Of a DNA stretch of 64,000 nucleotides, positions 1 to 64,000 are shown piece after piece. Location: positions 9,213,501 through 9,277,500 of the forward strand of contig NZ_JACHMH010000001.1 of NCBI RefSeq assembly GCF_014204915.1, written 5' to 3'. The stretch's first letter is position 1; each line of letters opens with the position of its first letter. The stretch comes from Crossiella cryophila. Its GTDB lineage: Bacteria; Actinomycetota; Actinomycetes; Mycobacteriales; Pseudonocardiaceae. The position numbers were made by a program, and so were the translations under genes. The notes beneath the pieces were generated by a model. The model saw only the letters and a program-made list of their open reading frames with translations, was not told the origin of the DNA and ran no database searches.

Positions 1-371
1 CCGGTTCCCTGCTGCTGGCCGCCGCCGGCCTGCTCGAAGGACGCAACGCCACCACCCACTGGGCCTGCCGCCACCTGCTGCCCAGGTTCGGCGCGACCCC
101 CGTGGCCGAACGCTGGGTCACCGACGGCAGGTTCATCACCGCGGCCGGCGTCGCCGCGGGCATCGACGCCGCCCTGCACGTGGTGCAGCTGCTGGCCGGC
201 CCGGAAGTCGCCCGGGGCGTGCAGACCGGCATCGAGTACGACCCCCAGCCCCCGCTCGGCGGCATCGACTGGTCCACTGTGGACTTCGAGCAGGGCGAAC
301 AGTGGAGCAAGGCCATGATCCAGGAGGGTTTGTCCAACCACCCGGCCCTGCTCGCCAAACTGCTCGACTGA
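1..371 (+). CDS. DJ-1/PfpI family protein, C-terminal part (5' truncated)
   Basis: The window opens inside this gene; the first whole codon is at position 3 and 122 residues are visible before TGA. The visible part reads GSLLLAAAGLLEGR, then a TTHW motif, then TAAGVAAGIDAALHVV. This is the usual C-terminal half of the DJ-1/PfpI glutamine-amidotransferase-like fold, where the His follows the loop after the nucleophile-elbow Cys. The Cys itself lies outside the window. Many actinobacterial homologues are isonitrile hydratase-like or are the N-terminal domain of AraC regulators. Here the protein ends right after the fold, so it is a free-standing member. The substrate is unknown. An in-frame 13-mer GTCCACTGTGGAC at 272-284 encodes Ser-Thr-Val-Asp. 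Confidence 0.8.
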   Translation, partial: GSLLLAAAGLLEGRNATTHWACRHLLPRFGATPVAERWVTDGRFITAAGVAAGIDAALHVVQLLAGPEVARGVQTGIEYDPQPPLGGIDWSTVDFEQGEQWSKAMIQEGLSNHPALLAKLLD

Positions 372-788
372 TCCACCACCCCACCCCTCAGCCAACCCAG
401 GCACCCCACTTTGTTGTTCGCTGGAGAAGAACTCTCTTGCGGAGGGCGCGGAACATCCGGGATGATTCGGTCATGCTGCTGAAGCGAAAGGGCGAGTCCC
501 GCCCAGGCCGGTGACCGGCCCCTCGTGGGTTCCCGGTCACCATTCCGGAGAAATACCCACGATTCCAGCGCTCCCCGCCATCGGATCCACGGCGTACAAG
601 GCTGCGCGAAATTCCGCCGCCCCACTGTCCGCTGTGGACCGATGTCTTCTCCCGCCCGGCGTTCGTGTCCCACGCGACCGTCCCCGCGGGCCCAATCCAC
701 GTGGTCGCACCCCGTACCTGTCGTCAACAGAAAGGAGTCGAAACACCTTGCTGCGCCAAGGCTGGGACACAGCCGCCGCACGTTGAGA
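372..788. other. Intergenic stretch, 417 bp
   Basis: I see no convincing gene here. On the + strand AAAGGAG at 731-737 precedes a TTG at 748 that opens only a 12-codon frame ending at 786. Nothing follows it on that strand, because the next gene is convergent. It may be the relic of a lost gene start rather than a leader peptide. The other frames show the codon pattern of shadow ORFs. Confidence 0.5.
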
Positions 789-1772
789 TCACCTGAGGTA
801 CGCCGCCGCCAGCGTACGCACGGACTCCGTCAGCAGGGTCCGTAGCTCCTGCGGCGCAAGCACTTCCACCTCCGCACCGAGCTTGAGCAGGTCGTCATGC
901 GCTACGGCGACCTGCTCTATCGGCATGTCCGCGACCACCCACCCACGCTCATCCGGCTCCCCCGCGCTGCCCACCACCGCCGCGGCCACCGTGTCCCCGT
1001 ACACATACGCCAGCCGGGACATCCCCTTGGGTGACAACCGAACCACCGCCGTCCCCACCAGCATCTCCCGCTCGTACCGCCGAGCCCACTCACTCCAGTA
1101 CACGGCCAGGTCAAAATCCCCCGGCCGCACAAACCCCTCTCCCAATCGCGTCAGCTCCAACACCTCCGCGACCCGATAGGTCCGCACCCGCCCAGGCTGC
1201 TCCACCCCCTGCGCCACCAGATACCAAAGCCCCGCCTTCACCACCAGCCCCAGCGGCTCCAGCACCCGCTCGACCTCCCGAGGCTCCCGCCACCGCCGGT
1301 ACCGCACGGCGATCCGCTCGCCCTCCCACACCGCCGCCGCGATCCCACCCAGCATCGGCACCCGGTCCACCGGCCGAAACCACCCGGCCGCGTCCAGATG
1401 GAACCGCCCCCGCAACGCCTCCGCCCGAACCCGCAACTCCCCAGGCAACGCCGCCAGCAACTTCAACTCCGCCGCCGCCAGCACACCTCCGAGCCCAAGC
1501 TCCGCCGCAGGCCCCGGAATCCCGGTGAGGAACAAGGACTCCGCCTCCGCGGCGGTCAACCCCGTCAACCGGGTCCGGTACCCATCCACCAACTGGTACC
1601 CGCCAGACCGCCCGGCGTCGCCGTACACCGGCACCCCAGCCGAGGACAACGCCTCCATGTCCCGGTACACGGTCCGCACCGAGACCTCCAGCTCAGCAGC
1701 CAACTCGCTGGCCGACATCCGCCCACGCGTCTGCAGCAACAGCAAAGCCGACAACAACCGACTGGCACGCAT
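789..1772 (-). CDS. YafY-type HTH regulator with WYL domain
   Basis: A 327-residue transcription regulator. Residues about 1-60 are a DeoR/HTH_11-like helix-turn-helix (RLLSALLLLQTRGRMSASEL, then VSVRTVYRDMEAL). Residues about 140-210 form a WYL domain (YRRWREPREVERVLEPLGLV, then GLWYLVAQ) followed by the usual C-terminal WCX-type extension. WYL domains bind ligands, including nucleic acid or nucleotides in some members, and tune DNA binding. Length and domain order are typical of actinobacterial YafY/PafBC-like proteins. It starts with ATG and has only a weak upstream Shine-Dalgarno (SD). It is transcribed away from ridA, but 633 bp separate them, so a target cannot be inferred. Confidence 0.88.
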   Translation of the reverse strand: MRASRLLSALLLLQTRGRMSASELAAELEVSVRTVYRDMEALSSAGVPVYGDAGRSGGYQLVDGYRTRLTGLTAAEAESLFLTGIPGPAAELGLGGVLAAAELKLLAALPGELRVRAEALRGRFHLDAAGWFRPVDRVPMLGGIAAAVWEGERIAVRYRRWREPREVERVLEPLGLVVKAGLWYLVAQGVEQPGRVRTYRVAEVLELTRLGEGFVRPGDFDLAVYWSEWARRYEREMLVGTAVVRLSPKGMSRLAYVYGDTVAAAVVGSAGEPDERGWVVADMPIEQVAVAHDDLLKLGAEVEVLAPQELRTLLTESVRTLAAAYLR

Positions 1773-2405
1773 CCCCGCAACCTACCCCGCCACGCACCCA
1801 GCACCGCCACACCACGACGGCACCAGCCACCGCGTCACGGCAGCCCGTGGCGGGTGCTCACGCAGTAAGCCTCACCTCCAAGAGTCTCCTTTCCCAACAC
1901 GGTCTCCGGCACTGGGGCACCCGCGCCGAGGCCCAGTCCTATTGGGTGCCAACGCTTTCCCAGACAACCCAAGCTCCGCCCCAGTGATCTCGCCGACCAC
2001 GTGCGGGCGGAATCGACCCAACCACCCGGCCAAGGCAGCACCGGTCAGACCCGGCAGCCGGGCACAACCAACACAACGCCACCCAAGCCAGGAAACCCAG
2101 CTCGACCAGGCAAAGCCGTCGAACCCGCGAAGCAACCGCTCAACCACCGCGACGTGGCTCAGGCACAAACGACCCTCAGGCACAGATGGCCCTCGGGCAC
2201 AGACGACGCTCAGGCGGAGCAGCCTCGCCCAGCCGAAACAATCCGGAACAGTCCGGCCCGGACGTGCGCGGCACCCAGACCCAGCACCCGCCAGGCCACG
2301 GTCGACGGCAGCCCGCCGCCCGCACAGGTGCCATGCCCAGTTCGCATCGCACCTGTGCGAAACAGTCGCTGGTCGCATGTCGACCGCACGCCTAGCGTCA
2401 CCGCC
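1773..2405. other. Intergenic region between the divergent WYL regulator and ridA, 633 bp
   Basis: I find no supportable gene. Long open frames on both strands lack start signals and conserved motifs and look like GC-driven shadows. The stretch holds a short tandem repeat (2158-2225) and must contain the promoters for both flanking genes. I cannot place the -10/-35 elements with confidence. Confidence 0.5.
2158..2225. repeat. 17-bp tandem repeat, three good copies and one partial
   Basis: The units CTCAGGCACAAACGACC (2158-2174), CTCAGGCACAGATGGCC (2175-2191) and CTCGGGCACAGACGACG (2192-2208) follow each other with exact 17-bp period. A degraded fourth copy starts CTCAGGCG at 2209. The array lies about 180 bp upstream of the ridA start codon. 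The period is not a multiple of three, which argues against a coding origin. Confidence 0.7.
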
Positions 2406-2810
2406 ATGCGGACCTCCTTCGACAACCCAGCCAATGCCCCTGGCCCCTTCGCGAACTACTCGCAGGTCGCCCGAATCGACCTGGGCAGCGGCGCATTGCT
2501 GGTGTTGTCCGGACAGATCGCGGTCACCGATGATGGCCGGCCCCTGCCGGACCGGGACATGCGGGTGCAGGCGGAGAACGTCTTCGCCACCATCACCGCC
2601 CTGCTGGACGCGCATGGCGCGACCCTGGCCGATGTCGTCAACATCCGCTCGTACCTGACGGATATGGACGACCTGCCTGCCTATGGCGCGGTACGCCGCC
2701 GACTGTTCCCAGTCGACCCGCCCACAAGCACGACCGTGCAGGTGTCCCGGCTGTTCCGGCCGGAGGCGTTGCTGGAGGTGGATGTCATCGCGACCGTGCG
2801 AAACCCCTGA
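2406..2810 (+). CDS. RidA family protein (reactive intermediate deaminase)
   Basis: A 134-residue RidA/YjgF/UK114-family protein. Family members hydrolyse reactive enamine/imine intermediates released by PLP enzymes and work as cytosolic homotrimers. Diagnostic stretches are the GALLVLSGQIAVTDDGRP strand-loop near residues 26-44, VQAENVFATITALLDAHGAT around 52-71, and the C-terminal EALLEVDVIATV, where family members carry the conserved Glu of the active cleft. I chose ATG 2406 because the family homology begins there. There is no clear SD, so a leaderless transcript is possible. The frame is open further upstream, but that part has no family similarity. Confidence 0.88.
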   Translation: MRTSFDNPANAPGPFANYSQVARIDLGSGALLVLSGQIAVTDDGRPLPDRDMRVQAENVFATITALLDAHGATLADVVNIRSYLTDMDDLPAYGAVRRRLFPVDPPTSTTVQVSRLFRPEALLEVDVIATVRNP

Positions 2811-3758
2811 GCCGACTCGACCGCTGGAGCGCCTCGGGCAGCCACGTGGTGCCGGCCCACGTGGTGGCCACAAGCCGCGCCGGCAATCGATCAGTGGCGC
2901 GCGATCGTCACTGTCGCCTGCGGTTGACCGTCCGACCCTGGATGTCCAGCCCTGCCGGCGTTTTCACCTCCTCAACGGCAGAGCCGGACAAGTCAACCGG
3001 GTCAGTCCGGACAATCAGGCAAGCTGGGCGACGCACACCGGAACCCGACTGGGGTCTGTTCGCATCGTGTCAGATGACAGTCCACTGTGGACATATCAGC
3101 GCATTCCACCTCCAGGGAACATTTGTTGGGATGTTCGAGTGGCAACACACGCACCTGCCCGGCACGGTTGATGCTCTGTTCACTGAGATATGGGGCCGCA
3201 GCTCAGGCCCGAAGTCCCGCGACATGAGGTCACTGGGAAGAAGTTGCTGTATATGCTCGGGATGCTCAGGTTCGGCGTGCACAGCGGTCGAGTCCCGAGT
3301 CTCGGTCCGCCTGAACGCATCGTAGCGCACATTCTGATGATCGAGTTCCACCCCGTGGCACGTACGGACCAGGGGGCCTGCTGAACCAATTCGACTGCGC
3401 TGCAACAACTTCAGCGACCACAAGTATCGTGGCCACGAGTTCAGCCTACGGGCGATGCGCGCCAGATCGGCCAATCATCACCCGATCCGTTGACAACAAT
3501 CGACCCTCGTCGGCACCGGCATCGATATTCCTTGCAGGTCAACGATATCTGTAAGCGGTTTCGCGCGATCATGCCCCCGGAAAGCCGGTGATTTTCCGGG
3601 GAGCCGGCGGCTCGAACGGCGGTATGCTTCGTGTGGCGCCAGCGATCCCGGCAGCGCCGCCCCTGCCCAGCATCTCCCCACACGTTCCCAGCCGTACCCG
3701 GAGGTCTGTGATCATTTTGTCCTGTTCCCCAGTCGCCACCTCGGCCTGACAGACTGGC
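2811..3758. other. Long intergenic region, 948 bp
   Basis: This stretch is visibly less GC-rich than its surroundings. The longest frame, a 134-codon minus-strand one at 3070-3474, has no recognisable motif and mixed codon use, so I do not call it. The region contains one GTCCACTGTGGAC copy (3080-3092) and one strong stem-loop (3575-3601). No tRNA or riboswitch is recognisable. It could be the remains of a decayed gene. Confidence 0.45.
3575..3601. other. Stem-loop in the ridA-DUF2293 intergenic region
   Basis: Arms CCCCGGAAA (3575-3583) and TTTCCGGGG (3593-3601) are perfect 9-bp complements around a 9-base loop. No T-tract follows on either strand, so it is not a classical terminator. It could be an operator or a leader hairpin for the downstream gene. 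Confidence 0.4.
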
Positions 3759-4826
3759 GTGGTGGTCCAGGCAGTCAAGTCCAAGCTCGAACGGCGCGTC
3801 GCTGAGGCGGCCGTGGCGTTGCTGGCGAAGAAGAAGTTCGTCTCCCCGGTGCTCGTACTCAACCGGCTCGGCTGGTTGACCGACAGGCGGATCGACGACT
3901 GGGAACAGGGCCGGATCGGCTCACTCGCCGAAGCGATGACGGTGCCGCCGGACAAGGTGGACGCCGCACTCGGGCTCCTCGAGCACTGGGCACGGCAACA
4001 AGGTCTGACCACCGAAGTGGTGGACTACGTTGCGGCGACCCGGGATCGGCGGCCGCTGCGGTTCACTGGATCCGGTCCATCCTCAGCCGAACGCCGGTTC
4101 AGCACGCACTGGCTGGCGGCAGGACTCTCGCAGGCGCAACGGGATCGGGTGGTCCAACGCCAGAAGTCGGCACCCGATCTGGTGGTCCTGCGGGCTGAGG
4201 GTGGCTGGGTCTGCGCGGACTGCGGTGGTTCGGACACCTACCAGTTCGTCGAGGAGAACCGGCCGTACTGCCTGGAGTGCGCTGACCTGTACCACCTGGT
4301 GTTCCTGCCGGCCGGCGACGCCACGCTGACCCGCCGGGCGAAGAAGGCGAGCACGCTGTCCGCGGTGGTGCAACGGTTCAACCGGTCACGCAAGCGGTTC
4401 GACCGGCTGGGCCTGCTCGTCGAGGAGAGCGCCCTCGAAGCGGCGGAGGAGCAGTGTTTCGCCGACGCTGAGGTGCGCTCGCGGCGACGGGAGCGGGACG
4501 CGGTTCGCCGTGGCGAGCAAGACCTGGAGTTCCAGGACCGGCTCGCCGCGGAGATCCTGCGGCTGTTCCCGGGTTGTGCGCCCGCGCGCGCCGAGGCGAT
4601 CGCTCGGCACGCGGGTGCGCGCAGCAGTGGCCGGGTCGGGCGGTCCGCCGCCGGCCAGGCCCTCGACGAGGGCGCGACCCGGCGGGCGGTGATCGCCTCG
4701 ATCCGGCACGAGGACACCGGCTATGACGCGATGCTGATGGCCGGGGTGCCGCGAACCGTTGCCAGGGAACGGATTCGCGACACCATCGACGACGTGCTGG
4801 ACCGCTGGGTCAGTGGGGTGCGCTGA
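3759..4826 (+). CDS. DUF2293 domain protein with central zinc ribbon
   Basis: A 355-residue protein. The C-terminal ~90 residues (EILRLFPGCAPARAEAIARH, then GRSAAGQALDEGATRRAVIA and IRHEDTGYDAML) match DUF2293, a family of unknown function whose members I know from actinobacteria and fungi. In the middle, WVCADCGG and PYCLECADLY (about residues 151-180) form two CxxC knuckles, a likely zinc ribbon. The N-terminal third is helical, charged and unrecognised. GTG 3759 is the first possible start; the next codon is also GTG. No SD is visible. The 3' end overlaps the convergent acetyltransferase gene by 17 bp. No function can be assigned; a nucleic-acid-related role is only suggested by the zinc ribbon. 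Confidence 0.82.
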   Translation: MVVQAVKSKLERRVAEAAVALLAKKKFVSPVLVLNRLGWLTDRRIDDWEQGRIGSLAEAMTVPPDKVDAALGLLEHWARQQGLTTEVVDYVAATRDRRPLRFTGSGPSSAERRFSTHWLAAGLSQAQRDRVVQRQKSAPDLVVLRAEGGWVCADCGGSDTYQFVEENRPYCLECADLYHLVFLPAGDATLTRRAKKASTLSAVVQRFNRSRKRFDRLGLLVEESALEAAEEQCFADAEVRSRRRERDAVRRGEQDLEFQDRLAAEILRLFPGCAPARAEAIARHAGARSSGRVGRSAAGQALDEGATRRAVIASIRHEDTGYDAMLMAGVPRTVARERIRDTIDDVLDRWVSGVR

Positions 4827-5748
4827 ACACCAGGCGCATCTCGATGTTGCGGTAGCGCCCACGGGTGAAGGCCGCGGCCATCGGCTGATTGACCAGGTCG
4901 GTGTCCGCGACCACCCTGGACGCGCCCAGTTCGGCGTGGTGGCGGGTGATGTGCGCGAGCAGGTCATGGATGTAACCGTGGCCTCGGTGCTCGGGCAGCA
5001 CGCCCAGGTAGCCGACGACGGCGTTGCTCGCGTTGCGCGAAGGCAGGGCCAGACCGACCAGGTCGCCACCCGCGGTGTAGGCCAACCGCCACCACTCGCG
5101 GGGGCCGGGCATCTGGTCGCGGTAGAACTCGAAGTCGGCTCGGGCGTGCGCGTCCACACCGACCGCGGTGACACCGCGCCGGGTCTCGGTGTCCAGGCTG
5201 CCCTCGGTCAGGCGGCGGAACACCGACAGCATCACGTCGTCGTCGGGTTCGGGACGGAAGTCCAGGCGTGCGGGTGGTTCCGGCAGGCCGTCGGCCGGGG
5301 TCCACTCGTAGCGCAGGCGCTCGTTGTCCTCGCTCAGCCCGGCGCGGGCGGCGGCGGTGCGCCGCCAGTCGACCGCGGCAACGGACGCCGGGTCGGCGCG
5401 CCAGTTCAGCGGCAGCTTGAGGTGGTAGGCGGGCAGTTCCGGCGCGCCTTCGGCCAGGAACGTCTCGTGGGCCGCGTTGAGCAGGTCACCGACCAGGGTG
5501 GCGGGGTCAGCGACCGAGTGGTGCACGTACAGGTAGTCCAGGGCGAGTGGGTGTTCGCCGTCGCCGAAGCCCCACCACATGGCGCGGGCCAGGACTCGGT
5601 CGCCGTCCTCAGCCAGCCAGGTCCACTGCGGACGGTACTGGCCTGCGGTGCGGCGTTCGTCGTATTGCACGGCAGTGGCCCAGTCGAACGGAACGGTGCG
5701 GTGCGGGATGCGGGCGAAATCGGCCGCGGCGATGGAACGGAACTTCAT
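4810..5748 (-). CDS. GNAT family N-acetyltransferase
   Basis: A 312-residue acetyltransferase. The recognisable GNAT core is in the C-terminal half: the strand VVGYLGVLPEHRGHGYIHDL gives motif A, with HRGHGY as the acetyl-CoA pyrophosphate-binding R/Q-x-x-G-x-G/A loop. It is followed by ASRVVADTDLVNQPMAAAFT, typical of motif B. The N-terminal ~150 residues form a second, degenerate GNAT-like half, so this is probably a tandem-GNAT protein of the kind seen in actinomycete resistance or antibiotic-modifying enzymes. The ATG is preceded by GGAGG at nine bases. The acceptor substrate is unknown. The 3' end overlaps the convergent DUF2293 gene. Confidence 0.85.
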   Translation of the reverse strand: MKFRSIAAADFARIPHRTVPFDWATAVQYDERRTAGQYRPQWTWLAEDGDRVLARAMWWGFGDGEHPLALDYLYVHHSVADPATLVGDLLNAAHETFLAEGAPELPAYHLKLPLNWRADPASVAAVDWRRTAAARAGLSEDNERLRYEWTPADGLPEPPARLDFRPEPDDDVMLSVFRRLTEGSLDTETRRGVTAVGVDAHARADFEFYRDQMPGPREWWRLAYTAGGDLVGLALPSRNASNAVVGYLGVLPEHRGHGYIHDLLAHITRHHAELGASRVVADTDLVNQPMAAAFTRGRYRNIEMRLVFSAPH

Positions 5749-6352
5749 GTGGAGCTGCCTCCGAGGCGAAGATCAGGAGGCGCGCGCGGGATCGGTCAGG
5801 CGATCCGCGGAGGCGCCGGAGGGAACGCGTACATCTCGGGCCTCCCTTCCGTGTGCAGGGGCCGCTCGATGCGGCCGGGCAGAGCATAGGGCATGGCCGC
5901 GTCCGGCCGCCGGGATTTTCCGGCTGCGGCCGGACGCGGGTGCACTCGGGCACGTCGGTGGGTACTCAGGCTCGCGAGAATCTCGGGGCGCCGGTCGGTC
6001 GGCAGGACCAACCGACCGAGCCGGGCCAGGTTGGGCCGAGCCAGGCCGGGCTGGGCTGGGGCGAGCCGGATTGGATTGGGTTGGGGCGGGCCGGATTGGG
6101 GCGGGTTGCGGCAAGTCGGCTCGGGTCGGGCGGGTTGCGGGCCAAGCAGTGGCCTGGTCCGCGCAAGGTGGGGTAGTGATCGGGTTCTCGGCGGCCCGGA
6201 CCGCGCCTCGACGGACGACGCCCGGCAGCGGCTACCCGCTGGCGGGCAGCGGGCAGCGGGCAGCGGGCAGCGGGCAGCGGGCAGCGGGCAGCGGGCAGCG
6301 GGCAGGGATATCTGGAGCAGCGCTGTGGTGCCAAGTGTGGGTTCGAGTGTGG
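5749..6352. other. Intergenic region, 604 bp, G-rich and repetitive
   Basis: No gene is supportable. From about 6010 to 6150 the + strand is a run of short degenerate G-rich units (GGGCCGAGCC, GGGCTGGG, GGATTGGGTTGGGGCGGG and similar) with strong strand asymmetry. It is followed by a heptanucleotide repeat at 6244-6305. The open frames here are artefacts of this composition. G-quadruplex or R-loop formation on the + strand is possible. Confidence 0.5.
6244..6305. repeat. GGGCAGC heptanucleotide tandem repeat, about 8.9 copies
   Basis: Eight perfect GGGCAGC units run from 6244 to 6299, with a partial ninth to 6305. The array lies about 50 bp beyond the 3' end of the following minus-strand gene. 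It is uninterrupted, so it probably changes length by slippage. Confidence 0.9.
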
Positions 6353-7552
6353 TCAGCGGTGGGAGCGGACGACGCGGAGTGCGGCGCCTGAGCCGAACAC
6401 GATCATCACCACGGTCACCACGGTCCAGCGTCGCTGGTCGCGGACCAGGGAGGACGAGGCTTGGGCTCTTGGGGTGGGGCGGGCTGGGGCTCGGGCGATG
6501 ATCGGTTTCGCCGGAGGTGGGGGTGGGGTGGCGCGGGTGGGGGGTGGGGGTGGGAGGACGGGGGCTGGGCGGGTGGTTGTCGTTGTGGTGGGGGGTGGTG
6601 GGGCTGGTGGGGGTGGGGGGATCACGGCGGGGGGTGGGGGTGTGGTGGTCGGGGGTTGGGTGGGGGCTGGGGTTGACTTCACGCAGCCTGCGCCGTCGGT
6701 GCTGGCCAGGGCTGGGCCGGTGTTGACCTCGGTGAAGGTGTTGTCACCCAGTTGGATGCGGTACAGCCGGCTGGCGCGGCGGTGGTCGTTGTTCAGCACC
6801 CACAGGCCGTTGTCGGCCGGGTCCAGCACGACCGCGCCGTAGGTGCTGGAGCCGGGCAGGCCCTTGAGGATCTTGACCTTGGTGACCTTGCCGTTGCCTG
6901 GGTCGACCTTGACCAGGGTGCCGTTGCCGTGGCCGGTGTTGGAGATGCCGTAGAGCTTGCCGTCGGCGGGGTTGTGCGCGAAGTCGTCCAGATCGTCGGA
7001 GAGCCAGTGCCAGTCCAGGCGGACCGAGTGCACCAGGCCGAGGAAGCTGGGGCTTCGGGGGTCGATGTCGATCGCGTAGAGCTTGTCCCATTCGCGCACG
7101 TACAACCGGTTGCCGATGACAGTGCCGGCGAAGCTGTCGATCAGGCCGCTCCACGGCACCGGCACGCTGCCCGTGCGCCGCAGCGGACCGAGGTCCTTGA
7201 CCGCTCCGTTCTGGTCGATGCGGACGACGTGACCACCGTCACGGAACTTGCCGGATCGGTCCCGGGAGGCGATCCCATACACAAGTCCCTGCGCCGGGGC
7301 GTACCCGATCGAGTTAACGGCTAGGTCCAATGGCTGCGGGGGCCGGTTGGGCAGGCCGGTGGGCAGCGTGACCCGCAACAGGGTGGACAGGCCGCCGTGG
7401 GAGGTGGCACGCACCTGGTAAGCGGTGCAGACGCTGGCCGCGTCGGCCTCGACCGGACTGAGTCCGCCACTGCTGAGGAAGAGCAGGAACGAGGTACTGC
7501 ACAGCGCAACCAAATGGCGCGACCACCGTATCGGAGCAACTGAATACGACAA
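6353..7552 (-). CDS. Secreted beta-propeller-like protein with Pro-rich stalk and C-terminal membrane anchor
   Basis: A 399-residue exported protein. Residues 1-38 are a signal peptide (Arg near 9-12, hydrophobic HLVALCSTSFLLFLSSGG, then a cleavage region before SVCTAYQV). Residues about 40-290 carry repeated blades such as GLVYGIA, NRLYVREWDKLYAI, DGKLYGIS and NGLWVLN, resembling the DUF6923-type propeller. Residues about 300-360 are an extreme Pro/Thr stalk. The C-terminus (WTVVTVVMIVFGSGAAL, then RSHR) is a single membrane anchor with a basic tail. It probably sits outside the cell, tethered to the membrane. The TTG start is supported by AAAGGAG seven bases upstream. It is divergent from the DUF4239 gene across 131 bp. 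Its function is unknown. Confidence 0.8.
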   Translation of the reverse strand: MSYSVAPIRWSRHLVALCSTSFLLFLSSGGLSPVEADAASVCTAYQVRATSHGGLSTLLRVTLPTGLPNRPPQPLDLAVNSIGYAPAQGLVYGIASRDRSGKFRDGGHVVRIDQNGAVKDLGPLRRTGSVPVPWSGLIDSFAGTVIGNRLYVREWDKLYAIDIDPRSPSFLGLVHSVRLDWHWLSDDLDDFAHNPADGKLYGISNTGHGNGTLVKVDPGNGKVTKVKILKGLPGSSTYGAVVLDPADNGLWVLNNDHRRASRLYRIQLGDNTFTEVNTGPALASTDGAGCVKSTPAPTQPPTTTPPPPAVIPPPPPAPPPPTTTTTTRPAPVLPPPPPTRATPPPPPAKPIIARAPARPTPRAQASSSLVRDQRRWTVVTVVMIVFGSGAALRVVRSHR

Positions 7553-7683
7553 TCGGGTACTCCTTTCAGGATCGCGCTGATTCGCTCTGCTAACAGCACC
7601 GGATCGTCATCGCTTCGCGACTGGACCGGACTGTACTCCTCACAGTAGACCGTGATGTAATCCCGGACCAGAAAGGAGCTGAA

Positions 7684-8442
7684 TTGAACCTCTACCTGTC
7701 AGGCTTGCTCTGGGTCGCCGGAGTCGCTGCGGTCGTCGCGGCCTTGGCCGTCCTGTTCCGCAGATTCGGCTCCGACGAGGAACGACTGAGCAACAACGAG
7801 TCCGCCGGATTGGTTTTCACCATTGTCGGCGGACTGCACGCGGTGGTCACCGCGTTTGTGCTGATCTCCCTGCTGGACACGGTCAAGTCGGTGGGTGACG
7901 ACTCGACCAAGGAGGCCAACAGCATCGTCGCGGTGAACTGGGCCGCGACCTCCTTCGCCGATCCGGTGCGCGGCAAGGTCGAGGAACTGACCAGGTCCTA
8001 CCTCGGCACCGTGCTCAACGATGAGTGGCCGAAGCTCCGCCAGGAGCAGGATGTCGACGAGGACGGCTGGCAGAAGCTGGACGAGCTGCGCAAGGTCATC
8101 GCGGAGGCCCCGGCCGAGGGTCACTGGCTGGAGAACCGCAAGACCGAGGCGTCCAACCAGCTCTGGGAGGCATACCAGGCCCGGCAGTCACGACTGGACG
8201 CCGCCAGTGGCGGGGTCAGCACGGTGATGTGGTTCGCGCTCATTCTCGGCGCGGTGATGTCAGCGTTGTTCCCGTTCCTGTTCGGCGGCCCGAAGATAAT
8301 TCCACATATCGTTATCGTGGTGATCCTGACCGCCGCACTGACCCTGCTACTGTTCGCGATTTATCAGCTGGAAAACCCGTTCAGCGGTGGCGTCAAGGTC
8401 GATCCGGACGCATTCAGCTCGGCCCTGGACCGGTTGCGCTGA
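7684..8442 (+). CDS. DUF4239 (bestrophin-like) membrane protein
   Basis: A 252-residue integral membrane protein. Two N-terminal transmembrane segments (LLWVAGVAAVVAALAVLF and the segment after LVFTIVGGLHAVVTAFVLIS) and two C-terminal ones (VMWFALILGAVMSALFPFLF, IVIVVILTAALTLLLFAIYQ) flank a soluble helical middle. The ESAGLVFTIVGGLHAV motif and the C-terminal ENPFSGGVKVDPDAF are hallmarks of DUF4239, a bestrophin-related family whose transported ion is not known. The start is TTG, with AGAAAGGAG ending a few bases upstream. It is divergent from the propeller-protein gene, which uses the same kind of strong SD plus TTG. Confidence 0.87.
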   Translation: MNLYLSGLLWVAGVAAVVAALAVLFRRFGSDEERLSNNESAGLVFTIVGGLHAVVTAFVLISLLDTVKSVGDDSTKEANSIVAVNWAATSFADPVRGKVEELTRSYLGTVLNDEWPKLRQEQDVDEDGWQKLDELRKVIAEAPAEGHWLENRKTEASNQLWEAYQARQSRLDAASGGVSTVMWFALILGAVMSALFPFLFGGPKIIPHIVIVVILTAALTLLLFAIYQLENPFSGGVKVDPDAFSSALDRLR

Positions 8443-8469
8443 CCCTGTCGAATCATCCCATGTCCGGTT

Positions 8470-9246
8470 TCACTGGCTTTTTCCGGTCTCCTCGGCGAGG
8501 AACTCGGCGAATGTGACCGTTCCGTCCGCGTGTTCCGGGGCGAGGTGTTCACCGTTTCGATACGTGGTGAACACCTTGCCCGGGAATCGCATCGGCACCA
8601 GCCAGCGGCGCTTGCCCTGCTGACGCAGGTACAGCCGGGCGAGATCGGCCACCAGGTGCGTTTCCGGGCCGCCGAGGTCCGGCACATTGCCGGCGGGCCT
8701 GCCGGTGGCGAGCGTGATGAGCCGTTCGGCGACCTCGGTGACCTCCACCGGCTGCACCCGGATCCCGGACGGCACCGGCATGATCGGCAACACCGCCAGC
8801 CCGCTGACGACCTGGAGCACCAGGTCGTGGAACTGGGTGGTGCGCAGGATCGTCCACGGCAGCCCGGACTCGCGGACCACCGTTTCGGCCTCGAGTTTGC
8901 CCCGGTAGTAGGGGAACGGGATCCGGTCGACGCCGACGATGGAGATGTAGACCAGGTGCGGCGCCCGCGCGCGGACCGCGGCCTCGACCACCGTGCGCGT
9001 CAGCTCCACGTCCCGCTTGCGGTTGACCGCGGTCGCGGTGTGCACGATCGAATCGACCCCGGTGCAGGCGGCGTCCAGCCCCTCCCCCGTGGCGTAGTCG
9101 ACGGTGTGCCAGTCGATCCCCGGATCGGTCTCGGCCGGGCGCGGGCTCCGGCTGGTCAGCCGGACCTGATGGCCCGCACGCACCAGCCCACGCACCACGG
9201 CTCGGCCAAGGGTGCCGCTGCCGCCGGTCACCAGAACCACACTCAT
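8470..9246 (-). CDS. NmrA/SDR-type NAD(P)H-binding oxidoreductase
   Basis: A 258-residue atypical short-chain dehydrogenase. The N-terminus VLVTGGSGTLGRAVVRGLVR is the Rossmann GxxGxxG dinucleotide-binding loop, followed by the acidic/polar strand end LTSRSPRP typical of NADP binding. DSIVHTATAVN, LVYISIVGVDRIPFPYYRGK (YxxxK) and TILRTTQFHDLV match the NmrA/TMR-like group. ATG 9246 is chosen over upstream frames because AGGAGG lies seven bases upstream and the Rossmann strand begins at once. The substrate is unknown; these proteins often act as quinone reductases or redox sensors. The 3' end lies 27 bp from that of the convergent DUF4239 gene. Confidence 0.87.
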   Translation of the reverse strand: MSVVLVTGGSGTLGRAVVRGLVRAGHQVRLTSRSPRPAETDPGIDWHTVDYATGEGLDAACTGVDSIVHTATAVNRKRDVELTRTVVEAAVRARAPHLVYISIVGVDRIPFPYYRGKLEAETVVRESGLPWTILRTTQFHDLVLQVVSGLAVLPIMPVPSGIRVQPVEVTEVAERLITLATGRPAGNVPDLGGPETHLVADLARLYLRQQGKRRWLVPMRFPGKVFTTYRNGEHLAPEHADGTVTFAEFLAEETGKSQ

Positions 9247-9326
9247 CGCTGGGCCTCCTGTTCTCGGGTTCACCTGGAGGACGAGCCACCCGGTCCTGGT
9301 GTGACCCGCCCTCGACGTGGTCCCGG

Positions 9327-9707
9327 TCACCAGGCGTGCCAGCGCGCGCCGTGCCGGTGCCGGATCGGCGGGATGTCCGCCTCGGCCGGCGCGCCGGGGT
9401 GCCGGCGGCCGGGCGTGTTGATCTCGCGCAGCACCGTGGTGAGGGCGCGGCGCAGGTCCTGGCGGGCACGTCGTTCCGCGATGCGGGCCAGCCGGGCGAT
9501 CTCCCGATTCCCGTTGTGCATACGCGGATACGAGTAGATCGCGACGGCCCGCCGGAGCGCGATCGGCCGCACCCGACGGCCCTGGTGCCGGGCCTCGGTG
9601 TGGGCCGCCGTGCTGTAGCGCAGGTCGCTGACGGCCACCGCGTGCCAGGCCCGGTGGTGCGGGGTCCGGGCGCGGGTGGACCTGATGTGGGCAGCGGTGC
9701 GGGACAT
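9327..9707 (-). CDS. Small basic protein of unknown function
   Basis: A 126-residue, very Arg/His-rich protein (strongly basic) with no domain I recognise. A helical middle (REIARLARIAERRARQDLRR) is the only structured-looking part. ATG 9707 has a plausible SD (AGGGGAG). The gene is 80 bp upstream of the NmrA-like gene on the same strand, so the two may be cotranscribed. The high Arg content could reflect a nucleic-acid-binding role or simply GC-rich composition. I accept it as a gene mainly on the SD and the arrangement. Confidence 0.5.
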   Translation of the reverse strand: MSRTAAHIRSTRARTPHHRAWHAVAVSDLRYSTAAHTEARHQGRRVRPIALRRAVAIYSYPRMHNGNREIARLARIAERRARQDLRRALTTVLREINTPGRRHPGAPAEADIPPIRHRHGARWHAW

Positions 9708-9970
9708 GAGACTCCCCTGGTTCGCACCGCCAGGTATCTCCTGGCGGAGCTATCTGAAGCCCAGGGGTCCTGATTTCCGCAGCGCGTCCATGACCAGGAC
9801 GTTAGCCGACCCGCGGGGCCGGTGGGGTGAGTTGTCCACAGGGCAGGCCGGCCTGGTGGCGGGTGCGGCGAGGTGGGTTCCGGCGCGGGATCCGATCTTG
9901 GGAATTGGCGGGTGGGTGGTGTGGGCGGGAAGCGTCGTTGGTCGGCAGGGCGCCCGCCTAGACTGCGGCG

Positions 9971-11062
9971 ATGGCACCCGATGGGTTTTCGGTCGACACC
10001 GCGGTCGAGGCGGTAGAGGCGGCGATCGCGGCGAAGAAGCTCTCGCTGCTGGAAGCGGCCTATCACGACCTCGCCTCGGCACCGACAGACGTGCTGGCCG
10101 CGCATTCGGCCACGATCGGCCCTCGGCTGACCGCCCTGCTGCCCGAGATGCCGCAATGGCATTCGGCCGTGTACGCGGTGTTCGTCGGCGCGCTGGTGGA
10201 ATGGCAGGCCGACGCGGTGGCCTGCGCGCCGCCGATCCTGGACGGCCTGCAGGAGAGCCTGGAAGACGCGATCGAGTTCGCCCGCCTGTGGCGCAACAGG
10301 TTCGGTGAGGACGCCGAACTGCCGGAGCCGACCGAGATGCCCAGCGAAGAGGTGCAGGACCGGCTCGGCCCGGACTTCGGGGACGTCTGGCACGCGCCGT
10401 ACTTCGGCTGGCACACCGTGCACAAGTGGGAGATGGCCGCGGTGGCCGTGCTCGCCGATCGCCGGGTGCGCCGGGGGCTGACCAACCGGGACGAACTGCT
10501 GGCACTGATCGACCGGCTGGAACCGGACTACGGCGACCTGCGCTGCGTGCAGTGGGCGCTGCTGCTGCTCGACGAGGAGCCGCTGCTGGTGCTGGACCGC
10601 GCCTCCGGCCGGGCCTTCCGGATGCGGATGAGCGGGATCGCCGGGAACTACCAGCTCCAGACCTTGCTGGCCGGGGCGCTCATCGGGGGCGGCCACCTGC
10701 CGGGGACGGCGCCCAGTGCCGAGGCGGTGGCGCTGAGCAGTGTCGCGGAGATCGACATGAAGGCGCTGGACGAGCTGCCGCACACGGTGGAGTGCTTCAA
10801 CTTCGCCGAGCCCTCCGGCCGCTGGATCTGGGGTGAGTCCACGCCCAGCCGGATCCCGGTGGTGGACGGCATCCGCAGGCTGGTGCTGGACCCGCCGGTG
10901 TTCACCCACGCCTACCAGGCCGTGCGCTTCCTGCCGCGGGTGCCCGGACGCCTTGACCTGGAGGAGATCCTGGAACCGGCCGAGGCCGCGCCCTACTTCG
11001 CGGGCGTCCAGGAACTGATGTCGGTGCAGGAGGCCAGCCGGCTGGCCGCGGACGGGTACTGA
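9971..11062 (+). CDS. Hypothetical acidic alpha-helical protein
   Basis: A 363-residue acidic, soluble, mostly helical protein. There is no signal peptide and no membrane segment. Trp-rich stretches (DVWHAPYFGWHTVHKWEMAA) and a long Leu/Glu-rich region (DRLEPDYGDLRCVQWALLLL) stand out. I do not recognise the family. Third-position GC is consistently high over the whole frame, so it is a real gene. ATG 9971 is the first start; no strong SD is visible. A strong bidirectional terminator follows 30 bp after the stop, so it is a single-gene transcript. Confidence 0.75.
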   Translation: MAPDGFSVDTAVEAVEAAIAAKKLSLLEAAYHDLASAPTDVLAAHSATIGPRLTALLPEMPQWHSAVYAVFVGALVEWQADAVACAPPILDGLQESLEDAIEFARLWRNRFGEDAELPEPTEMPSEEVQDRLGPDFGDVWHAPYFGWHTVHKWEMAAVAVLADRRVRRGLTNRDELLALIDRLEPDYGDLRCVQWALLLLDEEPLLVLDRASGRAFRMRMSGIAGNYQLQTLLAGALIGGGHLPGTAPSAEAVALSSVAEIDMKALDELPHTVECFNFAEPSGRWIWGESTPSRIPVVDGIRRLVLDPPVFTHAYQAVRFLPRVPGRLDLEEILEPAEAAPYFAGVQELMSVQEASRLAADGY

Positions 11063-11092
11063 GCCGCCGGGCACTACGCGGGCGAACGCGGA

Positions 11093-11132
11093 AAGGCCCG
11101 GTCAAGGTGGGTGCCCACCCTGACCGGGCCTT
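11093..11132 (+). terminator. Rho-independent-type hairpin after the 9971 gene
   Basis: AAGGCCCGGTCA plus GGTGGG pairs with CCCACC plus TGACCGGGCCTT around a short loop, giving an 18-bp near-perfect stem that extends outward through AACGCG/CGCGTT. The T-tract is short, as usual in actinomycetes. The symmetry would stop transcription from both sides, separating this gene from the element at 11.3-16.3 kb. Confidence 0.85.
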
Positions 11133-11341
11133 CGCGTTCAGTCAGCGCTGGTTGTACTGGCGCAGGGGACTTATTCCTGGGGTGCGCTATTCGCCCATCC
11201 GCGATGGTCTCCACGTACCGTTGACACACCTCCGGTAAACAGGTGACCAGCATTAATCCACCCTGTGGGCCCATGCCTAGAGTCGCCGACGACAGCCAAT
11301 GATCACCATCACGCAGGACTCACCCCGTCAGGTCACCGAGT

Positions 11342-12364
11342 TCAGAGCTCGTCGACGAGTGATTGCATCGACTGGATGCAGTTCTGGAGGTACTCACTCT
11401 TGACCTGCACGCGCTTTCCCTCGATCTCCGGGCGACCCGGCTGCTGGGCATAGAACGGGCAGCCGCGGGCGAACGAAACGACCCCGGCGGTCTGGAAGTC
11501 CCGGATCTCAACCATGACGTCCTTCGCCTCGCTCGCGGTGAACATCCCGGGGTTCGCCGCGATGAGCGTCTTCACGTCCGCGTCGATGGTCTTGAGCACG
11601 GCGGAGTACCCCGACGCCGCGACGACGTACTGAGTGAGCCGGTTCTTCGCAATCACGTGCACCTTCGGCAGAACACGACCCTCCGCCTTCAACTTCGTGG
11701 CGAAGGCGTACTGGGTGTAGATCTCGGACGGCAGCTTCAGGCCGTAGATCAACGAGAACGCGTTCTGGATTGCCCGGCGCGAGGAGTCGTCGGCCATCAC
11801 CGGCAGGACCAAGCGGTCGGCGGTTGCGAGGGCGATCTGGGTGTACATCGAGAACGACGGGTTCGCGTCGATGAAGATCGCGTCGTACCTACTCTCCAGG
11901 GTATCGACCAGGTTCCGGATCCAGTCGATAACGCGTAGCCAGGTGGGGGTGCCAGCCAGCTGCGTGTTGGCCAGCGTGGAGACAGCGTTGGCCTGCAACT
12001 CCAAGATCGGGTCTCCGGCGATGAGGTCGAGGTTGTCCGGGATCACGGAGTTGTAGTCCGCCGGGTGAGAGATGTAGAGGTCGGGATCAATCGCCGGGGC
12101 CGACCACGGGGTAGGGACGCGCAGTTCGAAGTAGCCGCCGATGGTCCTGCGGGTCGGCTCATTCTGGCGGGCGAGCAGGACTTCGCTGCCCTTACCCGTC
12201 AACCCACCGAGAAGCAGCTCGGACAGGTTGGCCTGTGGGCAGACGTCGATGGCCAAGACCCGCTTGCCCGGGTTCTGGTGGGCATAGAAGGCCATGGACT
12301 GGAAACACAGGCTCGTCTTGCCCGTACCGCCCTTGTTGTTCCAGAACGCGTAGGTCGTGGTCAC
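11342..12364 (-). CDS. ParA/MinD-like P-loop ATPase
   Basis: A 340-residue ParA-superfamily ATPase. The deviant Walker A loop NNKGGTGKTS sits near the N-terminus (about residues 8-17), followed by RVLAIDVCPQANLSELLLGG, the ParA switch/Walker A' region. AIFIDANPSFSMYTQIAL is the Walker B region and LVLPVMADDSSRRA the downstream conserved strand. GTG 12364 is chosen because GGAGGAG precedes it and the ATPase strand starts straight away. Such proteins partition plasmids or integrated elements, usually with a ParB partner. No ParB gene or parS-like repeat is seen nearby. It is the last gene of the minus-strand element operon, 147 bp after the recombinase-like gene. Confidence 0.88.
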   Translation of the reverse strand: MTTTYAFWNNKGGTGKTSLCFQSMAFYAHQNPGKRVLAIDVCPQANLSELLLGGLTGKGSEVLLARQNEPTRRTIGGYFELRVPTPWSAPAIDPDLYISHPADYNSVIPDNLDLIAGDPILELQANAVSTLANTQLAGTPTWLRVIDWIRNLVDTLESRYDAIFIDANPSFSMYTQIALATADRLVLPVMADDSSRRAIQNAFSLIYGLKLPSEIYTQYAFATKLKAEGRVLPKVHVIAKNRLTQYVVAASGYSAVLKTIDADVKTLIAANPGMFTASEAKDVMVEIRDFQTAGVVSFARGCPFYAQQPGRPEIEGKRVQVKSEYLQNCIQSMQSLVDEL

Positions 12365-12511
12365 GCGAGAGCTCCTCCAATTGGCCGATGAGTACAGCCA
12401 CACCGTATCACAGGTACGCGACAGACGGACTTTCAATCCGCCGAGTGTGTACTCTCGCGCCGAGCGTCAGGAGGTCGCCCATTGGTGCCGGTGCTGTCGG
12501 CGCCAAATGGG

Positions 12512-14008
12512 TCACCGAGGTACGGTCGAGCGAGATTCCCTCAGTTGCTGGCTTCCTACTGTGGGGTTGTCGACCGCGCGAGACCCTGCGGAGTTCCCAT
12601 TGGCCTCGGTGGCCCGCTCAGCCACGTAGGCCGCCCAGTCACGCTTGGCGTACTTCACCCAGCGAACTGCTGTGACGATGTGCAGCCCGAAGAGGTCCGC
12701 GAGCACTGCGGCCGGCAGGTCAGTGGCCAGAGCCATCATCGCCGCGTTCCGGGCTGGACGAGTCCGGATTCCCAGCTCGTCCAGGCGCCGACGCAGCCCG
12801 GCGATGCTCAGAGGTCGGCCGGGAGTGACGCTGGCGAACAACCAATGAGTACCTGGGTGCGCACGGCCCAGGACTGAGCTCGGGCGACCAGTGTCACGCA
12901 GCTTGATGACGATTTTTGCAAGCTTGGGCGGCAGGAGAACGGGCCGTTCGTCGAGTTGGAGGAACGTGTGCTCGCCTTGCTGTTCGACGTGCGCAGCACT
13001 TAAGTGGATCAGCCGGGTTGGCGACTGCCCGAATAGAAGCACGAGGGCTCCTGCCACCCGGCCCGTGAGGGCGACGCCATCGTCATCAAGACATCGCTTG
13101 AGCTGCTGCCAACGTTGATCGTCGTCCAGAAAACAGGCGGGCTCTCCCTTGGGGTAGCTGGGAATCGTCCCACCTTCCATCAGGCGTCGACCTTTCGCCC
13201 AGGCGACGAAGCCATCGATCATGTATCCGCGTCTGGTGGGATTAGCCGTTAGCCACTGATCGATTTCGTCCTGCCGAACATCGGCTAGTTTCCGGTCGAT
13301 GTCATCGAGCCAGGTGAGCCACTCGAGCGCGACTCGGATCATGGTTCGCGCTCGCCGACCTGCATCGCTGGTGAATGTCCGACGGCTCGCGCGGCTTCGA
13401 GCCCGGCGCAGGACGTGCCAGCGGGCGTAGGCGCGTACCAACTGGGCGCGTTCCTCGGGGTGGCTGCTCACCAGCGTGTCGAGCCAGGGATCGATGCGAT
13501 CGAGGTATTCATCGCGCTCAGGGAGCACTCCCGTGTGAACCAGCGTCTGCCGTACGTGGTTGAGGTGCAGGGTCTGCGGGAACTTGTCGAGCGTCGCGTG
13601 GGTTATCTCGGATTCCTCGGACGCGATCTGCGATAGAAGGCGCGCTCCGGCGCTTTTGCTCAACCATCGAATCACTGACCGCGGTTTGTCCACCGCATCG
13701 AAGGCAATCACGAGCGGACGGAGTTGCGGGAGAACGCTGCCTTCCGGGTTTGTCAACAAATCGCGTACCCTCTGGGACATCACGCAACGAGCGCAACGAC
13801 CGCGCTCGTAGAAGTCAGCGGCGGTTCCACAGGCATGGCACGAGTAGTCGGTGGCAAGCCCGACGCACGGTCCGCAGACTCGGCGGCCGAATGAATCCTT
13901 CGCGACGAGTACCTGATGCTGTCCACAAGTAGAGCACGTAGCCGGAGAATCCCGAGTCGCCGAATAGCAAGTCCTGCAAACCGGTCCGATGGGCCACACG
14001 GTGTGCAC
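12512..14008 (-). CDS. Recombinase-like protein, C-terminal part of a gene broken by TAG
   Basis: A 498-codon frame from GTG 14008. The N-terminal ~85 residues carry zinc knuckles (CRTC, CSTCG, CGPC, CHACG, CARC). The rest is helical and looks like a divergent tyrosine-recombinase catalytic fold: GQSPTRLIHL at the position of the first Arg box, ARNAAMMALATDLPAAVLAD and VKYAKRDWAAYVAE near the C-terminus. The canonical HxxR box is not clear, so catalytic activity is doubtful. The frame continues upstream in the same phase into 14060-14872, interrupted only by a TAG at 14060-14062. GTG 14008 would cut through a zinc ribbon. I regard this as the C-terminal part of one ancestral gene, now either a pseudogene or read through. 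Confidence 0.65.
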   Translation of the reverse strand: MHTVWPIGPVCRTCYSATRDSPATCSTCGQHQVLVAKDSFGRRVCGPCVGLATDYSCHACGTAADFYERGRCARCVMSQRVRDLLTNPEGSVLPQLRPLVIAFDAVDKPRSVIRWLSKSAGARLLSQIASEESEITHATLDKFPQTLHLNHVRQTLVHTGVLPERDEYLDRIDPWLDTLVSSHPEERAQLVRAYARWHVLRRARSRASRRTFTSDAGRRARTMIRVALEWLTWLDDIDRKLADVRQDEIDQWLTANPTRRGYMIDGFVAWAKGRRLMEGGTIPSYPKGEPACFLDDDQRWQQLKRCLDDDGVALTGRVAGALVLLFGQSPTRLIHLSAAHVEQQGEHTFLQLDERPVLLPPKLAKIVIKLRDTGRPSSVLGRAHPGTHWLFASVTPGRPLSIAGLRRRLDELGIRTRPARNAAMMALATDLPAAVLADLFGLHIVTAVRWVKYAKRDWAAYVAERATEANGNSAGSRAVDNPTVGSQQLRESRSTVPR

Positions 14009-14059
14009 GATTCTGGCCCGATGACAGATATAGCAGTCGCGCGGCGCGCGAGGGCGGCA

Positions 14060-14872
14060 CTACTCGCACCTTGGAACGCCGTGTTTACCTCTGTGGCATG
14101 GTCGTCGACGCCCACAGACCGAGCACGTCTGGATCGGCCCAGCATTGCAGTTTGTGCAGATATCCGGCTGCTCCGCCGTCGCCGCCTTCGCGATCTGGGC
14201 GGTCTTCCCACACCTTCCGCATTCGCGACGGGGTTGGAATGTAAGTCGGTAACATCGTTTACAGACCGCGTTGATCTCGTATCGCATCGCAACCGGCTGT
14301 TCGGTCCCACAAACCACACACTTTTCCAGTCGTCGCGGCCTGCACGTCTGACATAGCGGTTTGCCGTCTGCGCGACGAGCAGTTACCCGAAACAGACCAC
14401 CGCAGTTCGCACATAGTTCGCGGGTCTCTCGGCCATAGCACGTTGGACAGATGACACCTTCCGGAAGACGGGCCATGATTGGCCGCGATTGTCCGCAGCG
14501 GCAACAGAGTCCGGTGAGCCTATGGCGGTAGCAGCGCCGGCAAACACGCCCGCCTTCCACTCGATGTGGACGGGCGATAGTACGTCCACAGTCGAAGCAT
14601 GTTGGCTCGACGATGTCGCCTACACCGAGGTCAACGAGAAGACGGGCCAGGCGACCGAGCGCGAGGGGCGAGTCTGACAGCCCGTGTCGCAGGGCATCTG
14701 GATGCCGGGAAAGGAAATCATGGACTTGCCGCATCGATGCGTTCTTGCCCGCAGCGACGATCAGCAGCTCCCAGGCTTGATCGGTGTCCAGACTTGGGAC
14801 CGCACCCATTAACAGTCGGGTTGTCTTTGCTACCAACGCTTCCGACAGCGGGGCGGGCTGCTTGCGGGTCAT
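14060..14872 (-). CDS. Zinc-ribbon array protein, N-terminal part of the broken recombinase-like gene
   Basis: A 270-residue frame. Residues 1-90 are helical; the rest is an array of CxxC knuckles (CFDCGR, CRRCYR, CCRCGQ, CPTCYG, CANCGG, CQTCRP, CVVCGT, CKRCYR, CGRCGK, CTNCNA, CSVCGR), that is five to six tandem zinc ribbons. Its ATG overlaps the TGA of the upstream XRE gene (ATGA, 14869-14872), so it is translationally coupled. It ends at TAG 14060-14062 in the middle of a knuckle (Cys-Glu-stop-Cys). Reading on gives further CxxC pairs and the recombinase-like domain at 12512-14008. Truncation by a nonsense mutation is the simplest view. The zinc ribbons probably bind DNA. Confidence 0.7.
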   Translation of the reverse strand: MTRKQPAPLSEALVAKTTRLLMGAVPSLDTDQAWELLIVAAGKNASMRQVHDFLSRHPDALRHGLSDSPLALGRLARLLVDLGVGDIVEPTCFDCGRTIARPHRVEGGRVCRRCYRHRLTGLCCRCGQSRPIMARLPEGVICPTCYGRETRELCANCGGLFRVTARRADGKPLCQTCRPRRLEKCVVCGTEQPVAMRYEINAVCKRCYRLTFQPRRECGRCGKTAQIAKAATAEQPDICTNCNAGPIQTCSVCGRRRPCHRGKHGVPRCE

Positions 14873-15192
14873 AGACCCTCGGGGCGACGTATGGTCGTGC
14901 GCCTCGCCTGTGGCGCAGACCGCTTGGCTTCGCCAGCGACCTTGCGAACCTTCTCATTGACAACTTGGACCTCGATCAGGTCGTTGGGCTGGCAGTCGAG
15001 GATGTCGCAGAGCGCGGCCAAGGTGTCCATCGACAGCCTTTGGGGCGGCTGGGTAACCAGGCGGAATACCTGCTCGCGGGACAAAACGATTCCGCGTTCT
15101 GCCAGCAGGGGCACCAAGTCTGAGGTCTGAAAATATCCCTTCTCCGCCATCCGCAGCCGCAGCCGCCATTGGAAGCCCATCTTCTTGATCAC
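14869..15192 (-). CDS. Cro/C1-type (XRE, HTH_26-like) DNA-binding protein
   Basis: A 107-residue protein whose first ~70 residues fit a short Cro/C1-type helix-turn-helix: GYFQTSDLVPLLAERGIVLS, then REQVFRLVTQPPQRLSMDTL and AALCDILDCQPNDLIEV. This form is common in actinomycete mobile elements beside integrases. The tail is basic. GTG 15192 is chosen because GGAAGGA precedes it by six bases and it overlaps the integrase stop as GTGA (15189-15192). Its own stop overlaps the next ATG. It is therefore the middle gene of a coupled integrase-XRE-zinc-ribbon operon, and may act as an excision or control factor. The 17-bp repeats at 16302 and 16442 are candidate operators. Confidence 0.85.
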   Translation of the reverse strand: MIKKMGFQWRLRLRMAEKGYFQTSDLVPLLAERGIVLSREQVFRLVTQPPQRLSMDTLAALCDILDCQPNDLIEVQVVNEKVRKVAGEAKRSAPQARRTTIRRPEGL

Positions 15193-16298
15193 GGTTGGTC
15201 CTTCCACAGGTCGGGATGGCGTTCCCTTAAAGCGCGCTGAACCAAGCGGTTGCGGTACTCGTCCGACACGCCCGTGTAAATCGCCGTCGTGCTTCCCCAC
15301 GAATGTCCGCACTGGTCTTGGACGAATTTCTCGGGGTAGTCGAACTCAACCAAGTGGGTCACGAAGCTGTGTCGCAGCGCGTGCAAGTCGAGCTCGGAAG
15401 GAAGGCCAGCCAAATCCCGCACAAGCCCGAAAGTGCGGTTGAGGCGGCGACGTGAGATACGACCACAGCGTTCGGTCACCCACATCGCCGGATGCTTTCC
15501 CGGTGCCAGCAACGGGCGGACCTCTTCGAGGTAGTGCTCCATCACGGGCACGATCCAGTCGAACTCGGCGACGGTGAACACGGTGCGCCGCCTGGGTGGG
15601 CTGCCGTTAGTGGACTTTCCCCAGCGCACGAACACCCCGCCAAAACGCCCAAAGGCCGGAACCTTGGGGTTATGCCGCCAGTCGGCCACATCCAAGCCGA
15701 CCGCTTCTTGGCGGCGTAGCCCAAAGGCGTAGATCACCTTCAACATCGCTGAATCGCGCATCGCGGTCAGCGCGCCCTTGCGATGCCGCGACTGAATCTC
15801 CTCGACGCGCCCGTCGGAAGCGTCGAACAGGGCCTGCACTTCGTCGTAGGACAGCGGACGACGACCAGGATTGCCCTCGTAGTCGGTGACGTGGCTGATC
15901 GTGTTGGCCTCGTGCAGGATCTGCCGCGGTACCGCGCCGAAAATATCCAGGCACTTTGCCGGCCAGCCGTAGCGGGCGTCGGTGACGAACTCGCAGAACA
16001 TCCGTAGGCAATTCTGGTAGTTGCGCGCCGTCGATGGCGCGATCGACAGCGAGACAATGAACGCCTCAACCTCGGCGGGCTCCCACTGCCACGGGTACTG
16101 GTTGGTGTACTCGGCGAACCGGCGCACCAGGTCCAACCGCGGCTTGATCGTGCCGCCAGCCTTCAGGAACCGAGCCCGCTGCTGAGTCTCCCAACCCTCC
16201 AGCATCGCCTTGAACACAGCCGACGCCGGATCCAGGTGCACCACGCCGTCAGCCAGCACTAGATGCGCCGCGCCAGGAAGATTAACAGCCCTCTCCAT
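15189..16298 (-). CDS. Tyrosine recombinase/phage-type integrase
   Basis: A 369-residue integrase. Residues about 50-125 form the SAM-like core-binding domain (DLVRRFAEYTNQYPWQWEPA). The catalytic domain shows Arg195 in GLRRQEAVGL, Lys228 in VRWGKST, the HxLR box His306-Arg309 (DLHALRHSFV), His332 in CGHSWGS and the nucleophile Tyr341 in TTAIYTGVSDEYRN. All catalytic residues are present, so it is probably active. ATG 16298 is chosen where similarity begins; frames further upstream run into the nrdJ terminator. It heads the element operon and lies just behind nrdJ. The 17-bp motif at 16302-16318 abuts its start codon, suggesting autoregulation or an Int arm site. Confidence 0.9.
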   Translation of the reverse strand: MERAVNLPGAAHLVLADGVVHLDPASAVFKAMLEGWETQQRARFLKAGGTIKPRLDLVRRFAEYTNQYPWQWEPAEVEAFIVSLSIAPSTARNYQNCLRMFCEFVTDARYGWPAKCLDIFGAVPRQILHEANTISHVTDYEGNPGRRPLSYDEVQALFDASDGRVEEIQSRHRKGALTAMRDSAMLKVIYAFGLRRQEAVGLDVADWRHNPKVPAFGRFGGVFVRWGKSTNGSPPRRRTVFTVAEFDWIVPVMEHYLEEVRPLLAPGKHPAMWVTERCGRISRRRLNRTFGLVRDLAGLPSELDLHALRHSFVTHLVEFDYPEKFVQDQCGHSWGSTTAIYTGVSDEYRNRLVQRALRERHPDLWKDQP

Positions 16299-16301
16299 AA
16301 C

Positions 16302-16318
16302 GTTGCATCTAACACAAC
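16302..16318. repeat. 17-bp motif at the integrase start, copy 1
   Basis: GTTGCATCTAACACAAC lies four bases upstream of the integrase ATG. It matches the copy at 16442-16458 at 15 of 17 positions in the same orientation. Each copy has GTTG/CAAC ends. It could be an operator for the XRE protein or an integrase arm site. Confidence 0.6.
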
Positions 16319-16367
16319 ATCGTTGAGTCCTGTCCAGGAGGACTTGATCTTCCCAGGTCAACAACAC

Positions 16368-16403
16368 AGAGTGGGGGCCAGCCCGTCGACTGGCCCCCAC
16401 TCT
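16368..16403 (-). terminator. Hairpin terminator downstream of nrdJ
   Basis: AGAGTGGGGGCCAG (16368-16381) pairs perfectly over 14 bp with CTGGCCCCCACTCT (16390-16403), with an 8-base loop. It lies 67 bp past the nrdJ stop and upstream of the integrase. It therefore ends the nrdRJ transcript before the inserted element. Confidence 0.85.
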
Positions 16404-16441
16404 GACGTGCGCGCTATCAGCTTGTGCGCACCTTGTTCAAT

Positions 16442-16458
16442 GTTGCATCAAACGCAAC
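16442..16458. repeat. 17-bp motif near the nrdJ 3' end, copy 2
   Basis: GTTGCATCAAACGCAAC lies 11 bp downstream of the nrdJ stop and 140 bp from copy 1 in the same orientation. The two copies bracket the nrdJ terminator. It could be a second operator, an integrase arm site, or part of an attachment region. Confidence 0.6.
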
Positions 16459-16469
16459 TCGGCTCGGTA

Positions 16470-19429
<2,960 letters not shown>

Positions 19430-19433
<4 letters not shown>

Positions 19434-19918
19434 TCGCTCTTCGCCGCTTCCTGCTCGTCCCCGGTCTCGGGCTGTTTGGCCTCGCGGAGGTCGAGGATCT
19501 CCTTCTCGAAGTCCTCCACCGAGGTGAAGGAGCGGTACACGCTGGCGAAGCGCAGGTAGGCCACCTCGTCCAGCTCGCGCAGCGGCCCGAGGATGGCCAG
19601 GCCGACCTCGTGGCTGGGCACCTCGGCCACGCCGGTGGAGCGGATGGCCTCCTCCACCTGCTGGGCCAGCAGCTGCAGCTTGTCCTCATCGACCGGACGG
19701 CCCTGGCAGGCGCGGCTGACCCCGCGGGCCACCTTCTCCCGGCTGAAGGGCTCGGTGACGCCGGAGCGCTTCACCACCGCCAGCACGGCCTCCTCGACCG
19801 TGGTGAACCGGCGGCTGCACTGCGGGCAGGACCGGCGACGGCGGATGACCTGGCCCTCGTCGACCTCGCGGGAGTCCACCACCCGAGAGTCGGCATGCCG
19901 ACAGAATGGACACCGCAC
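19430..19918 (-). CDS. nrdR: Transcriptional repressor NrdR
   Basis: A 162-residue NrdR. The N-terminal zinc ribbon reads [15 protein letters not shown] and [13 protein letters not shown]. The ATP-cone follows ([38 protein letters not shown]). NrdR senses ATP/dATP and represses ribonucleotide reductase genes through paired NrdR boxes. Start GTG 19918 places the family's usual VRCPFC at the N-terminus; longer frames upstream are not conserved. Its stop overlaps the nrdJ ATG, so regulator and target form one operon. A candidate NrdR box lies 66 bp upstream, consistent with autoregulation. The C-terminal ~15 residues are Glu-rich. Confidence 0.95.
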
Positions 19919-19983
19919 GGTCCTCGCCCCTTCCCCGCACCAGCCGCCTCGACCCAATCAGTGGGACAAAGACAGCGGTGTAA

Positions 19984-19999
19984 CTACTAGATGTAGGGG
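19984..19999. promoter_or_regulatory. Candidate NrdR box
   Basis: CTACTAGATGTAGGGG contains the CTAGATGTAG core of the actinobacterial NrdR box and is partly palindromic. It lies 66 bp upstream of the nrdR GTG, in a locally AT-richer patch with TAGAAACTAGG just beyond that could be the weaker second box of a pair. Confidence 0.6.
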
Positions 20000-20130
20000 T
20001 AGAAACTAGGCCGAGCGGGTTAAGGAAGCAAGTTGACAGGCGCATGTCATCACGCGTTACGGGGACATGCGAGCGGGATCACGCCTTCAGGTGAAAGACA
20101 GCCCAGTTCAGGGCCGGATCGCGGCCGGGC

Positions 20131-20631
20131 TCAGGGCCGGGCGGGATCGGCGTCCAGGTCGGGCACCCACAGCGGCTGACCGGCGTGCGGACCGTTGGAC
20201 AGCGAGGCGTTCAGCTCGTGGATGCGCGCGATGACCTCGGCGGTCGAGCGGCCGGGGGCGACCCGGCGGGCCAGGTCGGTCAGGGTCTCGCCGGCGCCGA
20301 GCTGGGTGAGCATGGTCTTGGCGGGCAGCGGGGCGGTGTCGCCGCCCATCCGTAGTTCGGCGAGCAGGCCCAGCCCGAGCACGGCCAGCGCGGTGACCAG
20401 GGCGACCAGCACCACGTCCACCCAGGTGGCGCGGCGGCGGGCCGGCCCGCAGGTGGCGATCACCCGGCCGGACTCCCCCGTCGACAGCTCGCTGTCCGGG
20501 CGCCCGTGCGGCCGCGCGCCGTCCCCGGCCCGGCGGACCCGCAGGCTGCGCCGCTGCCAGGCGACATGGGCGGGCACATGGCCGGTCCCGGCCTGCGGCT
20601 GCGCGGTTTCGGTGTGCGTGAGCGCCGACAT
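20131..20631 (-). CDS. LysM membrane protein, DivS/ChiZ-like SOS division inhibitor candidate
   Basis: A 166-residue protein. A basic cytoplasmic N-terminal ~70 residues is followed by one transmembrane helix (WVDVVLVALVTALAVLGLGL) and a C-terminal LysM domain (GAGETLTDLARRV, then STAEVIARIHELN and QPLWVPDLD). The order and the divergent position next to lexA match the actinobacterial lexA-adjacent LysM genes (ChiZ/Rv2719c, DivS), which delay division during DNA damage. ATG 20631 has GGAG upstream and removes a non-conserved extension. Two SOS boxes at 20676-20707 overlie its promoter region, so LexA control is very likely. The functional assignment rests on synteny and domains. Confidence 0.85.
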   Translation of the reverse strand: MSALTHTETAQPQAGTGHVPAHVAWQRRSLRVRRAGDGARPHGRPDSELSTGESGRVIATCGPARRRATWVDVVLVALVTALAVLGLGLLAELRMGGDTAPLPAKTMLTQLGAGETLTDLARRVAPGRSTAEVIARIHELNASLSNGPHAGQPLWVPDLDADPARP

Positions 20632-20675
20632 GACGTCTCCATCCAACGCGAGCGGTCCCTGGCTCGGACGTCCGA

Positions 20676-20691
20676 TCGAACGCCTGTTCGA
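20676..20691. promoter_or_regulatory. SOS (LexA) box 1, LysM gene promoter
   Basis: TCGAACGCCTGTTCGA is a perfect match to the actinobacterial TCGAAC-N4-GTTCGA LexA site. It is 45 bp upstream of the LysM gene start and directly abuts box 2. Confidence 0.93.
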
Positions 20692-20707
20692 TCGAACGTC
20701 CGTGCGA
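20692..20707. promoter_or_regulatory. SOS box 2, tandem to box 1
   Basis: TCGAACGTCCGTGCGA has one mismatch (GTGCGA for GTTCGA). It follows box 1 with no gap, so two LexA dimers could bind side by side over the LysM gene promoter. Confidence 0.75.
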
Positions 20708-20755
20708 ATGTCTACCACCACGGCGCGCTGATTTGAAGCATTTCCGGCGTGTCGT

Positions 20756-20771
20756 TCGAACACCCGTTTGA
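20756..20771. promoter_or_regulatory. SOS box 3, lexA promoter
   Basis: TCGAACACCCGTTTGA matches TCGAAC-N4-GTTCGA with one mismatch. It is 64 bp upstream of the lexA GTG and fits lexA autoregulation. Confidence 0.85.
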
Positions 20772-20796
20772 TCTGGACACGCTGTGCGACTACCGT

Positions 20797-20812
20797 TCGA
20801 ACCTGAGTTCAC
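20797..20812. promoter_or_regulatory. SOS box 4, weak, lexA leader
   Basis: TCGAACCTGAGTTCAC has an intact left half and GTTC in the right half, with two terminal mismatches. It lies 22 bp before the lexA GTG. It may be a weaker LexA site or a chance half-site. Confidence 0.5.
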
Positions 20813-20834
20813 CTGGGATCTGGAGGGCACCCCC

Positions 20835-21581
20835 GTGGCACGCGAGACGACCAAGGAGCCTGTTCTTACCGGCGCTGAACCCGCTGCCGAGGCGGGGGAT
20901 GCGGCGCGACGGGCCGAGGTGCACGTCCTACCGGAACCGGTGGCCGAGGGTGCGGAACTCGTGGGGCTGACCCCAAGGCAGACCAAGGTCCTCGAGGTCA
21001 TCAAGGACTGGCTGGAGCGCTTCGGCTACCCGCCCAGCATCCGGGAGATCGGCGAGGCGGTCGGGCTGAACTCCACCTCCTCGGTGGCGCACCAGCTGCG
21101 CGCGCTGGAGCGCAAGGGCTACCTGCGGCGCGACGCCAACCGCCCGCGGGCCTACGGCGTGCGCTCGCCGGAGGGTGAGGAGGAGCCGGAGGGCTTCGCC
21201 CGCCCGGTCCCGACCTACGTGCCGGTCGTCGGGCGCATCGCCGCCGGTGGCCCGATCCTGGCGGAGGAGTCGGTGGAGGAGGTCTTCCCACTGCCCAAGG
21301 AGCTGGTCGGCGAGGGTTCGCTGTTCCTGCTCAAGGTGGTCGGCGACTCGATGGTCGACGCGGCCATCACCGACGGGGACTGGGTGGCCGTGCGCCAGCA
21401 GCCCGACGCGGACAACGGGGACGTGGTGGCCGCGATGATCGACGGCGAGGCCACGGTGAAGACGTTCAAGCGCCGGGACGGGCACGTCTGGCTGATGCCG
21501 CACAACCCGGCCTACGAGCCGATCCTGGGCGACGAGGCGCAGATCCTGGGCAAGGTCGTCGCGGTGCTGCGCCGCCTCTGA
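20835..21581 (+). CDS. lexA: SOS response repressor LexA
   Basis: A 248-residue LexA. The winged helix spans about residues 44-105 ([47 protein letters not shown]). The self-cleavage bond is Ala137-Gly138 in [13 protein letters not shown]. The serine/lysine dyad is Ser172 ([11 protein letters not shown]) and Lys209 (EATVKTFKR). On RecA-ssDNA activation it cleaves itself and releases the SOS genes, here at least its own gene, the divergent LysM gene and dinB at 46 kb. GTG 20835 is preferred over the upstream ATG 20784 because GGAGG precedes it and the upstream start would overlap an SOS box. Confidence 0.96.
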
Positions 21582-21593
21582 CCCACACGCTGA

Positions 21594-21630
21594 CGAAAGC
21601 CCCGCTCCGGCTGCCGGAGCGGGGCTTTCG
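21594..21630. terminator. Bidirectional terminator between lexA and ftsI
   Basis: CGAAAGCCCCGCTCCGG pairs perfectly with CCGGAGCGGGGCTTTCG around a 3-base loop, a 17-bp stem with A/T-rich bases at both feet. It sits between the convergent ends of lexA (+) and ftsI (-), so it probably ends both transcripts. It marks the end of the dcw operon right after ftsI. Confidence 0.9.
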
Positions 21631-21648
21631 CGTCGCTGGACCGGGTGG

Positions 21649-23580
21649 TCAGCGCACGATCAGGTTCTGGATCGGGCTGGGCTCCGGGGAGACCGGGATC
21701 CGGTAGCGCTGCACCAGGTAGGAGGCGACCTCGTGGAAGAGCGGGGCCGCGGACTTGCCCTCCGCGCCGCCCTCGGAGGGCGCGTCCAGCATCAGCGCCA
21801 CCACGAACCGCGGGTTGTCCGCTGGCACCATGCCGGCGAAGGTGATCCAGTACTGGCTCTGGCTGTACCGGCCGTTCTCGACCTGCTGCGCGGTGCCGGT
21901 CTTGCCGGAGATCTGGTAGCCCTCCAGCGCCGCCGCGGGTCCGGTGCCACGCAGGTCCGGCTTGCCCGGCACCTGCTGCACCACCGCGCGCATCATGTCC
22001 CGCACGGTCTTGGCCGTCTCCGGGGAGACCACCCGCACGCCGTCCGGACGCTTCTCCTCGCGGCGCTGCTTGGCATCGGCCCCGCCGCCGGGGGTGGAGA
22101 CGAGTTCGGCGCGCACGATCCGCGGCGGCACGCGCACCCCGTCGTTGGCGATGGTCTGGTACATCCCGGCCATCTGCAGCACGGTCATGTTCAGGCCCTG
22201 GCCGATCGGCAGGTTGCCGAAGGTGGACTGCGACCACTGCGCGCGCGGCGGCACCGTGCCCGGCGACTCGCCGGGCAGGCCGACGCCGGTGCGCTTGCCG
22301 AGGCCGAACTTGGCCAGCATGTCGGCGAAGCGGTCCTCGCCGATCTCCTTGGCGGTGAGCAGGGTGCCCACGTTGGAGGATTTGGCCAGCACCCCGGTGA
22401 AGGTCATCCGCTCGGTGCCGTGGTCCCAGGCGTCGGAGACGACGTGGCCCGGGTAGCTGATGCTGCCCGGCACGCTGAGCACCGTGGTCGGGGTGACCAG
22501 GCCGTGCTCGATCGCGGCCGCGGCGGTGACGATCTTGTTCACCGAGCCTGGCTCGAACGGCGAGGTGACCGCGAACCGGTTGAGCTGGTCCTTGGTCGCG
22601 GTGCTGAAGTTCTTCAGGTCATACGGCTTGTCATCGGCCAGCGCGTAGACCTCGCCGGTCTTGGCGTCCAGCACCACGGCCGAGCCGTTGCGCGCGCCCA
22701 CCCGGCGGACGTAGTCGGTGAGCTGCTGCTGCAACCGGTACTGCAGGTCCGCGTCGATGGTCAGTTCGAGGTCGGAGCCGGGCGTCGGCGGGATCAGCTC
22801 GCGCTCGCTGCCGGGGATGACCGCGTCCTCGTTGTTGGCCACGGTGTCCACGACCCGCTTGCCGTTCTTGCCGGTCAGCAGGTCGTTGCGCATGTTCTCC
22901 AGGCCTTCGATGCCGGCCAGGCGGTTGGGCTTGTCCTCCATCCGCCAGTTCGCGAAGCCCAGGATGTCGGAGGCCAGCGTGCCGCCGGGGTACTGCCGTT
23001 CCTCCCGGAACTCGGCGCCGACGTCGGAGAACGCCTTGGTGATCTCCCTGGCCTTGCCGGGCTCCACGTTGGGCGCCAGCACCACGTACTTGACGTCCTT
23101 GCGCAGCTTGTCCAGGATCTCGTTCTCGTTGACCGCCTCGCCGAGCACCTGCTTGAACTTGGCCGCGATGTTGCGCTTGCGCTCGTCCCCGTTGGGCACG
23201 TGGTCCTTGACGCCCTTGGTCTTGGCCTCCTCGGCCAGCTTGTCCCACTCCTGGTTGATCCGCTGCGGCAGCGCGTAGAGCGCGCGGACCTGGCTGGAGA
23301 AGGCGAGCAGCGCGCCGTTGCGGTCGGTGATCGAGCCGCGCGGGCCGGGCAGTTCCTGCGGGGTGCTGCGCTGGCGCTGGGAGGCAGCGGAGAGTTCGCC
23401 GGCGTTGATGATCTGCACCTCGACCAGCTTCACCCCGGCCGCGACCAGCGCGATGACCAGCATGATCCGGCCGACCACGGCTCGGGTGCGATGGTTGCCC
23501 ATCCCGCCGGGCGGGCGGCTGGTCCGGGCGCCGCGGACGGACCGCGACCGGACCGGGCGGCTCGTGCGCGAACGCTGCAT
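21649..23580 (-). CDS. ftsI: Peptidoglycan transpeptidase FtsI (PBP3)
   Basis: A 643-residue class B penicillin-binding protein of the septal peptidoglycan machinery. A basic cytoplasmic tail precedes one transmembrane helix (RIMLVIALVAAGVKLVEV). The PBP-dimer domain starts at about residue 60 (GPRGSITDRNGALLA). The transpeptidase domain has SxxK at about residue 345 (PGSVNK), SSN in LAKSSNVGTLL, and KTGT in ISGKTGTAQQ, so all catalytic motifs are present. ATG 23580 overlaps the stop of the FtsL-like gene (TGATG). In most actinobacteria murE follows; here the operon ends at a terminator facing lexA, so the cluster is split. Confidence 0.95.
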   Translation of the reverse strand: MQRSRTSRPVRSRSVRGARTSRPPGGMGNHRTRAVVGRIMLVIALVAAGVKLVEVQIINAGELSAASQRQRSTPQELPGPRGSITDRNGALLAFSSQVRALYALPQRINQEWDKLAEEAKTKGVKDHVPNGDERKRNIAAKFKQVLGEAVNENEILDKLRKDVKYVVLAPNVEPGKAREITKAFSDVGAEFREERQYPGGTLASDILGFANWRMEDKPNRLAGIEGLENMRNDLLTGKNGKRVVDTVANNEDAVIPGSERELIPPTPGSDLELTIDADLQYRLQQQLTDYVRRVGARNGSAVVLDAKTGEVYALADDKPYDLKNFSTATKDQLNRFAVTSPFEPGSVNKIVTAAAAIEHGLVTPTTVLSVPGSISYPGHVVSDAWDHGTERMTFTGVLAKSSNVGTLLTAKEIGEDRFADMLAKFGLGKRTGVGLPGESPGTVPPRAQWSQSTFGNLPIGQGLNMTVLQMAGMYQTIANDGVRVPPRIVRAELVSTPGGGADAKQRREEKRPDGVRVVSPETAKTVRDMMRAVVQQVPGKPDLRGTGPAAALEGYQISGKTGTAQQVENGRYSQSQYWITFAGMVPADNPRFVVALMLDAPSEGGAEGKSAAPLFHEVASYLVQRYRIPVSPEPSPIQNLIVR

Positions 23581-24302
23581 CAGCCGGCTCCTCCTGGCTG
23601 GCCCACGCCGGCCGGGCCACCCGGTTGCTGCTGCCCCTGTGCGGGCTGTCCGCCGGGCTGTCCCTGCTGGTCCGGGGCGCCGGGCTGGCCCTGCGCGGGC
23701 TGACCCTGGCCGCCACCCTGCTGTCCCTGGTCGGGCGGCGGGTTCTGCGCGGGCGGGGCCGGGTTCTGCGCGGGCGGGTTGGCCGGCGGGGCCGGGTTCT
23801 GCACGGGCGGACTCGGCTGCTGCCGGGGCGCGGGCTTGACCGCCTTCGGCTCGCCGACCAGGCCCCAGCTGCCGTCCGGCCGCTGCACCAGCATGGCCGG
23901 GTCGACCGCGGGCAGCAGGCCCATCTCCCTGGCCTTGCGGTCCAGCTCGGCCGGGGACTCCTTGGTGGCGACCTCCCGGCGCAGCAGCTCGACCAGTTCG
24001 GCCTGGGCGCGCGCGTCCTTCTTGATCTGCTCCAGCTTCACCGAGTCGGCGGCCGCGGCCGTGGTCAGCCACAGCGAGGTGACCAGGCCGATGCCCAGCA
24101 GCGACATCACCATGAGCACGAACGGCGCGCGGAAGCCGGTCGCGGCGGCGCGTTCCTGCACCGGCCGCAGCCAGCGGTCCTTGCGTTGCTCGCGGCGGGC
24201 GTAGGCGCGTTCGGCGGCGTCGGAGCGGCCGCGCTCGCCCGGCTTGGCCGGGCTCGCGTGCTCCGGCAGTTCGGGCGGGGTCTGCCGTGCTGGTGCGGTC
24301 AT
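23580..24302 (-). CDS. FtsL-like septum formation protein with long Pro/Gln/Gly-rich tail
   Basis: A 240-residue bitopic membrane protein between rsmH and ftsI, the standard place of ftsL. A charged N-terminal ~55 residues precedes one transmembrane helix ([21 protein letters not shown]). A short coiled coil follows ([20 protein letters not shown], then [20 protein letters not shown]), ending in the FtsL/FtsB-type [13 protein letters not shown] motif. Residues about 150-240 are low complexity ([20 protein letters not shown] and more), longer than in most FtsL proteins I know and presumably extending through the cell wall. Its ATG overlaps the rsmH stop (ATGA). FtsL recruits and activates FtsW/FtsI. 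Confidence 0.88.
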
Positions 24303-25255
24303 GTCGCCTCCCTGATCCGCTCCGCGGCCCGCAGCCGCACCGAGGCGGCCCTCGGGTTGACCGCCTGTTCCTGTTCACCGGCCTGTTCCGACCCTCGGGT
24401 GAGCAGCTTCAGCTCGGGGCCGTGACCGGGCAGCTCCACCGGCAGTCCCGGCGGTGTGGTCGAGGTGGCCCGTTGGACCAGCACCCGTTTGACGATCTTG
24501 TCTTCCAGCGACTGGAAGGACATCACCGCGATCCGGCCGCCCAGCCGCAGCGCGTCGACGGCGGCCGGGATGGCCCGGCGCAGCACGTCCAGCTCGGCGT
24601 TGACCTCGATCCGCAGTGCCTGGAAGGTCCGCTTGGCCGGGTGTCCGCCGGTGCGCCGGGTGGCCGCGGGGACGCTGGCATACAACAGGTCCACCAGGCG
24701 TCCACTCGTGGTGAACGGCTCCTTCTCCCGCTCGCGCACCACGGCGGAGGCGATCCGGCCGGCGAAGCGTTCCTCGCCGTAGTCGCGCAGGATCCGAGAC
24801 AGCTCGCCCGCGCTGTAGGTGTTGAGGATGTCCGCGGCGGTGACCGGCCCGCTCGGGTCCATTCGCATGTCCAGCGGGGAGTCCTTGGAGTAGGCGAACC
24901 CGCGTTCCACCGCGTCCAGCTGCAGGGAGGAGACACCGCAGTCGAAGAGCACGCCGTGTACCCGCGGTATACCGAGATCGAGCAGCACCTCGGGCAGCTC
25001 GTCGTACACCGCGTGCACAAGATGGGTACGCGAGTTGTATACCGCGAGTCGCTCGCCGGCGAGCTTGAGCGCCTGGGTGTCCCGGTCCAGACCGATCAGC
25101 GTCAGCCGGGGGTGCGCGGCCAGCAATGCCTCGGAATGCCCGCCCAGACCGAGCGTGGCGTCGACGACCACGGCGTCCGGTCCGCTCAGCGCGGGTGCGA
25201 GCAGCTCAAGCGTGCGATCCAACAGGACCGACACGTGCTGCGGCTGCCCCGTCAT
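24299..25255 (-). CDS. rsmH: 16S rRNA (cytosine(1402)-N(4))-methyltransferase RsmH
   Basis: A 318-residue SAM-dependent methyltransferase (formerly MraW) that modifies C1402 in the ribosomal decoding centre. Motifs are [14 protein letters not shown] at the N-terminus, the SAM loop [27 protein letters not shown], the family-specific [27 protein letters not shown], and [15 protein letters not shown] and [13 protein letters not shown] near the C-terminus. ATG 25255 gives the usual family length and N-terminus. AGAGG lies about 12 bases upstream, slightly far, so the exact start is not certain. It lies 167 bp after mraZ and is coupled by ATGA overlap to the FtsL-like gene. Confidence 0.95.
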
Positions 25256-25422
25256 GGCGGTCACTACCTCTCTTACCCGCCCATGCGCGACAAGCAGGTG
25301 CCTTGTACGTCTCCCGATGCCGCCAGGTCCCCGCCCGCCCGTCGCACCTGGTGCCGGGGAAGGTGCACCAGGGTCGAAAGCCGAGCGGACCGAGGCCAAG
25401 CCGCATCCGAATGCCTCACACG

Positions 25423-25854
25423 TCAGAAGACGCCGGGAAGCACCTCCTCGCGTGCCTGCGCGTAGTTCTCCTCGTTCTCCTCGAGGTAGCGCGCCCAGGC
25501 GGTGGCGTCCCAGATCTCCAGCCGGTTGATCGCCCCGATGACCACGCATTCCTTGGTCAGCGCGGCATAACGCCGAAGCTCCGGCGTGATCGAGATCCGG
25601 CCCTGCGAGTCAGGTCGCTGCTCGTCGGTGCCCGCGAACAGGTAGCGCTGGTACGCGCGGACCGCCTCGTTGGTGAACGGCGCCTCGGCCACCTTCCGCG
25701 CCATCTGCTCGAACTCGGCTCGCGGGAAGACGAACAGGCAGTGGTCCTGGCCCTTGGTGAGCATCAGACCCCCCGCGAGTGCGTCCCGGAACTTCGCCGG
25801 CAGGGTGAGCCGCCCCTTGTCGTCGAGTTTTGGGCTGTGAGTGCCGAGGAACAT
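25423..25854 (-). CDS. mraZ: Transcriptional regulator MraZ
   Basis: A 143-residue MraZ with two AbrB-like repeats: [20 protein letters not shown] in the first and [20 protein letters not shown] in the second, each with the D-x-x-G-R-I/L core. It heads the division/cell-wall operon and represses it by binding direct repeats upstream of its own gene. ATG 25854 is chosen because GGGAGG precedes it and the family N-terminus MFLG starts there. A matching four-repeat operator lies at 25905-25944. Confidence 0.96.
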
Positions 25855-26305
25855 CGGCCACGCACCTCCCAACCGACCCGACGGGACCGGCAGCGGGGCC
25901 CCCGTTTGCCCCACCGGCCGCCACAGTACCCCACTTTCCCCCACAGTCAACGCGAAACGGGCCCGTTGTCCCCCGGGTGTGTCGACGTTTTCGCAGGAAA
26001 ACGGCGGTGGGGCCGGGTGGGGGGCGGGGAGGGGACCTGCCCGGAGAGGCAGCCGCGGCGGGCGGGATTGACAGCCATCCGATCACCCTCCGCCCACGAA
26101 TCCGGGGCCGGAGAGCAACCAGTTGGTCTATCGGCCGTCCACGGTGGTGAGAAGTGGGGGACGATGTGGGCAACCAGGCGTGCGGTAAGACTGACCCTGA
26201 CCGACAACCGCCTTCGCCCGGTTTTGACACACTGCGTGGCAGGCTGCCGCACAGGGTCCGGGGCGAGCGGAGCGACGGGGCAGAATGATTTCAGCAGGAG
26301 GACGT
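25855..26305. other. Divergent promoter region between mraZ and moxR, 451 bp
   Basis: No gene is seen here. It contains the MraZ operator (25905-25944) on the mraZ side. The moxR side shows TTGACA at 26224-26229 as a possible -35 element, but no matching -10 that I trust. Open frames on both strands in this stretch look like shadows. Confidence 0.5.
25905..25944 (-). promoter_or_regulatory. MraZ operator: four 10-bp-spaced GTGGGG repeats
   Basis: Read on the mraZ strand, GTGGGGGAAA, GTGGGGTACT, GTGGCGGCCG and GTGGGGCAAA follow each other with exact 10-bp spacing (GTGG boxes starting at 25944, 25934, 25924 and 25914). This is the known MraZ-box design of TGGGN direct repeats spaced by 5 nt. 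It lies about 50-90 bp upstream of the mraZ ATG. The third box is degenerate (GTGGCG). Confidence 0.85.
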
Positions 26306-27385
26306 GTGACGCCCAGTACCCAGCCCGCCGCGCTATCCGGCCACCAGTTCGGTGAGGACGGGACCACGGTGAACTCGCGCGAGTCGGGCGGCGGACTGCC
26401 GGAGCTGCACGCCACCGCGTCGCGGATCGCGGCCAACGTCGAACGGGTGCTGGTCGGCAAACCCGAGGTGGTGCGGATCGCGCTGGTCACCCTGCTCGCC
26501 GAAGGCCACCTCCTGGTCGAGGACGTGCCGGGCGTCGGCAAGACCTCGCTGGCCAAGGCACTGGCCAGGTCCATCGACTGCTCGGTCAGCCGCATCCAGT
26601 TCACCCCGGACCTGCTGCCCAGCGACATCACCGGCGTGTCCATCTTCAACCGCCAGAACAGCGAGTTCGAGTTCCGGCCCGGCCCGGTCTTCGCCAACAT
26701 CGTGGTCGGCGACGAGATCAACCGCGCCTCGCCGAAAACCCAGTCCGCCCTGCTGGAATGCATGGAGGAGCACCAGGTCACCGTGGACGGCCGCAGCTAC
26801 GAGCTGGACTCGCCGTTCATGGTCATCGCCACCCAGAACCCGGTGGAGATGGAGGGCACCTACGCCCTGCCCGAGGCGCAGCGCGACCGGTTCACCGCCA
26901 GGGTCTCCATCGGCTACCCCGACCCGCAGGCCGAACTGGCCATGGTCGACGAGCACGCCGGGCACGACCCCATGTCCGACCTCAAGCCCGTCTCCGACGC
27001 CGAACGGGTGCGCCAGCTCGTCGCCACCGTTCGTGGAGTACATCTCTCGCCGGAGATCAGGCGTTACAGCGTCGAGCTGGTCTCGGCCACCCGCCGCCTG
27101 CCCGAGCTGCGCCTTGGCGCCTCGCCGCGCTCCACCCTGCACCTGGTGCGGGCCGCGCGGGCGCAGGCGGCGCTGTCCGGGCGCGAGTTCGTGGTGCCCG
27201 ACGACGTGCACGCGGTCGCCGTGCCGGTGCTCGCGCACCGCCTGGTGCTCACCGCCGAGGCCCAGGCCGCCCGCCGCTCGCCTGCCGACCTGGTCCGCGG
27301 ACTCGTCCAGCGGGTGCCGGTGCCGCAGGGCCCCGCCGGCAACCAGAGCCAGCAGTGGCACGCCGGCCTGCGCGGAGCCAGGTGA
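26306..27385 (+). CDS. MoxR-type AAA+ ATPase
   Basis: A 359-residue MoxR ATPase. It shows Walker A EDVPGVGKTSLAKAL, Walker B VVGDEINRASPKTQSALLEC, sensor 1 FMVIATQNPVEMEGTYALPE and the C-terminal lid with SPRSTLHLVRAARAQAALSG. MoxR proteins act as chaperones that mature or insert cofactors in partner proteins, often with VWA or DUF58 proteins. GTG 26306 is preferred over ATG 26285 because AGGAGG lies just upstream, though the spacing is short. It starts a three-gene operon with DUF58 and a TgpA-like transglutaminase, divergent from the dcw cluster, an arrangement conserved in many actinobacteria. Confidence 0.92.
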   Translation: MTPSTQPAALSGHQFGEDGTTVNSRESGGGLPELHATASRIAANVERVLVGKPEVVRIALVTLLAEGHLLVEDVPGVGKTSLAKALARSIDCSVSRIQFTPDLLPSDITGVSIFNRQNSEFEFRPGPVFANIVVGDEINRASPKTQSALLECMEEHQVTVDGRSYELDSPFMVIATQNPVEMEGTYALPEAQRDRFTARVSIGYPDPQAELAMVDEHAGHDPMSDLKPVSDAERVRQLVATVRGVHLSPEIRRYSVELVSATRRLPELRLGASPRSTLHLVRAARAQAALSGREFVVPDDVHAVAVPVLAHRLVLTAEAQAARRSPADLVRGLVQRVPVPQGPAGNQSQQWHAGLRGAR

Positions 27386-27388
27386 TCC

Positions 27389-28660
27389 ATGGGCGCGTTG
27401 GCGGGACTGACCACCAGAGGCCGTTGCCTGCTCGCCGCCGGACTCGCCGCCGCCCTGTGCGCGCTGCTGCTCGACGAACGTGACCTGCTGCGGATCGCGG
27501 TGTTCGTGGTCGCGTTGCCGATCATCGCCGCGGTGATGGCCGCGAACGCCCGGATCGGCCTGGCCGCGCTGCGCCACCTGGTGCCCGACCGGGTGCAGGT
27601 GGGCACCGGCTCCGAGGTCCGGCTGGAAGTGCGCAGCTCGGGACGGCTGCCCGCGGGCGGGCTGATGCTGGAGGACGGCGTGCCCTACGCCCTGGGCAAC
27701 AAACCCAGGTTCGTGGTGGAACGGCTGCCCCGGCGCAGCGCCGCGGTGCTGCGCTACCCGCTGCAGCCCGTGATGCGTGGCGTGCACCAGCTCGGACCGC
27801 TGCGGGCCAGGGTCACCGACCCCTTCGGCCTCGCCGAATTCGAACGCGAACTCGGCGGCCGCAGCCGACTCGTCGTGGTGCCCAAGGTGATGACGCTCAA
27901 CGGCCTGCCGCACGGCTCCGGCCTGGGCGCCGGTGATGACGGCGCGGTGCGGCTGCGGGCCGGGCAGGGCGAGGACGACGCGATCATCCGGCAGTACCGG
28001 CACGGCGACGACCTGCGCAAGGTGCACTGGAAGTCCACCGCGCGCCGGGACGAGCTGATGGTGCGGGTCGAGGAAAGCCCCTGGCACGGCGGGGTTTCCG
28101 TGCTGCTGGACACCAGGGCGGCCGCGCACCGCGGCAACGGCCCCACCTCCAGCCTGGAATGGGCGATCTCGCTGACCGCGAGCATCTGCCTGCACCTGCA
28201 CAAACACGGTCAGCACGTGCGGCTGAGCACCGAGGAGGGCGTGCTGCTGGCCGGTGGCTCCGCCTCGGCCGGGCTCAGCGACGTGCCGGTGCTGGACGCG
28301 CTGGCCGCGCTGCACCCGGCGCATCGCGCGCAACTGGCCGTCACCGGCGACCCCGGCGCGGGCCGGGAACTGATCGCGGTGCTCGGCGACGTCACCCCGG
28401 CCTCGATAGCCGAACTGGTGCGCTTCCGGCCGCGCGGCGTGCGCAGCCTGGCCATCCTGCTCGACGTCAACGGCTGGGCCAGCGCCCGCGAGGACCGGGG
28501 CAACGACCCGGCCGACGCGGTGCGGCTGCTCAACTCAGCGGGCTGGGGCGCGGTGGTGGCCAGGCCCGAACAGGGCATGGCCGCGGTGTGGTCACTGCTG
28601 TGCAACACCGTGCCGGAACGGATGTCCAGCGGCCATGTGGCCGGGGCTGGGCCATGGTGA
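27389..28660 (+). CDS. DUF58 domain membrane protein
   Basis: A 423-residue protein with two N-terminal transmembrane helices (GRCLLAAGLAAALCALLL, IAVFVVALPIIAAVMAA) and a DUF58 core. The signature is IIRQYRHGDDLRKVHWKSTA (about residues 200-220). The C-terminal half resembles a degenerate VWA-like fold (VSVLLDTRAAAHR). It follows moxR by three bases and ends ten bases before the transglutaminase gene, so the three are cotranscribed. DUF58 proteins are known partners of MoxR ATPases; the cellular target is not established. A role at the cell envelope is inferred from the membrane helices and the neighbour. Confidence 0.9.
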   Translation: MGALAGLTTRGRCLLAAGLAAALCALLLDERDLLRIAVFVVALPIIAAVMAANARIGLAALRHLVPDRVQVGTGSEVRLEVRSSGRLPAGGLMLEDGVPYALGNKPRFVVERLPRRSAAVLRYPLQPVMRGVHQLGPLRARVTDPFGLAEFERELGGRSRLVVVPKVMTLNGLPHGSGLGAGDDGAVRLRAGQGEDDAIIRQYRHGDDLRKVHWKSTARRDELMVRVEESPWHGGVSVLLDTRAAAHRGNGPTSSLEWAISLTASICLHLHKHGQHVRLSTEEGVLLAGGSASAGLSDVPVLDALAALHPAHRAQLAVTGDPGAGRELIAVLGDVTPASIAELVRFRPRGVRSLAILLDVNGWASAREDRGNDPADAVRLLNSAGWGAVVARPEQGMAAVWSLLCNTVPERMSSGHVAGAGPW

Positions 28661-28670
28661 GCGAGGACTG

Positions 28671-31145
28671 ATGGTGAACAGGCGAAGGGCGGTGACCGCG
28701 CCGGTCGGCTGGACCGGGCCGGTGGTGCCCAGTGCCGCCGGGCTGGCCGTGCTGACCGCGGCCACCTCGTTGTCCGGGGTCATCGACGGCGTGCGCTGGC
28801 TGGTGTTCGTCGCGGTCACCGTGGCGGTGATCGTGGGCACCGGCATCGCGCTGCGCTCGGTCCGCACGCCGACGCCGCTGGTCGCGCTCGGCCAGTTCGC
28901 CGGCCTGCTGTGCTTCCTCACCGCGGTGTTCACCCGCAGCGGCATCCTGGTCGTGCTGCCGGGGCCGGGCGCGCTCGGCGACCTGCTCGGCGTGCTGCGG
29001 CAGGCGATGGCGCAGGTGCAGAGCGGGGTGCCGCCGGTGACCGCCACCGCGGCCATGCTCTGCCTGGTCTGCGTGGCACTGGGCCTGGTCGCGATCGTGG
29101 TGGACACCCTCGCGGTGGCCGCCGCCGCGCCAGCGGCCTCCGGGCTGGTGCTGCTGTGCGTGTTCGCGGTGCCCGCCTCACTGGCCGACGAACTGCTGCC
29201 CTGGTGGTCCTTCGCGGCCGGCGCGGCCGGATTCGCGCTGCTGCTGGTCATCGACGAACGGCAGCGGCACCGGCTGTGGCGGGGCAGGCTCGGCCTGCCG
29301 GCGCTGCGCTCCGGGGACGGCTCGGCGCCCGCGGCCGCCGGCGTCGCCGCCTCCGCGGTGGCGATCGCGCTGGTGGCGGGTGCGGTGCTGACCATGGTCG
29401 GCACCGCGGGCCGGCTGCCCGGCGGCGGTGCGGCCGACTCCACCGCCTCCATCGGACTCAACACGTTCACCTCGCTGCGCGGCCAGCTCGAACGCGACAG
29501 CAGCATCGAGCTGTTCCGGGTCCGCGGCCTGCCGGAGAAGCCGCCGTACCTGCGGGTGACCACGCTGAGCAAGTTCGACACCGCACGCGGCTTCGAGGTG
29601 GACAGCAGGCTGGACAACCAGCCCACCCGCGGCGAACTGGCCATGCCGCCGGGCACCACCCGGCAGCGGCTGCTCGCCGAGGGCAGGCCGATGCAGGTGG
29701 AGATCGAGGCGATCGGCTACCTGGACCCGTGGCTGCCGGTCTACGGCGTGCCCATGCAGCTGGCCAACATCTCCGAGGACTGGAACTACGACCCGGGCGC
29801 GGGCATCGTGCACGCCCCCAGCAAGCGGCAGGCCGGGAAGTACCTGCAGTCCGCGGTGCTGCCCGAACCCAGCGTCGAGTCCATGCGGGCCGCGCCCGGC
29901 GGCCGGGCCCGCACCGCGGGGCTCATCGGCGAGCGCTACTTCGAGCACAACGTGGATCCGCAGGTCGAATCGCTGGCCCGCAACATCACCCGCAACGCGG
30001 GCACCGACTACGACAAGGCCGTCGCGATCCGCCACTTCCTGGCGCAGAGCGGCGGGTTCAAGTACCAGCTGCGCACCGCGGGCACCGGCCAGGGCGACCC
30101 GCTGGTGGACTTCCTGTTCAACGGCAAGACCGGCTACTGCGAGCAGTTCGCCTCCTCGATGGCGGCCATGCTGCGCTCGGTGGGCGTGCCGTCCAGGGTC
30201 GCGGTCGGGTTCACCCCCGGCTACAACAACAGCGGCTACTACTCGATCACCACCAACGACGCGCACGCCTGGGTCGAGGTGTTCTTCAACGGCGTCGGCT
30301 GGATCCAGTTCGACCCGACCCCGCTGCCGGACAGCCGCGGCACCGCGAACCCCTACGAACAGCCCAACCCCGGCGCGCCGACCAGCTCGGCGATCGTCCC
30401 GTCCACCGGCCGCACCACCACCGCCGCGCCGACCACCACCGGGCTCCCCGGCCAGAACCAGGGCGATCAGGCGAACAAGGACGGCAACCGCGACGACAGC
30501 ATCGTGCCGGTGTGGGTCTGGTTCACCTCCGGCCCACTGGCCCTGCTGGCCATGGCCGCCGCCGCCCGCGGCGCCGCGGTCACCCAGGCCCGCAGGCGGG
30601 AGCGACGGGCCGGGGTGGTCTCCGGCGGCAAGGAACCACCGGAACTGTGGTGGGGCCTGGCCGCGCTGAGCGGCGGGATCGCGCTGCTGGTGCCGCTGTG
30701 GTTCCTGGTCCACCCGATCGTGTGGTGGCTGCTGCTGGCCCTCGGCGTGGCCGCGGTCGCACTGGCGGTGCCGTCCTGGCTGCGCCGGTACCTGCGGGAC
30801 CGGCGGCTGCACGCGGTCGCCCTCGGCGGCCCGGACGCGGCAGGCGCGGCCTGGCAGGAACTGATGGCCGCCTCGGTGGACCGGGGCGCGGCGGTGGCCG
30901 GCACCGAGACGGTGCGCGCGGCCGCGCGGAAGCTGGTACGCGAGCACAAACTGGACGAACACGGCCAGAACGGCCTGCGCACGATCATCGGCGCGGTGGA
31001 GCGCTCCTGGTACGGCGGCACCCCCCGCCCGGAACCGGAACTGTTCACCGCCGTCCGCCAGGTCCTGGAAAGCCTCACCGCCAACTCACCCCTCGGCTGG
31101 CGCTCCCGCCTCTTCCCCCCGTCCATCCTCCGCCCCGCCCGCTGA
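28671..31145 (+). CDS. TgpA-like transglutaminase membrane protein
   Basis: An 824-residue membrane protein. At least five N-terminal transmembrane helices (about residues 20-230, DUF3488/TgpA_N) are followed by an extracytoplasmic transglutaminase-like domain. Its triad is Cys about residue 489 (GKTGYCEQFASSMAAMLRS), His about 530 (NDAHAWVEVFF) and Asp about 545 (WIQFDPTPLP). A Thr/Pro linker, two more helices and a DUF4129-like C-terminal region follow (GTETVRAAARKLVREHKLDE). ATG 28671 is chosen ten bases after the DUF58 stop, with GCGAGGA upstream. The family is thought to act on cell-surface proteins or peptidoglycan. It is the last gene of the moxR operon. Confidence 0.92.
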   Translation: MVNRRRAVTAPVGWTGPVVPSAAGLAVLTAATSLSGVIDGVRWLVFVAVTVAVIVGTGIALRSVRTPTPLVALGQFAGLLCFLTAVFTRSGILVVLPGPGALGDLLGVLRQAMAQVQSGVPPVTATAAMLCLVCVALGLVAIVVDTLAVAAAAPAASGLVLLCVFAVPASLADELLPWWSFAAGAAGFALLLVIDERQRHRLWRGRLGLPALRSGDGSAPAAAGVAASAVAIALVAGAVLTMVGTAGRLPGGGAADSTASIGLNTFTSLRGQLERDSSIELFRVRGLPEKPPYLRVTTLSKFDTARGFEVDSRLDNQPTRGELAMPPGTTRQRLLAEGRPMQVEIEAIGYLDPWLPVYGVPMQLANISEDWNYDPGAGIVHAPSKRQAGKYLQSAVLPEPSVESMRAAPGGRARTAGLIGERYFEHNVDPQVESLARNITRNAGTDYDKAVAIRHFLAQSGGFKYQLRTAGTGQGDPLVDFLFNGKTGYCEQFASSMAAMLRSVGVPSRVAVGFTPGYNNSGYYSITTNDAHAWVEVFFNGVGWIQFDPTPLPDSRGTANPYEQPNPGAPTSSAIVPSTGRTTTAAPTTTGLPGQNQGDQANKDGNRDDSIVPVWVWFTSGPLALLAMAAAARGAAVTQARRRERRAGVVSGGKEPPELWWGLAALSGGIALLVPLWFLVHPIVWWLLLALGVAAVALAVPSWLRRYLRDRRLHAVALGGPDAAGAAWQELMAASVDRGAAVAGTETVRAAARKLVREHKLDEHGQNGLRTIIGAVERSWYGGTPRPEPELFTAVRQVLESLTANSPLGWRSRLFPPSILRPAR

Positions 31146-31156
31146 CCCCCCGCGCC

Positions 31157-31180
31157 GCGCGCTCCCACCCAGGAGCGCGC
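31157..31180 (+). terminator. Hairpin after the transglutaminase gene
   Basis: GCGCGCTCC (31157-31165) pairs with GGAGCGCGC (31172-31180) around a 6-base loop, 11 bp after the stop. There is no T-tract, as is common in actinomycetes. Confidence 0.65.
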
Positions 31181-31201
31181 GCCGCCGCGCGGTCGCACCA
31201 C

Positions 31202-31267
31202 GTGTTGGCCGTTCTCGTACGCCGTGTTGGCCGTTGTTGTACGCCGTGTTGGCCGTTGTCGTACAGC
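31202..31267. repeat. 22-bp tandem repeat, three copies
   Basis: Three consecutive 22-bp units start at 31202, 31224 and 31246. Each begins GTGTTGGCCGTT, followed by two or three variable bases and GTACGCC (GTACAGC in the last). The differences are only at the variable positions and the final unit end. The array lies between the convergent ends of the transglutaminase gene and the response regulator gene. Confidence 0.9.
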
Positions 31268-31277
31268 CGGGCCGGGC

Positions 31278-31934
31278 TCAGCCCCCGGTCGTGCCGTGCA
31301 GGTAGGCGAGCACGGCCAGCACCCGGCGGTTGTCGTCGTCGGACGGGGCCAGTTCGAGCTTGCCGAAGATGCTCGCGGTGTGTTTGCCGACCGCGCCCTC
31401 GCTGACGAACAGGCGCTGGGCGATGGCGGCGTTGGACCGGCCCTCGGCCATCAGCTCCAGCACCTCGCGTTCGCGCGGGGTCAGCCGGTCCACGCCGGAG
31501 CGGCGCGGCGAGCTGTCCAGCAGCTTCGCGATGACCTCCGGGTCCATCACGGTGCCACCGGCGGCGACCCGGCGCAGGGCGTCCACGAACTGTTCGGCGT
31601 TGAACACCCGGTCCTTGAGCAGGTAGCCGATCGCGCCGGTGCCGTCGGCCAGCAGTTCCCTGGCGTAGAGCTGTTGCACGTGCTGGGAGAGCACCAGGAT
31701 CGGCAGTCCCGGCGTCTCGGTGCGGGCGGCCAGTGCGACCTGCAGGCCCTCGTCGGTCTGGGTGGGCGGCAGCCGGACGTCGACCACGGCCACGTCCGGG
31801 CGGTGCTCGGTGAGCGCGGCACGCAGTTCGGGGCCGGTCTCCACCGCGGCGACCACCTCGAAACCGTGTGCGGTGAGCAGGTGGGTCAGGCCGTCTCGGA
31901 GGAGGTAGAGGTCCTCGGCGAGGACAACGCGCAC
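31278..31934 (-). CDS. NarL/FixJ family response regulator
   Basis: A 218-residue response regulator. The receiver domain begins RVVLAEDLYLLRDGLTHLL, with the acidic pair Glu-Asp, phospho-acceptor Asp52 (VAVVDVRLP) and the switch Lys in GYLLKDRV. The C-terminal LuxR-type HTH is LTPREREVLELMAEGRSNAA followed by IAQRLFVSEGAVGKHTASIF. GTG 31934 is chosen for the GGAGATC upstream and because the receiver strand begins there. The start overlaps the kinase gene by 49 bp. It forms a two-component system with that kinase and may control the adjacent ABC transporter, which is the common target of such pairs. Confidence 0.93.
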   Translation of the reverse strand: MRVVLAEDLYLLRDGLTHLLTAHGFEVVAAVETGPELRAALTEHRPDVAVVDVRLPPTQTDEGLQVALAARTETPGLPILVLSQHVQQLYARELLADGTGAIGYLLKDRVFNAEQFVDALRRVAAGGTVMDPEVIAKLLDSSPRRSGVDRLTPREREVLELMAEGRSNAAIAQRLFVSEGAVGKHTASIFGKLELAPSDDDNRRVLAVLAYLHGTTGG

Positions 31935-33757
31935 GGGATCTCCAGGCTGACCGTCGTGGGACCGCCCGGCGGGCTGTCCAGGATGAGCTGACCGTCGAAT
32001 GCTCCCAGTCGCCGCCGGATGCCCCGCAACCCGCTGCCACCTGCCGGGTCCGCGCCGCCACACCCGTTGTCCACCACGCTGATACGCAAGGTATCCGCGC
32101 TGTATACAAGATGTACGACGACGGTGTCCGCGCCAGCGTGCCGGATCGCGTTGGTCATCAGCTCGCACACCGCGAAGTAGGCGGCCGACTCCACCGGCGG
32201 CGCGAACCGGCCGGGCAGCGACCCCGTCAGCCGCACCGGCAGCGCGGCGTCCAGGGCGACCGAGCGCAGGGCGTCGGCCAGGCCGCGTTCGGCCAGCACC
32301 GGCGGGTGGATGCCTGCCACCAGCTCACGCAGTTCGGTCAGCGCGGCCGAGGAGGAGGCCAGCGCCTGGTCCAGCATCTCCTTGGCCCGCGCCGGATCGG
32401 TGTCCACCAGCGCCTTGGCCGTGCCCAGGCTCAGGCCGAGCGCGACCAGTCTCGCCTGCGCGCCGTCGTGCAGATCGCGTTCGATCCGGCGCAGTTCGGC
32501 GGCCTGGCCGTCCACCGCCTCGGTGCGGCTCTCGGTCAGCCTGCGCACCCGCTGGGCCAGCAGCGCCGCCCTGGTCGGCGCGAGCAGCAGCGCGCACCAC
32601 CGGCCGTAGACCGTGACCAGCCGGACCCCGGCATACACGGCGAATACCGAGAGCGGCAGGCCGATCAGTGGGCCGAGCGTGCGGAACAACGTGGTGGGCA
32701 CCGGATCCAGCGGCATCCAGCCGTACATCGTGGGCAGCATCTCCCGCCCCATGAACAGCGAGACGATCGGCGAGATGATCACCGGCAGCCAGACCCCGAG
32801 CAGGAAGGCGCCCGCGGCCACCAGCGGCGGCAGGATCACCAGCACCGGGGCGAGGATGCCGTTGACCAGCAGCCACAGCAGGTCCCGCCAGCTCGCCCGG
32901 TCGGTCATCACCCAGACGTAGCGGCGCATCCGGCGCACCGGCTGCGGGGTGCTGAAGAACTGGTTGTTGAAGCGGAACTTGCCGTCGGACTCCGGCAGCG
33001 GCGGCAGCGGGGCGGGCAGGTACGGGTCCGGGATCTCGATGCCCACCCAGTCCCGCAGCAGCCTGCGGTGCAGCTCGACGAACTGCCGGGTGTACTCCAC
33101 CAGCGGCGGCCACCAGAACTGCCACATGCCCAGCACGTGGTAGACGAGGAAGCCGAGCAGGTTGGCCACCAGGATCGGCAGTCCCACCAGGGCGAGCAGC
33201 CCGAGCAGGAAGCCACGCCAGGACAGCTCCCAGCCGTGGATCAGCCAGCGCAGGAACCGATTCTGGCCGGACGGCCGGTGCACACCGAGCGTACGTGCGG
33301 TCCACCAGCTGTATACCCGGAGTGCACGCGGCCCCACGAGCACCGTGGCCAGCGCGGTGAGCGGGGCGAGCACCGGGTTGATCAGCAGCCAGCGCAGGTC
33401 CCGCCAGGTGGCCGGATCGTCTGACACCCAGGCCAGGTTGTGCTGGAAGACCAGCCGGCGCCGGGACCGGTAGAGGCTGTCGCCCAGCCGGTAGAGCCCG
33501 TCGGCGTCCCGTTCGGGCAGCGGCGGTCGCGGCCGGTACGGCGGTGCGATCTCGGTCCCGGACCACTGACCCACCACCGCCCGCACCCGGTTGAGGAACG
33601 GGCGGCAGTTCCGCAGCCCCCAGCCGTAGTAGAAGATCAGCCCGGCCATCGCGGGCAGGAAACACATCAGCCCGAACAGCAGCACCGCCAGCCCAGCCAC
33701 CGCGAGCCCGAGCAGCCGGAGCGCGCGGCCGAGTGCGGTGACGTACTCGCGGCCCAT
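31886..33757 (-). CDS. Sensor histidine kinase (HisKA_3) with duplicated sensor region
   Basis: A 623-residue membrane kinase. The N-terminal ~390 residues contain about six to eight hydrophobic helices in two similar halves. Each half has a soluble segment ending in a related motif, LAWVSDDPATWRDLRWLLIN and YVWVMTDRASWRDLLWLLVN, followed by a hydrophobic segment. This suggests an internal duplication of the actinobacterial putative sensor domain. The kinase part has the H-box ERDLHDGAQARLVALGLSLG (His about 427), the dimerisation helices, and an HATPase with NAIRHAGAD and GLRGIRRRL. ATG 33757 has AAGGAGG upstream. It pairs with the downstream, overlapping response regulator. The ligand is unknown. 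Confidence 0.92.
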   Translation of the reverse strand: MGREYVTALGRALRLLGLAVAGLAVLLFGLMCFLPAMAGLIFYYGWGLRNCRPFLNRVRAVVGQWSGTEIAPPYRPRPPLPERDADGLYRLGDSLYRSRRRLVFQHNLAWVSDDPATWRDLRWLLINPVLAPLTALATVLVGPRALRVYSWWTARTLGVHRPSGQNRFLRWLIHGWELSWRGFLLGLLALVGLPILVANLLGFLVYHVLGMWQFWWPPLVEYTRQFVELHRRLLRDWVGIEIPDPYLPAPLPPLPESDGKFRFNNQFFSTPQPVRRMRRYVWVMTDRASWRDLLWLLVNGILAPVLVILPPLVAAGAFLLGVWLPVIISPIVSLFMGREMLPTMYGWMPLDPVPTTLFRTLGPLIGLPLSVFAVYAGVRLVTVYGRWCALLLAPTRAALLAQRVRRLTESRTEAVDGQAAELRRIERDLHDGAQARLVALGLSLGTAKALVDTDPARAKEMLDQALASSSAALTELRELVAGIHPPVLAERGLADALRSVALDAALPVRLTGSLPGRFAPPVESAAYFAVCELMTNAIRHAGADTVVVHLVYSADTLRISVVDNGCGGADPAGGSGLRGIRRRLGAFDGQLILDSPPGGPTTVSLEIPCALSSPRTSTSSETA

Positions 33758-33942
33758 CCGCGCACCTCCTTCGACCGGCCCAGTCTGACCGAGTCCGCCT
33801 GCCGCGCGCGCTCCGCCCAGACACCGTGTCGGGGGTGGGGCTAGCACAACCCCCACTCGGGGCCCAGACGGATTCTCCGCAGGTCAGCGAGTTCCTAACG
33901 TTTCTCCCGTCAGCGAAACCAACCGGGAGGGAGCAACCGGAG

Positions 33943-34872
33943 ATGCCGGTCATCGAGGTCGCGAACCTGCACAAGAGGTACGGCGAGAGGGTCGCGGTCG
34001 CGGAGGTGTCCTTCCACGTCGAACGCGGGGAGATCTTCGGGATCCTGGGCCGCAACGGCGCGGGCAAGACCACCACGGTGGAGTGCCTGACCGGGTTGCG
34101 GACCCCGGACGGCGGCCGGTTGCGGGTGCTGGGCCTGGACCCGGCCCTGGACGGCGCGCGGCTGCGCCAGCGGGTCGGCGTGCAGCTCCAGGAGGCGGCG
34201 CTGCCGGACAAACTCCGGGTCGGCGAGGCGGTCGAGCTGTACGCCTCCTTCTACCCCGCCCCGGCGGATCCGGCCGAGCTGCTGGACACCCTGGGCCTGA
34301 CCGAGCACCGCCGCACCCCGTTCAAGAAGCTCTCCGGCGGTCAGAAGCAGCGGCTGTCCATCGCGCTGGCGCTGATCGGCAACCCGGAGGTCGCGGTGCT
34401 GGACGAGCTGACCACCGGCCTGGACCCGCAGGCCCGCCGGGACACCTGGCGGCTGATCGAGCAGGTCCGCGACCGCGGCGTCACCATCCTGCTGGTCACC
34501 CACTTCATGGCCGAGGCGGAACGACTCTGCGACCGGCTCGCGGTGATCGAGGCGGGCCGGGTGCTCGCGGTGGACAGCCCGGCCGGACTCGTGTCCACTG
34601 TGGACAGTGAGCAGCGAATCACCTTCCGGATCAACGGCGTACTCCCGGAGCAGGCACTGCGCGCCCTGCCCGAGGTGACCGCACTGTCCATCCGGCGCGA
34701 CGGGATCACCCTGTCCGGCAAGGGAAATCTGCTCAACGCGGTGGTCACCACGCTGTCCGCACACCAGCTCACCCCACTGGACCTGAGCATCGAGCGGTCC
34801 ACTTTGGACGATGCCTTCCTGGCGCTGACCGGCGCCGCCCTCACCGACGAGCAGAACGGAAGCACCCGATGA
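33943..34872 (+). CDS. ABC transporter ATP-binding protein
   Basis: A 309-residue ATPase subunit of a multidrug- or antibiotic-type ABC-2 exporter. Walker A is LGRNGAGKTTTVECL, the signature LSGGQKQRLSIALALIG, Walker B EVAVLDELTTGLDPQARRD (Glu of the usual DEPT replaced by DELT) and the H-loop LLVTHFMAEAE. The C-terminal ~90 residues match the DrrA-like extension. ATG 33943 is chosen where homology begins, after GGGAGGGAG. The stop overlaps the permease ATG by ATGA. It is divergent from the two-component system, which probably senses the exported compound or envelope stress. GTCCACTGTGGAC occurs in frame at 34593-34605. Confidence 0.93.
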   Translation: MPVIEVANLHKRYGERVAVAEVSFHVERGEIFGILGRNGAGKTTTVECLTGLRTPDGGRLRVLGLDPALDGARLRQRVGVQLQEAALPDKLRVGEAVELYASFYPAPADPAELLDTLGLTEHRRTPFKKLSGGQKQRLSIALALIGNPEVAVLDELTTGLDPQARRDTWRLIEQVRDRGVTILLVTHFMAEAERLCDRLAVIEAGRVLAVDSPAGLVSTVDSEQRITFRINGVLPEQALRALPEVTALSIRRDGITLSGKGNLLNAVVTTLSAHQLTPLDLSIERSTLDDAFLALTGAALTDEQNGSTR

Positions 34873-35609
34873 CCGCCCTGACCCGCCTGAGCGCCACCGA
34901 ACTGCGCCTGTTCCTGCGTGACCCGGCCGCCGTTGTGCTCAGCCTCGGCCTGGGCCCGATCCTGCTGATCGTGTTCGGCTCGATCCCGTTCTTCCGCGAA
35001 CCACAGGCGGCCTACGGTGGCGCCCGGATCGTGGACTTCTACCTGCCCACGCTGATCTCGATGTCGGTGGCCATGATCGGCCTGAGCCTGCTCTCCGGCA
35101 GCCTGGCCAACTACCGCGAACTGGGGGTGCTGCGTCGCCTGGCCACCACCCCGGTGCCGCCGGTCCGGCTGCTGACCGCGCAGCTGCTGGTGCACCTGCT
35201 GATGGTGACGGTGTCCCTGGTGCTGCTGATCGGGCTGGGCAAGGTCGTCGCGGACGTCCCGCTGCCCGGCAACCCGGTCGCCTTCGCACTGTCCTTCCTG
35301 CTGGCCACGCTGGCCGTCTTCGGCATCGGCCTGCTGATCGCCGCGCTCGCGCCGACCACCAAGTCGGCGCAGGGCATCGGCACGGTGGCGTTCTTCCCGC
35401 TGATGTTCCTGGCCGGGCTGTGGACGCCCGGTCCGCTGATGCCGGAGCTGGTCCGCCGGATCGGCGAGTTCAGCCCGATCGGCGCTGGCACCCAGGCCAT
35501 GCAGGCGGCCTGGTCCGGCGGCTGGCCCAATCCTTTGCACCTGCTGGTGGCGGCCGGATTCGCGGCCGCGGCCCTGTTCGGTGCAACGAAATTGTTCCGC
35601 TGGCAGTGA
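34869..35609 (+). CDS. ABC-2 type transporter permease
   Basis: A 246-residue membrane protein with six predicted transmembrane helices, among them VVLSLGLGPILLIVFGSIPF, LISMSVAMIGLSLLSGSL, LVHLLMVTVSLVLLIGLG and LSFLLATLAVFGIGLLIAAL. The conserved ABC-2 motif GVLRRLATTPVPPVRLLTAQ follows the second helix. It overlaps the ATPase gene by four bases and makes the export channel with it. The substrate is not identifiable. The following NACHT gene begins 29 bp later on the same strand, so it could be in the same transcript by readthrough. Confidence 0.92.
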   Translation: MTALTRLSATELRLFLRDPAAVVLSLGLGPILLIVFGSIPFFREPQAAYGGARIVDFYLPTLISMSVAMIGLSLLSGSLANYRELGVLRRLATTPVPPVRLLTAQLLVHLLMVTVSLVLLIGLGKVVADVPLPGNPVAFALSFLLATLAVFGIGLLIAALAPTTKSAQGIGTVAFFPLMFLAGLWTPGPLMPELVRRIGEFSPIGAGTQAMQAAWSGGWPNPLHLLVAAGFAAAALFGATKLFRWQ

Positions 35610-35638
35610 CCGCCCGCGCACTCTGGATAACGTGAGGC

Positions 35639-38617
35639 GTGCGGAGAATCCTGAACTACCGCGACGCGGTCCGCCTGCTGGGCGACGGTCAGAGCCCGGC
35701 CGTGGCCTGGCTGGACCGCGTCGCGAGCACCGCCATGCTGGCCGCGGCGCCCGGTTCGGCGGAGGTGCTTGGCTGGTTCGACGCCAAGTCCGACCTGATC
35801 CGCCACGGCCATGACCTGGTCACCGGCCTGTCCGAGCGCCTGCGCGGCCTGCACCGCTTCGACCGCACCCAGCGCCTGGAAGCCGCGCACGCGATCATCG
35901 TCACCACCGCCTTCTGCACCGCCTGCGCCGACCTGCCACTGCCCGAGGCCGACCGCCCGGCCGGCCGGTTCGGCACGCTGGTCGAGCACCTGCTGACCAC
36001 CCCGTTGCCGCTGCCCAGTCCAGAGCACCCCTATGAGCACAACCTGGCGACCCTGCGCGGGCACTACCGCGATCGCGCCGCCGAACTGTGCGACGAACTG
36101 CCCGCGCTGGCGGTCTGGGACACCTGGACCGAGACCGAGCGCGGCCGGGTGAGCACGGCCCTGCTGAAAGTGGTGCCGGACAACGCGATCCGCCACTACG
36201 AGGCCCAGTTCCGCCAACTCGCCGCCGACTGCCCCGAACTCGCCTGCTGGGCCAACCTGATCGACCACCAGGCCACCCGCGGCACCATCAGCACCGGCCT
36301 GGCCGCGCTGTCCGAACGCCTGGACCAGATCGCCACCGGCCGCCTCCCTGACGACCGCCGCGCCGAGCTGACCCGCCGCTATCAGGCCCGCCTGTCCCGC
36401 CCGGTGCTCATCGGCGGCGACCTGCCTGCCCACCTGCGCATCCCGGCGCTGGAAAAGGCTTACGTGGACCCGCTTTTCCGGGCGATGGCCGCCGAGGGCC
36501 GCTCACCCGCGCACGAGTCCGAGTGGCGGAAGCTCCCGGACCGCGACGACATCCACGACTTCCTCACCGGCTACCTGACCAACCCGGTCGCCGTCCAGCT
36601 CCCGCTGCTGGTGCTCGGCCAGCCGGGTTCGGGCAAGTCCATGCTCACCTCGGTGCTGGCCGCCCGCCTGCCGGCCACCGATTTCCTGCCGGTCCGGGTG
36701 CCGCTGCGCGATGTCGCCGCGGAGAGCGACATCCAGTCCCAGATCGAACAGGCCATCCGCGCCGACACCGGCGAATCCCTGTCTTGGCCGGTGTTCGCCC
36801 GCTCCGCCGGGGACGCGCTGCCGGTGGTCCTGCTCGACGGTTTCGACGAGTTGTTGCAGGCCACCGGCGTCAGCCAGAGCAACTACCTGGAGAAGGTGCA
36901 GGAGTTCCAGGAACGCGAGTCCGACACCGGCCGCCCGGTCGCCGTGCTGGTCACCACCCGAACCTCGGTCGCCGACCGCGCCCGCGTCCCCGACGGCTGC
37001 GTGGCGCTACGCCTGGAACCCTTCGACGAACCCAGGGTCCGCACCTGGCTGGACACCTGGAACACCGCCAACGCGGGCCCCGGCTTCACCGCCCTGCCCG
37101 CCGAGGTCGCCCTGCACCACCCCGACCTCGCCACCCAGCCCCTACTGCTGCTGATGCTGGCCCTGTACCACTCCGAGGGCGGCGCGCTCACCGCCGAGGC
37201 GGGCCTGAGCCAGAGCGAACTCTACGAACGCCTGCTGTTCCGATTCGCCCGCCGCGAGGTGGTGAAAACCCAGAACGCCCTGCCCGACAACGAGATCCGC
37301 CGCTCGATCGAGGAGGAACTGCGGCGGCTGTCCGTGGTCGCCTACGGCATGTTCAACCGCGGCACCCAGTGGATAGCCGAGTCAGACCTGGAGTCCGACC
37401 TCGCCGCCCTCCCCGGCCCAACCCGCAAGACCGTTGCCACACAAAGCCTCCAGGCCGACCTGACCGAAGCCGAACAAACCCTGGGCCGGTTCTTCTTCAT
37501 CCACCGCGCCGAGGCCAGCCGCGACGACCGCCGCCTGCGCACCTACGAGTTCCTGCACGCCACCTTCGGCGAATACCTGGTCGCCCGCTTCACCTGGAAA
37601 GTCCTGCAAGGCTTGGTAGCCCAGGAGAAAGCCATCGCCGACGACCCGTACTCGACCACCGAGGTCAACGACGACCTGCTGCACGCCCTGATCTCCTTCG
37701 AGCCCCTCAGCTCCCGCAAACCCGTGATCAGCTTCCTGACCGAACTGGCGAGCCGACTGGACGATCCGACCAGGCAGGCGACCTCGGCCCTGCTGACCCG
37801 CTTGTTCGAGGCCGCCCACCAGGAGCGACCGCCGCGCAGGCACGCCGCCTACCGGCCCGGCCCTCGCCAGGTCACCGCCCGGCACGCGGCCTACAGCGTC
37901 AACCTGTTGCTGCTCAGCGTGATCGTCGACGAGGAGGTCCCGGTCAGCGCCTACGGCCGCTGGTACCAGGAGGCCCAACTCTGGCATTCCCAGCTCGGCG
38001 GCCCGGGTTGGCTGAGCATCCTGGACACCATCACGGTCTCGGTACGCCAGTCCCAGCCGGAGCCGATCGCCTGGGCCCGGCTGATCCGGACCGATGACCC
38101 ACCGCCGACCGTCGATCTCCGGATCGTCTTCGGTGAGAGCAAGGAACACGGCACCGTCTACGGCCGAGGCGACCAGGACCCGCAACACATCCAGCGCCGG
38201 AACAACCTGCTCGGCATGGAATCCGCCCTGCTGCACGCCACGGAACCACTGCTGCGCCGACTCGGCTCGGTGATCAACAACTTCCCCTGCGTCGACGGCG
38301 TTGTCGAACCCTCACCCGCACGCCGGATCATGGACCTGTGGACGCTGTCCGCGGACCGGGTCACGCTGCCGAACCGGATCGCGCACTACCACCACGCACT
38401 CGACTTCCTGACCGGTGTCGGCGGCAAGTCCCTGCCCGCCAGCGAACAGGAGCAGTACCTCACCCTCGTGCTGGAGCGCCTGGCCGCGGACACCGACCTC
38501 GACGCCGCCGCGCTGGAGGAACTGCTCGCCCGCGCCTGGCGGAAACAACTCAGCGGCAGCAACCCGATCCACCGGCGCTGTACCCGCATCCTCGACGACC
38601 TCCGTTCGGAAGGCTGA
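35639..38617 (+). CDS. NACHT-domain STAND NTPase, paralogue 1
   Basis: A 992-residue STAND NTPase. Residues about 1-270 are an all-helical N-terminal domain (YRDAVRLLGDGQSPAVAWLD, then LRGLHRFDRTQRLEAAHAII) resembling the NACHT-N-terminal helical domains of bacterial conflict proteins (NNH7-like, from memory). The NACHT core has Walker A LLVLGQPGSGKSMLTSVLAA (about residue 327), Walker B LPVVLLDGFDELLQATGVSQ (about 396), the sensor strand PVAVLVTTRTSVADRARV and a winged-helix region with YEFLHATFGEYLVARFTW. The C-terminal ~300 residues are helical and unassigned, probably the sensing part. No enzymatic effector domain is evident. The start is GTG. It lies four bases upstream of its paralogue. 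Abortive-infection immunity is inferred. Confidence 0.88.
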   Translation: MRRILNYRDAVRLLGDGQSPAVAWLDRVASTAMLAAAPGSAEVLGWFDAKSDLIRHGHDLVTGLSERLRGLHRFDRTQRLEAAHAIIVTTAFCTACADLPLPEADRPAGRFGTLVEHLLTTPLPLPSPEHPYEHNLATLRGHYRDRAAELCDELPALAVWDTWTETERGRVSTALLKVVPDNAIRHYEAQFRQLAADCPELACWANLIDHQATRGTISTGLAALSERLDQIATGRLPDDRRAELTRRYQARLSRPVLIGGDLPAHLRIPALEKAYVDPLFRAMAAEGRSPAHESEWRKLPDRDDIHDFLTGYLTNPVAVQLPLLVLGQPGSGKSMLTSVLAARLPATDFLPVRVPLRDVAAESDIQSQIEQAIRADTGESLSWPVFARSAGDALPVVLLDGFDELLQATGVSQSNYLEKVQEFQERESDTGRPVAVLVTTRTSVADRARVPDGCVALRLEPFDEPRVRTWLDTWNTANAGPGFTALPAEVALHHPDLATQPLLLLMLALYHSEGGALTAEAGLSQSELYERLLFRFARREVVKTQNALPDNEIRRSIEEELRRLSVVAYGMFNRGTQWIAESDLESDLAALPGPTRKTVATQSLQADLTEAEQTLGRFFFIHRAEASRDDRRLRTYEFLHATFGEYLVARFTWKVLQGLVAQEKAIADDPYSTTEVNDDLLHALISFEPLSSRKPVISFLTELASRLDDPTRQATSALLTRLFEAAHQERPPRRHAAYRPGPRQVTARHAAYSVNLLLLSVIVDEEVPVSAYGRWYQEAQLWHSQLGGPGWLSILDTITVSVRQSQPEPIAWARLIRTDDPPPTVDLRIVFGESKEHGTVYGRGDQDPQHIQRRNNLLGMESALLHATEPLLRRLGSVINNFPCVDGVVEPSPARRIMDLWTLSADRVTLPNRIAHYHHALDFLTGVGGKSLPASEQEQYLTLVLERLAADTDLDAAALEELLARAWRKQLSGSNPIHRRCTRILDDLRSEG

Positions 38618-38620
38618 CCC

Positions 38621-41600
38621 GTGCCGCGCACCCTGAGCTACGCCGATGCCGTCCGCCTGTTGGGCGGCAAGGAAAGCAAGGCCGTCACCTGGCTGGACCG
38701 GATCACCGGCGCGGCCATGCTCGGCACCGCGCCCGCGGTCGAGGAAGTGCTCGGCTGGTTCGACGCCAAGGCCGATCTGGTGAAACACGGCCATGATCTG
38801 GTCAACGGCCTCTCCGACCGGGTCCGTGGGTTACGCCGCTTCGACCGCACCCAGCGCCTGGAGGCCGCGCACGCGGTCATCGTGACGCTGGCCTTCATCG
38901 AGGCGTTCGAGGCGCTGCCGCAGCGGCCGGATCGCAAGGAGATCCAGGACGGTCGCATCGGCACCGCCGAACTGGTCCGGCAACAACTGACCAGCAGGGT
39001 GCCGCTGCCGACGCCCCAGCATCCCTATCGTGACAACCTCCAGGCGCTCACGCTGTACTACGTGCTGCGGTCCGGCGAGCTGATCGAGTTCGTCAGGGGG
39101 CTGGCGGTGTGGGACCGGTGGAACGACACCGAGCGCGCCCGGTTCAGCAAGCAGGCCACCCACCCACTGGTGAACCAGGCGCTTGCGCGGTACCAGGAGC
39201 TGTTCCGGCAGTTGGCCGTGGAATGCCCGGAACTCGGCTTCTGGGCCAACCTCACCGAACACCAGGGCACCCAGGAACTCCTCCGCTCCGGCCTCGCCCA
39301 GCTGGAAATCCACCTGGCCGCACTGGCCACCGGCCGCGAACCGGACTCCCGGCGGGCCGAACTGGCCCGTGGCTACCTCGCCCGGCTGGAACGGACGCTC
39401 GTCGAGCCCGCCGAGTTGCCCGCCGACTTCCGCATCCCCACCCTCGGCGAGGCATACATCGATCCGCTCGGCCGGGTAAGGGAAATCCACCAGGGCGACA
39501 CGCCGAGTCAGGAGCCGTGGTGGGAGGAAGTGCCGCCGCGGCAGGACATCCAGGACTTCCTCACCGGGTACCTCACCTCGCCGCAGGCGGTGGCGCGGCC
39601 GTTGCTGGTGCTCGGACAGCCTGGCTCCGGCAAGTCGGTGCTGACCCAGGTGCTCGCCGCCCGGCTGCCCGCGACGGACTTCCTGCCGGTGCGGGTGCCG
39701 CTGCGCGAGGTGGCCACCGAGGTCGACGTGCAGACCCAGATCGAGCAGGCGATCCGGCTCGGCACCGGGTACCGGGTGGACTGGCCGGAGCTGGCGAACT
39801 CCGCCGGTGACGCGCTGCCGGTGGTGTTGCTGGACGGGTTCGACGAACTGCTGCAGACCACCGGCGTCAGCCAGAGCGACTACCTGGAGCGGGTGCGCGC
39901 GTTCCAGCAACGCGAGTCCGACCAGGGCCGCCCGGTCGCGGTGCTGGTCACCACCCGCACCTCGGTCGCCGACCGGGCCCGCATCCCCGACGGTTGTGTC
40001 GCCCTGCGGCTGGAGCCCTTCGACGAGCCCCGGGTGATCCGCTGGCTGGCGCACTGGCAGGCGAGCAACCCCGGCTCCCGGTTCCGGCTCACCGCGGCGA
40101 CCGCGTCGCGCTACCCGGACCTGGCCACCCAGCCGTTGCTGCTGCTGATGCTGGCGATCTACGACGCGGACGGCGGCGACCTCAGCGACACCCGGCTCAG
40201 GGAAAGCGAGCTGTACGAACGCCTGCTGCGCCGCTTCGCCCGGCGCGAGGTGGGCAAGACCCGCGACGGCCTGGCCGATCCGGACCTGGCGGCCGCGGTC
40301 GAGGAGGAACTCCGGCGGCTGTCGGTGGTCGCCTACGGCATGTTCAACCGTGGCCAGCAGTGGATCACCGAGCCCGACCTGGACGCGGACCTGGCCGCCC
40401 TGCTCGGCACCCGCGGCAACCCGCTCACCGGCCTGCGCACCCCGCTCGGTCCGGCCGAGACCACGCTGGGCCGGTTCTTCTTCATCCATCGCGCCGAGTC
40501 CCAGCGCGACGACCGCCGCCTGCGCACCTACGAGTTCCTGCACGCCACCTTCGGCGAATACCTGGTCGCCCGCCTGACCTGGCAGGCGCTGCACGGCCTG
40601 CACGCGATGGCCGCCGCCGCGGCCGCCAACCCGCTCGCGGTCATCCCGCTCAACGACGGCTTCCCGCATGCCCTGCTCGCGCACACCCCGCTGAGCAGCC
40701 GCCGCCCCATCCTCTCCTTCCTCGCCGAACTCGCCGAGGCCACCACCCCGGACACCCGCGCAGGCCTGACCGCGCTGCTGATCCGCCTGTACCGCGCGGC
40801 CCCCGAGGCCCACCCCACCCGCAGTCACGCCGACTACCAGCCCCGCCACACCACGGTCCCCGCCCAGCACGCCGCCTACCGCGCCAACCTGCTCCTGCTC
40901 ACCGCCATCACCGCCCGGGAGCTGCGCGCCAGCGAGCTGTACGGCACTGACGACGATCAACCCGGCGTGGTCCAGCAGTGGCGTGCCGACGCCCTGCTGT
41001 GGCGCTCCCAACTCAGTACCGACGACTGGACCGGCCTGGTCGAAACCCTCGCCCTGACCCGCACCTGGCGCGGCACCCGCCGAGACCTGGAGATCCGCCT
41101 GGACGACGGCTCCTTCACCCCGCCGCCGCTGGACCTCAACTGGTCAACCCGCCGCCCGGCCGCCGAGCTGTCGCCCACCATCACCGGCCTCCGGTACGCC
41201 AACCAAGCTCCCCGCGTCCAACGCCGCCTGCTGCACTTCCTCTGCGGCAACGAGGACATCCACCTGCACGTGCTGGAACCCCTCTTCGACCACCTGTCCC
41301 GCGACTACGCCCTGCACCCCGTCGCGGACGGCGAGATCCGGCCCACCCTCCCCCGCGCCCTGCTGGACCTGCTGACCCTGCCCTACCGCGAGCCCAGCAC
41401 CGACCACGCCGCCCAGTACGAACGCTTCATCCAGATCGCCGAAACCCGCCCACCCGACCCCGCCTCCCCGGACCGCCTGGCCATCCTCGACCTGGCCCTC
41501 ACCCTGATGACCTCCGACGACCAGTCCCCCACCGCCCTGGCCACCGACCTACTGGCCGAGCTGACCAGACACCTGTTCCGCCTCCCCACCCGCGCCTCGG

Positions 41601-41911
41601 TGCTGGAAGCCCGAACCCTCCGCCACGCCCTGACCCTGCTGTCCCGCCCAGAACCCCCCACCCCGGCCTTGACCGAACCCCTCACCAGGCTGATCACCGA
41701 CGCCCTGCAGAACGACCCCACCCCCCTCGCCGCGGAAGCCCTGATCACCCTCCTGGAACGAGCCCCCAGCACCGACCCCTACCTGCTGGCCGACCTGGAC
41801 CCCGAAACCTGGCTGACCCTGACCGCCACCCGCCCCGACCTGGCCCGCCGAGCCCACAACACCTGGCAACACCTCAACCCCACCGACCCCTGGCCGCACC
41901 CAGCCCCCTGA
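38621..41911 (+). CDS. NACHT-domain STAND NTPase, paralogue 2
   Basis: A 1096-residue paralogue of the preceding protein with the same layout. The N-terminal helical domain begins YADAVRLLGGKESKAVTWLD. Walker A is LLVLGQPGSGKSVLTQVLAA (about residue 330) and Walker B LPVVLLDGFDELLQTTGVSQ (about 400). The sensor strand is PVAVLVTTRTSVADRARIPD and the winged-helix end YEFLHATFGEYLVARLTW. The C-terminus is about 100 residues longer and made of short Leu-rich helical repeats (TALATDLLAELTRHLFRLPT and others). GTG 38621 has GGAAGG seven bases upstream and follows paralogue 1 by three bases. Conserved cores are nearly identical while sensor-like tails diverge, as expected for duplicated immune receptors. 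Confidence 0.88.
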   Translation: MPRTLSYADAVRLLGGKESKAVTWLDRITGAAMLGTAPAVEEVLGWFDAKADLVKHGHDLVNGLSDRVRGLRRFDRTQRLEAAHAVIVTLAFIEAFEALPQRPDRKEIQDGRIGTAELVRQQLTSRVPLPTPQHPYRDNLQALTLYYVLRSGELIEFVRGLAVWDRWNDTERARFSKQATHPLVNQALARYQELFRQLAVECPELGFWANLTEHQGTQELLRSGLAQLEIHLAALATGREPDSRRAELARGYLARLERTLVEPAELPADFRIPTLGEAYIDPLGRVREIHQGDTPSQEPWWEEVPPRQDIQDFLTGYLTSPQAVARPLLVLGQPGSGKSVLTQVLAARLPATDFLPVRVPLREVATEVDVQTQIEQAIRLGTGYRVDWPELANSAGDALPVVLLDGFDELLQTTGVSQSDYLERVRAFQQRESDQGRPVAVLVTTRTSVADRARIPDGCVALRLEPFDEPRVIRWLAHWQASNPGSRFRLTAATASRYPDLATQPLLLLMLAIYDADGGDLSDTRLRESELYERLLRRFARREVGKTRDGLADPDLAAAVEEELRRLSVVAYGMFNRGQQWITEPDLDADLAALLGTRGNPLTGLRTPLGPAETTLGRFFFIHRAESQRDDRRLRTYEFLHATFGEYLVARLTWQALHGLHAMAAAAAANPLAVIPLNDGFPHALLAHTPLSSRRPILSFLAELAEATTPDTRAGLTALLIRLYRAAPEAHPTRSHADYQPRHTTVPAQHAAYRANLLLLTAITARELRASELYGTDDDQPGVVQQWRADALLWRSQLSTDDWTGLVETLALTRTWRGTRRDLEIRLDDGSFTPPPLDLNWSTRRPAAELSPTITGLRYANQAPRVQRRLLHFLCGNEDIHLHVLEPLFDHLSRDYALHPVADGEIRPTLPRALLDLLTLPYREPSTDHAAQYERFIQIAETRPPDPASPDRLAILDLALTLMTSDDQSPTALATDLLAELTRHLFRLPTRASVLEARTLRHALTLLSRPEPPTPALTEPLTRLITDALQNDPTPLAAEALITLLERAPSTDPYLLADLDPETWLTLTATRPDLARRAHNTWQHLNPTDPWPHPAP

Positions 41912-42076
41912 CCCGCGCCGCGGTTGAGCGCCTCGCCCCTGCCTTGCCCAGCGCTCCCACAGAAGCGAATGCGCGGCTGGCCCAGCGGCGAGCGCACGCC
42001 GGAGCTTCGGCCCGGTCACAGGCCGCCCCCGCCTGCTGACGCGTGACGGTGCCCTACCCGCCCATGGGCATGACTC

Positions 42077-42120
42077 AGCGGGGTGTCGGCTCCCTGGCTG
42101 CTGGGAGACGACACCCCGCT
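42077..42120 (-). terminator. Hairpin terminator between NACHT paralogue 2 and the DUF3040 gene
   Basis: AGCGGGGTGTCG (42077-42088) pairs perfectly with CGACACCCCGCT (42109-42120). The loop holds an inner CTCCC/GGGAG stem. It lies 35 bp past the DUF3040 stop on the minus strand and may also end the NACHT transcript from the other side. Confidence 0.7.
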
Positions 42121-42154
42121 GGGTGGTCGGACTATCTTGTGGCTGCGGCTTCGA

Positions 42155-42562
42155 TCAGTGTTGATCACCGTCGTCGAAACGGCGGCGGAAACGTTCTTCC
42201 ATCCGCTGCGAGAACGAGCTCCGCCTCGGAGTGGCGGAGCGCTGTTGTGGCGACCCACCTTCCTCGGCGGCCGGGTCTGTCTTGTTCGTGGCGGACAGGC
42301 CCCACACGGCACCGACGAACATCAGCAAGAAGCCGACGACGCTCAGTACCGGGATTTCGGCCGGTCGCAACACGGGCAAGATCACACCAACAACGAGCAG
42401 CAACAGGCCCACCACGAACACCGCAAGCCCCTGTAGGCGTCGCCGTCGAGATGGCCTTCGCAACCGAGCGCCGCGCACGGTGGAGGCGAACTTGGGGTCC
42501 TCGGCGTAGAGCGCGCGCTCGATTTGGTCGAGCAGTCGCTGCTCGTGCTCGGAGAGTGGCAT
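42155..42562 (-). CDS. DUF3040 family membrane protein
   Basis: A 135-residue small membrane protein. The N-terminus PLSEHEQRLLDQIERALYAE followed by DPKFASTV is the DUF3040 signature. Two transmembrane helices follow (LAVFVVGLLLLVVGVILPVL and VLSVVGFLLMFVGAVWGL), then a basic tail. The family is widespread in actinobacteria, often near cell-division genes, with no known function. The ATG has GGAGGAGG upstream. It is monocistronic, with a hairpin after its 3' end. Confidence 0.92.
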   Translation of the reverse strand: MPLSEHEQRLLDQIERALYAEDPKFASTVRGARLRRPSRRRRLQGLAVFVVGLLLLVVGVILPVLRPAEIPVLSVVGFLLMFVGAVWGLSATNKTDPAAEEGGSPQQRSATPRRSSFSQRMEERFRRRFDDGDQH

Positions 42563-42903
42563 GGCTCCTCCTCCGGCACAGCTTGTAGCGGGCGCCGGGC
42601 TTCAGCGGTTCCGCCGGACCCGGCGGGCGCCCCGCGTGGGGCGTCACTTTGAGAATACGATCCGTGCGACGCCTAGACTACCCGGTCGCCGGAGTCGAGA
42701 CAGTGGTGTCGCAGACGTCATCCGCTCGGGGTAGTTGCCAAGGGTGACTGAACACCGTTCAGAATGATGTTCCAGTCCGTTAACCCCACTCCGACGGACC
42801 ATCTGCTTGATCACTCCACCCAGGCCGGACCACGCATCGCCACTACCCTCCAGGCCGCCCCTGAGAACCCCAGGTCACAGCTGCCAGGCAGGTGATCCAC
42901 ACG
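42563..42903. other. Intergenic region, 341 bp
   Basis: It holds the promoter side of the DUF3040 gene and the 3' side of the TetR gene. CCAAGGGTGACTGAACACCG around 42740 is AT-richer, but I cannot define a promoter. No gene, repeat or RNA is recognised. Confidence 0.5.
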
Positions 42904-43521
42904 TCACACGGTCGGAGCAGTCGGCTCCGGCTGGACCGCCTGCTGCCGTCGCGGCCGACACTCGGCGGACACCGCGGCCAGTACGGCCGAATGCGCCTCC
43001 TCAGTGCTGATCAACTTGGCCAGCCAGCGTGAGCTGAGTCCTTCCACGAGTGCGGTGAATCGGACCGCCGTCGCCACCGGATCGACCTTGGCCCGGATGC
43101 TGCCGTCCTCCTGGCCCTGCCCGATCAGCTCGGTCACGGCGTTGCTCCACCGGAGGTTGGCGTTGCCCACGATGGTCCGCAACCCCTTGTCGAACACCGC
43201 GGCGGCGCGCAGCTCGCCCCACACCGCGGAGTTCTCCCGCACCCGGCGCTTGTCCTGGAACTCCCGCTGCAGGTTGTCCAGCAGTCGGTCGAACCCGGTG
43301 CCACGGCTCGAGTGGGTGTACTCCTCGGCGCGCTCGTCGACGAACCGCATGGTCGCCGCCAGCAGGCCGCTCCTGCTCTTGAAGTAGTAGTAGATCAACG
43401 CGGTGGACGCGCCGGCCTGCTGCGCCACCTCCTCGACCCGGAGGCCGCGGACGCCGGTGCGGGAGATCATCCGGCAGGTCGCCTCCAGCAGGGCCTGCCG
43501 TCGGTCTGGGGCTTCGCTCAC
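42904..43521 (-). CDS. TetR family transcriptional regulator
   Basis: A 205-residue TetR repressor. The N-terminal HTH reads RRQALLEATCRMISRTGVRG, then LRVEEVAQQAGASTALIYYY and FKSRSGLLAATMRF (about residues 8-60). The C-terminal ligand domain is helical and variable. GTG 43521 begins four bases after the agmatine deiminase stop, with no SD of its own, so translation is probably coupled. Cotranscription with the deiminase and the palindrome upstream of that gene suggest it represses this operon and responds to the deiminase substrate or a related polyamine. The tail after residue ~190 is Gln/Pro-rich. Confidence 0.92.
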   Translation of the reverse strand: MSEAPDRRQALLEATCRMISRTGVRGLRVEEVAQQAGASTALIYYYFKSRSGLLAATMRFVDERAEEYTHSSRGTGFDRLLDNLQREFQDKRRVRENSAVWGELRAAAVFDKGLRTIVGNANLRWSNAVTELIGQGQEDGSIRAKVDPVATAVRFTALVEGLSSRWLAKLISTEEAHSAVLAAVSAECRPRRQQAVQPEPTAPTV

Positions 43522-43525
43522 AAGG

Positions 43526-44569
43526 TCACATTGTCATGGCTGGCTCCTGTTGGGTCGCGCAGTGGATGCCACCGCCGTAGTAGGCGATGGGGTCGATGTC
43601 GAGTTGGACCACCGTCCGGCCAGGGTGCAGCTCGGCCAGCAGGCCACGGGCGTGGTCGTCGGCCAGCCGGTCGCCGAACTTCGGCGCGAACACCGCACCG
43701 TTGGCCACGTAGTAGTTGAGGTAGGTGGCCAGGAAGTCCCCTGAGCCGCGGATCCGGGAGCGCTCCGGCTCCGGCAGCTCGACCACCTCGATCGCCCGGC
43801 CCTGGGCGTCTGTGGCGGCCTGGAGGGACTTCAGGGCCTCCTCGCAGACCGCCGTCCACTCATCCGGCGGTGCCCCGGTGGCGGGCCGGTTGAGCAGGAC
43901 GACGCCGGGCGCGGTGAACCGGGCCAGGCCGTCCACGTGGCAGTCGGTGATGTCACCACCGCGGAGCCCGGCCAGCCAGATGACCTTGCGGACGCCCAGG
44001 AGCGCACCGAGCACCGCCTCGATGTCCTCCTTGCCACGGCCGGGGTTGCGGTTGTCGTTGATCAGCGAGCTTTCGGTGGCCAGCAGGGTGCCCTCGCCGT
44101 CCACCTCCAGCGAGCCGCCCTCGGCCACGATCGGCGCGGCCTGCCGGGGCAGGCCCAGGTGGCCGAGCAGCCGCCGGGGCACCCGGTGGTCGTCGTCATG
44201 CGGCCGCTGCTTCTCGCCCCAGCCGTTGAAGCCGAAGTCGACCCCCGCCACCTCGCCGGGACGACGGACGAAGGTCGGCCCGTGGTCGCGCGTCCACAGG
44301 TCGTCCACCGGGATCGGCAGCACCTCGACCGCGCCGCCGACCGCCTGCCGCGCCGCGGCCTGCTGTTCGGGCCGGGCCAGCAGGGCCACCGGTTCGTGCT
44401 CGGCGATGGCTCGGGCGAGCCGGGCCACCGCCGCACGGACGGCGGGCAGGTCCGTCCGGTACAGCGAGGTGTGCGCGGGCCAGGACAGGTGCGTGCGAGC
44501 GTGCGGCTCCCACTCGGCAGGCATCCGCCAAGGCGGGCCCTGTGCGGTGTTCTGGCTGTTCGGCGACAT
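43526..44569 (-). CDS. Agmatine deiminase family protein
   Basis: A 347-residue guanidino-modifying enzyme of the PAD_porph family. It converts agmatine to N-carbamoylputrescine and ammonia. Motifs are MPAEWEPHARTHLSWP at the N-terminus, DDLWTRDHGPTFV, FGFNGWGEK, VAEGGSLEVDGEGTLL, a GGDITDCHVDGLARF loop supplying Asp/His, and the nucleophile Cys about residue 337 in GGGIHCATQQEP. All catalytic residues are present. ATG 44569 has GGAG just upstream. It is the first gene of an operon with a TetR regulator, with an 18-bp palindrome 17 bp upstream of the start. A role in agmatine catabolism is likely. Confidence 0.92.
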   Translation of the reverse strand: MSPNSQNTAQGPPWRMPAEWEPHARTHLSWPAHTSLYRTDLPAVRAAVARLARAIAEHEPVALLARPEQQAAARQAVGGAVEVLPIPVDDLWTRDHGPTFVRRPGEVAGVDFGFNGWGEKQRPHDDDHRVPRRLLGHLGLPRQAAPIVAEGGSLEVDGEGTLLATESSLINDNRNPGRGKEDIEAVLGALLGVRKVIWLAGLRGGDITDCHVDGLARFTAPGVVLLNRPATGAPPDEWTAVCEEALKSLQAATDAQGRAIEVVELPEPERSRIRGSGDFLATYLNYYVANGAVFAPKFGDRLADDHARGLLAELHPGRTVVQLDIDPIAYYGGGIHCATQQEPAMTM

Positions 44570-44585
44570 GGCTCCACCATGGCAC

Positions 44586-44603
44586 TGACTGAAATTTTAG
44601 TCA
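44586..44603. promoter_or_regulatory. Palindromic operator upstream of the agmatine deiminase gene
   Basis: TGACTGAAATTTTAGTCA is an 18-bp palindrome with one mismatched pair, AT-rich in an otherwise GC-rich region. It lies 17 bp upstream of the deiminase ATG and fits a TetR dimer site. Binding there would block the leader or the start of transcription. The cognate regulator is probably the TetR gene of the same operon. Confidence 0.75.
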
Positions 44604-44867
44604 ACTCCACTGGCGGGTGACTGTTGTCGGCGATGCTGTTTGCCCTGTTCAGAACGGGTAGCCGGGGAAGTGTGACGGCGGATGTTGGCGCACAGGTAGT
44701 AGCCATGGAGGGGCAACGGTGCGCCCTCAGCGGTGGCCCCGGCCGAGTGGCGCCGCCACCGGATCGTGGCCGTGCGCGCCTGCTGCCCGGCTAGGTCAGC
44801 CACACGGTCGTGCACCACGCGCACGTGCCAGCGATCCACCTGCCCGGTTCGTGGTCCGGAACGCGGC

Positions 44868-46151
44868 TCAGTCCCGGGCCATCCGGGGCCTGGTCACATC
44901 GGCCCGTTGTGGTGCGGCGCCGAGCAGTGAGGCGGGCTTGATGGCCGCGCCACCGAACTTGGCCCGTGCGGCGTCGGCGGCCTGGTCCGCCTCCCGCCAG
45001 CCACGTTCCGGTTCGTCGAAGGTCAGCTGGTCGCCCGCGCCGCCGTGGTCGTCGAGCTGTTCCACCCGCACCCCGATCAGTCGCACCGGGCCGGGCGGGG
45101 TCTGCTCGTCCAGCAACTGGCAGGCCAGCCGGTAGATCTCCTGGGTGACGTCGGTGGGCAGCGGCAGCGTGCGGGAGCGGGTGATCGTGCTGAAGTCGGC
45201 GAACCGCACCTTGATCGACACGGTCCGCCCGCGCAGTCCGCGGCCACGCAGCGAGCCCGCGGTGCGCTCGGAGAGCCGCAGCAGTTCCCGGCGCAGCACC
45301 GCGCGGTCGTGGTGGTCGGTCTCGAAGGTCTCCTCCGCGCCGATCGACTTCTCCGGCGTCTCGGGCACCACGGTCCGCGGGTCGTGCCCGTTGGCCAGGC
45401 TGTGCAGGTGCTCCGCCTGGGCGTTGCCGACGATACGCCGCAGCCGGGGCAGCGGCAGTTCCGCCAGCTCGGCCACGGTGTGCAGACCGCGGTCGACCAG
45501 GCGTTCCTCGGTGCGCTTGCCCACGCCCCACAGCGCGCCCACCGGCAGCGGGCGCAGAAACGGCAGCACCTCGGTCCTTGGCACGACCAGCATGCCGTCG
45601 GGTTTGCACAGGCCGGAGGCGAGCTTGGCCACGAACTTGGTCGAGCCGACACCGACCGAGCAGGTCATGCCGTGTTCGGCCTCGACCCTGGCCCTGATCT
45701 CCTGGCCGATCCGTCCCGGCGTCATCCGCAGCCTGCGCAGCGCGCCGCGCACATCCAGGAAGGCTTCGTCCAGGCTCAGCGGCTCCACCAGCGGGGTGAA
45801 GTCGCGGAAGATCGCCATCACCCCGGCCGAGACCGCCGTGTACAGCGCGAAGTCGGGCGGGATGAACACCGCCTTCGGGCACAGCGCCCTGGCCCGGTTG
45901 GTCGGCATCGCCGAACGGACGCCGAAGGTGCGGGCCAGGTAGTTGGCCGAGGACACCACACCGCGGTTGCCGGTGCCGCCGACCACGACCGGCAGGTCCT
46001 TCAGCTCGGGGCGTTCCCTGATCTCCGCCGAGGCGTAGAAGGCGTCCATGTCCACGTGCAGGATCGGACAGCCGGTGTCGTCCGGCCAGACGCCGTCGCG
46101 CGCCCGGTACCGGTCGACCAGCCCACGCGGCAGGTCACCGCTGCGGCCCAC
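44868..46151 (-). CDS. dinB: DNA polymerase IV (Y-family)
   Basis: A 427-residue translesion polymerase. Catalytic carboxylates lie in ILHVDMDAFYASAE (Asp about 34 and 36) and in LSLDEAFLDVRG (Asp/Glu about 126-127). Thumb and HhH motifs are TCSVGVGSTKFVAKLAS and LWGVGKRTEERLVDRGLHTV. The little-finger domain follows. The ATP/steric-gate region YLARTFGVRSAMPTNRARAL is intact, so it should be active. GTG 46151 has GGAGG eight bases upstream. A perfect SOS box 33 bp upstream puts it under LexA, which is worth noting because some actinobacterial dinB genes are not SOS-regulated. The C-terminal tail lacks an obvious beta-clamp peptide beyond QLTF (DQLTFDEPERG), which fits a QLxLF-like clamp motif. 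Confidence 0.94.
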   Translation of the reverse strand: MGRSGDLPRGLVDRYRARDGVWPDDTGCPILHVDMDAFYASAEIRERPELKDLPVVVGGTGNRGVVSSANYLARTFGVRSAMPTNRARALCPKAVFIPPDFALYTAVSAGVMAIFRDFTPLVEPLSLDEAFLDVRGALRRLRMTPGRIGQEIRARVEAEHGMTCSVGVGSTKFVAKLASGLCKPDGMLVVPRTEVLPFLRPLPVGALWGVGKRTEERLVDRGLHTVAELAELPLPRLRRIVGNAQAEHLHSLANGHDPRTVVPETPEKSIGAEETFETDHHDRAVLRRELLRLSERTAGSLRGRGLRGRTVSIKVRFADFSTITRSRTLPLPTDVTQEIYRLACQLLDEQTPPGPVRLIGVRVEQLDDHGGAGDQLTFDEPERGWREADQAADAARAKFGGAAIKPASLLGAAPQRADVTRPRMARD

Positions 46152-46466
46152 CCGGCACCTCCACCCCAGCTCCGAGACACGGCTCGAACGAGCGTTCGAG
46201 CCGGGAGGCTGGTGAAGTTTCCCCGAATCGGGGTAATCACACCAGTCAGATTACCCGATCACCCTGTTCTCGCAGGCCAGCCCGGCGCCAGGCTATGCGC
46301 AAGTTCACTGAACAACAACGTCGCGCGGTCGAGCGGCTTCGTGGCGGCCAACCTTCGGTCCGCCTGCACTTGCTGAGCAGCTAGGTACCGGCTTCACCCG
46401 CCGACGGCGGCATTTCCCGACTCCGACCGCGCTGCGCGATCCACGACGAGCCGCCGCAGTGCTCGG
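46152..46466. other. Intergenic region between dinB and the HerA operon, 315 bp
   Basis: It holds the dinB promoter with its SOS box (46184-46199). It also has an imperfect inverted repeat, ATCGGGGTAAT (46227-46237) and ATTACCCGAT (46251-46260), 12-13 bp apart, of unknown purpose. The minus-strand HerA operon ends at 46467. No gene is seen. Confidence 0.55.
46184..46199. promoter_or_regulatory. SOS (LexA) box of dinB
   Basis: TCGAACGAGCGTTCGA is a perfect TCGAAC-N4-GTTCGA site, extended to an 18-bp palindrome by a C and a G outside. It lies 33 bp upstream of the dinB GTG. Confidence 0.92.
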
Positions 46467-49400
46467 TCACTCCGCCCCGTCACGGCGGGCTCGGGTCAGC
46501 ACCTCCTCCTCGGTGAGTGCGCTCGGCGGGTGGTGGGTCAGGCACATGGGGACCTTGAGCTTGGTGAACGTGGTGCCCTCGGAAGCGCCATAGAAACTGC
46601 CCGCGGCCAACCGGGAGATGTCGTCGACCCGGCCGTTCTTGGCACTGGCGAGGTCCTTCGCGGCCTGGATCTGAGTTGGGGCATTGAGATGACCGAAGAA
46701 CTGGGTGGTCACGTTGCCAGTGACGAGATTGTGCAGCGCCTTCGGAGCCTGTGTCGCATAGATCAGACCAAGGCCGTACTTCCGAGCCTGGGAGGCCAGC
46801 TTCAGGGTGCTTTCGGTCGATGCCGTTGCCGTGCGGGCAGGGGCGAAGGTCTGAGCCTCGTCCAGCACCAGGAGGCCGCCCAGCGGGGTGTTCGTCGCCG
46901 GATTGCGCCGGACCCAGGAGAACAGGGCCAGCTGTAGCTGGTTGACGAAAGTCTGGCGCTGGTCGTCGTTGGGCAGGCCGATGCAGCTGATCACCGACAC
47001 TCGCACCCTTTTGCCGGGAGCGGGGGTGAGCAGGACCCCGGGGTCCAGGCGTTCGCCCGCACCGCCGAAGACTGGGTCGTTGATCATCTCGGCGTGCAGG
47101 CCGTCGGCGATGTCCGCGGCCAGCTTGGGGGCGTTCCGGATGGTGCTCACGCCTTCGGGGAGGTCGTCGAGCAGCTTGACGAACCCCTGCAGATCGTCGC
47201 CGCCCCGACGGGCGAAGTGAGTGAGGGCTTCAGTCAGGACCGCGGTGCCCGTGGCGAGTCGCCGCCTGGTCAGTCCTGTTCTGGGCAGCAGGCCCGCCAC
47301 CGCCGCGTCGATGGCGGTTCTGAACTCGTCCGCGTCATCCAGCACACCCGTGAAGTCAGGAAGAGGGTTGAGTGTGAGCGGTCTGCCTGCCTCACGGCGG
47401 GGGGTCCAGATCACCACGTCGGTGTTGGCGAGATAGTTCTTGGCACGGTCGGCGTCGCCCTCGCCCCACCCCGGAGGCGGGGTGGGCCAGGCGTCGCCGA
47501 GTCGGGCCAAGTCGTTGTTGGTATCGATGAGGATCGAGGACACACCGTGCAGCGCGGCTTCCTCGACTATGCGGCGGAGCAGCACGGTCTTGCCCGATCC
47601 GCTGCCCGCGAACAGGGCCGTGTGTTTACGCAGGGTCGACAGCGGTACGGCGAACAGACCGCCGTGGAGCACGTCCGTGCCTAACGAGATGGCCGGTTCG
47701 GCGCCCGTGGGATCAGGGATCGTGGCGATTCGAGGCCCTGGGGCGGGAAAGGATGTCGGTGGGACCGGGCCGGACAAGCTCGCCGGAGGTTGGGCTGGCA
47801 CCAAAGGTGCCGTCGCAGGCGGGGTTGCAGGGAGGACGTGGCTCAGCAGGTGCGATCGGCTTGCTGGTAGTCGGGCGGCCAGCCAGTGCTGGAAGCCGGG
47901 CGGCGCGGTGGTGAGCATGTTCTCCAGCGCGGAGAAGGTGCGGAGATCGTCCTCCGACAACGGCACCGCCAGGCCACCTGCTGCGGTGAAGGCGGCTCGT
48001 GCGGCGGCGGTGGCCGGTCCGGTGGAGAAGGCGGTGTTGCGCAACACCACGAGGTGCCGCTTCTCCGCGCCCGCGTGCAGGCCGGCCTCCAGACAAGCCG
48101 ACTTCAGCCGGGTCAGCACCGCGGTGGGCTGGGTGTGCGCGATAGCCCGGAAACCCCAGTGCACCTCGTCCTCCCGGGCCTCATCGAGAGTACGGCGCAA
48201 CCGAGCGTGCAGCGCCGGTTTGAGACCGGGCGGCGGGTCGATCGTGAGGTCGTGCGCGGCACCGCCTCGCTCCAGCACGTAGCAGCGCAGTGCTGCGCCC
48301 AGCAAGGCGGGCATGCGTTCGTCCTCTTTCCGGTGGTCCAGTGGAAGGAGGACATTCGCCTCGGTGCGCAGGCGGTCGAACAACTCATCCAGTGCCATCA
48401 AGTCAGCCGGAGCGGCGGTCGGCTGCGGGGTGATCTCGTGGCCGGTTACGCCGAAGCTGGTCAGTTCACGTACCTCGCCGTCGGCAAGGCAGGACACCAC
48501 GTGCTCGTCCACCCGTTGCAGCAGGCGCCTGGGCGTGTAGTGGATCACCTCCGAGTCCTCGAAGGCAGACGGCAAGACCGGCCACGTCGGGTACGGCGGA
48601 GAGAAGCCGATCTCGCCGTAGAGGCTGCCCAAGTGGCTGGCCACGATCGCCTCGGCCACCGCGCTGCTGGGCATGGCGGTGCGCAGTTCGAGGACCCGGA
48701 ACCGGTCGGCCGCGGAACTGACGGCGCGTTCCTTAATCAACTCCCACGAGCTGCCGATGCACGCCACCACCAGGATGGTGCGCCGGGTCTCCTCCCGGAT
48801 CCGCATCAGGCCGTCGGCAAGGCGATCGGCCAGCAGGTCCCTGCTCCGTTCCTCAGTCGACTGGGTGATCACGGTGTCGATCTGGTCCACCGCCATCACC
48901 ACCGGTCCGGTCAGCGCGAACAGCCGGGAGAGGTCACTGAGGATGAGCTGCGGAGACCGGTTCGGGGAGCGGAAACCCCATTTCTTGCGATCAGCCTCGT
49001 CGACACCGGCCTCCAGTGCGAGGAAGGCATGCCCGATGTCACTGTCCTGCCCCTTCGCCCGGTACAGGACGAGGGCGCGGAGCGTGTCCTGGCATTCGCC
49101 GGCCACCTGCGGATCCAGCGCACGCAGCCGCCCCACGAAATCGTCGACACACTGCCGGGTCAAGGGCATGATCCCGCGCAACCGCACGGTCAGTTCGTCG
49201 GTGCAGCCAGCGCGCTTGCCCAGCGCGGCCAGCATGGTGCCGAGCTGGTCGACGTCCTGACCGAGCAGCCCGCTGACCACCCCGTGCACCGCGCCCGCCC
49301 AGAAGGACTGCCCGTCCAACAGCTTCAGCAGGAAGAACGAACCGCCCTCCTGCTGCACCCGCTGTCGCAGCCAGCCGAGCATATGAGTTTTGCCGACTCC

Positions 49401-49598
49401 CCGGTCCCCACTCAGCACGATGCCCATGGGACTGGCCTGCGGGCTGCGCCCAGCCGAGACCACCGCGTGCGTGATGGCCTCCGCCGCCCGCGGGTGCAGA
49501 CCATCGACGTGGTGCTGCTGCGGGTTCCAGATGTCGTCCGGGGCGACTGCCCAGCTGAACTGGACTGACGACAGTGCGAAGCGCTGGTCCTCGTTCAC
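46467..49598 (-). CDS. Dual-ATPase protein: N-terminal AAA/STAND-like domain fused to HerA-type ATPase
   Basis: A 1043-residue protein with two P-loop modules. The first, about residues 30-330, has Walker A VLSGDRGVGKTHMLGWLRQR (about 62-80) and Walker B GPVVMAVDQIDTVITQSTEE (about 230). The second, about residues 630-1020, is a HerA/FtsK-type motor: TALFAGSGSGKTVLLRRIVE (about 665), Walker B LGGLLVLDEAQTFAPARTAT (about 905), and the arginine-finger-like region QARKYGLGLIYATQAPKALH. The middle is helical and unassigned. HerA motors work on DNA with partner nucleases. Here it is the last gene of a four-gene operon starting with a DUF4365-type nuclease. GTG 49598 overlaps the upstream stop (GTGA). 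The fusion and operon suggest a DNA-targeting defence complex (inference). Confidence 0.88.
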   Translation of the reverse strand: MNEDQRFALSSVQFSWAVAPDDIWNPQQHHVDGLHPRAAEAITHAVVSAGRSPQASPMGIVLSGDRGVGKTHMLGWLRQRVQQEGGSFFLLKLLDGQSFWAGAVHGVVSGLLGQDVDQLGTMLAALGKRAGCTDELTVRLRGIMPLTRQCVDDFVGRLRALDPQVAGECQDTLRALVLYRAKGQDSDIGHAFLALEAGVDEADRKKWGFRSPNRSPQLILSDLSRLFALTGPVVMAVDQIDTVITQSTEERSRDLLADRLADGLMRIREETRRTILVVACIGSSWELIKERAVSSAADRFRVLELRTAMPSSAVAEAIVASHLGSLYGEIGFSPPYPTWPVLPSAFEDSEVIHYTPRRLLQRVDEHVVSCLADGEVRELTSFGVTGHEITPQPTAAPADLMALDELFDRLRTEANVLLPLDHRKEDERMPALLGAALRCYVLERGGAAHDLTIDPPPGLKPALHARLRRTLDEAREDEVHWGFRAIAHTQPTAVLTRLKSACLEAGLHAGAEKRHLVVLRNTAFSTGPATAAARAAFTAAGGLAVPLSEDDLRTFSALENMLTTAPPGFQHWLAARLPASRSHLLSHVLPATPPATAPLVPAQPPASLSGPVPPTSFPAPGPRIATIPDPTGAEPAISLGTDVLHGGLFAVPLSTLRKHTALFAGSGSGKTVLLRRIVEEAALHGVSSILIDTNNDLARLGDAWPTPPPGWGEGDADRAKNYLANTDVVIWTPRREAGRPLTLNPLPDFTGVLDDADEFRTAIDAAVAGLLPRTGLTRRRLATGTAVLTEALTHFARRGGDDLQGFVKLLDDLPEGVSTIRNAPKLAADIADGLHAEMINDPVFGGAGERLDPGVLLTPAPGKRVRVSVISCIGLPNDDQRQTFVNQLQLALFSWVRRNPATNTPLGGLLVLDEAQTFAPARTATASTESTLKLASQARKYGLGLIYATQAPKALHNLVTGNVTTQFFGHLNAPTQIQAAKDLASAKNGRVDDISRLAAGSFYGASEGTTFTKLKVPMCLTHHPPSALTEEEVLTRARRDGAE

Positions 49599-50209
49599 CG
49601 TGAGGCCTCGATGAGCAAGAGGTGCCGGGGTGTGCCGCCCAGGACGACCGCGGCGGTCCGGTCCTGCTCAGTCAGCGTCTTCTGGTCGGTCTCGGCCCGC
49701 ACATGCACCCCTTCGCGGCAAGCCATCGCCTCCAGCGCGCGATCGACCTCGTCTCTGGGTACGCCGTCCAACCGCTCGCGCAGGACAGCGAGCCGGATCG
49801 TGCCGCCGCGCCTGCTCGTCAGTTGCTCGTAGGCCGCGACCACCTGACCCTCCACGTCCGGGGCGAAGAGGTCGGCGACCACCTCGCCGGTTTCATCGAG
49901 ACGCCGGCGCAGCCCAGCCAGGACCGCGTACAGCGCGCCTCCGAGATAGCCCGCTCGGGCGGGCCGGGCTTCGGCGAACTCGGCGGCGCAGCGCACCGCG
50001 CCACGATCGGTGAGCTCGTGTACGAGCGCACGGCCCACCTTCGTGCTGGTGACCAGACCGAGTTCGTTGAGGCGCCTGCGGCAGGCCCCGTCGAGGGTGA
50101 ACCCCGCCACCGCGTGCAACTCCGCGTTGGTGAGCTCGCGCGCCGCCGCCATCAAGGCGAGCAGCGCGGCGCGCTCACGCAGGGTCAACTGGTCCTCCGG
50201 CATTCCCAT
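49595..50209 (-). CDS. Unknown protein, possible winged-helix, in the HerA operon
   Basis: A 204-residue protein. Residues about 8-75 (LTLRERAALLALMAAARELT, then LHAVAGFTLDGACRRRLNEL and VHELTDRGAVRCA) look like a winged helix-turn-helix. The rest is helical and acidic, with a Leu-rich segment (LYAVLAGLRRRLDETGEVVA). I do not recognise a named family. It overlaps the preceding gene by 35 bp and the HerA gene by four (GTGA). ATG 50209 or ATG 50203 (with GAGG upstream) may be the start. It may be an adaptor or DNA-binding subunit of the complex encoded by the operon. Confidence 0.8.
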   Translation of the reverse strand: MGMPEDQLTLRERAALLALMAAARELTNAELHAVAGFTLDGACRRRLNELGLVTSTKVGRALVHELTDRGAVRCAAEFAEARPARAGYLGGALYAVLAGLRRRLDETGEVVADLFAPDVEGQVVAAYEQLTSRRGGTIRLAVLRERLDGVPRDEVDRALEAMACREGVHVRAETDQKTLTEQDRTAAVVLGGTPRHLLLIEASR

Positions 50210-51227
50210 CCTCGTTCCTGTTGTGACCGGTCACGGTGAATCCATCCGCCCGTGTAGTGAGGCCGAGCCGGTTGCCACGACCGGTCGCGACGCCCTCGGC
50301 GCGCACAGACAGGTGACGCCGGTGGGCTTCCAGTGCCGACTCGTAGGCCGATGCGCTGTCCAGTCGCACCTTGACCGTGCGCTGCTCACCGGTGGGGAGG
50401 CCGTCGACGATGAGCGCGCCGCGCACGAGGATGCGCCACCGGTCGCCGTCGGGGTCATCGGAGAGGCCGGTGACCAGCCCCTCGACCACGGCCGATGCCT
50501 TGGCTGTGCTCCGGCGTGCTCGCCTGTTCGCTCCCCGTGTTCCCACGCCAACGCCGTTGGCGAACTCAACCGTCACCGCACCCTCGCTCATGGGCGCCAG
50601 CCGGGACCAGCGGAAGCCGAGCAGGAATGGCGTTCTCCGGCCCGGTCCGGCCAGACCGGTGAGCGCGGACAGCACCTCGGCGCCTACATCCGGCGTTGCG
50701 TCCTGCCGGTGCACGGCGTGCAGTACCGCCGTCGAGCTGTGCAGGACCCGCAGGGCGGTTCGGCGGCCAGGGGAGGTGTCTTCCGCCGCGGGCAGCACGA
50801 CATCGACACCGAATGGCTCCTCGGGCAACTCCAGCACCGTGCGCTCCAGCAGCGCGGCGGCGGTTGGGGCGCCCAGGACTTCGCGGGCACAGGTCGCCAC
50901 CAGGTCGCGCACGGCGCCAACGGCCTGTACGCCGGCGGACAGGGCGATCCCGGTGGCGGCCTCGGGCATGCGGTAGGAAACGACGTCAACGGCAGGCCGT
51001 GCGATGTCCCTGGTGACGGCCTGCGGTGAGCGGCCCTCGGCCTCAGCGACGCACAGCAACAACTCGTGCAGGCGCAAGGGCACGTCCAGCAGATCGTCGC
51101 CGGGCGGCACCAGGACGTCGAACTCCCGCAGGGTCCACACCGCGCCACCCCGCCAGTGCCCGGTGCGGGACCAGCCCTGGGCACGGAGATAGTCCGCGAC
51201 CTCACGGACTCCTGGGGAACGCCTCAT
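50175..51227 (-). CDS. Unknown protein in the HerA operon
   Basis: A 350-residue protein. The N-terminus (VREVADYLRAQGWSRTGHWR, then GAVWTLREFDVLVPPGDDLL) recalls small DNA-interaction modules. The C-terminal ~100 residues are beta-rich (RWRILVRGALIVDG, RTVKVRLDSASAYESALEAH, LSVRAEGVATG), which could be an OB-like or barrel fold. I cannot name a family. It starts with ATG overlapping the DUF4365 stop (ATGA) and overlaps the next gene by 35 bp, so all four products are made in a coupled way. It is probably a structural subunit of the same complex. Confidence 0.82.
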   Translation of the reverse strand: MRRSPGVREVADYLRAQGWSRTGHWRGGAVWTLREFDVLVPPGDDLLDVPLRLHELLLCVAEAEGRSPQAVTRDIARPAVDVVSYRMPEAATGIALSAGVQAVGAVRDLVATCAREVLGAPTAAALLERTVLELPEEPFGVDVVLPAAEDTSPGRRTALRVLHSSTAVLHAVHRQDATPDVGAEVLSALTGLAGPGRRTPFLLGFRWSRLAPMSEGAVTVEFANGVGVGTRGANRRARRSTAKASAVVEGLVTGLSDDPDGDRWRILVRGALIVDGLPTGEQRTVKVRLDSASAYESALEAHRRHLSVRAEGVATGRGNRLGLTTRADGFTVTGHNRNEDGNAGGPVDPA

Positions 51228-51724
51228 ACCCGCTCGCCGGAGACCAGCATCCGCAGGCTCGCGGCCGTCAGCACGTTACTCACCGGAAGCTTCACCCGGA
51301 TGTGGCGGTGCCGGTCCGGGGACGGCAGCGGGTCGCGGTCGCTGAGCGAGAGGTAGTAGCCGATGTGCCGCAGCAGCAGGCCCGCGGTGCTGAGGTCGGT
51401 GTACTCAGCGGCACTGGGCGGCACGTGCACGACGAAGAGGTAGCGCGGCACGGTGAACCCGATGCCTGCGAGCTTGTTGAACTGCGCGTGGTCCAGGCCG
51501 TCGAAGTTGACCGCGCCGTCCCGCACCTCCAGCCGGGAGATGGTCTTGACCTGTACGTCGATCCGCGGCGAGAACCCTCGTGGCGTGCGGCCCGGCAGCT
51601 TGATGCACAGATCGACGCCGTCGAGGTCCACGTCGTCCTCAGCCCAGCTCAACCCTGCGGCCGAAGCCAGGACCCGGACGTAGTCGGCGCCGAACTTGCC
51701 CTGGTGATTGCGCGAATCGAGCAC
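51224..51724 (-). CDS. DUF4365-type PD-(D/E)xK nuclease-like protein
   Basis: A 166-residue protein. The core DDVDLDGVDLCIKLPGR followed by PRIDVQVKTISRLEV gives the D...QxK arrangement of DUF4365/restriction-endonuclease-like folds. The upstream helix RNHQGKFGADYVRVLASAAG and the downstream LDHAQFNKLAGIGFTVPRYL fit the family. GTG 51724 is chosen because AGGGGGAG precedes it and the family N-terminus starts there; the frame is open further upstream. It is the first gene of the operon leading to the HerA-type motor. Nuclease activity is predicted from the motif only. Confidence 0.8.
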   Translation of the reverse strand: MLDSRNHQGKFGADYVRVLASAAGLSWAEDDVDLDGVDLCIKLPGRTPRGFSPRIDVQVKTISRLEVRDGAVNFDGLDHAQFNKLAGIGFTVPRYLFVVHVPPSAAEYTDLSTAGLLLRHIGYYLSLSDRDPLPSPDRHRHIRVKLPVSNVLTAASLRMLVSGERV

Positions 51725-52212
51725 AGCTCCCCCTCTGAGCTGACAGCGTTCCGTATCGGACCGTGCACACACTGTACTTGAAGAGGTGAGGGGGACGGCC
51801 AGCACGTCACCGTCGACGGATGGTGCTCGTCTAGAACGTGGTGGTGAACATCCTGGTGTGGACGATGGGCATTCCAGATCGGGCAAGGTGGCAGGTGGAC
51901 CGGGGCACCAGCGCGCGGATGCCGAGTCGGTCAACCGCCGAAGTTGGATGTTCGCCTCGCCCTGGCCGAGGTAGCTCGCCTCTGCGCACAGGCAGAACCG
52001 GCTCGGCGCGCGGGCGTTTGGCGCCGATCATGCGTGCCGGCGGTGTCAGGGCTTCGTATTCGGGCGGCCTGTCGACCTTGTGGCACTGGGTATGCGAGAC
52101 CCAACTGCCGCTGCTGGACGGTGAGCGAGCCGACTGCGTTTGACGATGTCTTGCTGCGGAGGATCGCTGCCGCATTGTGGTGGATGTCGAGGAGCATGGG
52201 CGTGTACGCGTG

Positions 52213-52230
52213 AGGTAGCGCGTGTTACCT
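52213..52230. promoter_or_regulatory. Island palindrome, site A, upstream of the Crp gene
   Basis: AGGTAGCGCGTGTTACCT is an 18-bp palindrome with two purine/pyrimidine mismatch pairs. Its complement reads AGGTAACACGCGCTACCT. It lies 215 bp upstream of the Crp ATG and in the shared upstream region of the HerA operon. The AGGTAACRCG half recurs at 56787, 61211 and 63797. Confidence 0.65.
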
Positions 52231-52424
52231 AGGAACGTGTCCCCTGTGACAGGCGGACTTGGACGTTGACCTGTTCACCACGCAGCAGTCCACAATGGAC
52301 GCACTGAATTCGTTGCCGCATAGCCCCACGCCAGGGGACTCGAACACCCGGAGAAGGGTGGTGTACCCCCTGGCGGCTTCCACGTGCGTGGCGGCCGCCG
52401 AGAGGGTCGCACGGTGCGGAAGTC

Positions 52425-52440
52425 CTGGCGTGCCAGGGCA
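52425..52440 (+). repeat. 16-bp leader motif before the Crp start codon
   Basis: CTGGCGTGCCAGGGCA ends four bases before ATGAACG. The identical 16-mer precedes the AAA+ gene start with the same spacing (56624-56639, minus strand). The first 12 bases can fold as CTGGC-GT-GCCAG. It may be a translational or protein-binding control site. Confidence 0.75.
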
Positions 52441-52444
52441 ATCC

Positions 52445-53143
52445 ATGAACGAACGAACACTGGAACCGTTGCTCACCCGATGCCCGATCTTCGCCGAGGC
52501 GCCATCCGGTCCCGCGGTGGAGTTGGCGATGACCTTGCAGCGCAACGTCTACCCGGCAGGCAAACTGGTCTATGCCGAGCGTGACCCGGCGGACCGGATC
52601 TTCATGGTCTTGGCCGGGATCGTCAAGCTGATCCGGAACTCCTGTGATCGGGAACGGCGCATCCTGATGTCGGTGCGCGGACCGGCGGAGATCTTCGGCG
52701 AGGTCGAGGTCTACGAACGGTGCGCCCGCGAAACTGCGGCGGTCGCACACAACCAGTTGACCGTGCTGTCGATGGATGAGAGGGCGTTCCGGCGCTGGAT
52801 ACGCCGCTATCGCGCAGTGGAGGACTCGTTGCTGCGCGACATGGCCCGCCAACTCCGTCGAGCCAACCGGCAACTGACTCACCTGCGCTGCATCGACGTT
52901 GGCAGCCAGCTGGCACACGTCATCGTCGAGGCGTGCTCGAAGTTCGGCACCATCGCCCACCACCTCTGGTCGGTGGACCTGGGCCTGGCCCTGCTGGAAT
53001 GCAACCAGCAGATCGGTGCGAGCAAGGAGACGGTGAACAAGGTGCTCGCCGACTTCGTCGACCGCGGCTGGCTGAGGATCGAAGGGCAGACGCTGTTCGT
53101 GGTGGCGCCGGAGCAGCTCACCCGGCGAACCGAGGACAGCTGA
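52445..53143 (+). CDS. Crp/Fnr family transcriptional regulator
   Basis: A 232-residue regulator. The cNMP-binding-type beta-barrel spans about residues 12-125 (VYPAGKLVYAERDPADRIFM, VLAGIVKLIRNS, GPAEIFGEVEVYERCARETA). The dimerisation helix follows (EDSLLRDMARQLRRANRQLT), then an HTH_Crp domain (IGASKETVNKVLADFVDRGW). The FGEVEVYER loop differs from the RxS of true cAMP binders, so the ligand may be different or absent. No Fnr-type Cys cluster is seen. ATG 52445 starts the family similarity. It sits at the left edge of the VWA/NB-ARC/DnaB-like island and is the best candidate to bind the AGGTAACRCG sites. A terminator hairpin follows. Confidence 0.9.
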   Translation: MNERTLEPLLTRCPIFAEAPSGPAVELAMTLQRNVYPAGKLVYAERDPADRIFMVLAGIVKLIRNSCDRERRILMSVRGPAEIFGEVEVYERCARETAAVAHNQLTVLSMDERAFRRWIRRYRAVEDSLLRDMARQLRRANRQLTHLRCIDVGSQLAHVIVEACSKFGTIAHHLWSVDLGLALLECNQQIGASKETVNKVLADFVDRGWLRIEGQTLFVVAPEQLTRRTEDS

Positions 53144-53174
53144 GGCTGCCGGTGAACAGGACAACACGTCGTTC

Positions 53175-53210
53175 GGTGTTGCCGGACCGTTCATCCGGTC
53201 CGGCAACACC
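53175..53210 (+). terminator. Terminator after the Crp gene
   Basis: GGTGTTGCCGGACC (53175-53188) pairs perfectly with GGTCCGGCAACACC (53197-53210), an 8-base loop, followed by TCCCTTTC. It is 32 bp past the Crp stop. Confidence 0.8.
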
Positions 53211-53299
53211 TCCCTTTCGCCGACTTGGTGCCTGGCGGTCCGGTCGCGCGGGTCGCCCGGTCAGGGGCAGGTGTGCTGAACCTGGTTGGTGGGGAGGGT

Positions 53300-53336
53300 G
53301 GTGTTGCCGAACCAGTAGGTCTGGCTCGGCAACACC
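53300..53336 (-). terminator. Terminator downstream of the VWA gene
   Basis: GGTGTTGCCGA-A-CCAG (53300-53315) pairs with CTGG-C-TCGGCAACACC (53321-53336) with one mismatch, 38 bp past the VWA stop on the minus strand. Its outer arm GGTGTTGCCG is identical to that of the Crp terminator 125 bp away, so the two may be related by duplication. Confidence 0.7.
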
Positions 53337-53374
53337 GGTATGCACATCAGCTCAACGCGTACCTCCAACTCCTG

Positions 53375-55141
53375 TCAGCCGAGCACACGGTCCTGGCCGA
53401 TCGCGTCTTCGAGTACCTGCTGCACCAGCAGTGGAAGCTGGTCAACTCGATCGGGCGATACCGTCACGACTACCGGAACAACTCGGCGGAGTTGCCGCTG
53501 AATCGCCTCGCCCACGCCAATGGCCACCACCAACACGTCCTCATCGATCTTCGAGACCTGGGCGGCACTGCTGACGAGGTCGCCGTCGTCGAGGCAGGCA
53601 TCCGTGATGATCAACAGCAGGCGCCGTGTCCGGCGATCGGCTTCGACCCTCGCGAACTGCGCTGCCGCCCAGGCGACCGCTGGGGCCAACCGGGTTTGCA
53701 CACCGCTGGCCTGCGCCTGTGCCAACCATTCCTGAACGTTGGCAACAGACGCGCTGTCGGCGAGGTCGCGGATGACCATGACCTTGCCGGCGAAACCGGC
53801 TATCCCGATGGCGGCAAGACCATCGAGTTCGCCCACCGAGTTCACCAGCGCCGCCGCCGCGGCATGCGCCGCGGGCGCGGGCTTCGGCCCGGTCTCGGGA
53901 TCAAGCATCGAGGCCGAGCAGTCCAGCAGGAGGACACACTGCAGGCGGTGCAGCCGACTGGATTTTAGACGGTCGAGCCAGATCCGCGGGGCGTGCTCGA
54001 CCTGGTAGTGAGCGTTGAGGTAGACGCGGCCGGCTTGCCGCTCCAGGTCCAGCCGAGGTCCCGAGCTACTGGGGCAGCGTCGCCGCGCGGGCGCGGTGAG
54101 CAGCGGCCGGAGCACTGCGGCGAACTGCTGAGTCAGCACCGGCACCAGATCCACCCACCGCCTGACTACCTCAAGGATGACAGGATCGGCCTGCTGCCGC
54201 GCCCATTCCTCTGGCGGGAGCACCAGCTCGGCGTAGTTCTGCGGGCCGCGCTGCTCGTGATAGATCTGCATCACCGCTCGCCGATACCCTTGGTGGTCAA
54301 CAGCTTCGCGGAGGAAGCGAAGCAGATCACCTCTGGGCCGAGGCCGGCCTTCCGGAGAGTTCCGGCCGATGCAGTGCGCTGGGTGCGAGGTGGCGTGCAG
54401 GTGATCAAGCAGCTGCCGCTCGAACTCCTCGCGGCTGGTGTGTTCTCCTTCCTCACCATCGTGCTCGCGCTGCCGCACCCATTCCCACAGAACGTTGATC
54501 AACTCCTCGCCCATGGTCGCCGCGTGATGCCAGGACGTATGCCTGGCCCGGACCAGGATCGAGGCGATCTCCGGCCAGACCGCGGCGAAGACGGGGTCGG
54601 CCGGGCTGTCGGTCTCGGAGCCGTCATCACGCCGCAGCCGACCACAACGCATGATCAGCATGCCCCAGGCCAGCAACCGTTGGGCGTCCCGGACAGCCGA
54701 GGAACCTGCGGCTGCGTCGGCTGGTTCGCCGTAGGGCTCTAGTAGGCACAGGTAGGCCAATTCCCGGTTCAGCGGCCAGTGGGACAGGGTGTCCAGTATG
54801 GGCAGGTGATCGCCGCGGATGTCGGCCAGGATGTTGGCGATGACCCCGCGGAGGGTGTTCGCCGGTTGCGGCCGGTAGCCCTGGGTGTGTTCCCAGGCGT
54901 GCATCGCTTCGTGACCGGCCAGGTAGGAGATCATCTGGTACGGCAGCGTGCCGGCCAGCTCCTGCCACACCGGGTGGAAATGCCCGGCCGCAAGAACCTG
55001 GCTGACCGGAAAGGCCACGGTGAAGCCCAGCGGGTTCGCCCTGGTGGAGGGTTGCCCAGATGGGGTGACGAACACCCGATGGCCCGGCACGATCATGCCG
55101 AAGACCCGACGCAGGACACCCTCGTACTCAGGCTCAGTCAC
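53375..55141 (-). CDS. Metallopeptidase-like (DUF2201_N) and VWA-domain protein
   Basis: A 588-residue protein. The N-terminal part has the zinc-peptidase-like helix SYLAGHEAMHAWEHTQGY (HEAMH near residue 77) and a downstream NILADIRGDHLPIL that could give the third ligand, as in DUF2201_N. Residues about 395-560 form a VWA-like domain with the MIDAS DCSAS (VLLLDCSASMLDPETG, about 405) and RRLLLIITDACLDDGD. VWA proteins of this kind work with MoxR-type ATPases, here the gene just upstream. GTG 55141 overlaps that gene's stop (GTGA). The pair probably forms a chaperone/protease-like module; its substrate is unknown, with the NB-ARC or DnaB-like products as candidates. Confidence 0.85.
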   Translation of the reverse strand: MTEPEYEGVLRRVFGMIVPGHRVFVTPSGQPSTRANPLGFTVAFPVSQVLAAGHFHPVWQELAGTLPYQMISYLAGHEAMHAWEHTQGYRPQPANTLRGVIANILADIRGDHLPILDTLSHWPLNRELAYLCLLEPYGEPADAAAGSSAVRDAQRLLAWGMLIMRCGRLRRDDGSETDSPADPVFAAVWPEIASILVRARHTSWHHAATMGEELINVLWEWVRQREHDGEEGEHTSREEFERQLLDHLHATSHPAHCIGRNSPEGRPRPRGDLLRFLREAVDHQGYRRAVMQIYHEQRGPQNYAELVLPPEEWARQQADPVILEVVRRWVDLVPVLTQQFAAVLRPLLTAPARRRCPSSSGPRLDLERQAGRVYLNAHYQVEHAPRIWLDRLKSSRLHRLQCVLLLDCSASMLDPETGPKPAPAAHAAAAALVNSVGELDGLAAIGIAGFAGKVMVIRDLADSASVANVQEWLAQAQASGVQTRLAPAVAWAAAQFARVEADRRTRRLLLIITDACLDDGDLVSSAAQVSKIDEDVLVVAIGVGEAIQRQLRRVVPVVVTVSPDRVDQLPLLVQQVLEDAIGQDRVLG

Positions 55142-56619
55142 TCGACGGTGCCTCCGATCTCCGGGAAGGCGGCTTGGAGCTGCTGGTCGGAGACCAGCGA
55201 GCTGAACGGCAGGTGGGAGACCTTCGGGGTGCCCCACCCCTCCAGCCCGTGCACCAGGGACAGCGCGTGCAGCGCCAGCGCCGGATCGCGCGGCAACTTG
55301 CCGGCGAAGACCGCCACGGCGATCTCGTTGGCCGGTTCACCGAAGGCGCGCCGCTCGACCGCTTCCCGCACCGCGCGGCTGCCCCAGGAATACCGGGCGG
55401 CCAACACCTGATTCCGGTTGAGCAGACAGGCTGTCCGGGCGGTGAGGTCGGCGAACTTCTCCAGCTCCTCCAGCGCTGTGTCCAGTGTGGAGGCACAAGC
55501 CAGTCCGCGGTGGACAAGCTCCTGGAGAACACGAGCACCGGCCTGGTAGGCATCCCTGGCAAGGCAATCCCGGTGGAGTTGCGTCACCGGCAACACCGTC
55601 CACCGCTCCAGCCACTTCGCACCGAAGTCGACACTCGGCCGGTTCGTCGTCCCGGCGATGAGGACCCGCGGATCGATCGCAACATCGATCGCGCCACCGG
55701 TGATCGGGTAGTACGCCTGCAACCTGGCCGCGGTCGGGTTGAGCAGCGGTTCGATGGCATCGAGCACGTCCATCCGGTCGGCCCACCGGTGCAGGTCCAC
55801 CAGTTCAATCACGCACGGGTGCTGGATCGCCTCGACGAGCAGGCTGTGGTGCAGCACCGTGGCCCCGCCTTCCAACCCGATGCGGAACAGCTCGATCTGC
55901 TCGGGGGTGTTGATCGTCAGGTAGGGCACGCCGCGGTTGGCGGCGATCCGGGCCAGCGTCGCGGACTTGCCGGTCCCGGATGGCCCGGCGAGCAGGAAGA
56001 CCCGGCGGCCCAGAGCCGTGAGGTTCTCCAGCTGCTGTTCGACCGCCTCGTTGGTGACCGCGTCGGTGAGCGAGCAAGGGTCCGGGACGCGCTCGCCCAG
56101 CTCCCGCGACCACCGGGCCGGCGGCCGCAGTGGTGGGACCTGGATGGGCACGAGCGCGCTGGATGCCTTCTGCCAGCGCATGCTCGCTGGGAAGAACACC
56201 AGCCGGTGCTCGTCGGCGAAGTCGGCTGCCGAGGGCTCGCCCATGCCGAGTGTGAACTCGGCGATGTTGTCGACGGCCTCACGCACCGCCGCCCCTGCCT
56301 GTCCGTCGAGTTGGGTGCCGGCTTCCAGGAGGGCTTGGTGGTGTGCGCACGGGAGGATGGGACATTCGGCGCAGTACAGGCCGATTCCGGTGGGCTGGTA
56401 CATCAGCGCGAACTCCGGCTTGGCGAGTTCGCCCTGGCCGTGGTGGATGAGGATCCGGATGGTGGTGTCCGGCGCGGTCGTGCAGGGGCTGGTGAAGCTC
56501 GCGGTCAGCTCGACCACGCTGGTGTCGGTGGTGTCGAGGATCCAGGCCGAGCTGTCGTGTAGCTGGCGCCAGAGGGCCTTGGCCTTGCGTCGTCGGACCA
56601 GGTACTTGATTCCGTTCAT
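55138..56619 (-). CDS. AAA+ (MoxR-like) ATPase with N-terminal SWIM-like zinc motif
   Basis: A 493-residue protein. Residues 83-93 read CAECPILPCAH (CxxC-x4-CxH), followed by HQALLEAG, close to a SWIM zinc finger. Upstream strands (VVELTASFTS, TTIRILIHHG) fit that domain. The AAA+ core has Walker A LLAGPSGTGKSATLARIAAN (about residue 211), a Walker B-like HPCVIELVDLHRWADRMDVL in which the usual DE is replaced (VDLH), and sensor 1 RVLIAGTTNRPSVDF. ATP hydrolysis may therefore be weak. ATG 56619 is preceded by the 16-bp leader shared with the Crp gene. It is coupled to the VWA gene by GTGA. SWIM, MoxR and VWA genes are known to cluster; here SWIM and AAA are fused. Confidence 0.83.
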   Translation of the reverse strand: MNGIKYLVRRRKAKALWRQLHDSSAWILDTTDTSVVELTASFTSPCTTAPDTTIRILIHHGQGELAKPEFALMYQPTGIGLYCAECPILPCAHHQALLEAGTQLDGQAGAAVREAVDNIAEFTLGMGEPSAADFADEHRLVFFPASMRWQKASSALVPIQVPPLRPPARWSRELGERVPDPCSLTDAVTNEAVEQQLENLTALGRRVFLLAGPSGTGKSATLARIAANRGVPYLTINTPEQIELFRIGLEGGATVLHHSLLVEAIQHPCVIELVDLHRWADRMDVLDAIEPLLNPTAARLQAYYPITGGAIDVAIDPRVLIAGTTNRPSVDFGAKWLERWTVLPVTQLHRDCLARDAYQAGARVLQELVHRGLACASTLDTALEELEKFADLTARTACLLNRNQVLAARYSWGSRAVREAVERRAFGEPANEIAVAVFAGKLPRDPALALHALSLVHGLEGWGTPKVSHLPFSSLVSDQQLQAAFPEIGGTVE

Positions 56620-56623
56620 GATG

Positions 56624-56639
56624 TGCCCTGGCACGCCAG
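56624..56639 (-). repeat. 16-bp leader motif before the AAA+ start codon
   Basis: On the minus strand CTGGCGTGCCAGGGCA ends four bases before ATGAACG. It is identical in sequence and spacing to the Crp gene leader at 52425-52440, and no third copy was noticed in the window. Confidence 0.75.
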
Positions 56640-56786
56640 AACCCCGCGGTCGCCGGACCGGGGGTCGCCAGGGGGTGCACCGCCTTCCAGCGGAGTGCGG
56701 GAACGCCCTGGCGTGGGCGCCGGTTTCGGGTACGCGTTGTTGAGCTGTCAACGTGCGGGTCCGCGGCTGAGCGCGGACACCAGCTC

Positions 56787-56797
56787 AGGTAACGCGC
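56787..56797. promoter_or_regulatory. Island motif, site B (half-site)
   Basis: AGGTAACGCGC lies between the AAA+ gene (start 56619, minus) and the NB-ARC gene (start 56903, plus). It matches the left half of site C exactly. The mirrored TTACCT half is missing, so only one half-site is present. It could serve either gene. Confidence 0.5.
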
Positions 56798-56902
56798 CGG
56801 CCGAGACCGGTGCCGGAACGTTGGCAGTGAGGCTGTCGTCCATGCGGGTGGTCGTGTTCGGCGACGTGCCGATCATGGCTCTTAGTCGACACACTCGGTG
56901 GC

Positions 56903-59050
56903 ATGACGGACACGGGGGGTGTGCGTAACCAGGTCGGCGGCGGCGACCTTGGCGCCGTGGTGCAGGCCGGGACAATCCAGCACCTGTCCTTCGCCGGAAC
57001 AGGCTCGCCGCAGGCGGTACCCCGGCAGTTGCCGTTGGCGGTCCGGGGGTTCACCGGTCGCAGCGAACATCTAGCCGCCCTCGACGCCCTACTGCCGGAC
57101 ACCAATCAGGACACCGGCGGCGCGGTGGTGATCTCCGCGGTCGACGGCACTGCCGGAGTCGGCAAGACCGCCTTAGCAGTGCAATGGGCGCACCGAGTCC
57201 AGCACCGCTTCCCTGAGGGCACTCTCTTTGCCAACCTTCGTGGCTACGGCCCTGGCACACCGGCAACGCCGGAGGAGGTGCTAGCCGGATTTCTGCACGC
57301 GCTCGGTATTCCGGCCGAACGTATCCCGCCCGGAGTAGACGCCCAGGCCGGGGTGTATCGTTCTGTATTGGCTGGTCGGCGAGTGCTGATCGTGCTGGAT
57401 AACGCGAACGCAGTTGCTCAAGTTCGCCCCCTGCTGCCGGGCAGCTCCGGGTGCCTGGTGTTGATTACAAGCAGGGCGAGTTTGACAGGCCTGGTGATTG
57501 GGGAGTCCGCTACCCGCCTCACTCTTGATCTGCTCACACCCAGTGAATCATTGCACCTGTTGGGCGAAGCTCTTGGCGCGGACCGCGTCAAGGGCGAACC
57601 CGATGCAGTCAATGCCCTAATTCGTTGCTGCGCCAGGTTGCCGCTGGCACTACGAATCGCTGCTGGCCAGGCCGCTGCTCATGCACATACCACGATTGCC
57701 GAGCTGGTCGCTGAAATGGCCGACGATCGGTCGCGCCTGGACACCCTCAGTGCTACCGGAGACGAGTCGCTAGCCGTCCGGGCAGTTTTCGACTGGTCCT
57801 ATCACCAACTCACACCTGAACAGGCTTGCCTGTTCAGGCGCCTCGGGCTGCACCCAGGCCCTGAAATCAGCCTGCATGTCGCTGCCACAACAGGCGAATT
57901 GGGCCTTATGGAGGCTCGTCGATTGATGAACGCGCTCATCGGAGCTCACCTGATCCAGCAAGTAGCTCGTGATCGCTATCGTTTCCATGACCTTTTGCGC
58001 GCATACGCTGCGGACCGAGCTGAAGTCGAAGACACTCCTGCGGACCGAATCCGTATCCGTCGAGCCTTAGTCCAGTGGTACGCCCATCACGCCAAGACTG
58101 CGTTCCTTGCCAGGAATCCTGCGTTCTCTGAATGGTATCCGGCGCTCAAGATACCGACGTCAACTTACCCAGAAATGAAGTTTGACGGAGCCTCCAATGC
58201 TTCTGCATGGATGGAAACAGAGGTAGAGAACCTGATTTCCGCCATGCATCAAGCCGTAAGCTGCAATCTGCATCAGATAACTCTGCTGATATCCACGTCA
58301 ATTTGGAGCTTTCTGCATCAGCAGGGTCGACGCGCAACTATGATCGAACTTGACCAAATCAGCTTGAAGGTCGCACGCGGTATGGGAGACAGTCTTGCCG
58401 AATATCACGCCTTAAGCCTTCTAGGTGAGACGCTGGCGGCAGTCTCAAGATTCGATGAATCGTTCGCCGTGTACCAACAGTGTTTGATCATGGCGCGAGA
58501 TTCGCGTGACTCGTGGCGCGAGGCGGCCGCTTTACTCTCCCTGGGGCACTGGTTCAATCGACAGAAAAAGTATGGCGAGGCACTAAACCACCTTCGGGCA
58601 GCTCTTCCGATGAGTCGTGGCGCCCAACAAGGGCGACTGGAAGGTACGATCGAGGGAAATTTGAGTACTTCCAATGCTGGCCTGGGAAATTTCCGGCAGG
58701 CCCTCCTTCATGCCGAGCGTGAGCTTCCCCTCCGGCGCCAGGCAGGTGACAGGCAGGGTGAGTTGCTGGCATTGCGACACATGGCGCGAGCACATCAGGG
58801 GCTAGATGCTCACGACGAAGCAATTTCCTTATGTGAACGCGCATTGGAAATCGACCATGAGTTCGTCAGAGAGAAGGCCGAGATCCTCGAAACGGTCGGA
58901 CAATCTTTGTGTCACACAGGCCAGACCGGCCGGGCGATCGCCTTCTGGCAGGAGGCTCTATCAATCTTCGAAGCTCTCGGAGACGGCGAAGCGGTGGAGC
59001 TACGGGGCCGTCTGCTTGAACTGAAGGCAACGTTGAACAAGGGAAACTGA
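56903..59050 (+). CDS. NB-ARC/TPR STAND protein
   Basis: A 715-residue STAND ATPase. Residues 8-30 carry the NQVGGGDLGAVVQAGTIQHL motif, typical of the N-terminus of actinobacterial NB-ARC proteins. The NB-ARC domain has GFTGRSEHLAALDALL, Walker A AVDGTAGVGKTALAVQWAH (about residue 88), Walker B GRRVLIVLDNANAV, GSSGCLVLITSR and CCARLPLALRIAAGQAA, ending in the winged-helix and MHD-like FHDLLRAYAADRAE. Residues about 400-700 are TPR-like helical repeats. There is no DNA-binding or toxin domain. From about 57400 the third codon positions become noticeably AT-richer than in neighbours, suggesting transfer. It resembles AfsR/SARP regulators without their DNA-binding domain and may be a sensor in the island. 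Confidence 0.88.
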   Translation: MTDTGGVRNQVGGGDLGAVVQAGTIQHLSFAGTGSPQAVPRQLPLAVRGFTGRSEHLAALDALLPDTNQDTGGAVVISAVDGTAGVGKTALAVQWAHRVQHRFPEGTLFANLRGYGPGTPATPEEVLAGFLHALGIPAERIPPGVDAQAGVYRSVLAGRRVLIVLDNANAVAQVRPLLPGSSGCLVLITSRASLTGLVIGESATRLTLDLLTPSESLHLLGEALGADRVKGEPDAVNALIRCCARLPLALRIAAGQAAAHAHTTIAELVAEMADDRSRLDTLSATGDESLAVRAVFDWSYHQLTPEQACLFRRLGLHPGPEISLHVAATTGELGLMEARRLMNALIGAHLIQQVARDRYRFHDLLRAYAADRAEVEDTPADRIRIRRALVQWYAHHAKTAFLARNPAFSEWYPALKIPTSTYPEMKFDGASNASAWMETEVENLISAMHQAVSCNLHQITLLISTSIWSFLHQQGRRATMIELDQISLKVARGMGDSLAEYHALSLLGETLAAVSRFDESFAVYQQCLIMARDSRDSWREAAALLSLGHWFNRQKKYGEALNHLRAALPMSRGAQQGRLEGTIEGNLSTSNAGLGNFRQALLHAERELPLRRQAGDRQGELLALRHMARAHQGLDAHDEAISLCERALEIDHEFVREKAEILETVGQSLCHTGQTGRAIAFWQEALSIFEALGDGEAVELRGRLLELKATLNKGN

Positions 59051-59094
59051 GCCCACTATTCCTGTTGTCTCATGATTCTGACCACAGGGGCCGG

Positions 59095-59388
59095 TCAACT
59101 TTCTTCTCCTTGCGGACCTGCGACATTAAGGGCGGCAGCTAACCTGTCGGCCAGAAACAGAAACCCATTCGAGGAAACTTTGTACGTCTGGCCGATGAGG
59201 CTAAGTGGAGTCTCTAGCCAATAGCGCCACTCTGCCTCTGAAGTGTTCTCGTAAGTGGAGTGGTTGCCGACTACCAGGTCATCGAGTTCGGCTTGCATAC
59301 GGTCGGTGCGGAGCCACTCAGGTGACGAGGGTAGCTGGCATGGGGGTGGGGCGCCGCCCGTCACCCGAACCCCGACAGGCGAGGTCAT
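59095..59388 (-). CDS. Small hypothetical protein
   Basis: A 97-residue protein from ATG 59388 with no recognised domain. The C-terminal two thirds (WLRTDRMQAELDDLVVGNHS, then WRYWLETPLSLIGQTYKVSS and NGFLFLADRLAAALNVAG) looks like a folded helical protein and has ordinary codon use. The N-terminus is Pro-rich and the start is uncertain; no SD is visible. It follows the DnaB-like gene by 55 bp on the same strand and may be in its operon. Overall GC resembles the NB-ARC gene, not the neighbours further right. Confidence 0.5.
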   Translation of the reverse strand: MTSPVGVRVTGGAPPPCQLPSSPEWLRTDRMQAELDDLVVGNHSTYENTSEAEWRYWLETPLSLIGQTYKVSSNGFLFLADRLAAALNVAGPQGEES

Positions 59389-59443
59389 GGGAAACAGGCG
59401 GCGTCCATGGCGAGCTGTCCTTGAGCGACACAGCAGAGGACGA

Positions 59444-61093
59444 TCAGGGTTTGGCGGGTTCCGGCTGCCAGGCGGCCACCGTGGAGTCGACCGGGACCCA
59501 CACCTCCCGCGCCACCTCCACCGTGCCGTCAGCATGCTCGGATGCGGGCGGGTTCAGCACGTAGCTGGGCAGTGACCACAAACGGGTCACGTGCTCCTCC
59601 GCCTGGTCCACCAGCACCTCCTCGACCTGGTCGACCGATGGAAGGTCCCGGGCGGGTGTGCGGTCGCCAGGGAACTCGAACTTGCCGCCGACGAACCGCA
59701 ACGGCAGTTGCCGGGTGGCCACCGAGCGGCCGGAGATCCGCAGGATTGCCTGTTCGGGTGGGTGGATGCGGCCTTCGTGGTCGCGGGCGAGCATGCAGAA
59801 CACGCTGGCCGTCTCGAACGTCGAGCGGGCGCCGTTGACCTCGGTCGGTGCCGGGGGTTCCAGCGGTGGCCGGTGGGTTTGACCGGTGCGTGGGTCGGTG
59901 GTGACCCGGGGTGTGGGTTCGCGGCGGGCGTTGACCTGCTCGCACACCACCACGTTGCTCGACAGGCCGGCCAGGTCGGTGAACTGGCGGCCGCCCAGGC
60001 CGAACCAGCCGGGGTCGAAGACCCGGAGGCTGGTGTCGGCACCGCGGATGAACTCCTCACAGACGGTGAAGTCTGTGCCGGAGGCCAGCATCGAGGTCAG
60101 GTAGTCCACGAAGCAGGCCGCCAGCCAGCAGTCGGCGATCGGCAGGCCGTGTTGCTCAGACCAGCGAAGGTTGGCCACGGCGAAACGGCGGATCTCCGCC
60201 TTGAACGCGGCCAGCCGCTTGGCCGGATCGCTTCCGGCGCGGGCGAAGAACTCCTTGCCGAACAACAGGAACCTCGGCCGCCCCAGCGGAGTGGGTGCGA
60301 AGACCTGCTCCGGGTCGGGCAGGTACTGCTGCAGCCGCCCTAGCAGTTCAGCGCGGGTCATCTCGGTGCAGAAGAACACCACCTGTGCCTCCGGCGCCAC
60401 CAGCGCAGCCGCCAGGACCAGGCGGGTCGCCCACCAGCAGGCCAAGGCGGTCTTGCCGACCTTGGTCCGCGCGCCCAGCAACACCAACTCACCCAGCCAG
60501 TCGCCGCGTTGGTGCAACAGGATGTCCAGCTCGGGGTGCACGGGGAAACCGCGGCCGGTGCCGTGGACCTCCATCTCTCGCCGCAGGACCTCGGCGGCGT
60601 GTTCGGCGTAGGGGTCGGCGGCGACCCACTGGTCGTCGTCGGTGCGCACCACATCGAGTAGCTCGTGCACGGCTTCCCCGGCGCGGTCGTTGTCGCCGGA
60701 GCGGTAGTGGTGGGCGATCGTGCGGATCAGCGTGTCGAAGCGACGGTGCCGGGCGCGGCGGCTGACCAGCGCGGCCAGCACCTCCACCTCGTCCGGGCAG
60801 GCCGGCAGTTGCGGATGGCGTTGCTCGGTCTCGCTGTCCCAGGCCGCCAGGGCCCGGTCCAGGTGTGGGTGCAGGCCCTGGTCGAGGTTGTAGCGGATGC
60901 CGACCGTGGCCAGCTGGGGGTGGGTCGCCCGGATTTCGCGGAGGCGGTCGAAGGCCCGGCCCAGGCCGGGGTCGGCGAACTCCTCGCTTCCGCGGACCAC
61001 GAGCCCGGTGCGCCCGTCAGCCAGGGACGGATCTCGCACCAGACAAGCGGTCAGCAGTAGTTCTTCGCGGTCGCTCGCCGAGTCGGCGTCCAT
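59444..61093 (-). CDS. DnaB-like replicative-helicase homologue (RecA fold)
   Basis: A 549-residue protein. The N-terminal ~100 residues resemble DnaB_N (ASDREELLLTACLVRDPSLA, then FADPGLGRAFDRLREIRATH). The C-terminal RecA-fold motor has Walker A VLLGARTKVGKTALACWWAT (about residue 212) and a Walker B/DYL motif LAACFVDYLTSMLASGTDFT (about 329). A VVVCEQVNARRE stretch corresponds to the DnaB SQLNR motif, then VNGARSTFETASVFCMLARD corresponds to DnaB H4. It is not the chromosomal DnaB: it diverges strongly and sits among accessory genes. ATG 61093 has GGAGA upstream. A 14-bp perfect inverted repeat lies about 110 bp upstream. Possible roles are element replication or DNA sensing in a defence complex. 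Confidence 0.82.
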   Translation of the reverse strand: MDADSASDREELLLTACLVRDPSLADGRTGLVVRGSEEFADPGLGRAFDRLREIRATHPQLATVGIRYNLDQGLHPHLDRALAAWDSETEQRHPQLPACPDEVEVLAALVSRRARHRRFDTLIRTIAHHYRSGDNDRAGEAVHELLDVVRTDDDQWVAADPYAEHAAEVLRREMEVHGTGRGFPVHPELDILLHQRGDWLGELVLLGARTKVGKTALACWWATRLVLAAALVAPEAQVVFFCTEMTRAELLGRLQQYLPDPEQVFAPTPLGRPRFLLFGKEFFARAGSDPAKRLAAFKAEIRRFAVANLRWSEQHGLPIADCWLAACFVDYLTSMLASGTDFTVCEEFIRGADTSLRVFDPGWFGLGGRQFTDLAGLSSNVVVCEQVNARREPTPRVTTDPRTGQTHRPPLEPPAPTEVNGARSTFETASVFCMLARDHEGRIHPPEQAILRISGRSVATRQLPLRFVGGKFEFPGDRTPARDLPSVDQVEEVLVDQAEEHVTRLWSLPSYVLNPPASEHADGTVEVAREVWVPVDSTVAAWQPEPAKP

Positions 61094-61203
61094 GCGCTGT
61101 CTCCGTCTCTTGTGGACGGCCGGGACCGCGATGCGGCCGGGCGGCCGCGTCTCTGCTGTGTGGAGTTGCCAAAGGACAGACCTTGGACCCATACGGGTCC
61201 ACG

Positions 61204-61240
61204 CCGTGGCAGGTAACGCGCCGCGTGTTACCTGCCACGG
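61204..61240. promoter_or_regulatory. Island palindrome, site C, between the DnaB-like gene and the 61356 operon
   Basis: CCGTGGCAGGTAAC (61204-61217) and GTTACCTGCCACGG (61227-61240) are perfect 14-bp complements around GCGCCGCGT. The inner part AGGTAACGCG...CGTGTTACCT is the island motif. Its place between divergent starts (61093 and 61356) fits an operator for both. A transcribed hairpin is the alternative. Confidence 0.75.
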
Positions 61241-61355
61241 TGTCCGACCGGTGGACGGCTGAGCGCTACCGCGCGCAGTCCGCCCCGGCCGGGTGGGCTG
61301 CCGTGCGCCGCCTCGGGCGCCACCGACACGTGAGGTGCAGGAAGGAAGGAGCGCC

Positions 61356-61982
61356 ATGAGTCACAAGAACGTGCCCTCGTGGTCGCACCCCGGGGTGATC
61401 ATCGGCGTGGGCAGCACACCGGAGGGCCGTGGCCACGGCAACTACTGGCTCAACAAGATCGGTCCCCGGCACTGGCAGTGGATCGGAGCCAATCCGCGCC
61501 ACGGCACCTACCACCACGGCGCCGCGTGGGCAGTCGCGGTCGGCGGCCTGCCGCCGCAGGCCGAACTCGACAGCAAACGGCACGCGCTGTTCCTGCTGTG
61601 GGGACGGCCCGAGCTGCGCGCGGGCGAGCCGGTGGCCACCGCCGACATCGACGAGGTCGAAGCCGTGCTGGCCAAGCTCGCCCGGCAGGAGTCGGCAGTC
61701 CTGGATCCGGCGCGGCCGGACATGGTCCCGGTGCTCGACGTGCTCTTCCGCGCCCAGTACGGCGGCGTGCACTCCTGGATCTCGGCCCGGCACGGCGACC
61801 TGCTCGCCGTACACCAGGACGAGGACCCGGGCTTGCCGCGGATCCGCTCCCGACTCGCCGAAGCGCACCTGCTGGCCGAGTGGGCGAGCGAGGACGGGAT
61901 CAAGTGGGCCAAGCCGGCCACCCGTATCGACGAAACCGCCGCGGTACAGGAGACCGCGGTCGTCGAGGAGGTGCGGTCATGA
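61356..61982 (+). CDS. Unknown protein, first gene of the 61.4-63.7 kb operon
   Basis: A 208-residue protein. A His/Trp-rich N-terminus (HPGVIIGVGSTPEGRGHGNY, then WLNKIGPRHWQWIGANPRHG) is followed by a helical acidic part (ADIDEVEAVLAKLARQESAV). No family is recognised. GAAGGAAGGA precedes ATG 61356 and the stop overlaps the next ATG (ATGA), so it is a genuine coupled gene. It starts divergently from the DnaB-like gene across site C. Confidence 0.8.
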   Translation: MSHKNVPSWSHPGVIIGVGSTPEGRGHGNYWLNKIGPRHWQWIGANPRHGTYHHGAAWAVAVGGLPPQAELDSKRHALFLLWGRPELRAGEPVATADIDEVEAVLAKLARQESAVLDPARPDMVPVLDVLFRAQYGGVHSWISARHGDLLAVHQDEDPGLPRIRSRLAEAHLLAEWASEDGIKWAKPATRIDETAAVQETAVVEEVRS

Positions 61983-63727
61983 GCGCCCCGACGATCTCCA
62001 CTGTGGACCGGGCGTGGCTGGTGCGGTGTGTGGAGCGGGATCTGCGCGAGCTGGCCGAGCTGGACACCGTGGTGCACTCCGTCGGCAACCTGGTCCGCCA
62101 GTCACAGGAGGAACCACCTCGGGCGCGCAGCGCGATCAGGACGCTGTGGGAGACCGCGACCGCGGCACGGAAACGGGCGGCCCCCAACCGCCTGCTGCTC
62201 GCTCGGGTGCGCTCGGTGTTGCAGGACAGCCATTGCACGGTCTCAGCGGCCACCACCGCCGCTGTCGTCCACGGCATCCTGCACGGCTCCATCCGCCCGA
62301 CCGCGCTCACCCCGGACAGCATCACGCAGCCACCGTTGCGGATTCCGCCCTCGGTCGGCGTGCGCCACGGTGCGCTGGCCGACCTGCTGTGCACCACCGG
62401 CAACCTCGCGGACTCGGTGTGGAACCACGCCCATCGCAGCCGGATCGACTTCGACGAGGACCTGCGCCGACTGCGGACCTGGCTGGCGAAGGTGCCCGAA
62501 CTGCGGGCGCCGGACCGCCTGGTGCCCTTGCTGGGCGAATCGTCGGGGGAGTTCCAGGTGCACCGCCACCCACGACCAGTCCACCCGCGTACCGCGGAGC
62601 TGGAAACCCCGTCGATCAGCTACGAGGTGCTTACCGCACCTCAGCTCGATCTGCTGCACACCGCGATTCGGCAAGGGCTCCCGGTCAAGGTAGCCAGCAT
62701 GATGGCCGGCACCACCGCGGAGCCGTTGTCGGCCGGTGCGGCCGTGGCGGCGGTGATGCGCTGCGGGGCCTGGCTGCGCAGGACCATCGACGAGAACGGT
62801 CTGCCGGTCGCGAGTTCCTCCTACACCTCGCGGAGGATCTCGCCCAGCTGGCTGATCGCCGCACCGGTCAAGCGGCACCGGGCTGTTCGGGCGTTCGCGT
62901 TGCACTACACGCCTGAACTCGGCCGGTGGTATCAGATCCTGCGCGGGGACATCCCCGATCTGCGGGGACTCATGCCGATGCGCCGGGCGCATTACCTGGC
63001 GCTGGCCGCGCATGTGGCCGGCGGTGGGCGGCTCTCCGACTTCGCCGAGCACCAGGCCCGGCGGTACCGGGATGTCGTGCAGGCGTGGGACCGGATGACC
63101 ACCTTCACCGCCGAACTCAGGCTCGTTCGCCAGGCGGTCCTGGACGCCGTCGCAGATTGGCCGGCCGAGTACACCGAGGAGGTGAAGCAGCCGCTGGCCG
63201 AGCTGGTGCAGACGGTGCGCACCGGGCTCGCCGAACTCGGTCGCCCGGCCGACCAGGAGATCGGCGCGGCCTACGGGCGGCTGATCAACTGTGACGACGT
63301 GAAAGAGGCGGGTGAGGCGTTCGGCGCGCTGACCGCGGTGCTGACCGGATACCGGAACGCCCTGCGGCGGTTCACCGTGGCCGACCCGACCGACTGGGGC
63401 AGTGCGGAGTTCGCGTTGTTCCACAAGCGGTATCCCGATACCGCCCCGTCGGACTTCGGCACATCGAGCCCACGCGCACACGCGGTCGAGGTAATCCGCG
63501 CCGAGGTACGGCGGTTGCTCGCCGCGCGGCTTCCCGCGGTCCCGGCGACCGAGGTGGCCTTGCTCGCCGAGCTGCACCGGGAGCTGAGCAACGCCGTCCG
63601 CGAACAGCGCAGCCCCGGGCTGGCGTCGTACTGGCGGTTGTGGCTCACCCCCGGTGCGCCCGACGAGCACGTCTGGCGCGCGTTCCTGGAATGGCCGGAC
63701 CTGGTCACACTGGCCACAACCAAGTAG
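61979..63727 (+). CDS. Unknown protein, second gene of the 61.4-63.7 kb operon
   Basis: A 582-residue, largely helical protein with many Arg/Leu/Ala-rich amphipathic segments (AWLVRCVERDLRELAELDTV, LRRLRTWLAKVPELRAPDRL, EYTEEVKQPLAELVQTVRTG). There is no signal peptide, membrane segment or nucleotide-binding motif. I recognise no domain. ATG 61979 overlaps the upstream stop and translation is probably coupled. A strong hairpin 8 bp after the stop ends the unit. TCCACTGTGGA occurs near its start (61997-62007) and encodes Ser-Thr-Val-Asp. Size and context suggest a scaffold or sensor subunit that works with the 208-residue protein. Confidence 0.8.
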   Translation: MSAPTISTVDRAWLVRCVERDLRELAELDTVVHSVGNLVRQSQEEPPRARSAIRTLWETATAARKRAAPNRLLLARVRSVLQDSHCTVSAATTAAVVHGILHGSIRPTALTPDSITQPPLRIPPSVGVRHGALADLLCTTGNLADSVWNHAHRSRIDFDEDLRRLRTWLAKVPELRAPDRLVPLLGESSGEFQVHRHPRPVHPRTAELETPSISYEVLTAPQLDLLHTAIRQGLPVKVASMMAGTTAEPLSAGAAVAAVMRCGAWLRRTIDENGLPVASSSYTSRRISPSWLIAAPVKRHRAVRAFALHYTPELGRWYQILRGDIPDLRGLMPMRRAHYLALAAHVAGGGRLSDFAEHQARRYRDVVQAWDRMTTFTAELRLVRQAVLDAVADWPAEYTEEVKQPLAELVQTVRTGLAELGRPADQEIGAAYGRLINCDDVKEAGEAFGALTAVLTGYRNALRRFTVADPTDWGSAEFALFHKRYPDTAPSDFGTSSPRAHAVEVIRAEVRRLLAARLPAVPATEVALLAELHRELSNAVREQRSPGLASYWRLWLTPGAPDEHVWRAFLEWPDLVTLATTK

Positions 63728-63734
63728 TCCATCT

Positions 63735-63765
63735 GGGAGGGCACCGGTGATCCCGGTGTCCTCCC
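63735..63765 (+). terminator. Terminator after the 61979 gene
   Basis: GGGAGGGCACCGG (63735-63747) pairs with CCGGTGTCCTCCC (63753-63765) over 13 bp with one G-T pair and a 5-base loop, followed by CTTCCCTGTCT. It is 8 bp past the stop. Confidence 0.8.
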
Positions 63766-63796
63766 CTTCCCTGTCTGCACGACCACGGGCGTCGTC

Positions 63797-63807
63797 GCGC
63801 GTTACCT
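63797..63807. promoter_or_regulatory. Island motif, site D (half-site)
   Basis: GCGCGTTACCT is the complement of AGGTAACGCGC, the same 11 bases as site B and the left arm of site C. It lies 47 bp upstream of the ATG at 63854. The second half is not present. Confidence 0.5.
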
Positions 63808-63853
63808 ACGCGGGTGGCAAGCACCACCGCACCCAGCGAAAGGACCATCCGCG

Positions 63854-64000
63854 ATGGCCACCCCCGTACCCTTCTGCGGCGAACTCGATCCCGACTCAGC
63901 GTTTGAACTCCACCTCCGGTTCCGGGTGCCGCTGTGGCGCCTGGAATCCGGGACCCGGCGAATTCAGGCCGCGTTGACCCAGCTGAAACTGTCCAGCCCG
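63854..64000 (+). CDS. Unknown protein, N-terminal part (runs off the window)
   Basis: An open frame from ATG 63854 gives 49 residues without a stop before the window ends (MATPVPFCGELDPDSAFELH, then LRFRVPLWRLESGTRRIQAA). AAGGA lies ten bases upstream. Third-position GC is high. No family can be named from so short a piece. It belongs to the island by position and carries a half-site of the island motif in its upstream region. Confidence 0.65.
   Translation, partial: MATPVPFCGELDPDSAFELHLRFRVPLWRLESGTRRIQAALTQLKLSSP

What the first reader, a model, noticed from the sequence alone, without database searches (positions are those of the whole stretch)
52213..63807. Shared AGGTAACRCG motif in four intergenic regions of the 52-64 kb island
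AGGTAACRCG occurs as an 18-bp palindrome upstream of the Crp/Fnr gene (52213), as a 37-bp perfect-armed inverted repeat between the DnaB-like gene and the divergent unknown operon (61204-61240), and as 10-11-bp half-sites at 56787 and 63797 beside the AAA+/NB-ARC genes and the last gene. I noticed no copy elsewhere in the window. The distribution suggests one local regulon, plausibly controlled by the Crp-type protein, so the genes probably belong to one system.
Basis: seen in the sequence. Interest (0 to 1): 0.8.

Follow-up and report, generated by a model that had tools for sequence, protein, structure and literature searches.

The report
Private promoter of a bacterial mobile element
The repeated DNA word is most likely the core of a promoter used throughout a large mobile element found in several copies in Crossiella bacteria, which carries its own diverged sigma-like factors that probably read it, and at two kinds of genes it sits above a conserved structured RNA that matches no known family.

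Summary
In detail: all 5 exact AGGTAACRCG matches of the window lie at 52.2-63.8 kb. Genome-wide the word marks two paralogous ~60-75-kb integrated elements of this Crossiella chromosome and relatives in the four other genomes held for the genus. Of 140 exact sites in the five genomes, 82 lie in element spans (1.5% of the DNA; 2 expected). Read towards genes it is CGYGTTACCT; 101 of 104 intergenic sites with a gene within 300 nt ahead face its start. A CRRCCA box lies exactly 12 nt upstream in one element group, a transcript start is inferred 8 nt downstream, and start codons avoid the next 9-26 nt: promoter geometry, not a Crp palindrome. The elements encode two diverged sigma-like proteins: one just past the window's end (Sigma70 region 2, 8 of 8 copies), one 45 kb further (sigma-70 regions 2-3). 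Crp-like and MoxR-vWA genes also share a structured leader RNA (33 copies, no Rfam match) whose arms could pair with the ribosome site. Best reading: element-private promoters and sigma factors, as on plasmid pBS32, plus a new cis-RNA on its regulators. Transcription and binding are inferred, not measured.

The parts
52221..52230 (+). -10-like element CGTGTTACCT of the predicted promoter of the Crp-like gene; predicted transcript start 52239; no -35 box
52213..52222 (-). imperfect overlapping copy (CGCGCTACCT) facing the other way; weak, possibly not functional
52239..52447 (+). predicted 5' leader RNA of the Crp-like gene: 5'-terminal hairpin from 52239, conserved core 52320-52447 ending at the start codon
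52445..53143 (+). Crp/Fnr-like gene (232 aa from the ATG after the leader); Pfam cNMP_binding above and HTH_Crp_2 just below cut-off; family present in 9 of 9 element loci
53375..55141 (-). vWA-domain gene of the MoxR-vWA operon
55138..56619 (-). MoxR-like AAA+ gene (Pfam AAA_5), first gene of that operon
56617..56778 (-). predicted 5' leader RNA of the MoxR-vWA operon (core 56617-56722; 5'-terminal hairpin from 56778)
56787..56796 (-). -10-like element CGCGTTACCT of the MoxR-vWA operon; predicted transcript start 56778; faces away from the NB-ARC gene
56903..59050 (+). NB-ARC/TPR gene; no site points at it; my gene caller missed it, so it was not compared between elements
59444..61093 (-). 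DnaB-like helicase gene (weak matches: Pfam DnaB_C 24.1 bits against a cut-off of 27)
61211..61220 (-). -10-like element of the DnaB-like gene; predicted transcript start 61202; its -35 position lies inside the opposite promoter
61224..61233 (+). -10-like element of the divergent operon; predicted transcript start 61242
61356..61982 (+). element gene of unknown function, 208 aa (6 of 9 loci)
61979..63727 (+). element marker gene, 582 aa, unknown function; 98% identical in the second copy; in 5 of 200 family genomes, all one genus
63780..63785 (+). -35-like box CGACCA, 12 nt before the -10-like element
63798..63807 (+). -10-like element CGCGTTACCT; predicted transcript start 63816; promoter of the conserved two-gene operon that ends with the ECF-like sigma gene
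63854..64000 (+). start of the gene that overlaps and precedes the ECF-like sigma gene (continues to 64183; the sigma-like gene is 64180-64902 in window numbering, beyond the window, L027:680-1402)
46182..46203 (.). candidate left att repeat: 22-bp direct repeat (second copy at 121112 in window numbering, beyond the integrase) containing a LexA-box-like palindrome (consensus recalled), 33 nt from the dinB-type gene

Best explanation
The word is the -10 part of a dedicated promoter, (CRRCCA-N12-)CGYGTTACCT-N8-start, used by many genes of an integrated mobile element (DnaB-like, PolA-like, primase-like, MoxR-vWA, Crp-like regulators, putative lipoproteins; an SSB-like gene in the larger elements). 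It is read by host RNA polymerase carrying an element-encoded sigma-like factor. The ECF-like one (second gene of the operon behind site 63798) stands behind the same promoter in 8 of 8 elements, so it should be self-amplifying; a second, sigma-70-like one is, with one weak exception in copy B, not behind it and could be the trigger or the main reader. ParA- and ParB-like genes lack the promoter, so maintenance would run on host promoters while replication, regulation and presumably transfer are switched on together. The Crp-like and MoxR-vWA mRNAs add a conserved leader RNA whose arms can pair with each other or with the ribosome-binding strand, suggesting a further translational switch. Shown here: distribution, orientation, spacing, boxes, sigma similarity, leader conservation. 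Inferred: transcription starts, who reads the promoter, the switch and its signal.
For: 82 of 140 exact sites in 5 genomes lie in element spans defined by shared genes (0.72 of 49.1 Mb; 2.05 expected); 14 more lie in the fetched flanks. 72 of the 82 are intergenic though about 80% of the spans is coding; 64 of 65 exact and 37 of 39 one-mismatch intergenic sites with a gene within 300 nt ahead face its start. CRRCCA (at least 5 of 6) sits at exactly -18 in 26 of 35 exact sites of elements D, F, H, I, J, mean 1.3 at the other offsets. Distances from word to start codon: 5, 7, 7, 8, 8, then none between 9 and 26, then 27 and more (one-mismatch sites: 8, then 35 and more), as for leaderless or RBS-bearing mRNAs starting about 8 nt downstream. 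A Y-R-T signature at +17 to +19 in the other group and hairpins beginning near +18 (stems of 6 or more: 11 of 114 at offset 18, 0-2 at offsets 10-14 and 24-59) agree. Sigma candidates: Pfam Sigma70_r2 in 8 of 8 copies at E up to 1, individual E 2e-5 to 1e-3 (the G copy in a reading with shifted ends), and both copies of the own genome listed over the cut-off in a genome scan (26.3 and 24.4 bits); the larger protein is 96% probable, E 5e-9, against host sigma-70 over regions 2-3 while the next of 75 element families tested reaches 29% against that profile, and 21 of its 23 PDB matches are sigma factors. The operon of the ECF-like factor has the word in 8 of 8 elements: 6 exact, 2 with one mismatch. 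No site was found up to 1.5 kb upstream of 8 ParA-like and 7 ParB-like genes. Leader RNA: 33 copies in 5 genomes, 17 of them used to build the model; competing hairpin mean stem 5.55 against 4.92 (sd 0.16) when partners are swapped, 0 of 500 reached.
Against: No transcript, binding or knockout data. By hmmscan the ECF-like factor passes Pfam's cut-off in only 2 of 8 copies; no sigma is among its PDB matches; its profile match to host ECF sigmas is only 32% and covers region 2 only; a single-sequence AlphaFold model failed (pLDDT 41.5). PDB E-values of the second factor are weak (0.0065 at best), and a region-4-like HTH is read from the alignment only. Elements A, B, C and G mostly lack the -35 box (8 of 51 sites, against 43 of 63 in the other group), so the promoter model is incomplete there. 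Sites were collected with at most one mismatch, so their invariance is partly by construction, and A, B, C are close homologues. The second sigma is missing from element C, whose sites remain. 58 of 140 exact sites lie outside the spans: 14 in fetched flanks; the remaining 44 are near the reversed-word control (52 in the five genomes), though at least 4 of them look real (two before Tad-pilus-like operons, two before leader copies). The bipartite pattern with up to one mismatch against its reversed control: 15/8, 25/7, 31/7, 24/6, and no excess in G055 (10/10). The second 5'-hairpin test is modest (19 of 114 at offset 18, 4-11 elsewhere), and the predicted transcript at 63816 has no such hairpin.
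Confidence: 0.72

Rival explanations
1. One reading: the Crp-like protein binds the word (as a palindrome or half-sites) and controls the island.
For: A Crp-like gene is in 9 of 9 element loci; two of the window's four places form inverted repeats; MoxR-vWA-type conflict systems linked to CRP-like regulators are described (PMC7159879, passages seen).
Against: The word is directional and mostly single; inverted pairs span 18-62 bp and fit divergent promoters. It has a -35-like partner at fixed distance. Crp-like HTH helices differ between elements while the word is shared. 13 of the 15 Crp-like genes found stand behind the leader RNA, so they look like targets.
Confidence: 0.1
2. The word is the operator of an unidentified element regulator (KorB/ParB-like or stoperator-like) that overlaps ordinary host promoters.
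For: Element-wide operators are known in other elements (recalled: RK2 KorA/KorB, mycobacteriophage L5 stoperators); ParB-like genes are present in 7 of 9 loci; directional operators exist.
Against: The word occupies the inferred -10 position and does not contain the TANNNT of host promoters (consensus recalled); the co-conserved -35 box is CRRCCA; the ParA/ParB-like genes themselves have no site, unlike autoregulated KorB.
Confidence: 0.12
3. The promoter is read by a host ECF sigma factor; the element merely exploits it.
For: The genome has 69 Sigma70_r2 matches, nearly all outside the elements; S. coelicolor sigma-E promoters have AAC at -35 and a 16-17-bp spacer (PMC6767563, passages seen); real-looking sites precede Tad-pilus-like operons outside the elements.
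Against: Outside the spans the word occurs at about 1.2 per Mb against 114 per Mb inside; all 5 genomes with the clusters carry the element's own sigma-like genes.
Confidence: 0.06
4. Sites are similar only because the islands are paralogous; the word has no function.
For: A, B and C share much homologous sequence.
Against: Exact copies are kept in 9 of 9 loci, including loci whose marker protein is only 38-42% identical, before different genes and in one orientation.
Confidence: 0.01

Closest known systems
SigN (ZpdN) of Bacillus subtilis plasmid pBS32 (PMC6751061: abstract and passages seen)
   Same: Element-encoded sigma factor weakly similar to ECF sigmas, with its own consensus, positive feedback on its own promoter and a regulon of element genes rich in DNA replication functions.
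   Different: Here integrated elements of a high-GC actinobacterium, two diverged sigma-like proteins, promoters before very many element genes, a shared structured leader RNA; no LexA-box-like site with up to one mismatch was found next to the sigma operons, and nothing here is measured.
ECF sigma factors and their promoters, e.g. sigma-E of Streptomyces coelicolor (PMC6767563: passages seen)
   Same: AAC-type -35 with a 16-17-bp spacer; here AAC-N16-CGTT at sites with a CAACCA box; region-2 similarity of the window-adjacent factor.
   Different: Ten-base, highly conserved -10 part; the factor scores near or below the Pfam cut-off, the gene before it has no family match, and many promoters of one element group lack the -35 box.
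vWA-MoxR conflict systems (PMC7159879: start of abstract and passages seen)
   Same: MoxR-vWA gene pair in an actinobacterium, with a CRP-like regulator and an NB-ARC gene nearby.
   Different: DnaB, primase and sigma factor have 0 occurrences in that paper's main text; here the pair is part of an element with replication genes and an integrase.
Translational riboswitches and other switching leaders (recalled)
   Same: Structured leader ending at the start codon, with mutually exclusive helices one of which would cover the ribosome site.
   Different: No Rfam match and no known ligand; it serves transcription-factor genes and a MoxR-vWA operon.

Membership tests
ECF sigma factor (protein encoded at 64180-64902, beyond the window) | Sigma region 2 | tested here: met
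   Pfam Sigma70_r2 in 8 of 8 members at E up to 1; individual E 2e-5 to 1e-3, over the curated cut-off in 2 of 8 by hmmscan and in both own-genome copies in the genome scan
ECF sigma factor (protein encoded at 64180-64902, beyond the window) | Sigma region 4 (-35 recognition) | tested here: inconclusive
   C-terminal segment with invariant HHRT; HTH_23 only at E 0.07 and 0.3 in 2 of 8; profile alignment covers region 2 only; structure model failed
Sigma-70 family (464-aa protein L029:5875-7269 and relatives) | Regions 2 and 3 | tested here: met
   hhalign 96%, E 4.9e-9, 124 columns against five host sigma-70 proteins; 21 of 23 PDB matches are sigma factors, best E 0.0065
Sigma-70 family (464-aa protein L029:5875-7269 and relatives) | Region 4 | tested here: inconclusive
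   match to RpoS extends to profile position 352; hhalign 11.8% to ECF region 4
Sigma factor (either protein) | Directs RNA polymerase to a promoter | not testable with these tools
   needs in vitro transcription
Crp/Fnr operator | Palindrome of fixed half-site spacing (such as N6) | tested here: not met
   most sites single; inverted pairs span 18 to 62 bp
Host primary-sigma promoter | -10 TANNNT (consensus recalled) | tested here: not met
   base after TACCT is T in 1% of 114 sites
Integrative mobile element | Integrase and att repeats | tested here: met
   Phage_integrase match E 1.6e-6, 28.4 bits against a cut-off of 27.1, near the right end of copy B and 22-bp flanking direct repeats for B; no repeat of 14 bp or more found for copy A in the stretches compared
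Integrative mobile element | Excision or transfer | not testable with these tools
   no experiment; no empty site was looked at
Known cis-regulatory RNA family | Match to an Rfam model | tested here: not met
   whole window at gathering: only mraW elsewhere; 52200-57000 at E up to 1: one unrelated weak match at 53284; five leader loci: none

The most novel reading that the evidence does not exclude
A genus-wide family of large integrating elements runs a private transcription programme with two diverged sigma factors in a cascade, reading one element-wide promoter, and adds a new class of bistable leader RNA before most of its Crp-like regulators and its MoxR-vWA operon, so that a signal (perhaps the nucleotide sensed by the Crp-like proteins) gates the programme at translation. 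The same promoter also recruits host Tad-pilus-like operons, possibly for transfer.
Probability: 0.3. Interest if true: 0.87.

Novelty: new variant of a known kind. Interest (0 to 1): 0.7.

Why it matters
If right, a short repeated word identifies both the promoter and, by neighbourhood, weakly recognisable sigma factors of a family of mobile elements, giving a testable switch for their replication and spread in actinomycetes. It would extend the pBS32 SigN case from one plasmid to integrated elements with two sigma-like factors. The leader RNA would be a new family of regulatory RNA with 33 copies at hand for ligand or protein screening.

Tried and rejected
Crp palindrome: rejected on direction, spacing and the -35 box. 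AlphaFold of the ECF-like sigma from one sequence: useless (pLDDT 41.5), so no fold search was made. PDB search with the ECF-like family: no sigma among 2 weak matches. Relatives of the large serine-rich ATPase in phages: none; plasmids: 2 distant ones, Alkaliphilus and Ruminococcus. Relatives of the DnaB-like protein in plasmids: none. Sigma relatives in viral contigs: none for the larger, one 32%-identity fragment for the smaller. Larger sigma in 396 genomes of the phylum: only this genome. A palindrome just after the predicted transcript start was considered as the true Crp operator; the leader conservation and paired changes favoured RNA, but a DNA site is not excluded. RNAalifold on the first leader alignments gave 0 of 17 and 1 of 13 pairs with changes on both sides, and on the model-fitted alignment of 33 copies covariation of the two main helices is weak because they hardly vary; swap tests on the competing hairpin and on the 19 long mid helices are positive (0 of 500 and 0 of 1000), the 13 short mid helices are marginal (25 of 1000 reach), one copy was left out for a mid part under 9 nt. 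Claims of not-in-print rest only; the word AGGTAACGCG occurs in 23 papers, of which the 8 listed look unrelated by title (none opened).

Full report
Observation. The word AGGTAACRCG occurs 5 times exactly in the window, all between 52.2 and 63.8 kb, with 0.09 expected. In the 10.06-Mb chromosome it occurs 22 times (reversed control 12), 18 of them in two clusters.

The clusters are two copies of one element. The regions around 3.69-3.75 Mb (A) and 9.26-9.33 Mb (B, containing the window's end) are paralogous: matched proteins are 44-98% identical (best pairs), largely in shared order. Pfam finds PolA, ParB, SecA, NlpC/P60, EspG, MoxR-type AAA, vWA and Crp-like genes and, near B's right end, a phage-type integrase, and weaker (below cut-off) DnaB-like, primase-like and ParA-like matches. 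The 582-aa marker (61979-63727) is found in 5 of 200 genomes of the family, all of one genus, and in 5 of 5 genomes held for that genus; a named record of a relative identifies it as Crossiella. Nine element loci were fetched: A, B (own genome), C, D, F, G, H, I, J; I and J lie on separate contigs and may be halves of one element. D and its kin add RecT and YqaJ and an SSB-like gene (recognised by eye).

The word follows the elements. In the five genomes it occurs 140 times; 82 lie within spans defined only by shared genes, 0.72 Mb of 49.1 Mb, where 2.05 are expected; 14 more lie in the fetched flanks, among them the window's own 52221 site. The other 44 are near the number of the reversed word (52).

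It is a promoter part. 72 of these 82 are intergenic; 64 of 65 exact and 37 of 39 one-mismatch intergenic sites with a gene within 300 nt ahead face its start. In gene direction the word is CGYGTTACCT. In elements D, F, H, I, J a box CRRCCA stands exactly 12 nt before it (26 of 35 exact sites with at least 5 of 6 letters, mean 1.3 at other offsets); over all intergenic sites with up to one mismatch 43 of 63 in that group and 8 of 51 in A, B, C, G have it. In A, B, C, G a Y-R-T signature begins 7 nt after the word. Start codons lie 5-8 nt after the word or at least 27 nt after it, with nothing between, which fits leaderless and RBS-bearing mRNAs beginning about 8 nt downstream. Hairpins starting there are enriched (a looser test is modest). 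At CAACCA sites the arrangement is AAC-N16-CGTT, like ECF promoters (sigma-E passages seen). The window's inverted repeat between the DnaB-like gene and its neighbour is then a pair of back-to-back promoters, and the 56787 site belongs to the MoxR-vWA operon.

Sigma candidates. Directly after the window's last site comes a two-gene operon whose second gene (64180-64902) matches Sigma70 region 2; all 8 homologues do, 2 of 8 over the cut-off by hmmscan, both own-genome copies in a genome scan. The operon has the promoter word in 8 of 8 elements, in D inside a wrongly extended gene call. A second family (464 aa in B; 8 copies in the five genomes, none in element C) aligns with host sigma-70 regions 2-3 at 96% while the next of 75 element families tested reaches 29%, and 21 of its 23 PDB matches are sigma factors, each weak. 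Neither family was found outside the genus in the genomes sampled: 200 of the family for the first, 396 of the phylum for the second. Which one reads the promoter is open; the first is behind it in all elements, the second only in copy B, by a one-mismatch site without -35 box. No site was found up to 1.5 kb upstream of 8 ParA-like and 7 ParB-like genes, nor of 6 SecA-like genes.

Leader RNA. Between the predicted start and the start codon of the MoxR-vWA operon and of Crp-like genes lies a conserved leader: GCCAGGG, AAGGYGGTG, CCCTGGC, then CTGGC-GCCAGGG-ATG. A covariance model from 17 copies finds 33 in the five genomes. By my reading of the places 31 are in or within 13 kb of element spans; the other two, in G055, each lie just downstream of one of the word's outlying sites. 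Of 28 copies examined, 25 end exactly at a start codon (the 17 used for building were cut there); 13 precede Crp-like genes (13 of the 15 in the two Crp-like clusters), 8 MoxR genes, 3 small proteins with cysteine pairs, 4 other or short frames. Five or so stand inside operons, before a second gene. The first and last GCCAGGG are the same, so CCCTGGC can pair with either, and the last covers the likely ribosome site; predicted folds of different copies fall into both states. A further hairpin competes for the first arm, and its partners change together (30 of 33 with stems of 5 or more; mean 5.55 against 4.92 for swapped partners, 0 of 500); the 19 long mid helices likewise (5.37 against 3.62, 0 of 1000), the 13 short ones marginally. 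The main arms hardly vary, so they give little covariation. Rfam has no match.

Outlying sites. One site outside the elements, 6415466, and its counterpart in G108 stand before a gene that looks by eye like a prepilin peptidase, at the head of a Tad-pilus-like operon (no family search was run on these). The element's serine-rich ATPase (NF033849) has distant relatives on two Clostridia plasmids, one of which carries annotated Tad-pilus-type genes nearby. A link to transfer is a guess.

Comparison. The nearest precedent seen is SigN of pBS32: weakly ECF-like, autoactivating, with a replication-rich regulon on its own element. This case would work like it; membership among sigma factors is supported for region 2 (and 3 for the second protein), inconclusive for region 4 and untested for function.

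What is shown and what is not. Shown by computation: the distribution, direction, spacing and boxes, the sigma similarity, the leader's conservation. Spans, gene starts and clusters rest on a simple gene caller written here.

Noticed in passing
window 46182-46203 and window numbering 121112 (L029:17612-17633): 22-bp direct repeat flanking copy B, containing a perfect TCGAAC-N4-GTTCGA palindrome (LexA-box-like, recalled) 33 nt from the dinB-type gene: the element may sit in an SOS operator.
   Followed up: partly
L026:14351-17434 (beside copy A) and L050:2004-5108 (beside element C): Copy A and element C both end next to the same gene, which looks by eye like UvrA; C lacks the right part of the element with the integrase and the larger sigma.
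   Followed up: partly
L125:15466-15493 and L131:10427-10454: Full -35/-10 copies of the element promoter before prepilin-peptidase-like genes of Tad-pilus-like operons outside the elements.
   Followed up: partly
L028:8119-11889: 1256-aa serine-rich ATPase (NF033849), 97% identical between the two copies although most neighbours diverge more; relatives on two Clostridia plasmids.
   Followed up: partly
G055:C1:4563185-4563304 and 5173585-5173702 (L150, L165): Leader RNA copies far from the known element of that genome, each just downstream of an outlying copy of the word: possible remnants or further elements.
   Followed up: no
window 25305-25414 (-): mraW RNA (Rfam RF01746), 64.6 bits.
   Followed up: no
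L024:11563-11769: A further Sigma70_r2 match (34 bits) inside copy A with no counterpart in copy B in the same list.
   Followed up: no
L028:14369-14459: ARAGORN reports a tRNA-His on the strand opposite to an ALF-repeat gene; probably spurious.
   Followed up: no
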